The notes below the pieces were generated by a model. The model was not told the DNA's origin. It searched no databases and saw only the letters and a program-made list of their open reading frames with translations. From contig JAJZPI010000022.1 in assembly GCA_021811275.1 (NCBI GenBank), positions 1 through 33,962 of the forward strand: a stretch of 33,962 nt of DNA, read 5' to 3'. Position numbers and translations under genes: made by a program. The stretch is from Deltaproteobacteria bacterium (GTDB lineage: Bacteria; Desulfobacterota; Desulfarculia; Desulfarculales; Desulfarculaceae). This document shows positions 1-33,962 of the stretch, in pieces. How positions within the stretch are numbered: position 1 is the stretch's first letter; each line of letters begins with the position of its first letter.

Positions 1-69
1 GAGGGCTTGGTGCCCGGAGCGGCGGGTTATATCCGCCGTCTGGACGAGCTCGTAACTCTGCTGGGTTGA
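1..69 (+). CDS. C-terminal end of an unidentified protein (partial)
   Basis: An open frame enters from the left edge and stops with TGA at 67-69, giving 22 residues that end in RRLDELVTLLG. The other two frames are less convincing: one stops near base 54 and the other runs through the terminator. A strong intrinsic terminator begins about 30 bases downstream, as expected for the end of a rightward transcription unit. Too little is present to name a family. Confidence 0.5.
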   Translation, partial: EGLVPGAAGYIRRLDELVTLLG

Positions 70-98
70 TCCCTGGCCGGGGGCGCCCGTTTTCGTGG

Positions 99-127
99 GG
101 CGGGTTTTGTCCCCGCCTTTTTTTTTT
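99..127 (+). terminator. Rho-independent terminator of the left-edge gene
   Basis: GGCGGG (99-104) pairs with CCCGCC (112-117) around a short T-rich loop and is followed at once by ten T residues (118-127). This is the clearest plus-strand intrinsic terminator in the window. It separates the left-edge gene from the converging ANTAR gene. Confidence 0.85.
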
Positions 128-248
128 GCCGGAAAAGCGGGAGGGCGAAGATAGCCCCCGCCCCTAAGAAAACAAGATAAAGTCAATTGCCTTCGGCAGA
201 GCCGGGGGTTACCTAATGGTTAATTACATATTTGACTTGAATTTAGTA

Positions 249-851
249 TTAGATCTCGTTTTTCATAAGGCGGAAGGCCTCCAGCACCTTGCGAGCGGTG
301 TCGGCGAGCTTTTGGTTGTGGGCCCGGCTGTAGCGTTGCAACATGCGCATGGCCTCGGGCTCGCTCATCCCGCTCACCTCCATGATGACCCGCTTGGCCT
401 CCTCCACCAGGGGCCGGTTCTCCATCTCCTTGCGCAGGCTGAAAAGCTGGTCCTGCAGGTCCCAGACCCTGAGCTGGCAGGCCAGGGCCACCTCCATGGT
501 GGCGCGCACCTGGGCCGCGGAAAATGGCTCCACCAACAGTCCCAGGGCTCCGGTCAGACGGCAGGCCTGTATCACCTCGTCGTCCAGGGAGCCGGCCGCC
601 AGGACCACGCCAAAGCGCTCGGGGGGCAGCGATGGAGACAAGTCATTTATTTCATGGGCGGTAAAGAGACTGATATCCCAAAAGAGCATAGCGCGGGAGG
701 GCAAGGCCTCCTCTTCGGAGAGGTCCTCGGCCTGGCGGACCACCGGCATTTCGCCGAAAGAGGCCAGGCAAGGCATCAGCGCGGCCCGCAGGGACGAACC
801 GGGCTTTTGGAGCAAGCAGATTTCTACGTGGTCCATAACTGGGGCCGGCAT
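249..851 (-). CDS. ANTAR-domain response regulator (RNA-binding antiterminator)
   Basis: The C-terminal ~55 residues (RPLVEEAKRVIMEVSGMSEP through KVLEAF) are a typical ANTAR domain, the three-helix RNA-binding module of AmiR, NasR and EutV that suppresses terminators in target mRNAs. The N-terminal ~120 residues look like a receiver domain: an Asp in FWD at about residue 54 (counting from the ATG at 836) sits where the phosphoacceptor belongs. However, the early acidic pair is missing, and the conserved Lys before Pro-Phe is Glu (VEPF), so phosphorylation may be lost. The frame is open up to 1043, but that upstream part is leader RNA containing a terminator. ATG 851 or ATG 836 is therefore the likely start, although neither has a good ribosome-binding site. 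The gene stands alone and stops with TAA at 249. Confidence 0.85.
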   Translation of the reverse strand: MPAPVMDHVEICLLQKPGSSLRAALMPCLASFGEMPVVRQAEDLSEEEALPSRAMLFWDISLFTAHEINDLSPSLPPERFGVVLAAGSLDDEVIQACRLTGALGLLVEPFSAAQVRATMEVALACQLRVWDLQDQLFSLRKEMENRPLVEEAKRVIMEVSGMSEPEAMRMLQRYSRAHNQKLADTARKVLEAFRLMKNEI

Positions 852-856
852 TGGGA

Positions 857-940
857 AAATAATAAAAAAGCCCCTCGAGCGGCTCAAAGCCACCGAGGGG
901 CGGTCATGACCCCTGGCGCCCGTCACTCGGGACCGGCACC
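857..940 (-). promoter_or_regulatory. Structured leader with terminator/antiterminator upstream of the ANTAR gene
   Basis: Reading leftward from 940, GGTGCC (940-935) can pair with GGCGCC (920-915). AGGGG (914-910) can pair with CCCCT (900-896). A long stem then begins: CCCCTCGGTGGC (900-889) pairs with GCCGC and CGAGGGG (ending at 871), with one bulged base. It is followed by a T-rich run to about 857 and then directly by the ATG at 851. The second pairing uses the 5' arm of the terminator, so the two are mutually exclusive. This has the layout of an attenuator. The hairpin loops do not match the published paired AxxGxx hexaloop of ANTAR targets exactly, so control by the ANTAR protein itself is inference. 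Confidence 0.7.
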
Positions 941-946
941 GCAGGC

Positions 947-976
947 ATAATATCCATTTTGCAACGGTCAGGTCAA
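947..976 (-). promoter_or_regulatory. Sigma70-type promoter for the ANTAR gene
   Basis: Reading leftward, TTGACC (976-971) is followed after 18 bases by TATTAT (952-947). This is close to the sigma70 consensus and predicts transcription starting near 940. That position is exactly where the first leader hairpin begins, about 90 bases before the start codon. Confidence 0.65.
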
Positions 977-1105
977 CCTTCAACTGGACGGGCCGAATCC
1001 ATCGAGGCCGCACGGGAGCGGCGCGGCGGGCGTATAGTAGCATTAGAAAGTTAGGCGTTCATCCACGCACACCAATTAACGTTCAACGAGTAGTTTGGGC
1101 GCTAA

Positions 1106-1292
1106 TTGGCATGCGGGCCAAGAATCCACCCCAGCCAACAAGCTGGCTGGGGACCATGGGGGATGGCCCGCCGAGCGCGCCCGCGCTCGCGAGGCAGGGC
1201 AAAACCGGGGGTCCCTACAAAGCTCGCTTTGTGGGGTCAAACCACGCTTTGGCCCTACCGACCGGCGATCAAAGCCATGAATGGCTTTGATC
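1106..1292. repeat. Cluster of five perfect inverted repeats upstream of yajD
   Basis: This spacer holds no convincing gene but contains successive perfect palindromes: TTGGC/GCCAA (1106-1121), CCCCAGCCA/TGGCTGGGG (1129-1152), CGAGCGCG/CGCGCTCG (1172-1189), a stem around ACAAAG/CTTTGT extended by CCC/GGG (1213-1236), and GATCAAAGCC/GGCTTTGATC (1267-1292). None is followed by a T-run, so they are not ordinary terminators. They could be a structured RNA, dispersed intergenic palindromes, or remnants of small mobile repeats. The last lies 30 bases before the yajD start codon. The stretch from 977 to 1105 shows no other feature. Confidence 0.7.
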
Positions 1293-1321
1293 ACATATTG
1301 GCATCAGGGGAGGCTGAAGCC

Positions 1322-1639
1322 ATGCGCAGGCCCAGACGCTACGAGGAGCAGCCCGCCGGCGGGCATACGCCCGGCGCCACGGGCAAGCCGTTGGAGGAAC
1401 TGGTGCGAGGTTGGCGGGCCCGGCCTCCGGAGAGGCAGGCCTACCGCGAGCAGTCGCTGGCCATCCACGGGCTCATCTGCGCCAAATGCGCGCGGGAATT
1501 CGATTACAAGGACCGCCACCTGCTCACCGTCCACCACAAGGACGGCAATTGGAAGAACAACCCGCCCGACGGCTCCAACTGGGAGAACCTCTGTGTCTAT
1601 TGCCACGACGACGAGCACTCGCGGGGGTCGTCAACTTGA
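1322..1639 (+). CDS. yajD: YajD-like HNH nuclease family protein
   Basis: The 105-residue product matches the small HNH-fold YajD family closely in its second half. CAKC (53-56) and CVYC (91-94) form the zinc-binding knuckles, LTVHHKDG (68-75) carries the catalytic-type His pair, and NPPDGSNWENLC with CHDDEH completes the beta-beta-alpha-metal fold. The family is widespread and its cellular role is not established; a nucleic-acid cleavage activity is assumed from the fold. ATG 1322 was chosen because AGGGGAGG lies 8 bases upstream, although the frame is open to 1106. The first ~35 residues are extra relative to E. coli YajD. It stands alone between a palindrome-rich spacer and the MBOAT gene. 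Confidence 0.85.
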   Translation: MRRPRRYEEQPAGGHTPGATGKPLEELVRGWRARPPERQAYREQSLAIHGLICAKCAREFDYKDRHLLTVHHKDGNWKNNPPDGSNWENLCVYCHDDEHSRGSST

Positions 1640-1732
1640 GGGCGCATGACAAGGGGAGAATTGTTTTTATATGACTTTTGTAGTCCAATGGAGTTGGATT
1701 GCCAATAAAGACGGCCCCCCAGAGGGAAAGGC

Positions 1733-3184
1733 ATGTCTTTCAATTCCATCCGCTTCCTGGTTTTTTTCTGCATTGTCGCCCTGGTTCACCAAATTGCTCC
1801 CCCGCGCTGGCGCTGGGTGGTATTGCTGGTGGCCAGCTACGTGTTCTACGCCTCCTTCGACCCCATCTATTGTTTGCTGCTCCTGACGGTTTCCCTGGCA
1901 ACCTACGCTGGGGCCATCTTGGCCGCGAGGCCCGGGAGTCAAGCCTCCCGCCGGGCATGGCTAGCGGTCTGCCTGTTTATCGGTCTAGGCCTGCTGGGGC
2001 TGTTCAAGTATTACAATTTCCTGGCCGGGAGCATCAATGGCATTTGGGCGGCCCTGGCCCAGAAGCCCGCGCGGGCCGTGCCCATGCTGGATCTCGTGCT
2101 ACCGGTGGGGATCTCCTTTTATACCTTCCAGTCGCTATCCTACGTGATCGACGTTTATCGAGGGCAGCGCGAGCCCGAGCGACACGCCGGGCGCTACCTA
2201 AGCTACGCGGGGTTCTTCCCCGTGTTGCTTTCCGGACCCATCACCCGGGCCGGGGTGCTCTTGCCTCAACTGGCCTCGCCGGAGCCTTGGAGCCATGAGC
2301 GGGCGGCGGAGGGTCTGCGCCAGATTTTGCTGGGCCTGTTCAAGAAGGTGGTCATAGCCGACCGCCTGGCGGTGGTGGTGGCCGTGGTCTTCGGCGAGCC
2401 GATGGAGTACGAGGGCCTTTTGCTGCTCATTCCAGCCGCGTGCTTTTCCCTGCAAATATATTACGATTTCTCCGGCTATACCGACATGGCCATGGGCATG
2501 GCCAAGGTGCTGGGATACCGGCTGCCGGACAACTTCAACCGTCCCTACGCGGCCCGCTCCTTCGGGGAGTTCTGGCACCGTTGGCACATCTCCCTCAGCA
2601 CTTGGTTCCGTGACTACCTGTACATCCCCTTGGGGGGGAGCCGCGAGGGGAAGCCGCGCTGGTACGCCAATCTCATGGCGACTTTCCTGGTAAGCGGCCT
2701 GTGGCACGGCGCCGATTGGACCTTCGTGGCCTGGGGCGGGATCCATGGCGCCCTGCTAGTGACGGAGGTCGCCACGCGGAGGCTGCGCGAACGACTGCTG
2801 GGATGGCTGGCGCGGGGATGGCCGCGCTGTCACGGCTTTATGTGCCTGACGGTGACCTTCTCCTGCGTGACTCTGGCCTGGGTGTTTTTCCGGGCCAGGA
2901 ATTTAGGCGACGCCATATTCATACTTTCCAACATGTTCGTCGAATGGGAATTTTTCACCTTCGATGATCTGCTAAGGCTGGGAGTGGGGAAGCACGAATG
3001 GCTGGCCACGCTTCTTTGCATGGCCCTATATGAGGCCCTGTCCTACGCCGAGGCCCACGGCAAGGCCTGGGCCCTGGCGCGGCTGCCTATGGCCGCGCGC
3101 TGGGCAGCCTACTACCTCGTGCTGGCCTGCATAGTGTTTCTGGGGGTGACGGATCGTTCGGATTTCATCTACATGCGGTTTTGA
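1733..3184 (+). CDS. MBOAT family O-acyltransferase (AlgI/PatA-like)
   Basis: This 483-residue polytopic membrane protein belongs to the membrane-bound O-acyltransferase family and is of usual AlgI length. Diagnostic blocks are YTFQSLSYVIDVYRG (130-144), FWHRWHISLSTWFRDYLYIP (280-299) and SGLWHGADWTF (321-331), where His325 is the expected catalytic residue. Such proteins move acetyl or other acyl groups across the inner membrane onto polysaccharides or other extracytoplasmic acceptors, usually with a separate SGNH-fold partner. The next gene, 36 bases downstream on the same strand, is such a candidate. GAGGGA 7 bases before the ATG supports the start. Base composition of this pair is less GC-rich than the flanks. 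The acceptor is unknown, and no alginate genes are present. Confidence 0.9.
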   Translation: MSFNSIRFLVFFCIVALVHQIAPPRWRWVVLLVASYVFYASFDPIYCLLLLTVSLATYAGAILAARPGSQASRRAWLAVCLFIGLGLLGLFKYYNFLAGSINGIWAALAQKPARAVPMLDLVLPVGISFYTFQSLSYVIDVYRGQREPERHAGRYLSYAGFFPVLLSGPITRAGVLLPQLASPEPWSHERAAEGLRQILLGLFKKVVIADRLAVVVAVVFGEPMEYEGLLLLIPAACFSLQIYYDFSGYTDMAMGMAKVLGYRLPDNFNRPYAARSFGEFWHRWHISLSTWFRDYLYIPLGGSREGKPRWYANLMATFLVSGLWHGADWTFVAWGGIHGALLVTEVATRRLRERLLGWLARGWPRCHGFMCLTVTFSCVTLAWVFFRARNLGDAIFILSNMFVEWEFFTFDDLLRLGVGKHEWLATLLCMALYEALSYAEAHGKAWALARLPMAARWAAYYLVLACIVFLGVTDRSDFIYMRF

Positions 3185-3220
3185 CGAGCCTGCTTTCTGT
3201 CTCGAGCCAAGGCGGGGGCG

Positions 3221-4183
3221 ATGAAAAGCTTATGGAAAGGAGCGTTGTTTTCAATCCTGGGCGCGGCGTTGTTGTTGGCCTTGAACCACTTCATACTTTG
3301 GCGCATGCTAAATCAGTCCGAGGCGGGTTATATTCAGCCCATCCACCAGTACCGCGAACTGGTTTATCCCAAGCTAAAGGCCAACGTGGTTATTATTGGC
3401 ACCTCCCACACTGCCCACGGCATCAATCCGGCCTTTCTTGAATCAGAGGGGGTGCGGGTTTTCAACTTCAGCCTCAGCGGGGCGGGGGCCAGCTATTATT
3501 ATGATTGGTACGTTCATCTGTTTCGACGTTATTATCCCAAGCCGGAGATATTTATCATTGGAGTGGACTGGTTCATATTCAATAACAAGTACTTAACCAG
3601 ACGCCTCGCCGATGACATCGTCTATCTGCCCTGGAAGGCGGTTATGCTCGGCTTGCTTGACCCGTCCTTCAAATTGGCGGCGGACGAATTGCTGAAATCC
3701 AAGCTATCCATTATGAGCGGCAAGCAACATCTTCTCGACAGCGTATTTTCCTCGATTCCGGGCAACAATCCGGCCCAAAAGTATTACCGCGGCTACATTC
3801 CCTTCAACATGAAGTACGACGGCTGCGGCGGCGTTATCCACGAGCATGACACTGGGATCCACTTGTCGCCGGAGGAGGAGAATCTCTTCGACCTGTTGCT
3901 GGACCAGCTGACCGCCGACGGCATCAAGATGATTTTCGTGCAAACGCCCGAGTTGATCCCCTGCCGGATGTCGGATGACGATTCGATGTTGCTGCTCATG
4001 GAGATAGCCCGGCGGCGCGGCATACCGTTTTTCGATTACAACGCCGAATTAGCCTCGAGGCTGAACTTCAGGACCGATTACTTCTCGACCTGGGGGCACC
4101 TAAACGAAAAGGGCAGCAGCGCCTTTTCGGCCCGCCTGGCCCGCGACCTCGCGAGGTTCCTGCCAGCGAAGCCCGTTAAGTGA
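3221..4183 (+). CDS. Membrane-anchored SGNH-hydrolase-like protein, probable acyltransferase partner
   Basis: The 320-residue product begins with an uncleaved signal or anchor (about residues 8-28) and then shows an SGNH/GDSL-like fold: IIGTSHTAHGI (58-68) with nucleophile-position Ser62, a NFSLSGAG block, and WGHLNEKG near residue 291 supplying His293. The usual Asp three residues before that His is not present (Thr290), so the catalytic triad is incomplete or arranged differently. Its position just after an MBOAT gene suggests it finishes transfer of acyl groups in the periplasm, as AlgJ/AlgX-type partners do. AT-rich codons are frequent, unlike neighbours, which may reflect transfer. Its last 8 bases overlap the end of the convergent uracil-DNA glycosylase gene. 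Confidence 0.75.
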   Translation: MKSLWKGALFSILGAALLLALNHFILWRMLNQSEAGYIQPIHQYRELVYPKLKANVVIIGTSHTAHGINPAFLESEGVRVFNFSLSGAGASYYYDWYVHLFRRYYPKPEIFIIGVDWFIFNNKYLTRRLADDIVYLPWKAVMLGLLDPSFKLAADELLKSKLSIMSGKQHLLDSVFSSIPGNNPAQKYYRGYIPFNMKYDGCGGVIHEHDTGIHLSPEEENLFDLLLDQLTADGIKMIFVQTPELIPCRMSDDDSMLLLMEIARRRGIPFFDYNAELASRLNFRTDYFSTWGHLNEKGSSAFSARLARDLARFLPAKPVK

Positions 4184-4880
4184 CGGGCCCCGATGCGGAG
4201 CGCCGGGCGAGGGCCTTGAGGTCCTGGTATGCCTCGGCCTTGCGGACGGGCTCGCGCAGCAAAAAGGCGGGGTGGAAGGTGGGCATCAGGGGTATGCCCT
4301 CGAAGCTGGCCCAGCGCCCGCGCAGGGCGCTGATGGGAGCGTCGGTGGCCAGCAGGGCCTGGGCGGCGGGCCGGCCCAGGGCGCAGATGACGCGGGGATT
4401 GAGGGCGCGGATCTGGGCCTCAAGGTAGGGGCGGCAGGCGGCGACCTCCTCGGGCCGGGGGTCGCGGTTTTCGGGGGGGCGGCACTTGACGATGTTGGTG
4501 ATGTAGACCTGGTCGCGGGCCAGGCCCACGGCGGCCAGCATGCGGTCCAAAAGCTGGCCGGCCGGACCCACGAAGGGCAAGCCCTGTTTGTCCTCCTGGG
4601 CGCCCGGGGCCTCGCCGATTATCATCACGCTGGCCGGCTCCGGGCCTTGGCCCAGGACGATATGGTGGCGGCCGGCGGCCAGGGAGCAGCGGGAGCAGCC
4701 TTCGATGCCCCGGGTGATGGCGGCCAGGCCGCTGGCCAGGGGCTGGCCCAGGACCAGGCTCAGGAGGTCATCCAGCTGGGACCTTCGGCCCTCGACCAGG
4801 GGAAGCCCCAGGCGGCGGCGGGCGGCCAGGTTGTCGGCCAGGTTGGCGGCCAGTGCCGTTGGTTCGGGATGGGGGCGCAT
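4176..4880 (-). CDS. Family 4 uracil-DNA glycosylase (iron-sulfur)
   Basis: This 234-residue protein removes uracil from DNA, starting base-excision repair of deaminated cytosine. It carries the family 4/5 signatures: cysteines 62, 65, 133 and 149 (CSRC and C-x15-C) for a [4Fe-4S] cluster, GEAPGAQEDKQGLPFVG (89-105) as the water-activating and uracil-binding motif, and a late HPAFLLR motif. The first ~55 residues form an extension often seen in proteobacterial members. It is the last gene of a leftward run, 22 bases after coaBC; no clear ribosome-binding site precedes the ATG at 4880, so translation may depend on coupling. Its 3' end overlaps the rightward SGNH gene by 8 bases. Confidence 0.93.
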   Translation of the reverse strand: MRPHPEPTALAANLADNLAARRRLGLPLVEGRRSQLDDLLSLVLGQPLASGLAAITRGIEGCSRCSLAAGRHHIVLGQGPEPASVMIIGEAPGAQEDKQGLPFVGPAGQLLDRMLAAVGLARDQVYITNIVKCRPPENRDPRPEEVAACRPYLEAQIRALNPRVICALGRPAAQALLATDAPISALRGRWASFEGIPLMPTFHPAFLLREPVRKAEAYQDLKALARRSASGPVT

Positions 4881-4902
4881 GGGAGCGGGCCGGCGGGCCG
4901 GT

Positions 4903-6117
4903 CTAGCCGCGGCCCAAAAGCCGCGCCACCCGGTCCAGCAGCCGGCCGGCCACCTCGGTCTTGCTCATCAGCGGCAGTTCCTCTGCGGCCCCGCCGGGGT
5001 CCAGTATGGCCACCCGGTTGGTGGGGGCCACGAAGCCGGCATCGGGGGCGGAGACGTCGTTGGCCACGATGAGGTCCAGGTTCTTGGCCTTGAGCTTGGC
5101 GGCGGCGTTGGTCATGAGGTCGTGGGTCTCGGCGGCGAAGCCGACCAGGATGCGCGAGCCCTTGTCGCGGCCGAGGGCGGCCAGGATGTCCGGGGTGGGC
5201 ATCAGCTCGCAGGACTGGCCCTGGCCGGAGGACTTCTTGACCTTGTGGGAATGGACCTCGGTGGGCTTGAAGTCGCTGACCGCCGCGGCCTTGACCACTA
5301 CCTGGGCGTCCCGGGCGGCGGCGGTCACGGCCTCGTACATTTCCTGGGCGCTGGTGACGCGGATGAGGCGCGCCCCCACGGGCGGGGCAAGCAGGGTGGG
5401 GCCCAGGACCAGGGTGACCATGGCCCCCCGGCGCAGGGCCACCCGGGCCACCTCGATGCCCATGCGGCCGCTGCTGGGGTTGCTCAAAAAGCGCACGGGA
5501 TCCAGGTGTTCGCGGGTGGGGCCGGCGGTGACCAGCACCCGCACCCCGGCCAGGTCCTGGGGCGAGATCAGCCCCCAGACGGCCTCGATGATCTCGGCGG
5601 GCTCGGCCATGCGCCCGGGGCCCTCCTCGCCGCAGGCGGTGCGGCCGGCGGCCGGGCCCACCACCCGCGCGCCCCGTGCCTTCAAGCGAGCGAGGTTTTC
5701 GGCCACCGCCGGGTGGGCGAACATCTGGGGGTTCATGGCCGGCGCCACCAACAGCGGCGCGGCGGCGGCCAGCAGGATGGTGGAGAGCAGGTCGTCGGCC
5801 AGGCCGCCGGCGGCCTTGGCGATCAGGTTGGCGGTGGCCGGGGCCAGCACCACGGCCTGCGCCCAGCGGGCCAGCTCGATGTGGCTGATGGCGGCCTCGC
5901 GGGCCGGGTCGAACATGTCCAGGGCCACGTCTTGGCCGGTGAGCGCGGCCAGGCTCAGGGGGCCCACGAAGCGGGCGGCATTGGCGGTCATGACCGCGCG
6001 CAGGCTCACGCCCTGCTGGGTGAGCTGGCTGGCCAGTTCGCAGGCCTTGTAGGCGGCGATGCCGCCGCTCACCCCCAGGAGCACCCGGGGCCGGTTGTCG
6101 GTTTCGCTCATGGCCAC
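4903..6117 (-). CDS. coaBC: Bifunctional phosphopantothenoylcysteine decarboxylase/phosphopantothenate-cysteine ligase
   Basis: CoaBC carries out two successive steps of coenzyme A synthesis: ligation of cysteine to 4'-phosphopantothenate (C-terminal CoaB) and FMN-dependent decarboxylation (N-terminal CoaC). The flavoprotein half shows GVSGGIAAYK (15-24), SHIELAR with catalytic His79, PAMNPQMF and ACGEEGPGRMAEP. The ligase half shows TAGPTREHLDPVRFLSNPSS, a KAAAVSDFKP motif and a KVKK motif. At 404 residues the length is normal. The start is taken as GTG 6117 because AAGGA lies 6 bases upstream; ATG 6111 is the alternative. Only 9 bases separate it from the lipoprotein gene upstream, so they are probably co-transcribed. 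Confidence 0.96.
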   Translation of the reverse strand: MAMSETDNRPRVLLGVSGGIAAYKACELASQLTQQGVSLRAVMTANAARFVGPLSLAALTGQDVALDMFDPAREAAISHIELARWAQAVVLAPATANLIAKAAGGLADDLLSTILLAAAAPLLVAPAMNPQMFAHPAVAENLARLKARGARVVGPAAGRTACGEEGPGRMAEPAEIIEAVWGLISPQDLAGVRVLVTAGPTREHLDPVRFLSNPSSGRMGIEVARVALRRGAMVTLVLGPTLLAPPVGARLIRVTSAQEMYEAVTAAARDAQVVVKAAAVSDFKPTEVHSHKVKKSSGQGQSCELMPTPDILAALGRDKGSRILVGFAAETHDLMTNAAAKLKAKNLDLIVANDVSAPDAGFVAPTNRVAILDPGGAAEELPLMSKTEVAGRLLDRVARLLGRG

Positions 6118-6126
6118 GCGCGTTCC

Positions 6127-6564
6127 TTACATGGTGGGAGCCACCCAAACCTCCACGTCGGTGGAGAAGGTGTGCTCGGTGATCTGAATAACGCAGGTCT
6201 TGGACTGCTTGGCGAAGAAAAGCATGACCTTGGGGTACTTGAAGGAGCTCTTGAGGGTCCAGTTGTCGCGGGCCATGGAGTCGATGAAGAAGTTGACCAG
6301 GCTCTCCACCTCCAGGTTGTCGGTGAAGAAGAGCATGCCGGCCTTAAGGGTGCCGGCCCGGAAGAGCACGGACTTGTCCTTGTTGAGCTTGAGGCTCACC
6401 GGGACCTGGATGTCGTCGAAGTCGTAGTAGCGGCCCACGGCCCCCTGCCGGGAGGGTTCGTTGGCGGCGGCCTCCTGGTTGCCGGATTCGAAGAGGGAGC
6501 AACCGGCCAGGAGCCAGGCGGCCAGAATCAGGACGGCGGCGATCCGGAGCTTGTTCGGTTTCAT
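6127..6564 (-). CDS. Small lipoprotein of unknown function
   Basis: The 145-residue product has a lipoprotein signal: positively charged start, hydrophobic stretch and lipobox LLAGC with Cys22, so it is probably anchored in the outer or inner membrane facing the periplasm. The mature part (about residues 45-142) contains a compact alternating beta/alpha domain with YYDFDDIQVP and a NWTLKSS block. I cannot name the family with certainty. GGGAGG 9 bases before the ATG at 6564 supports the start. It lies 29 bases after the nitroreductase gene and 9 bases before coaBC, a coupling that suggests co-expression but not a shared pathway. Confidence 0.8.
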   Translation of the reverse strand: MKPNKLRIAAVLILAAWLLAGCSLFESGNQEAAANEPSRQGAVGRYYDFDDIQVPVSLKLNKDKSVLFRAGTLKAGMLFFTDNLEVESLVNFFIDSMARDNWTLKSSFKYPKVMLFFAKQSKTCVIQITEHTFSTDVEVWVAPTM

Positions 6565-6593
6565 TTGGGCTTACCTCCCAGCAGAGCGGTTCG

Positions 6594-7106
6594 TTAGCGC
6601 CTGTTCAGCACCAGTTCGTCCAGGGGCTTGCGCTGGCTGCGTTCGTTGCCGGCCGCCGGCCAGCCCAGGGCCACGACGGCCATGAGGGCCAGGTCGGGGG
6701 CCAGCCCCAAGACCTCGCGCACGCCCTCGGCCTGGTTGAGTATCTCGCCCAGCCAGACCGCGCCCAGGCCCTGGGCCTCGGCCATGAGCAGCATGTTCTG
6801 CAAACACGCCCCCATGGCTTGGTGGTCCTTCGTTTGGTTATACATGGAAGGCCGGTGGATGAACACCGCGATGACCACCGGCGCGCCCTCGATGATCGCG
6901 CCGTAGCGGGTGAAGCCGGCCAGGCGGGCCTTGAGAGCCGCATCCCGCACCACCAGGAAGCGCCAGGGCTGGTTGTTCATGCCGCTGGGGGCCCAGCGCC
7001 CGGCCTCCATGATGCTATCGACCAGGGCCTCGTCCACCGCTTTCGCGGCGAACTTGCGCCGGCTGCGGCGGGTTTTTATGAACTCGAGCACCGCTTGGGG
7101 TTCCAA
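6594..7106 (-). CDS. Nitroreductase family flavoprotein
   Basis: This 170-residue protein is a small FMN-dependent nitroreductase-family oxidoreductase. The signatures are KTRRSRRKFAAKAV at the N terminus (phosphate and flavin contacts), AGRWAPSGMNNQPWRFLVV (about 35-53), and GLGAVWLGEI near residue 120. Physiological substrates of such proteins are rarely known; reduction of quinones, nitro compounds or enones is typical. The start is TTG 7106, chosen because GGAGG lies 7 bases upstream and no in-frame ATG is better placed. It is the first gene of the leftward run nitroreductase, lipoprotein, coaBC, UDG, behind a promoter at 7133-7162. Confidence 0.9.
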   Translation of the reverse strand: MEPQAVLEFIKTRRSRRKFAAKAVDEALVDSIMEAGRWAPSGMNNQPWRFLVVRDAALKARLAGFTRYGAIIEGAPVVIAVFIHRPSMYNQTKDHQAMGACLQNMLLMAEAQGLGAVWLGEILNQAEGVREVLGLAPDLALMAVVALGWPAAGNERSQRKPLDELVLNRR

Positions 7107-7132
7107 GGGCCTTCCTCCCCATCATGTTGCGC

Positions 7133-7162
7133 ATACTAACAGCGGGCGACCAGGTTGGTCAA
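7133..7162 (-). promoter_or_regulatory. Promoter of the nitroreductase-coaBC operon
   Basis: Reading leftward, TTGACC (7162-7157) is followed after 18 bases by TAGTAT (7138-7133). The latter is preceded by TG one base away, an extended -10 element. It predicts transcription starting about 20 bases before the TTG start codon. A second copy of the -35 box exists at 7176-7171 because of the direct repeat. Confidence 0.6.
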
Positions 7163-7179
7163 GGCTGGTTGGTCAAGGC
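7153..7179. repeat. 13-bp tandem direct repeat in a divergent promoter region
   Basis: GGTTGGTCAAGGC occurs at 7153-7165 and again at 7167-7179, a 14-base period. The repeat lies over the -35 region of the leftward promoter and upstream of the rightward one. It could be a pair of regulator sites or a simple slippage duplication. Confidence 0.75.
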
Positions 7180-7190
7180 GTGACGGACAC

Positions 7191-7219
7191 TTGCGCCGGG
7201 CGAGGCGGGAAGCTAACAT
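7191..7219 (+). promoter_or_regulatory. Candidate promoter for the solute-binding protein operon
   Basis: TTGCGC (7191-7196) and TAACAT (7214-7219) are separated by 17 bases. Transcription would begin near 7226, just before the ribosome-binding site at 7236. That supports the start at 7249 rather than any earlier start codon in this frame. Confidence 0.45.
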
Positions 7220-7248
7220 GGCCTGTACCAATGGCAAGGAGCGCGGAC

Positions 7249-8895
7249 ATGCCACAGGGTGGCGCTTGGGCGGGCCGCCGGCCTTCGCCGGCCGTAACGG
7301 CGATCATGGCCGCCCTGGCCTTGTGGCTGGTGCTGCTCCGCCCCGCCCCCGCCGCCGAAAACCCCGCCGCCCCCGCGACCGGGGACTCCATCGTCATCGG
7401 CTCCATCGGAGACGCTACCAGCATGATCCCCATGCTCACCGCCGACAGCGCCTCCCACGAGATGAGCGGCTGGTGCTACAACGGGCTCATCAAGTATGAC
7501 AAGGACCTGAACCTTACCGGCGACTTGGCCGAGTCCTGGGAGGTGAGCGCCGACGGCCTGACCATCACCTTCCATTTGCGGCGCGGCGTGCGCTTTCACG
7601 ACGGCCATCCCTACACGTCCGCCGACGCCTTGTTCAACTGGCGCTTCATGGTCGATCCCAAAACGCCCACCCCTTACGCCGGCGACTATCTGAAGGTGAA
7701 AAGCGCCGAGGCCCCCGACCCCTACACCTTCCGGGTGACCTATAGCGAGCCCTTCGCGCCGGGCCTGGCCTCCTGGTCCCTCAACCAACTGCCGGCGCAC
7801 CTGCTGGAGGGCCAGGACCCGCGCCAGAGCCCCTTGAACCGCCACCCCATCGGCACCGGGCCCTTCCTGTTCCGCGAGTGGCTGCCGGGCAGCCGGGTGG
7901 AGCTCGCCGTGTTCCCTGACTACTGGGAGGGCCGAGCCTTTCTGGACGGCCTGGTCTACCGGGTCATCCCGGACATGGCCACGCTCTTCCTGGAGCTGCG
8001 TTCCGGCGGTGTGGACTGGATGGGGCTCACCCCGCTGCAATACCGGCGGCAGACCGAGACGGATTTCTTCCGGGCCAATTTCAGAAAGTACCGCTACCTG
8101 GCGGCGGCCTACACCTACATCGGATGGAACCTGCGCGACGAGCGCTTTGCCGACAAGCGCGTGCGCCAGGCCCTCTCCTACGCCATCAACAAGGAGGAGC
8201 TGATCAAGGGGGTGCTGCTGGGCCTGGGCCAGGTGGCCACCGGGCCCCTGAAGCCCGGCACCTACTACTACAACCCCAAGGTCAAGACCTACCCTTACGA
8301 CCCGGCCAAGGCCAAGGCGCTGCTGGCCGAGGCCGGCTGGCTGCCTGGCGAGGACGGCCGCCTGATGAAGGACGGCCGGCCCTTCGAGTTCGTGCTTTTG
8401 ACCAACCAGGGCAACCAGGCCCGCCAGAACGCCGGGGTCATCATCCAGCGCCGCCTGGCCGAGATCGGCGTCAAGGTGGAGCTGCGCACCATCGAGTGGG
8501 CGGCCTTCATCCGCGAGTTCGTGGACAAGGGCCGTTTCGAGGCGGTGCTGTTGGGCTGGACCATCAGCCAGGACCCGGACCAGTACGACATCTGGCATTC
8601 CAGCAACATCGGTCCGGGCAAGCTGAACCTGAACGCCTACAGGAACCCCGAAGTGGACCGGCTCCTGACCGAGGGCCGGCGCATCTTCGACCCCGTTCGC
8701 CGCAAGGTCATCTATGACCGGGTGCAGGAGATACTGGCCGAGGACGCGGCCTACACCTTCCTCTATGTGCCCGACGCCCTGCCCATCGTGCATGCCCGTT
8801 TCCAGGGCATTGATCCCGCCCCGGCCGGCATCGGCTACAACTTCATCAGGTGGTACGTCCCCAGGGCCCTCCAGAAACCGGCGTTGACCCAATGA
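7249..8895 (+). CDS. Periplasmic solute-binding protein, family 5 (peptide/nickel type)
   Basis: The 548-residue product has an export signal (hydrophobic stretch about 15-31, then APAAEN, consistent with signal peptidase I cleavage, no lipobox). The mature part is a family 5 extracellular binding protein: LAESWEVSADGLTITFHLRR, RFHDGHPYTSADALFNW and VRQALSYAINKEEL are typical blocks. These proteins deliver oligopeptides, nickel or similar ligands to an ABC importer, but no permease or ATPase gene is present here. AAGGAG 7 bases before ATG 7249 fixes the start; the frame is open further upstream but that part overlaps the promoter. The stop codon overlaps the start of the sensor kinase (ATGA), so the two are translationally coupled and this protein may serve sensing as much as transport. 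Confidence 0.92.
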   Translation: MPQGGAWAGRRPSPAVTAIMAALALWLVLLRPAPAAENPAAPATGDSIVIGSIGDATSMIPMLTADSASHEMSGWCYNGLIKYDKDLNLTGDLAESWEVSADGLTITFHLRRGVRFHDGHPYTSADALFNWRFMVDPKTPTPYAGDYLKVKSAEAPDPYTFRVTYSEPFAPGLASWSLNQLPAHLLEGQDPRQSPLNRHPIGTGPFLFREWLPGSRVELAVFPDYWEGRAFLDGLVYRVIPDMATLFLELRSGGVDWMGLTPLQYRRQTETDFFRANFRKYRYLAAAYTYIGWNLRDERFADKRVRQALSYAINKEELIKGVLLGLGQVATGPLKPGTYYYNPKVKTYPYDPAKAKALLAEAGWLPGEDGRLMKDGRPFEFVLLTNQGNQARQNAGVIIQRRLAEIGVKVELRTIEWAAFIREFVDKGRFEAVLLGWTISQDPDQYDIWHSSNIGPGKLNLNAYRNPEVDRLLTEGRRIFDPVRRKVIYDRVQEILAEDAAYTFLYVPDALPIVHARFQGIDPAPAGIGYNFIRWYVPRALQKPALTQ

Positions 8896-11800
8896 GAGGG
8901 GTGCGGTCTGGCATGGGGGCGGCGGGCGGCGGTCCCGCCCCGAAGCTTCAAGCCAGACCACGGCCCCGCCCCCGCCCGGCCCGGGGGGGGTGGCGCCTGG
9001 TCCTGCTGGCTGCGCTCTGCCTGGCGTCCTGGGCCCTTTTGGGCCGGGCCCAAGCCAGCGCGGCCCGGCAAGCCGAGGCCTGGCAGCCGCCCGCGGCCAT
9101 CACCGTGGTTTGCGATGAGAGCTACCCTCCCTATGTCTTTCTGGATGAGGAGGGCCGGCCCCAGGGAATCGTGGCGGACCAGTGGAAGCTCTGGGAGAGG
9201 CGGACCGGAGTCAAGGTCATGCTGGTGGCCATGGATTGGGGCGATGCTCAGCGCTTCATGCTCCAGGGCAAGGCCGACGTGATCGACACCATCTTCATGA
9301 CCGAGGAGCGCAGGAAGAACTACGATTTCACCAAGCCCTACGCCACCCTGGAAGTACCGATCTTCTTCTTCAAAAACATCAGCGGAATCACCGAGCTGTC
9401 CTCGCTGAAATGGTTCACGGTGGGGGTCAAGGAGGGCGACGCCTGCATCGAGGTCCTGCACGCCAACGGCATATACAACCTCAAGGTCTATCCGAGCTAT
9501 GAGAAGGTGATCCAGGCCGCCGCGCAAAGGGAGATCAAGGTCTTCTGCGTGGACAAGCCGCCGGCCCTCTACTACCTGTACAAGTACAACCTCGAAAAGG
9601 AATTCAAACATTCCAAGTCGCTTTACAGCGGCCAGTTCCACCGCGCCGTGACCAAGGGATCGGCCGCCCTGCTCACACTGGTGGAGGAAGGCTTCGCCAG
9701 GATCACGCCGGAGGAATACGAGGCCATAGACCGGAAGTGGATGGGCTCGGCCCTGGGCGCGGACCCGAAATATTATCTCTACAGCATCTACGCCTTGGCG
9801 GCGGTGATCGCGATCGGCCTGGGCCTGGCGGCCTGGAACCACGCCCTGCGGCGGAAGGTGGCTCAGAAGACCGCCGAACTACGCTCCACCCTGGAGCTGA
9901 AGGAAGCCAGCGAGGAGAAATACCGCGAGCTGGTCGAGAGCGCGGGCAGCATCATCCTCAAGCTGAACGGGCGGGGGGAGATAATCTTCCTGAACGAGTT
10001 CGGCCGCGGCTTCCTGGGTCTGGCCGCCGGGGATGCCGGCGGCCGGAGCGCGCGGGGTCTGAAGGACTTGACCGACGGTCTGCTGGCGGGCGCCGGGGAC
10101 AGGCAGAACCTGGCCAGCGAGATAGTCAGGGCCGACGGCGAGCGGGTTTGGGTCTCCTGGACCGTCCGGGCCCGGCGCGACCCCGAGGGAGGCCTGCTGG
10201 AGCTGTTTTGCGTGGGCCTGGACATCACCCAGCGGAAGAGGGCCGAGGATGCGCTAAGGGAGAGCGAGGCCAAGCGGCGGGTGGTGCTCGACGAATCCAC
10301 CGACCCTATCTTCAGCTTCGAGCGCGACGGCGCCTACCGCTTCGTGAACAAGGCCTTCGCCGCCCCCTTCGGCAAGGAGCCCGAGGAGATCATCGGCCGC
10401 AAGATATGGGATATCTTCCCGCCCGAGGAGGCCGAAAAAAGATTTTCGGTGGTCAAGGAGGTTTTCGCCAGCGGCCAGACCAGGGTCATCGAGGTCCGGG
10501 TGCCCCAACCGGTCAACGATCTTTTCTTCGTAACCTCGGTCAAGCCGGTCAAGGACGAGCAGGGCAGGGTGACCTCGGTCATCTGCATCGCCAAGGACAT
10601 CACCGAGCGCAAGCGCGGCGAGGAGGCCCTCAAGGAATCGGAGGAGCGCTTCCGGGTGCTCAGCGAGGAATCCCCGCTGGGCATAAGCCTCATCAGCCAG
10701 GACGGCCGCTACGAGTACCTGAACCCCGCCTTCATCAAGATGTTCGGCTACACACTGGAGGACATCCCCACCGGCGCGGACTGGTTCCGACGAGCCTATC
10801 CCGACCCCGCCAACCGCGCTCAGGTGCTCGGGGCCTGGCGCGACGACCTCGCCAAGGCCCCCCTGGGCCAGTCCCGGCCCCGCACCTTCGAGGTGCGCTG
10901 CGCCGACGGCGGGAGCAAGACCGTTCTCTTCATGCCCGTGACCATCTCCTCGGGCCGCCAGTTCGTGCTCTACGCCGACATGACCGAGCGCCTCCTGGCC
11001 GAGCAGGCCCAGCGCGAGAGCGAGCGCCGCTATCGCGAACTCTTCGACTCGATCGACGACTTCATCTACACCCACGACCTGCAGGGCAAGGTGCTGACCA
11101 TAAACCAGGCCGCCTGCCGCAGCATCGGCTACGACAGCCAGGAGCTGCGGGGCAAGATGCTCAACGAGCTGATGGCCCCCGCCCTCCGGCAGGGATTTTT
11201 CGACTATTACCTGCCAGAGGTGATCGCCAAGGGGCAGATCGCCGGCGTCACCAAGTACCTGGCCCGGGACGGCCAAATCCACTACATCGAATACCGCAGC
11301 CGGCTTATCCGCGAGAAGGGCCAGGAGCCCTTCGTCAGCGGCGCGGGCCGGGACGTCACCGAGCGCATCATCGCCGAACGCGAGCTGCGCCGCCTGGAGG
11401 AGCAGCTTTTCCGCTCGCAAAAGATCGAGGCGCTGGGGGTGCTGGCCGGGGGTATCGCCCACGACTTCAACAACGTGCTCCAGGCCATCTCCGGCTATAC
11501 CCAGCTGCTCCTGGCCGAGGGGGACCTGCGCCCCGCCAGCCGGGAGCGGTTGGAGAGCATCGGGCGCTCCATAGAGCGCGCCGCCCGCATGATCAAGCAG
11601 CTGATGACCCTGGCCCGCAAGGTGGAGACCAGGCGGGAGAGGGTCGACCTGAACCAGGAGATTCGTCAGACGGTGAGCATCCTGGAGCACGCACTACCCA
11701 GAATGATCGGCATCCGCGCCGAGCTGGACCCCGGCCTCAAGCCCATCGCCGGCGACCCCGGCCAGGTCGAGCAGGTCATGCTCAACCTGGCCACCAACGC

Positions 11801-12548
11801 CGGCCACGCCATGCCCCAGGGCGGTGAACTTCTCTTCCGCACCCGCAACGCGGCGCCGACAGCCGAGGAATTGAAGGGCCTGCCGGGCCTGCCGCCAGGG
11901 GACCAGGTGGTCCTGGAGGTGGCCGACACCGGCCTGGGCATGGACGAGGAGACCATGTCGCACATTTTCGAGCCCTTCTTCACCACCAAGCCTCCGGGCG
12001 AGGGTACGGGCCTGGGCCTGTCGACGGTCTACGGCATCGTCTCCAACCACGGCGGCCAGATCTATTGCCGCAGCCAACCCGGCCGGGGAACCACCTTCAT
12101 CATCTATTTCCCGGTGGCCGCCGACCATGTGGAGCGGCCCGCCGAGGTGGCCGGCGGCCCGACCCCGAACCTGGCCGGGAGCGAGACCATTCTGCTGGTG
12201 GACGACGAGCAGGCCATCCTGGAATCGTGCCAGGAGGCCCTGGAGGGATTCGGCTACCGGGTCCTGACCGCCCCCGGCGGGGCGGCGGCCCTCAATATCT
12301 TTCTGCAAGACCCCGAGGCCTTGGACTTGGTGATCATGGATTTGAACATGCCCGGCATGGGCGGGCTGGACGCCATGCGGGCCATGCTGGAGGCCAGGCC
12401 CGCGGCCAGGATCATGGTGGCCACCGGCAACGCCGCGCTGGGCATCGAGGAAACCGTTTCCCGAATGGGCGGGGCGGGGCTGCTTCCCAAGCCCTACGCC
12501 TTCAGCGACCTCCTGGCCAAGATACGCGAGGCGCTGGAGCGGGACTGA
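8892..12548 (+). CDS. Hybrid histidine kinase with periplasmic binding domain and four PAS domains
   Basis: This 1218-residue protein spans the inner membrane. In order it shows a signal or first membrane helix (about 34-56), a family 3 solute-binding domain in the periplasm (about 69-285, starting [14 protein letters not shown]), a second membrane helix (about 296-315), four PAS domains (about 345-825, each ending in a D-I/V-T-E-R-K type linker), a HisKA domain with phosphoacceptor His857 in GGIAHDFNN, an ATPase domain with DTGLGMDE and GTGLGLSTV, and a C-terminal receiver (about 1100-1218) with VDDE and phosphoacceptor Asp in VIMDLNMPG. No DNA-binding output is attached, so a separate regulator or phosphotransfer step must exist. 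The start ATG overlaps the preceding stop; ATG 8913 is an alternative. Confidence 0.93.
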
Positions 12549-12711
12549 ACCAGGACGCGCGCCGGCCGGGCGAGCTCTCCCATGCACCCGAGTATGGTAA
12601 AAGCCGGCCGGCAATAGTACAAAATTAAGAAGGCCCCAGGGCCGCGAAGCACCCGAAACCGCCCGCGGCGGGCTCAGCCCGGTCCGGGCCAGCCGCCTGG
12701 AGAGAAACGAC

Positions 12712-12867
12712 ATGGACAATCTCAGCTTCGGCTTGGCGATGACCCTGGTGGGCATGGGGGGCACCCTGCTCTCGCTTTGGGTGCTGACCCTGTTCATGCG
12801 CGCGCTCAAGAAACTCTTTCCCCTGAAGGCCGGGGAGGGGACCGGAGAAGGGCGGGCCAACCCATGA
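12712..12867 (+). CDS. Small OAD-gamma-like membrane subunit of a decarboxylase sodium pump
   Basis: This 51-residue protein has one membrane helix (GLAMTLVGMGGTLLSLWVLTL, residues 7-27) followed by a basic stretch RALKKLF and a short polar tail. The helix motif with MTLVGMG is typical of the gamma/delta small subunits of oxaloacetate, methylmalonyl-CoA and glutaconyl-CoA decarboxylases, which hold the peripheral carboxyltransferase and biotin subunits on the membrane. It is shorter than the usual 80-120 residues. GGAGAG upstream supports the start, and its TGA overlaps the ATG of the beta subunit (ATGA), which strongly supports the assignment. The 160 bases before it hold only short GC-rich palindromes (for instance GGCCCCAGGGCC near 12633). 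Confidence 0.75.
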   Translation: MDNLSFGLAMTLVGMGGTLLSLWVLTLFMRALKKLFPLKAGEGTGEGRANP

Positions 12868-14003
12868 GCGAGCTGCTGCTGAACTCCTTCTCCTTTTTGC
12901 TTTCGGGTTTCGTCGCGCTCACCTGGCAACAGGTGGTCATGATGGCGGTGGGCTGCCTGCTGCTTTGGCTGGGCATCGCCAAGGGCTACGAACCGCTGCT
13001 TCTGCTGCCCATCGGCTTCGGGGCGGTGCTGGTAAATCTGCCCCTGACCGGCCTGATGGAGCAGGAAGGCCTGCTAAGGTTTTTCTACGACTGGGGCGTG
13101 CTCACCGAGGTCTTCCCTTGCCTGATCTTCGTGGGCATAGGGGCCATGACCGACTTCGGCCCCCTGCTGCAACGGCCCAGCATCCTGCTCCTGGGCGCGG
13201 CCGGCCAGTTCGGCATATTCCTCACCCTGGCCCTGGCCCTGGCCCTGGGCTTCACCCAGTTGGAGGCGGTGGCGGTGGGGGTGATCGGGGCCTGCGACGG
13301 CCCCACGGCCATCTACGTCACCTCCAAATACGCGCCGCAGCTTTTGGGGCCGGTATCGGTGGCGGCCTACTCCTACATGTCGTTGGTGCCGCTGTTGCAG
13401 CCGCCGGTCATGCGCGCCCTCACCACCAAGCGCGAGCGCGAGATCGCCATGCGCGGCTCCAAGGAGTCGGTCAGTCGCCCGGTGCGGGTGGTCTTTCCGG
13501 TGCTGGTCACCATCATCACCTGCCTGATCGCGCCCAAGGGGGCGCCCTTGATGGGCATGATCATGCTGGGCAACCTCATGCGCGAATCCGGGGTGGTGGG
13601 CCGCTTGCTGGGGGCGGCGGAGAACGAGATACCCAACGTGATAACCCTGCTCTTGGGCATCTCCATCGGAGCCACCATGCAGGCCGAGCAGTTCCTGCGC
13701 TGGGCCACCCTGCTGGTGCTAATGCTGGGCCTGGTGGCTATCGTCCTGGACACCGCCGCCGGGGTGCTCTTCGGCAAGCTCATGTGCCTGCTCACCAAGG
13801 GCGCGGTCAACCCCCTGATCGGGGCGGCGGGCATCAGCGCCTACCCCATGGCCGCCCGGGTTGCCCAGACCGAGGGACGCAAATACAACAAGCGCAACTA
13901 CCTGCTCATGCACGCCATGGGCGCCAACACCGGCGGCCAGATCGGTTCGGTCATGGCCGCGGGCATCATGCTCTCCATCCTGCAGGGCCTGGGCCTGGGC
14001 TAG
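12864..14003 (+). CDS. gcdB: Sodium-translocating decarboxylase beta subunit (glutaconyl-CoA type likely)
   Basis: This 379-residue, highly hydrophobic protein is the membrane beta subunit that decarboxylates carboxybiotin and couples this to Na+ export. Signatures are GACDGPTAIYVTSKYAP (142-158) with Asp145 matching the essential Asp of OadB, EIPNVITLLLGISIGATM, and the final GANTGGQIGSVMAAG repeat. Sequence alone does not separate oxaloacetate, methylmalonyl-CoA and glutaconyl-CoA versions; the glutaconate CoA-transferase genes immediately downstream favour glutaconyl-CoA. The start is ATG 12864, overlapping the small subunit gene. No carboxyltransferase (alpha) or biotin-carrier gene is in the window. 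Confidence 0.88.
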   Translation: MSELLLNSFSFLLSGFVALTWQQVVMMAVGCLLLWLGIAKGYEPLLLLPIGFGAVLVNLPLTGLMEQEGLLRFFYDWGVLTEVFPCLIFVGIGAMTDFGPLLQRPSILLLGAAGQFGIFLTLALALALGFTQLEAVAVGVIGACDGPTAIYVTSKYAPQLLGPVSVAAYSYMSLVPLLQPPVMRALTTKREREIAMRGSKESVSRPVRVVFPVLVTIITCLIAPKGAPLMGMIMLGNLMRESGVVGRLLGAAENEIPNVITLLLGISIGATMQAEQFLRWATLLVLMLGLVAIVLDTAAGVLFGKLMCLLTKGAVNPLIGAAGISAYPMAARVAQTEGRKYNKRNYLLMHAMGANTGGQIGSVMAAGIMLSILQGLGLG

Positions 14004-14036
14004 GCCGCCGGCCACCACGAAGGAACAAAACTCAAG

Positions 14037-15017
14037 ATGAGCGAAGGAAACGATCCCCAGGGCAAGTTCATGAGCGCTGAGGAGGCCGTGCGGCGCTTCG
14101 TCAAGGACGGGGACCTGGTGACCATCGGCGGCTTCACGGTCAGCCGCAACCCCATGGCCCTGGCCCGGGAGATAATCCGTCAGGGCAGGAGGGACCTGCA
14201 CTTGGCCGTGCACTCCCACGGCCAGGCCATGGACCTGTTGGTGGGGGCGGGCTGCGTCAGGCGCATCGAGGTGGCCTACGGCGGCACCGGCCGCTTCGCC
14301 CCCACCTGCATCCGCTTTCGCCGGGCGGCCCAGAGCGGGGAGCTGGAGGTGGAGGACTACTCCAACTTCCAGATGGGCTTGCGCTTCCTGGCCGGGGCCC
14401 TTAACCTGCCCTTCATGCCCTGCCGCTCGGGCCTGGAAAGCGACCTCTTGGCCAAGTGGGGCTTCTCCCCGGAGCTGCGCCAAAGGGAGGGCAAGCTGGC
14501 CAGGCACAAGGCGGTGGTCACGGAAAACCCCTTTGGCGACACAGGCGAGCGGGTGGTGCTTCTGCCCGCGCTCACCCCGGACGTGGCCTTGATCCACGCC
14601 CAGTACGTGGGCGACGACGGCACCGTGCGCATCAAGGGCCTGACCTTTCTGGACCTGGAGCAGGCCCGCGCCGCCAGCCGGGTCATCGTCAGCTGCGAGG
14701 AGATCGTGCCGGCGGCCTACCTGCGCCAGGACCCGGACCAGAACTCGCTGCCGCACTTTCTGATCGACGCCGTGGTGCGCGCCCCCTACGGGGCCCATCC
14801 CACCGCCTGCCACTACTTCTACGACTACGACCCCCGGCACCTGAACATGTACCGCCGCGAGGCCGGCGAGGACGAATCCTTCCGGGGCTACCTGAAGCGC
14901 TGGGTTTTCGACGCCCCGGACCAGGAGAGCTACCTGGCCCAGGTGGGGACATCCGACCTGATCCGCATCCGCGCCAACTCCCAGGCGGGCTACGCGCCCG
15001 GCCTGGACCGCCGCTAG
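14037..15017 (+). CDS. gctA: Glutaconate CoA-transferase-like subunit A
   Basis: The 326-residue product belongs to the class I CoA-transferase A family. It has SAEEAVRRFVKDGDLVTIGG near the start (the typical helix and glycine-rich loop), a NPMALAREIIRQGRRDL block and a long C-terminal region as in GctA rather than the shorter acetoacetate-type subunits. GctA pairs with GctB to transfer CoA between acyl-CoA and glutaconate or a related dicarboxylate. It lies 33 bases after the decarboxylase beta gene and 13 bases before gctB. A related alternative is the ring-opening hydrolases IpdA-type that share this fold; the active-site Glu kept in the partner argues for true CoA transfer. Confidence 0.85.
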   Translation: MSEGNDPQGKFMSAEEAVRRFVKDGDLVTIGGFTVSRNPMALAREIIRQGRRDLHLAVHSHGQAMDLLVGAGCVRRIEVAYGGTGRFAPTCIRFRRAAQSGELEVEDYSNFQMGLRFLAGALNLPFMPCRSGLESDLLAKWGFSPELRQREGKLARHKAVVTENPFGDTGERVVLLPALTPDVALIHAQYVGDDGTVRIKGLTFLDLEQARAASRVIVSCEEIVPAAYLRQDPDQNSLPHFLIDAVVRAPYGAHPTACHYFYDYDPRHLNMYRREAGEDESFRGYLKRWVFDAPDQESYLAQVGTSDLIRIRANSQAGYAPGLDRR

Positions 15018-15030
15018 AGGGGAGGGCCCC

Positions 15031-15807
15031 ATGCCCCCGGCCTACACCAACAAGGAAATGATGGCCCTGGCCGCCGGACGCCTGGTGGACAACGGCGACA
15101 TCCTCTTCGCCGGCACCGGGCTTTCCATGCTGGCCGCAACGGTGGCCAAGCGCATCCACGCGCCGGCGGCCACGGTCTTCTTCGAGACGGGGGGCATCGA
15201 CCCGGCCCTGGCTGAGCTGCCCCTGGCCGTGGCCGATCCCCGCGTCATGTCCGGGAGCTGCCTGAACAGCGGCCTTTTGGATGCCTTCTCCCTCCTGGCC
15301 CACCGCCGGCTGCGCACCATCTCCTTCCTGGGCGCGGCCCAGATCGACGCCTACGGCAACATCAACACCACCTGCCTGGGCGACTACCACCGGCCCCGGG
15401 TGCGCTTTCCCGGCTCGGGCGGGGCCTGCGACGCCATGAGCCAGGCATTTGCGGTGATACTCTTCATGCAGCACGACAAGCAGCGCTTCGTGGAAAAGCT
15501 GGACTATCTGACGAGTCCGGGCTGGCTCTCCGGCGGGGATTCCAGGGAAAAGGCCGGCTTCCAGCGTGGGGGGCCCCGAGCGGTGGTCACCAACCTGGGG
15601 GTGATGAAGTTCGACGAAACCACCAGGCGCATGTACCTGCACCAGCTCTACCCCGGGGTAAGCGCTCAAGAGGTGGCCGACAACACCGGCTTCGAAATGG
15701 ACCTGACCCGCGCCAGCCAAGCCGAACCACCCAGCGAGGCCGAACTCAAGGCCCTGCGCGAGGATGTGGACCCCCAACGCCTGATCCTGGGCCCGGCGGC
15801 GGAATGA
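15031..15807 (+). CDS. gctB: Glutaconate CoA-transferase-like subunit B
   Basis: The 258-residue product is the catalytic B subunit of a class I CoA-transferase. FFETGGIDP (50-58) places Glu52 where the thioester-forming Glu (residue 54 in the Acidaminococcus enzyme) lies. MSGSCLNSGLLDAFSLL and GAAQIDAYGNINTT are further family blocks. GGGGAGGG just before the ATG at 15031 supports the start. With GctA it would activate glutaconate to glutaconyl-CoA, feeding the sodium-pumping decarboxylase upstream. The operon seems to end here, since palindromes and a separate promoter-like element follow. Confidence 0.86.
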   Translation: MPPAYTNKEMMALAAGRLVDNGDILFAGTGLSMLAATVAKRIHAPAATVFFETGGIDPALAELPLAVADPRVMSGSCLNSGLLDAFSLLAHRRLRTISFLGAAQIDAYGNINTTCLGDYHRPRVRFPGSGGACDAMSQAFAVILFMQHDKQRFVEKLDYLTSPGWLSGGDSREKAGFQRGGPRAVVTNLGVMKFDETTRRMYLHQLYPGVSAQEVADNTGFEMDLTRASQAEPPSEAELKALREDVDPQRLILGPAAE

Positions 15808-15808
15808 G

Positions 15809-15854
15809 CGCCCCGGGGCGGAAATTTCCGCGCCGGCCTCGATTTTGCTAACAT
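15809..15854 (+). promoter_or_regulatory. Adjacent palindromes and extended -10 element
   Basis: Two perfect palindromes overlap here: CGCCCCGGGGCG (15809-15820) and GCGGAAATTTCCGC (15818-15831). About 15 bases on is TGCTAACAT (15846-15854), an extended -10 element, with only a poor -35 match. The layout would suit a promoter for the PNPOx-like gene with an operator upstream, but could also be the end structure of the gct operon. Confidence 0.4.
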
Positions 15855-15960
15855 GGACCGCGGGCCCGCCGACCGGCGACGCCCCGCTGGCGGGTGCGGC
15901 CAGCGCGTCCGCGGACAGCGCAAAAAACGCGCCCCCCCGACCCGGTGAAAGGAGCCGCTC

Positions 15961-16386
15961 ATGCCTGACCTGAAGTCCAAAATCCTCGCCATCATCGGCA
16001 AGCCCGTGCTGGGGGCCCTGGCCTCCCTGACCGAGGACGGCAAGCCCTGGACCCGCTACGTCGTGCCCATGGCCGACCAGGATTTGAATATCCGTTTCGC
16101 CACCTTTTTGGGATCGCGCAAGGTCAGGCAGCTCAAGGCCCGGCCCGAGGTGCACCTGACCGCCGGTGAGAACACCCTGGCCGACATGGGCAAGCCCTAC
16201 CTGCAGATCGCGGGCACGGCCACGGTGAGCACCGATTCGGCGGAAAAGAAGGCATTCTGGAGCCAAGGCCTGAAGGCCCATTTCAGCGGCCCCGACGACC
16301 CCAACTACTGCGTGGTGATCATCAAGCCCAGCCGCATAGAGTATATGACCTTCGAATCCATGAACCCCGAGGTCTGGACGGCGTGA
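15961..16386 (+). CDS. Pyridoxamine 5'-phosphate oxidase-fold protein (general stress protein 26-like)
   Basis: The 141-residue product has the split-barrel flavin-binding fold of the PNPOx family: GALASLTEDGKPWTRYVVPM (18-37) is the first strand pair, and LGSRKVRQLKARPEVHLT (about 50-67) is the phosphate-contacting block. The length fits the general stress protein 26 subgroup rather than true PdxH. Members bind FMN, haem or F420, and the cofactor here cannot be told. GAAAGGAG six bases before the ATG gives a strong start. It appears to be a single-gene unit. Confidence 0.82.
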   Translation: MPDLKSKILAIIGKPVLGALASLTEDGKPWTRYVVPMADQDLNIRFATFLGSRKVRQLKARPEVHLTAGENTLADMGKPYLQIAGTATVSTDSAEKKAFWSQGLKAHFSGPDDPNYCVVIIKPSRIEYMTFESMNPEVWTA

Positions 16387-16406
16387 CCTCCCGCACTCCA
16401 CGCGCC

Positions 16407-16436
16407 GGGGCGAAAGGGCCCGCGCTCTTTCGCCCC
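16407..16436 (+). repeat. Perfect hairpin upstream of the exonuclease gene
   Basis: GGGGCGAAAG (16407-16416) pairs perfectly with CTTTCGCCCC (16427-16436) around a ten-base GC-rich loop. It lies 21 bases after the PNPOx-like stop codon. No T-run follows, so it is at best a poor terminator, possibly an mRNA-stabilising end structure. Confidence 0.7.
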
Positions 16437-16445
16437 GAGCTCTTC

Positions 16446-16477
16446 GGCGGAAAGTCAGGCGGGACGGTCTTTCCGCC
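16446..16477 (+). promoter_or_regulatory. Hairpin abutting the exonuclease start codon
   Basis: GGCGGAAAG (16446-16454) pairs perfectly with CTTTCCGCC (16469-16477), and the next base is the A of the ATG at 16478. Any ribosome-binding site would lie in the loop or the 3' arm, so folding should reduce translation. The stem resembles that of the preceding hairpin. Confidence 0.6.
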
Positions 16478-17203
16478 ATGAGCCTAGCCAGGCGCAAACT
16501 GGCCAACCTGCTTCTGCGGGCGCGCCTGAAGGGCCGCGAGATGCCCCCCCTGGCGGCGGCCAACCTGCGCGCGCTGGAGGAGCTGGACCCCTCGCGCCCG
16601 GCGGCGAGCTACAACTACGTGGTCATCGATCTGGAGACCACCGGCCTGGACCCCCTGCGCGACCGGGTGGTGAGCGCGGGCGCGGTGCGCGTCAGCGAGG
16701 GCCGGGTGCGCCTGGGCGACCGCTTCTCGGAGCTGATAAACCCCGGCCGCGACGTGCCGGTGGAGTCGATCAAGGTCCACGGCATCACCCCGGACATGCT
16801 GCGGGAGGCGCGTTCGGCCCTACAGGCCTTCGACGATTTCCTGGCCTGGCTGGGCAAGGACATCCTGGTGGCCCATTACGCCGGCTTCGACATGCACTTC
16901 ATCAACCGCACCATGCGCCGGGCCTACGGCTTTCCCCTGCAGAACCTGGTGCTGGACACCGTGCGCATGTGCCAGGGCCTGGTCCTGCCCAGCGACCCCT
17001 ACGGGGTGCGGGGTGGCAAGAAGGCCTGCTCGCTGGAGGCTCTGAGCCGGCGCTTCGGCATGTCGCTGCCCGAGCGCCACACCGCCCTGGGCGACGCCCT
17101 GGCCACGGCCATGATCTTCCAGCGCCTCACCGACCGCCTGGAGCAGGCCGGGGGGGGCACCCTGCGCGATTTGGCGCGGGTGGCCGAACTGGCCCCGGAC
17201 TAG
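16478..17203 (+). CDS. DnaQ-like 3'-5' exonuclease (DEDDh family)
   Basis: This 241-residue protein carries the complete DEDDh exonuclease set: Asp51 and Glu53 in VVIDLETTGLDP, Asp138 in AHYAGFDMHF, and His201 with Asp206 in RHTALGDALAT. It resembles the epsilon proofreading subunit and the stand-alone exonucleases that degrade DNA or RNA 3' ends. The first 45 residues are a basic extension outside the catalytic fold. No polymerase or ligase domain is fused. A perfect hairpin directly before the start codon and lack of an obvious ribosome-binding site suggest weak or controlled translation. Confidence 0.88.
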   Translation: MSLARRKLANLLLRARLKGREMPPLAAANLRALEELDPSRPAASYNYVVIDLETTGLDPLRDRVVSAGAVRVSEGRVRLGDRFSELINPGRDVPVESIKVHGITPDMLREARSALQAFDDFLAWLGKDILVAHYAGFDMHFINRTMRRAYGFPLQNLVLDTVRMCQGLVLPSDPYGVRGGKKACSLEALSRRFGMSLPERHTALGDALATAMIFQRLTDRLEQAGGGTLRDLARVAELAPD

Positions 17204-17234
17204 GATTGTGTCGGAGAAGGCCGTCCATGGCCCG

Positions 17235-17274
17235 CCTGGGAGCCTGTCGAAGGAAAATCCGACAGGCTCCTAGG
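17235..17274. repeat. 15-bp stem inverted repeat between exonuclease and SDR genes
   Basis: GGAGCCTGTCG (17239-17249) pairs perfectly with CGACAGGCTCC (17260-17270), and the stem extends outward to 17235 and 17274 with one G-T pair. The loop is AAGGAAAATC. No T-run follows. It looks like a dispersed intergenic palindrome or mRNA-stabilising hairpin. Confidence 0.75.
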
Positions 17275-17292
17275 GAGGGGAAGGAGCGCCGC

Positions 17293-18042
17293 ATGGACCC
17301 GGACAAGCCGCCGCTAGCGGGCAAGGTGGCCCTGGTCACCGGGGCGGGGCGGGGGCTGGGGCGGGAGATCAGCCTCGCCCTGGCCGCGCAGGGAGCCAGC
17401 CTGGTCCTGGCCGGGCGCGATCCGGATCAACTGGCCGAGGTGGGCCGCCTGGCCCTGCGGCCCGGCCTGAACCAGACGCTGACCCGGCCGCTGGACCTGG
17501 GCGAGCCGGACCAGACCACAGCTTTGGCCGAGGCCGCGGCCCAAGCCTTCGGCGGACTGGACATCGTGGTCCACGCCGCCGGCCGGGGGCGGCCGGGAAG
17601 CTTTCTGGAGGCCGGGCCGGAAGCGGTCTGGGCCATGCTGCGGACCAGGGTCTGGGGGGCCTGGCTGGTCACCCGGGCCTGCCTGCCGCTCATGGCCGGA
17701 CGGGGGGGCGACGTGGTTTTCCTCGCCGCCGTCGGCCAGCCCGACCCGGCCTGGGCCATGCGCGGGGTGGTGCTGGCCGGGGCGGAGGCCCTCGCCGAGG
17801 CCCTCAGACAGGAGTTGGGCCGGGACGCGCGTTGGGCGGGCATTCGGGCCCTGACCGTGCGCTTGCACCCTCCCCGCTCCTTTCCGCCTGAGCGGGCCAA
17901 CGGGCTGGCGCCACTGCCCAGCCAGCGCCGCGCCCGGAGGGAACTGGCCGAAACCGCCCGCCGGGTGGCCCTGGCGCTCACCCACCCCCCCGAGGTGGCG
18001 GTGCGGGAGCTGGTCATCAACGCTGGCGAGCCGGGGGAATGA
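17293..18042 (+). CDS. SDR-fold protein with a degenerate active site
   Basis: The 249-residue product has the short-chain dehydrogenase/reductase Rossmann fold: TGAGRGLG (16-23) is the intact cofactor loop, DIVVHAAG (90-97) replaces the usual NNAG strand, and LACLPLM-like and ALRQEL helices align well. The catalytic tetrad is lost, however: the Asn position is Arg119, the Ser position is Ala (FLAAVG, 143-148), and the Tyr-xxx-Lys pair aligns with Arg157 and Leu161. It can probably bind a nucleotide but is unlikely to catalyse normal SDR chemistry. AAGGAG six bases before the ATG fixes the start. It lies just upstream of dnaX on the same strand, separated by 115 bases. Confidence 0.85.
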   Translation: MDPDKPPLAGKVALVTGAGRGLGREISLALAAQGASLVLAGRDPDQLAEVGRLALRPGLNQTLTRPLDLGEPDQTTALAEAAAQAFGGLDIVVHAAGRGRPGSFLEAGPEAVWAMLRTRVWGAWLVTRACLPLMAGRGGDVVFLAAVGQPDPAWAMRGVVLAGAEALAEALRQELGRDARWAGIRALTVRLHPPRSFPPERANGLAPLPSQRRARRELAETARRVALALTHPPEVAVRELVINAGEPGE

Positions 18043-18137
18043 GGGCGGGGCGGCTGGCGGGTTGGGCCAAGGGGCCTTCCGCGTGCTATTATGAAAGCCT
18101 GCCCCGCCAATAAATTTTCAGGGGAAAACCGCCCACC

Positions 18138-18161
18138 ATGGAACCTTGGGTGATCGCGTGA
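18138..18161 (+). CDS. Possible seven-residue leader ORF overlapping the dnaX start
   Basis: ATG 18138 opens a seven-codon frame (MEPWVIA) whose TGA overlaps the GTG start of dnaX in the arrangement GTGA. AGGGGA lies about 13 bases upstream. dnaX itself has no good ribosome-binding site, so coupling through this mini-frame is plausible. It may also be chance. Confidence 0.3.
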   Translation: MEPWVIA

Positions 18162-19810
18162 GCTACCTCGTCCTGGCCCGCAAGCATAGGCCCGCCACCT
18201 TCGAGCAGGTGGTGGGGCAGGAGCACATCACCCAGACCCTGGCCGGCGCGCTGACCAGCGGCCGCCTGGCCCACGCCTTCTGCTTCACCGGCCCGCGCGG
18301 GGTGGGCAAGACTAGCGTGGCCCGCATCCTGGCCAAGGCCCTGAACTGTGAGCAGGGCCCCACCCCGACCCCCTGCGGAGTCTGCGTGCACTGCCAGGAG
18401 ATCGACCAGGGCCGGGCCGTGGATGTGCAGGAGATCGACGCCGCCAGCTCCAGCCGGGTGGAGGACGTGCGGGACCTGCGCGAGGCCATCCGCTACCGCC
18501 CCCAGGCCGCCCGCTACCGGGTCACCATCTTGGACGAGGTCCACATGCTGAGCAAGGCGGCCTTCAATGCCCTGCTCAAGACCCTGGAGGAGCCTCCGGC
18601 CCACGCCGTCTTCATCCTGGCCACCACCGACGTGCACAAGGTGCCGCTGACCATACTATCCCGCTGCCAGCGCTACGACTTCCGCCGCTTGGCCCCCAAG
18701 GTCCTGGCCGGGCACTTGAAGCACGTCCTGGACGCCGAAGGCCTGGCCCTGCCGCCCGAGAGCCTGGCGCTCATGGCCCGGGAGGCCGACGGCTCCATCC
18801 GCGACGCCCTGAGCCTGCTGGACCAGGTGCTTTCCTCTGGCCGGCCCCATCTCAGCCACGCCGAGGTGGTGGAGCTTCTGGGCCTGGTGGACCGGGAGCT
18901 GGTCAGCGCCGCCGCCGGGGCGGTGCTGGCCGGACAGCCGGCCCAGGTGCTGGACCTGGTGGCCCAGGTCTATGCCGCCGGAGGGGAGATGCAGGCCTTC
19001 TACGCCGCCTTGCAGGAGCGTTTTCGCAACCTGGCCGCGGCCAAGGCGGCCCCCGCCGGGGCCGAACTCTTCGGGCTCACCGAGGAGGAGATCAAGGATC
19101 TGAGGGCCCAGGCCCAGGGGGCGAGCGCCGAGACCCTGCACGAGGTGTTCGACCTGCTGGCTCGCTCGGAGGAGCTGTTCCGCCGCTCCAGCCATCCCCG
19201 CCTGGTCATGGAGATGACGCTCTTGAAGCTCACCCAGGTCAGGCCCGTGCTCTCGCTGACCGAGATCATCGAGCGCCTGGGCCGGGCCGCCGGCGGCCAG
19301 GTGGGCGGACCGGCCGCGCCCGGCGGACCTTCCAGCTCCGCGCCGCCAGCCAAGCCCGCCGAGCGCCGGCAGCCACCTCCCCAGGCCGCGCCGGCATCGC
19401 AGGGCTCGCAGCCCCCGCAGGCCGCGTCGGCCCCGGTGGCGGGGGAGCCGGCCCTGCGCGAGCTGGCCCGCTACGTGGCCCGGGTGGAACCGGCCCTGGC
19501 CTCCTATCTGCAACGCTCCAGCCTCCAGGCCGGCGATGAGGGCTGGCTGATAACCCTGCCCGCCAGCCCCCTGGCCGTGGACTTGGCAGGCCCGGAGAAC
19601 GAGGCCAAGCTCAATGCCCTGGCCGCCGAGCTTTGGCGGCAGGCGCCCCGACTGCGGCTTCTGGCCGCCCCGCCATCGGAGCCTCCGGAGGGGGCCAACC
19701 AGCGCGAGATGGACCTGGTGGCCAGCTTGGCCCAGCACCCGGCGGTGCAGGAGGCGGTGGAGGTTTTCGAGGCCCAGGTGGTCTCCCTGAACCCCTTGCG
19801 TTCGGACTAG
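18158..19810 (+). CDS. dnaX: DNA polymerase III gamma/tau subunit
   Basis: This 550-residue protein is the clamp-loader ATPase of the replicative polymerase. It begins with the family-typical SYLVLARKHRP, followed by Walker A GPRGVGKT (45-52), zinc-binding Cys 64, 73, 76 and 79, a LDEVHML Walker B block and LSRCQRYDFR with the SRC motif. Domain III ends near 370, then a Pro/Ala/Gln-rich linker (about 375-430) and a C-terminal tau-like region follow. GTG 18158 was chosen over TTG 18146 because it yields the conserved start. No A-rich slippery site for frameshifting to gamma was seen. A weak promoter candidate, TTGGGC at 18062 and TATTAT at 18087 (19-base spacing), lies upstream. Confidence 0.95.
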   Translation: MSYLVLARKHRPATFEQVVGQEHITQTLAGALTSGRLAHAFCFTGPRGVGKTSVARILAKALNCEQGPTPTPCGVCVHCQEIDQGRAVDVQEIDAASSSRVEDVRDLREAIRYRPQAARYRVTILDEVHMLSKAAFNALLKTLEEPPAHAVFILATTDVHKVPLTILSRCQRYDFRRLAPKVLAGHLKHVLDAEGLALPPESLALMAREADGSIRDALSLLDQVLSSGRPHLSHAEVVELLGLVDRELVSAAAGAVLAGQPAQVLDLVAQVYAAGGEMQAFYAALQERFRNLAAAKAAPAGAELFGLTEEEIKDLRAQAQGASAETLHEVFDLLARSEELFRRSSHPRLVMEMTLLKLTQVRPVLSLTEIIERLGRAAGGQVGGPAAPGGPSSSAPPAKPAERRQPPPQAAPASQGSQPPQAASAPVAGEPALRELARYVARVEPALASYLQRSSLQAGDEGWLITLPASPLAVDLAGPENEAKLNALAAELWRQAPRLRLLAAPPSEPPEGANQREMDLVASLAQHPAVQEAVEVFEAQVVSLNPLRSD

Positions 19811-19813
19811 GCC

Positions 19814-21061
19814 ATGTCTCTGCCCGACCTGCGCACCCTGACCCTGGCCATGATGTTGGTGACCGTGATCTTCGGCCTGGTCATGGTGGCGGTGGGGGCG
19901 GTGCACCGGCGCTATCCCGGCCCCAGGCATTGGGCGGCCGCCGGCGTCATGTTCGCCCTGGTCTGCCTGGTCCTGGTGGCGCGTGAGCAGGTCGGCCTTT
20001 TCACCACAGTGCTGGTAGGCAACGGCTTCGCCCTGGCCGGCATTTCCATACTGTCCCACGGCATTCACAGGTTCCTGGGCCGCCCCAGCCCCCTCTGGTT
20101 CTACTTCCTCGTCTCCTCCATGGCGGTCCTGCCGGTGATGTACTTCGCCATATTCTTGCCCGATCTGGGCGCGCGAATGGTGATCTACAGCCTCGGCATG
20201 GGCATCCTTCTCCTGCACGCGGGCTGGGTCTTGTTGGGTCGCCTCGGCTCCGGCAGTGCCATCGCCTATCGGCTGAACGGCTCCGCCCTGATCCTGGGCG
20301 GGGGCTTGCATGTCCTGCGGGGGGCCTATTTCCTGTTCAACCCCGGCCCGGCGGCCTACTACTCCCCCAACCTTGTCAACGTCCTTTTTCAATTGTCGCT
20401 CATCATGCTCTATTGCGCGCTGATGCCGGGCCTGGTGCTGATGCTCTCCTCACGACTGGCCGACGACCTCAAGGCCCACGTGGCCGACCTGCGCGACGAG
20501 ATCGGCATGCGCCGCCAGGCCGAGGAGCGCCTGGCCTTGGAGGCCGCCCTGGACCCCCTGACCGGCCTATACAACCGGCGCAAGTTTTTCAGCGAGGCGG
20601 CCAGGGCCTTCTCCCTGGCCCACCGTCACGGGAGGCCCCTGTCAGTGATGATCCTGGATTTGGACCACTTCAAGGATGTCAACGACACCCACGGCCACGA
20701 AACCGGCGATCGCGTGCTGCGGGCCCTGGCCCGCCATTGCCAGGACCAGATGCGCGCCGAGGACATCCTGGCCCGTTTCGGCGGCGAGGAGTTCGTGGCG
20801 CTTCTGCCCGACACCGACCGGGAGGGGGCCCTGGTCATGGCCGAGCGCTTGCGCCGGAGCCTGGGCGAGACCGAGGTGCGCGGCGAAAAGGGGCCGGTGC
20901 GGGTGACCGCCAGCTTCGGCGTCAGCCAGCTCATGCCCGGGGAGACCAACCTGAATTTCATTCTGAGAAGGGCCGACCAGGCCCTCTACCAGGCCAAGCA
21001 GGCCGGCCGCGACCAGGTGCGGGTCTCCCCGGAGGAACCGGACGGGACGGAACCACAGTGA
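19814..21061 (+). CDS. Membrane-bound diguanylate cyclase (GGDEF domain)
   Basis: The 415-residue product has about seven hydrophobic segments (roughly 8-30, 40-56, 62-82, 94-114, 121-142, 157-172 and 188-211), a short coiled-coil linker (about 215-245) and a GGDEF domain (about 247-408). The active site is GGEEF (323-327), which is functional in known cyclases, and RAED (314-317) five residues upstream is a product-inhibition I-site. It should make cyclic di-GMP from GTP at the inner membrane in response to an unknown signal. The ATG follows the dnaX stop by three bases, so expression is tied to dnaX. Confidence 0.92.
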   Translation: MSLPDLRTLTLAMMLVTVIFGLVMVAVGAVHRRYPGPRHWAAAGVMFALVCLVLVAREQVGLFTTVLVGNGFALAGISILSHGIHRFLGRPSPLWFYFLVSSMAVLPVMYFAIFLPDLGARMVIYSLGMGILLLHAGWVLLGRLGSGSAIAYRLNGSALILGGGLHVLRGAYFLFNPGPAAYYSPNLVNVLFQLSLIMLYCALMPGLVLMLSSRLADDLKAHVADLRDEIGMRRQAEERLALEAALDPLTGLYNRRKFFSEAARAFSLAHRHGRPLSVMILDLDHFKDVNDTHGHETGDRVLRALARHCQDQMRAEDILARFGGEEFVALLPDTDREGALVMAERLRRSLGETEVRGEKGPVRVTASFGVSQLMPGETNLNFILRRADQALYQAKQAGRDQVRVSPEEPDGTEPQ

Positions 21062-21168
21062 TCTGCGCGCGGCCGTCACCCTTGCGCGCGGCCGCCCGAT
21101 GCCAGATAATCCAGGCTAAAAGAACCACGCGCCCCGCCGACCGGGGCCAGCAGCAAGGAGCCAGCGCG

Positions 21169-21486
21169 ATGCTTCCCAAGAACATGGGCAATCTGATGAA
21201 GCAGGCCCAAAAGGTCCAGCAGCAGATGATGAAGCTGCAGGAGGAACTGAACGCCCGCGAGGTCAGCGCCCAGGCCGGCGGCGGCATGGTGGAGGCGGTG
21301 GTCAACGGCAAGGGCGAGCTTTTGCGACTGCGCATCGAGAAGGAGGTCGTCAACCCCGACGACGCCGAGATGCTCACCGACCTCATCGTGGCCGCCGTGG
21401 GCGAGGCCCAGCGCCGGGCCCAGGAGATGGTCCAGGGCGAGATGGGCAAGCTGACCGGCGGGCTCAACCTCCCCGGCATGATGTAG
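21169..21486 (+). CDS. ebfC: YbaB/EbfC family nucleoid-associated protein
   Basis: This 105-residue DNA-binding protein of the YbaB/EbfC family starts with the typical MGNLMKQAQKVQQQMMKLQE helix and continues with a GGGMVEAVVNGKGELLRLRI beta-sheet and a closing helix. Dimers bind DNA non-specifically and affect nucleoid structure and recombination. AAGGAG eight bases before ATG 21169 defines the start; the open frame extends far upstream but only as a shadow of the cyclase gene. The position between dnaX and recR is the usual one in many bacteria. Confidence 0.95.
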   Translation: MLPKNMGNLMKQAQKVQQQMMKLQEELNAREVSAQAGGGMVEAVVNGKGELLRLRIEKEVVNPDDAEMLTDLIVAAVGEAQRRAQEMVQGEMGKLTGGLNLPGMM

Positions 21487-21492
21487 CGACGC

Positions 21493-21681
21493 GCCGGGCG
21501 CGTGCCGCGCCAGCCAAGGCGGGTAGTGGCGCGCGCGGTTTCATTCGGACTTTTCGCGCTCCCGGTGCAGGGTGGGTCCGGCCGGGGCGCATGCCGGGGC
21601 GCGTGCCGCCACTGGCGTAGCGGGTCGAACGGTGTTCGGTTTCATGCTGGCCTCGCGCGCTCCCGGCGAAGGGTTGTTCCG
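21493..21681. repeat. Two diverged copies of an ~88-bp unit, 100-bp period
   Basis: The ebfC-recR spacer (21487-21765) contains two related segments, 21493-21580 and 21593-21681. Shared blocks in the same order are CGCGTGCCGC, GCGGGT, CGGTTTCAT, CGCGCTCCCGG, AGGGT and TCCG. By eye they are about 70 percent identical. The frame running through the spacer into recR is not a credible gene. A perfect palindrome CCGGCGC/GCGCCGG follows near 21723. Confidence 0.65.
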
Positions 21682-21765
21682 CTAAGAGGCCGGCCGTCAC
21701 ACCCCTTGCAATGTCTTTCGCACCGGCGCGAGGCGCCGGCCTGCCGGCATTGGGAAAGGCGGTCC

Positions 21766-22365
21766 GTGTATCCCAAGGCTCTAGCCGACCTGATCAACTC
21801 CCTGGCACGCCTGCCCGGCCTGGGCGCCAAGAGCGCCGAACGTCTGGCCCTGCATCTGGTGCGCGCCCCGGCCGCCGAGGTGCGCGAGCTGGCCGGCTCC
21901 CTGGCCCGCCTCAAACAGGAGGTTCACGCCTGCTCCCAGTGCTACAACCTGGCCGACCGCGATCCCTGCCCCATCTGCGCCGATCCCACCCGCGACCGCG
22001 GCCTGCTGGCGGTGGTGGAGACTCCCGCCGACCTCATGGCCCTGGAAAAGGCCGGGGTCTTCCGCGGGGTCTACCACGTGCTCTCCGGGACGCTCTCACC
22101 CCAGGACGGGCTGGGGCCCCGCCAGCTGAACCTGGCCGAGCTGGCGCGCCGGGTGACGGAGAGCCGGGTGCGGGAGGTGGTCATCGCCACCAACCCCACC
22201 AGCGAGGGCGAGGCCACCGCCGACCTGGTGGCCAAGGCCCTGGAAAGCCTGGGAGTGGCGGTGACCCGCCTGGGCTACGGCCTGCCCGTGGGCGGCGACC
22301 TAAAGTACATGGACGCCCTGACCCTCAGCCGTTCGCTGGCCGCCCGCCGTCGCCTGGAGCCTTGA
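21766..22365 (+). CDS. recR: Recombination mediator protein RecR
   Basis: RecR works with RecF and RecO to load RecA on gapped DNA. The 199-residue product has the full family layout: helix-hairpin-helix LARLPGLGAKSAERLALHL (13-31), a four-cysteine zinc motif at 56, 59, 68 and 71 (CSQC and CPIC), then a Toprim domain with LLAVVETPADLMALE and ATNPTSEGEATA, ending with VGGDLKYMDALTL. GTG 21766 is preceded by an AAAGG ribosome-binding site and gives the normal family length, so the longer open frame upstream is rejected. It completes the dnaX-ebfC-recR series. Confidence 0.97.
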   Translation: MYPKALADLINSLARLPGLGAKSAERLALHLVRAPAAEVRELAGSLARLKQEVHACSQCYNLADRDPCPICADPTRDRGLLAVVETPADLMALEKAGVFRGVYHVLSGTLSPQDGLGPRQLNLAELARRVTESRVREVVIATNPTSEGEATADLVAKALESLGVAVTRLGYGLPVGGDLKYMDALTLSRSLAARRRLEP

Positions 22366-22384
22366 GTCCGTGGCCCGGCCCGGT

Positions 22385-22413
22385 TTGACAAGGGCCGCCG
22401 CGGTGAATAAAAT
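22385..22413 (+). promoter_or_regulatory. Strong sigma70-type promoter for the His-rich protein
   Basis: TTGACA (22385-22390), a perfect -35 box, is followed after 17 bases by TAAAAT (22408-22413). Transcription would start near 22420, about 35 bases before the ATG. It may also drive ktrB and ktrA, which follow closely. Confidence 0.75.
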
Positions 22414-22455
22414 TTCAGGTTAGTCATCGTTATCGTCAACAAACGGAGGTCGGAG

Positions 22456-22683
22456 ATGTGCGAATGCTGCGGGCGCAAGGGCCAGCCCCAACCCCATGAC
22501 CACCTGCACGGCATCGACCTGCATCCTCACGGCCACGACCATGAGCATGACCACGGCCACGATCATCATCACGATCACGGCCACGACCATGAGCATGACC
22601 ACGGCCACGGGCATCCCCATTCCCACGGCCCGGTGATCACGGTCATCGAAGGGGCGCCCGGCGCCACCAAGGCCAAGGCCTAG
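22456..22683 (+). CDS. Histidine-rich metal-binding small protein
   Basis: The 75-residue product has 22 histidines, nearly all in residues 14-57 in alternating HDH, HGH and HEH patterns, and an N-terminal CECC. Such sequences bind Ni2+, Zn2+ or Co2+, as in Hpn-like storage peptides and the tails of SlyD or HypB. No signal peptide is visible, so it should be cytoplasmic. GGAGG six bases before the ATG and a near-consensus promoter upstream indicate strong expression. Part of the His tract arose by an internal DNA duplication. KtrB begins 38 bases after the stop. No metal transporter or regulator is adjacent, so the physiological metal is unknown. Confidence 0.8.
22528..22609. repeat. 34-bp perfect direct repeat within the His-rich gene
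   Basis: The same 34 bases occur at 22528-22561 and 22576-22609, a 48-base period, encoding the repeated [11 protein letters not shown] segment. The period is a multiple of three, so copy number can change without breaking the frame. This suggests the His tract expands and contracts by recombination. Confidence 0.85.
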
Positions 22684-22721
22684 GCTGGGCCAGGCCAGGT
22701 AGGCACGGCCAAAACACCCTG

Positions 22722-24089
22722 ATGGACAAGTCCCGCACCGCCAGGCGCATCAGCCCGGCCGGCGTGCTGTTGGGCTCCTTCGGCGGGGCCATCCTGCTGG
22801 GCGCGGCCGTCTTGCGCCTGCCCTTCATGCAGACCAGGGGGGATGTATCCTTTCTGGATTGCCTCTTCACCGCCACCAGCGCCATCTGCGTCACCGGGCT
22901 GGTCAGCGTGGACACCGCCGCGGTGTGGTCCACCGCCGGCCTGGCGACCATCGCTCTCATGATCCAGGCCGGGGGCCTGGGCATCATGACCTTCTCGGTG
23001 GCCATGATCTACCTTGCCGGGAAACGGCCCAGCGTGCGCAGCCACCTGGCCCTCAAGGGGGCCCTGGGCCCCGTGCCCGGCCATGAGATAGGCCGTCTGG
23101 CCCGCGACGTAGTGCTATACACCCTCACCCTGGAAGCCCTGGGGGCGATGGTGCTTTTCTGGCGCTTCTGGCAGGACATGCCCGTTTGGCCGGCCCTGGG
23201 GGTGGCGGTCTTCCACGCCGTGAGCGCCTTCTGCAACGCCGGATTTTCCACCTTCGCCAAAAACCTTGAGGACTACACCTCCGACCCGGCGGTGAACCTG
23301 GTGATCATGCTCCTGATAATCCTGGGCGGCATCGGTTTTGTGGTGCTGCGGGAGCTCAAGGCCTGGCTGTTCTCGCCCCGGGGCAAGGGTATGCGCCGGC
23401 CCCGGCTCTCCCTGCACACTAAGGTGGTACTGAAAACCACCGCCGCCCTGCTGGTGGGCGGAGCGGTGGCGCTGTGGGCGCTGGAGTACAACGCCAGCGG
23501 CGGCCAGGCCTGGCGGGGCAGCATCTGGCCGATCCTCTTCAACTCGGTCACGCCGCGCACCGCCGGCTTCAACACCATTCCCATGGCCGACCTGAGCAAC
23601 TCCTCGCTGCTTTTCATAATCCTGCTGATGTTCGTGGGGGCCTCGCCGGGTTCCACCGGCGGCGGGGTCAAGACCACGACCTTCGCGGTGCTCATAGCCC
23701 TCTTGCGCGGGCGGCTGCACGGAGAAGACCGGGTGACCATGGGTCGGCGGGGAATCAGCGCCGCCCAGGTGGGCGAGGCCCAGACCCTGGTGCTGGCCAC
23801 GGCCTTGGTGCTGACCCTGGCCGTGCTGCTCCTGGTCAGCCTGGACCACGATATGATGGGCAAGGACCGGGGCGACCTTCTGGCCTACGCCTTCGAGGCG
23901 GTCAGCGCCTTCGGCACGGTGGGGCTGTCCACTGGCATCACCTTTGACCTGGTTCCCGCCTCCAAGCTGGCGCTGATTCTTTTGATGTACCTGGGCCGCC
24001 TGGGTCCGCTCACCTTCATCTACGTGGTCTCCACCCGGTTCTCCCCCGCCCGCTACCGGCTGGCTGAGGAGAGGCTGATGTTGGGGTAG
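22722..24089 (+). CDS. ktrB: Potassium uptake system membrane subunit (TrkH/KtrB family)
   Basis: The 455-residue polytopic protein is the ion-conducting subunit of a Trk/Ktr K+ uptake system, built of four membrane-pore-membrane repeats. Selectivity-filter segments are visible in order: ICVTGL (55-60), FCNAGF, PRTAGFN and FGTVGLS, each with the filter glycine. The gating-loop-like GASPGSTGGGVKT lies in the third repeat region. Length fits KtrB better than the ~480-residue TrkH. The ribosome-binding site is weak. The regulatory partner ktrA follows after 39 bases. Confidence 0.93.
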   Translation: MDKSRTARRISPAGVLLGSFGGAILLGAAVLRLPFMQTRGDVSFLDCLFTATSAICVTGLVSVDTAAVWSTAGLATIALMIQAGGLGIMTFSVAMIYLAGKRPSVRSHLALKGALGPVPGHEIGRLARDVVLYTLTLEALGAMVLFWRFWQDMPVWPALGVAVFHAVSAFCNAGFSTFAKNLEDYTSDPAVNLVIMLLIILGGIGFVVLRELKAWLFSPRGKGMRRPRLSLHTKVVLKTTAALLVGGAVALWALEYNASGGQAWRGSIWPILFNSVTPRTAGFNTIPMADLSNSSLLFIILLMFVGASPGSTGGGVKTTTFAVLIALLRGRLHGEDRVTMGRRGISAAQVGEAQTLVLATALVLTLAVLLLVSLDHDMMGKDRGDLLAYAFEAVSAFGTVGLSTGITFDLVPASKLALILLMYLGRLGPLTFIYVVSTRFSPARYRLAEERLMLG

Positions 24090-24128
24090 AATAAACGCGA
24101 TAAAACGCGCGTCCGAAGGGGTGAAGCC

Positions 24129-24782
24129 ATGCACGTAGCAGTCATCGGGCTGGGCAACTTCGGGGCCAACCTGGCCCGCCGCCTGGCCGAGATGGGCCAC
24201 AACGTCAGCGTCATCGACACCGACGCCAAGGCCCTGGCCAAGGTGCAGGACCTCGTCGAGCAGGCGGTGGTGGCTGACGCCACCGACCGCTCGGTGCTGG
24301 AGGATCTGGGCATCGGCCTGGTGGACTGCGCCGTGGTCAGCTTGGGCGACGACCTGGGCGCCAGCATCATGGTCACCCTGCACCTTAAGGAGATGAAGAT
24401 CCGGCGCATCGTGGCCAAGGCGGTGAGCCCCGAGCACGAGAAGATACTCAAGAAGCTGGGGGCCAGCGAGGTGGTCTTTCCCGAGCGCGACCTGGCGCTC
24501 AGGCTGGCCGGCACCCTCGTGGACCCCAACCTCCTGGACTACCTGCCCATCGGTTACGAATACTCGGTGGCGGAGGTGGCCCCTCCCTCGGCCTTCGTGG
24601 GCAAGACCTTGGTGGATCTGGACCTGCGGCGCAACTACAACGTCAATGTCATCGCCATCCGCGAGCTGGTTCCCGAACGGCTGATCGTGCTCATCGAGCC
24701 CGACTTCGTCATCAAGGACTCGGATGTTCTAGTCGTCGTCGGCCGGCACGAGGACATCGAGCACCTGCACAAGTCGCGCTGA
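24129..24782 (+). CDS. ktrA: Potassium uptake regulatory subunit (RCK domain, KtrA type)
   Basis: The 217-residue cytoplasmic protein has one RCK_N domain (1-~135) with the nucleotide loop GLGNFGANLARRL (7-19) and IDTD, and one RCK_C domain (~136-217). A single pair of domains matches KtrA rather than the duplicated TrkA. It forms rings that gate KtrB in response to ATP/ADP or NAD(H). GAAGGGG upstream supports the ATG. The last 14 codons and downstream sequence have been copied in tandem, which leaves this gene intact but shows recent local duplication. Confidence 0.93.
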   Translation: MHVAVIGLGNFGANLARRLAEMGHNVSVIDTDAKALAKVQDLVEQAVVADATDRSVLEDLGIGLVDCAVVSLGDDLGASIMVTLHLKEMKIRRIVAKAVSPEHEKILKKLGASEVVFPERDLALRLAGTLVDPNLLDYLPIGYEYSVAEVAPPSAFVGKTLVDLDLRRNYNVNVIAIRELVPERLIVLIEPDFVIKDSDVLVVVGRHEDIEHLHKSR

Positions 24783-24948
24783 GGCGACGCGGCCCAAGCG
24801 TAACCCCTCCGGCAAACAGGCGTCGGCCGGCACGAGGACATCGAGCACCTGCACAAGTCGCACTGAGGCGACGCGGCCAAGCGTAACCCCTCCGGCAAAC
24901 AGGCGTCGGCCGGCACGAGGACATTGAGCGCCTGCACAAGTCGCGCTG
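24738..24948 (+). repeat. Tandem repeat derived from the 3' end of ktrA
   Basis: A unit starting GTCGGCCGGCACGAGGACAT occurs at 24738 (84 bases), at 24822 (83 bases, one C lost) and at 24905 (about 44 bases, truncated). The first copy contains the last 14 codons and stop of ktrA; the others repeat this gene end outside any gene. The second copy differs at only a few bases and would still end HLHKSH plus stop. The whole 24783-25082 spacer holds only these repeats, a GCCCGGC/GCCGGGC stem (24987-25007) and TATACT (25019-25024), a possible -10 box for the MFS gene. Confidence 0.9.
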
Positions 24949-25082
24949 GGGGGCGTCGGCCCGCGGCGGGCTCCCCCTCCCGCCCAGCCCGGCTGTAAGC
25001 GCCGGGCACTCTCCACGGTATACTTCTTTCTTGACGCCCTTTCCGCCGCGAGCCCCGCCGGGGCCCGGAGGGGCGATTCCCC

Positions 25083-26305
25083 TTGCCGATGGATGCTATC
25101 TTGGCGCGCCCCCAGCCCCCAGAACGGGACTCGCAGGTCCAGCTGCTGGCGCTGGGCCTGACCGTCTTCGTCTCCATGCTGGGCCTGGGCAACGTGGCCC
25201 CCTTCCTGCCCATCATGGCCCGCGACCTGGGGGCCTCGGGCCTGGCCCTGGGGCTCATCTTCAGCTCATTCTCGGCGGCGCGGGGCCTGGTGGCCCCCTG
25301 GGTGGGCGACCTCTCCGACCGCCTAGGGCGCAAGCCCTTCCTGCTGGCCGGCATGGGAGGCACCGCCGCGGTGGGCCTGCTGCTCATCTGGTGGCACGCC
25401 CCCTGGGAGCTGGTGGCCAACCGCACTCTGCAAGGGGTATTCGCGGCCATGGTGCTGCCGGTGGCCATGGCCCTGGTGGCCGACCTGAGCCCCTCCGGGG
25501 CCGAGGGCAGGTCCTTCGGCTTCTTCAACACCTTCTTCCTGCTGGGGTTCGGGGTGGGGCCGCTGATGGGCGGGGCGCTCTTCGACGCCTTCGGCCTGGC
25601 GGCCAACTTCCTGGCCATGGCCGGGCTCTGCCTGGTGAGCGTGCTGGTGGTGGCCTGGAAGGTTCGGGAGCCGCCGGCGGGCCAGCGCCTCCGCCAAAAG
25701 AGCGGCTGGCGGACCCAGGTCGCCCTGCTCAAGGACCGCCCGACCCTGGGCCTGTTCCTGGCCCGGGTTGGCGGGACCATGGCCATGGGTTGCTACATCG
25801 CCTTTCTGCCGGTGCTGGCCTCCGACAAGGGGTTGAGCAATTTCGAGGTGGGTCTGCAACTGGCGGTCAACGTGCTGGTGATGACAGCCCTGCAGAGACC
25901 GGCCGGCCGCCTGGCCGACCGCCGTTCCCGGTTGGCCCTGGCCCTGGCGGGCCAGGCCGTTTCCGGCCTAAGCAAGCTGATTCTCCCCCTCTGCCCGGGT
26001 TTCTGGAGCCTTTTGGCCCTGAACATCGGCGAGGGCGTGGGCGCGGGTCTGGCCTTGCCGGCCCTGACCGCCTTGGTGGTGGAGTACGGCCGGCGCATGG
26101 ATGCCGGCATGGGGGCGGCCATGGGGCTCTACGCCATGGCCATGGGCGTGGGGGTCTTCGCCGGGCCGCTCCTGGGCGGCTGGCTGGCCGACCTGGCCGG
26201 CATGGACATGGCCTTCTACTTCGCCGGGGCGGTGGCCCTGGCTGGGGTCCTGGCCCAGGCGGCCACCGCCCGGGCCAGGGTGAGGGGTGCGGAGGCGGGG
26301 GCGGT

Positions 26306-26309
<4 letters not shown>
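25083..26309 (+). CDS. Major facilitator superfamily transporter
   Basis: The 408-residue protein has about twelve hydrophobic segments and the MFS signature loop [14 protein letters not shown] between helices 2 and 3 (about residues 78-91), with a degenerate repeat [10 protein letters not shown] between helices 8 and 9. It resembles proton-coupled drug or metabolite exporters, but the substrate cannot be read from sequence. The start is TTG 25083, about 11 bases after GGAGG; ATG 25089 is nearly as likely. It ends by overlapping the convergent kinase gene by four bases. No regulator of the usual drug-efflux type is beside it. Confidence 0.9.
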
Positions 26310-29770
<3,461 letters not shown>

Positions 29771-29859
29771 GCGGCGGTCTCTAGCAAGGGTATCGGGACT
29801 CTTTGCTCAAGTTCAATCATAAACGCAAGAGGCCGCCCGCATGAACAAACTTCAGGGCG

Positions 29860-30858
29860 TCACTTCTTTTTTTGGTAGCGGTTGACGTTGTTGATCTGCT
29901 CCTGGTAGTCGCGGGAAAAGGCGTGGCTGCCGTCGCCCCGGGCCACGAAGTAGAGGTAGTTCACCGCCGCCGGGGCGATGGCCGCCTCCAGGCTGGCCAG
30001 GCCCGGTGAGCAGATGGGCCCGGGAGGCAGTCCCTCCCGGGTGTAGGTGTTGTAGGGGTGGTCGGTGTTCAAGTCCTCGCGGGTGAGCCGGCCCTCGAAG
30101 CCCTCCAGGCCGTAGCTTACGGTTGGGTCGGCCTGCAGGCGCATGCCCAGCTTGAGACGGTTGTGGTAGACCGCGCTGATAAGGGGCCGCTCCGGGGCCA
30201 GGCGGGCCTCGCGCTCGATGATGCTGGCCAGGGTGACCGCCCGCGAGCGGGATATCCCCGCGGCGCGGGCCTTCTCGGCCAGCGTCTGCCACTCGCGCTG
30301 AAAGCGCGTGGCCATGGCCGTGAGCACCGCCCTCGCCCCCAGGTGCCGGGCCAGGCGGTAGGTGTCCGGGAATAGATAGCCCTCCAGGGAATCTCCCTCC
30401 AGGCCCAGGGAGCGTATGAAATCCCGGTCGCGGGCAAGGGCCTTGGCCTCGGCCGGGTCCAGGAGCCTCTGCTCGGCCAGTCGTTCCAGGATCTGTGGCA
30501 GGGTGAAGCCCTCGGGTATGACCACGGTGTGCATGAGAACCCGGCCCCGGCTGAGATCGCCCAGGATGCGGCCGTAGCTCATGGCCGGAGAGAACTCATA
30601 CTCCCCGGCCTGCACCGAGGAGCGTTCGTGGGTGAGCCGCGAGGCCAGCAGGAAGAGCCAGGGATGGTCGATCACCCCGGCCTTGGCCAAGAGTTCGGCC
30701 GTCTCGGCCAGGCCCTGGCCGCGGCCGATCTCCACCACCCTGGCCGCGCCGGCCGGGTCGGCCCGGTGTTCGAGCAGGAGCTGGCCGGACCACATGATCC
30801 CCGGCAGGAAGAGCACCATCAGCAGAAAGGCCAAATAGAGGCGCGTGCGCCAGGTCAA
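29860..30858 (-). CDS. mltG: Endolytic murein transglycosylase MltG
   Basis: MltG cuts nascent peptidoglycan strands at the inner membrane and sets glycan length. The 332-residue product has one N-terminal membrane helix (about 6-24), then the YceG domain with VIPEGFTLPQI, EGYLFPDTY, and ASIIEREAR containing the catalytic Glu215. The C-terminal blocks LQADPTVSYGL, NTDHPYNTYTREGLPPGPI and YLYFVARGDGSHAFS are diagnostic. The start is TTG 30858, preceded by GGAGGAG five bases away, and overlaps the ruvX stop codon (TTGA). The pair mltG-ruvX is often kept together in deltaproteobacteria. Confidence 0.95.
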   Translation of the reverse strand: MTWRTRLYLAFLLMVLFLPGIMWSGQLLLEHRADPAGAARVVEIGRGQGLAETAELLAKAGVIDHPWLFLLASRLTHERSSVQAGEYEFSPAMSYGRILGDLSRGRVLMHTVVIPEGFTLPQILERLAEQRLLDPAEAKALARDRDFIRSLGLEGDSLEGYLFPDTYRLARHLGARAVLTAMATRFQREWQTLAEKARAAGISRSRAVTLASIIEREARLAPERPLISAVYHNRLKLGMRLQADPTVSYGLEGFEGRLTREDLNTDHPYNTYTREGLPPGPICSPGLASLEAAIAPAAVNYLYFVARGDGSHAFSRDYQEQINNVNRYQKKK

Positions 30859-31304
30859 GCGATCTCCTCCCGTCCTTGGCCGTCGAGATAGCGCCTTAGA
30901 ATCAGCGCCGCGGCCAGCTTGTCCACCGCCGAGCGGCGCTTTTGTCGCGAGGCGTTTCCCTCCAGCATGGCCGCGTGGGCCTCCACCGTGGTCTCGAACT
31001 CGTCCACATAGGCCACCGCCAGGCCGGTCACCCGGGCCAGGCGCCGGCCCAGGGTGAGGGCCTTTTCACCCATGGGGGCCAAGCTGTCGTCCGCCTGGCG
31101 GGGCAGGCCCAGCACGATCAAACCGGCCCGATGCTCGGCGGCCAGGGCGGCGATGGCGGCCACGTCCTTGTCCCGGCCGGCGCGGGCCAGCACGGTCAGG
31201 GGTTGGGCGATGGTCCGGCCCTCGTCCGAGAGCGCCACGCCGATGCGCCTTTCGCCCAGATCCAGGGCGAGCACGCGGCCGGGGCCTGGAGGCTCGTGAG
31301 TCAT
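30855..31304 (-). CDS. ruvX: RuvX/YqgF family nuclease
   Basis: The 149-residue product has the RNase H-like fold of the YqgF family, implicated in Holliday junction resolution and in 16S rRNA 5'-end processing. LALDLGERRIGVALSDE near the start carries catalytic Asp15, VLGLP and DEFETTVEAH form the central part, and SAVDKLAAALIL supplies the last acidic residue. ATG 31304 is preferred on family length, although an in-frame TTG at 31322 is possible; neither has a visible ribosome-binding site. Its stop overlaps the mltG start. Confidence 0.9.
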   Translation of the reverse strand: MTHEPPGPGRVLALDLGERRIGVALSDEGRTIAQPLTVLARAGRDKDVAAIAALAAEHRAGLIVLGLPRQADDSLAPMGEKALTLGRRLARVTGLAVAYVDEFETTVEAHAAMLEGNASRQKRRSAVDKLAAALILRRYLDGQGREEIA

Positions 31305-31728
31305 GGGGGAATTATGATGCAAGGGGGGGCGGGGGGCAAGGAGGCGGAGAAAGGTGGCCGGTTTCGCATTGGCAAAGGATGCTATCCTGCTGCCTTACAA
31401 AACGCTCGGCCTTTGCTAAACTGGTTTCGGCCATGTTGGCTTCCCGGATGAAAAGGCCATGACTCTCCATTTCATCCAGCTTGCGAAGGCCGACATTGCG
31501 GTTGCAGGGCGGACGCCGCGGGCGGGAGAAGTTTTGGCGCGGGCATATAATACGAAGATAAAGCGCCGGTTGAAGCCTCTCCTCGTTCCTAGACCTTTTT
31601 CGCTGAACCTCCCTTTCCCCCCGGAGGCCGGGGGCGAGGGGGACAAGAGCGCAGATGTTGGGTTTCGCCACCCACGCTCAACCCAACCTAACGGGGCCCC
31701 CCTGCGCGGGAGCATGCAAGGACCTGGC
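31305..31728. other. Long divergent spacer with promoter-like and REP-like elements
   Basis: No convincing gene lies here; the frame that opens at 31459 and joins the ATP-grasp gene lacks family similarity before 31729. Visible elements are a perfect -10 box TATAAT (31546-31551, no good -35), a CCCCCGG/CCGGGGG hairpin (31618-31634), and GTTGGGTT (31657-31664) inverted as AACCCAAC (31680-31687). The last resembles a short palindromic repeat widely scattered in proteobacterial genomes. The plus-strand promoter of the ATP-grasp gene is probably at the TATAAT. Confidence 0.55.
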
Positions 31729-32547
31729 ATGGCGCAACCTCAACCGACCCGTTTTGGCAGAGGCGGCACGCCTCCGCAGCTGGCCATCGGCCGACGGCTG
31801 GCGCGGTTTTCCGAAATAACCACCCTGGGGCTCAGGCCCAATCTGGACGACTACACCCCGGCCGAGCGCGAACTCATCAAGGCCGCGCCCACGATCTATT
31901 ACCCCACCAACGCCTTCGCCGAGCAGTTCACTTTTCTGGGCAAGCGGGTCTTCCCGTCCCTGGCCTGCCACCTCATGGAGTGCGACAAGATACGCCAGAC
32001 GACATTTTTTGGCCTGGCGGGGCTGCCCCACCCACGCACCCGGGTCTTTTACGGCCGCCAGCGGGCGGAGATAGAGGGCCACTTCGCCTACCCCTTCATC
32101 GCCAAGACGGCGCGGGGATCGGCCCAGGGCAGGGGAGTGTTTCTCATAAAAAACCCCCAGGACCTGGCCGCCTACCTGGCCGAGGCGCGCCATAACCCGG
32201 CCTATATCCAGGAACGCCTGCCCATCGACCGCGACGTGCGGGTGGTGGTGATCGGCCTGGAGCCGGTCTGCGCCTACTGGCGCATCCCCCGGGCCGGCGA
32301 CTTCCGCAGCAACGTGGCTCAGGGCGCGGCGGTGGACTTCAAGAATGTGCCGGACGCGGCGGTGGAACTGGCGGTGGAGGCTGCCCGTGCGGGCGGCCTG
32401 GACGAGGTGGGGGTGGACGTGGCCCTGGCGGAAGGCAAGCCGCTGCTGCTGGAGTTCAACATGAAGTATGGCCGCAAGGGTCCGCTCATGGCCGGCATCG
32501 ACGTGGTGGAGTTGGTGGGGCGCAAAATCCTGGCCGGGGAATTGTAA
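31729..32547 (+). CDS. ATP-grasp family ligase (RimK-like)
   Basis: The 272-residue product has the ATP-grasp fold. FIAKTARGSAQGRGVFLI (123-140) contains the ATP-binding Lys126 and the flexible glycine loop, AYIQERLPIDRDVRVVV (158-174) the adenine-contacting strand and substrate Arg, and DVALAEGKPLLLEFNMKYG (230-248) the metal ligands Glu242 and Asn244. It most resembles RimK-type enzymes that join a carboxylate to an amine, such as adding amino acids to a protein or peptide. The substrate is unknown. AAGGA six bases before ATG 31729 and loss of similarity upstream fix the start. The next gene begins 2 bases after its stop, so the two are coupled. Confidence 0.85.
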   Translation: MAQPQPTRFGRGGTPPQLAIGRRLARFSEITTLGLRPNLDDYTPAERELIKAAPTIYYPTNAFAEQFTFLGKRVFPSLACHLMECDKIRQTTFFGLAGLPHPRTRVFYGRQRAEIEGHFAYPFIAKTARGSAQGRGVFLIKNPQDLAAYLAEARHNPAYIQERLPIDRDVRVVVIGLEPVCAYWRIPRAGDFRSNVAQGAAVDFKNVPDAAVELAVEAARAGGLDEVGVDVALAEGKPLLLEFNMKYGRKGPLMAGIDVVELVGRKILAGEL

Positions 32548-32549
32548 AG

Positions 32550-32894
32550 ATGAGCCAATACCAACAGATACGGGTGCGGGTGGAGGCGGTGTACAAGAAG
32601 GGGCTGGCCGAGGACTTCCCCCGCCTGCACAAGCTCCTGGCGGCCCTCGACAACCGCTTGCTCAAGGAGAGTCCGCCCCTATACGACCTGGTGCCCGACT
32701 TGGTGCGCTTAAGCCAGCAGACCGACCTGGCCCCGGCCGTGGCCGCGGCGGTCAGGGCCCAGGGCCAATCCATCGTGGGCCTTTGGAGGCGCATCGAGGA
32801 CGCCCTGGGGGGATGGCGGCTCTCCGAGGCCGAGAGCCTGCTCAACCGCCTGGAGGACGCCTTCCTGGACCTGGAGCACGCCTTGGGCTGCTAA
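32550..32894 (+). CDS. Small helical protein of unknown function, coupled to the ATP-grasp gene
   Basis: The 114-residue product is not recognised. It is predicted to be all-helical and charged, with no signal peptide or membrane helix, and heptad-like leucine spacing in RLHKLLAALDNRLL (about 25-38) and in the C-terminal half. It ends LEHALGC. The ATG lies 2 bases after the ATP-grasp stop, which implies a shared role: regulatory partner, or possibly substrate of the ligase. Its stop overlaps by four bases the end of the convergent lipid kinase gene. Confidence 0.7.
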   Translation: MSQYQQIRVRVEAVYKKGLAEDFPRLHKLLAALDNRLLKESPPLYDLVPDLVRLSQQTDLAPAVAAAVRAQGQSIVGLWRRIEDALGGWRLSEAESLLNRLEDAFLDLEHALGC

Positions 32895-33799
32895 GGGCCG
32901 GGGGGGCCGGCAGGAGGGCCGAGCACCCTGAGCGCCGCCGGCGCGGCCTCGATGACCAGGCTCGCGGTGTGGACCAGGGGTTCGCCGTCGGCCCACATCT
33001 CCACCCCCCCGGGCGCCTGGATCTCCACCCGGCGGGTGCGGGCGAAGCTAACCTCCCGCGCCTTGCCGTGGCTGCCTTTGAGCATGGTGGGCAGAAGGCT
33101 CACCACCCGCCAGAAGCCGGCCGGCCGGATCAGGCAGAGGTCCAGCCAGCCGTCATCGGGGCGGGCCATGGGCACGATGGGCATGCCGTTGCCATAGGTG
33201 GCGGTGTTGCCCACGGCGGCCAGGAAGAGCGGCCCCTCGTACTCGCCGCCGTCCCAGAGCACCCGCGCCTGGGGCGGCTGGTAGAGCCCCAGCATGCGCA
33301 GCACAGCGTAGAGATAGGCCGGGGTGCCGGTTAGGGGCAGGCGCATGCGATCGACGTAGCGGGTGACCGCCGCATCAAAGCCCACCGCGCCAATCGTGCA
33401 ATAATATTTGCCATTAACCAGACCCAGGTCCACGGCTCGGGCCAGACCGGCCTTGAGGGCGCGGGCCAGGGCCGCAGGTTGCCAGCGCCAGCCCAGGGAC
33501 CGGCAGAAGTCGTTGCAGCGCCCGGCCGGGGCCGGGGCCAGGAGGCAACCGCTGGCGGCCAGAACACCGGCCACCTCCTGCATGGTGCCATCACCGCCGA
33601 GCGCCACCACCTCCCGCGCCCCCTGGGCCAGGGCCTGGCGGGACAGCTCGCGGGCGCTGCCCCGGCCCTCGGTCCAGCGGGGGCTGGGAGCGAAACCCTC
33701 AGCCGTCAGGGCGGCCAGGAGTTCGCGGGACCGCTCCCTTCCGCGTCCACGTCCGCTTTCGGGGTTGACGATTACGGAAATTTCGCGGCCCTGGCTCAC
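32891..33799 (-). CDS. Diacylglycerol kinase catalytic-domain protein (YegS/DgkB-like lipid kinase)
   Basis: The 302-residue product has the diacylglycerol kinase/NAD kinase-like fold: VNPESGRGRG (11-20), VVALGGDGTMQEV (64-76) with nucleotide-binding GGDGT, and LAPAPAGRCNDFCRSLG (88-104). In most relatives the last segment reads GTGNDFAR; here it is GRCNDFCR, a change next to the nucleotide site. A C-terminal beta-sandwich with MWADGEPL is present. Such enzymes phosphorylate diacylglycerol, phosphatidylglycerol or sphingoid bases; the substrate is not evident. GTG 33799 is preceded by GGAGG seven bases upstream. Confidence 0.88.
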   Translation of the reverse strand: MSQGREISVIVNPESGRGRGRERSRELLAALTAEGFAPSPRWTEGRGSARELSRQALAQGAREVVALGGDGTMQEVAGVLAASGCLLAPAPAGRCNDFCRSLGWRWQPAALARALKAGLARAVDLGLVNGKYYCTIGAVGFDAAVTRYVDRMRLPLTGTPAYLYAVLRMLGLYQPPQARVLWDGGEYEGPLFLAAVGNTATYGNGMPIVPMARPDDGWLDLCLIRPAGFWRVVSLLPTMLKGSHGKAREVSFARTRRVEIQAPGGVEMWADGEPLVHTASLVIEAAPAALRVLGPPAGPPGP

Positions 33800-33921
33800 G
33801 CGGCGGCCTCCAATTTTTATCTGTTATGGGCAGGCTCACCCTAGCAGAGCGCCAGGGTTTGGTAAAGACCGGATACCATTGGCGGCTTGGCCGATATCAC
33901 CGCCGCCGCCATGCCTTTCGG

Positions 33922-33950
33922 TTGACTACCCCCGCAGCCTATGGTAAATA
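33922..33950 (+). promoter_or_regulatory. Candidate rightward promoter at the window edge
   Basis: TTGACT (33922-33927) and TAAATA (33945-33950) are 17 bases apart and point off the right edge, presumably toward the next gene. The -10 match is modest. The rest of the spacer 33800-33962 shows only a GATAAAAAT-like AT-rich patch before the lipid kinase start. Confidence 0.4.
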
Positions 33951-33962
33951 TCCGCCGTACTA

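Follow-up and report, generated by a model that had tools for sequence, protein, structure and literature searches.

A strong predicted terminator in the leader of a diverged ANTAR gene and its possible role in attenuation

The ANTAR gene and its surroundings

The window analysed here, the whole stretch of 33,962 nucleotides, corresponds to contig C80 of a 3.95-Mb draft genome. Near one end of it, the minus strand carries a gene for a protein with an ANTAR domain, while the region upstream of its leader is occupied by a repeat and by genes on the opposite strand.

249..836 (249..851 with an alternative ATG), minus strand: ANTAR gene, recognised by PF03861, homologue start alignment and a codon model
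1071..1308, plus strand: copy of an interspersed repeat of about 240 bp with ACCAAT/ATTGG-type ends, upstream of the leader
1322-1639, plus strand: small HNH gene, upstream of the ANTAR leader

An MBOAT gene, also on the plus strand, lies upstream of the leader as well. On the minus strand upstream, codon-model prediction detected neither a gene running toward the leader nor any trace of a lost one, so that no upstream gene needs the leader terminator described below.

Both the ANTAR open reading frame and its ANTAR domain are intact. The first ATG, at 851-849, would give a product of 200 residues, and the second, at 836-834, one of approximately 195; homologue starts align with the latter, which is also the start selected by the codon model. 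A Shine-Dalgarno sequence is absent at both starts (836 and 851) and present in 62% of confident genes. The product is composed of a diverged N-terminal receiver-like domain and a C-terminal ANTAR domain, the latter assigned to PF03861 with 60.1 bits against a curated cut-off of 27.3 (E=1.8e-16, Pfam), and its solved structural relatives are 1s8n, 6wsh and 4akk. This two-part architecture is shared with AmiR-type ANTAR proteins that carry a pseudo-receiver. Unlike these, the window protein does not exceed 40% identity, even when compared with homologues from its own bacterial family, no NCBIfam model matches it, and the EutV contact residues Tyr164, Arg168, Met172 and Arg175 are replaced. In the alignment with EutV, Arg142, Lys149 and Glu160 are kept, while Tyr164 is changed to Met, Arg168 to Gln, Met172 to Arg, Asn173 to Ala, Arg175 to Asn and Arg177 to Lys. 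Most of these changes, including the loss of Tyr164, Arg168 and Met172, are common to the ANTAR subfamily to which the protein belongs. Across this subfamily, the protein alignment also revealed a conserved WD motif in the receiver-like domain, with WN in one homologue (L013) as the exception, and the domain resembles a pseudo-receiver in which the Asp is retained.

The repeat upstream of the leader belongs to a non-coding family (L053-L063) with ACCAATTAGCG.../...ATTGGTAT-type ends and internal palindromes, found at no fewer than 40 places in the genome with 77-91% identity, mostly between genes; the alignment comprised 28 longer copies from 47% of the genome. The element is MITE-like. Another copy adjoins the ANTAR paralogue of the same genome (L029). 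The repeat was considered as a direct cause of the promoter change discussed below and rejected, its edge lying about 95 bp above the -35 element.

The leader and its comparison with relatives

Between the repeat and the ANTAR gene, the following leader elements were found.

976-947, minus strand: sigma70-type promoter TTGACC-18-TATTAT, 10/12 match, upstream of the terminator
940-915, minus strand: hairpin P1 with a six-base loop CCGAGU (not AxxGxx), -15.3 kcal/mol
914-896, minus strand: alternative hairpin AGGGGU/GCCCCU with a seven-base loop CAUGACC, -8.1 kcal/mol
884..907, minus strand: seven-codon mini-ORF MTAPRWL overlapping the 5' arm of the terminator, a weak candidate for a leader peptide
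856..901, minus strand: intrinsic terminator with a perfect stem (901-870) and a U-rich tract (869-856), -27.9 kcal/mol
887-859, minus strand: second promoter-like site TTGAGC-17-TATTAT, 9/12 match, inside the terminator

The sigma70 promoter and the two upstream hairpins are present as the original prediction had described them. Its terminator also stands as a strong stem, with limits of 901-870 in place of the 900-871 first given; the U-rich tract, TTTTTTATTATTTT, ends four bases before the ATG at 851-849 and not six, as had been claimed. That description included neither the lack of a Shine-Dalgarno sequence nor the promoter-like site at 887-859. The alternative AGGGG/CCCCT pairing makes use of the terminator's 5' arm, so that the two structures are mutually exclusive, and folding predicts that P1 and the alternative hairpin form ahead of the completed terminator. 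With P1 ending at 915 and the alternative hairpin beginning at 914, no linker is left. The mini-ORF was judged weak as a leader peptide, an AGGGG preceding its ATG by just 2 nt. No Rfam family reached its gathering score in the window; the leader's single hit, to anti-hemB, has 16.6 bits where the gathering score is 49.5, and is at chance level.

The weight of these elements was assessed against the genome's own background, with counts referring to codon-model genes in 1.85 Mb, or 47% of the 3.95-Mb draft. At a threshold of 10/12, promoter matches turned up in 10% of 232 divergent upstream regions, whereas 232 coding controls drawn from this genome gave none, an enrichment that makes the site at 976-947 credible. 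The leader terminator is the strongest among 282 divergent gene leaders in the 1.85 Mb and is unusual for this genome. As a whole, the leader folds with z = -4.45, none of 200 dinucleotide shuffles being as stable. Among 113 genomic terminators, a competing hairpin of this strength was found at six, a P1 of this strength at four and a combined pre-terminator fold of this strength at nine; by this measure, both P1 and the competing hairpin stand out only mildly. On these counts, the terminator and the promoter are credible, while the alternative pairing constitutes weaker evidence.

The search for homologues gave proteins of 28-40% identity in 16 further genomes of the bacterial family, together with the one paralogue in the window's own genome, and the upstream regions of all of them were read (L005-L019, L021 and L029). 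These belong to the same protein subfamily as the window gene, and their control regions are of a different kind: a sigma54-type promoter (TGG-N8-TTGC) lies approximately 40-49 nt before the start, with 7/7 key bases in the 16 homologues and 6/7 in the paralogue, followed by a strong Shine-Dalgarno sequence, most often AAAGGAGG. The window gene has neither this -24/-12 promoter nor a Shine-Dalgarno sequence; a decayed sigma54 site was sought in its leader, and the best candidate scored only at the background median. Conversely, a comparable leader terminator is absent upstream of the 16 homologues and the paralogue, and a DNA search with the window leader returned only chance-length matches across the family's 19 other genomes and the rest of its own. 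As none of these genomes gave a similar leader, it is a property of the window paralogue and not of the family. A lack of hairpin conservation in orthologues had been named among the refuting results; the 16 homologues and the paralogue show such a lack, and searches for closer orthologues returned only distant planctomycete ANTAR proteins from assembled genome contigs and none from viral contigs. The branch of the window copy in the protein tree is unresolved and long, at 1.87 where the median is 0.46. The predicted terminator can be regarded as real and as specific to this species among the genomes searched, and the family comparison, as read from these upstream regions, speaks against a conserved attenuator.

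Readings of the leader

The original prediction had interpreted the leader as an autoregulatory attenuator. What endures of it is a terminator that lies in the leader behind a credible promoter and is exclusive with an upstream hairpin; the control by ANTAR proteins does not. The known ANTAR-controlled terminators of amiE in Pseudomonas aeruginosa, nasF in Klebsiella and eutP/G/S/A in Enterococcus faecalis have the same order of hairpins as the window leader, with P1 followed by a hairpin overlapping the terminator's 5' arm and then by the intrinsic terminator, and they are likewise linked to an ANTAR protein. In the window leader, the second hairpin both overlaps and excludes the terminator, as in an ANTAR target. 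Nonetheless, the window terminator precedes the ANTAR gene itself, and ANTAR binding to this leader is only hypothetical. Two hexaloops, each with A1 and G4, are a requirement of the known ANTAR leaders (PMC8934654; PMC3369936). The loops of P1 and of the second hairpin, CCGAGU and the seven-base CAUGACC, are unlike the paired AxxGxx motif, as had been noted at the outset, and a dual-hexaloop scan of the window leader, requiring stems of 4 bp or more, detected no AxxGxx hexaloop. A scan for ANTAR targets upstream of the codon-model genes of the 1.85 Mb (47% of the genome) yielded a sole candidate (L097), which was rejected because its fold is not a dual hexaloop and it overlaps the start of a divergent gene. 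The linker between P1 and P2 in eut leaders comprises 5-12 nt, and one of 3 nt drastically lowers induction (PMC3369931); the window leader falls short of the approximately 5-12 nt of an ANTAR target. In its predicted folds, the topology of ANTAR leaders fits and their recognition features do not.

Autogenous antitermination, in which this or another ANTAR protein would bind P1 and the 914-896 hairpin, block the terminator and raise its own synthesis, is thus unsupported as a mechanism. In its favour are the P1 and P2-like layout, the fact that the controlled gene is itself an ANTAR gene, and the precedent of AmiR, which is encoded within the operon whose leader it controls (PMC3369936). The recognition could also be a variant, considering that contact residues differ across the subfamily. 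Even so, neither hairpin has an AxxGxx hexaloop, the two loops are dissimilar and no linker separates them, and no such leader occurs at any homologue or at the paralogue of the same genome, which leaves this explanation very unlikely. EutV Tyr164, Arg168 and Met172 are among the residues contacting G4 and the loop, and a subfamily that lacks them may possibly have a different recognition code. That a diverged ANTAR subfamily reads such a hairpin code here and that the paralogue switches itself by positive feedback is a long shot.

The nearest rival holds that the 976-947 promoter makes an independent terminated RNA of about 80 nt, with the ANTAR gene transcribed from the 887-859 site as a leaderless mRNA whose first base would be at, or adjacent to, the 851 ATG. 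Transcription from this 9/12 site would start at about 852, which would also explain why neither start codon has the Shine-Dalgarno sequence seen in 62% of confident genes. Against it, the -35 element TTGAGC matches at only 4/6 positions, the -10 element sits in the U tract, a setting in which matches of this kind are easily produced, homologue starts align with 836 and not with 851, and the anti-hemB match gives an independent RNA no more than chance-level similarity. We regard this arrangement as plausible and rather unlikely. It is also unlikely that the terminator is an insulator or a relic, stopping stray transcription from the repeat and HNH region or remaining from a lost gene without any regulation of the ANTAR gene. 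The plasticity of a region beside an interspersed repeat, the restriction of the leader to this genome, and the long branch and missing Shine-Dalgarno sequence of the ANTAR gene would agree with such an origin; the intact reading frame and domain, the credible sigma70 promoter pointing into the terminator and the minus strand's lack of any trace of an upstream gene would not.

The explanation that we prefer, tentatively and with somewhat less than even confidence, is that an ANTAR paralogue that diverges fast and is specific to this species among the genomes searched has lost the sigma54 control of its family and gained a sigma70 promoter and a leader terminator through which read-through is regulated. 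The leader has the generic layout expected of an attenuator, namely a promoter, a strong leader terminator and a predicted exclusive fold. Given that its terminator is the strongest of 282 and that no upstream gene needs it, attenuation, or a short terminated RNA, is a fair reading of the leader. The stability of the whole-leader fold, the enrichment of promoter matches, the competing hairpin, the different layout of the homologues and the long branch were also counted in favour of attenuation. Counted against it were the lack of a similar leader in the 19 other genomes of the family, an alternative hairpin (-8.1) far weaker than the terminator (-27.9), the missing Shine-Dalgarno sequence, and the promoter-like site inside the terminator, which could bypass it.

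Under the preferred explanation, the paralogue would have lost both the family's sigma54 promoter and its Shine-Dalgarno sequence, with the sigma70 promoter driving transcription instead. RNA polymerase would start near 940 and make P1 and the 914-896 hairpin; unless the latter were held, the terminator at 901-870 would form and transcription would stop at about 860. We infer that such termination occurs in the cell, where a strong stop just ahead of the ANTAR gene probably keeps it mostly off. Some factor could stabilise the 914-896 hairpin or block the terminator's 5' arm, allowing more read-through, and this trigger is probably not canonical ANTAR binding. Lacking a Shine-Dalgarno sequence, even the read-through RNA would be poorly translated or would depend on a different route of translation. 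Positive feedback exerted through such a terminator has a precedent, AmiR lying in the operon that it antiterminates. If true, the preferred explanation would indicate that a regulator paralogue has exchanged sigma54 control of initiation for control of termination, and the locus would serve as a test case for diverged ANTAR domains using a code other than AxxGxx.

Control regions of the sigma54-type homologues

Additional features were observed around the homologues. Paired TTTCGGTAA / TTACGGTAA motifs occur upstream of the sigma54-type promoters, about 90-170 nt before the start (L010, L012-L019 and others), and are likely sites for a sigma54 activator; the window gene has no such motifs upstream. 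The sigma54-type ANTAR gene is divergent from a lytic transglycosylase-like gene in the genus to which the window belongs (L005, L007; G001-G003) and is preceded by a polyprenyl synthase-like gene in the majority of other genera, both neighbour labels having been read from predicted proteins alone. The Shine-Dalgarno sequence of the homologues and paralogue often lies inside an inverted repeat, the stem reaching 6 bp or more in 10 of these 17 related, non-independent sequences, compared to 11% of the Shine-Dalgarno genes in this genome. Seven members of a single clade have AAAGGA as the loop of this hairpin, with A1 and G4 as in the ANTAR hexaloop, and such hairpins may possibly serve in translational autocontrol.
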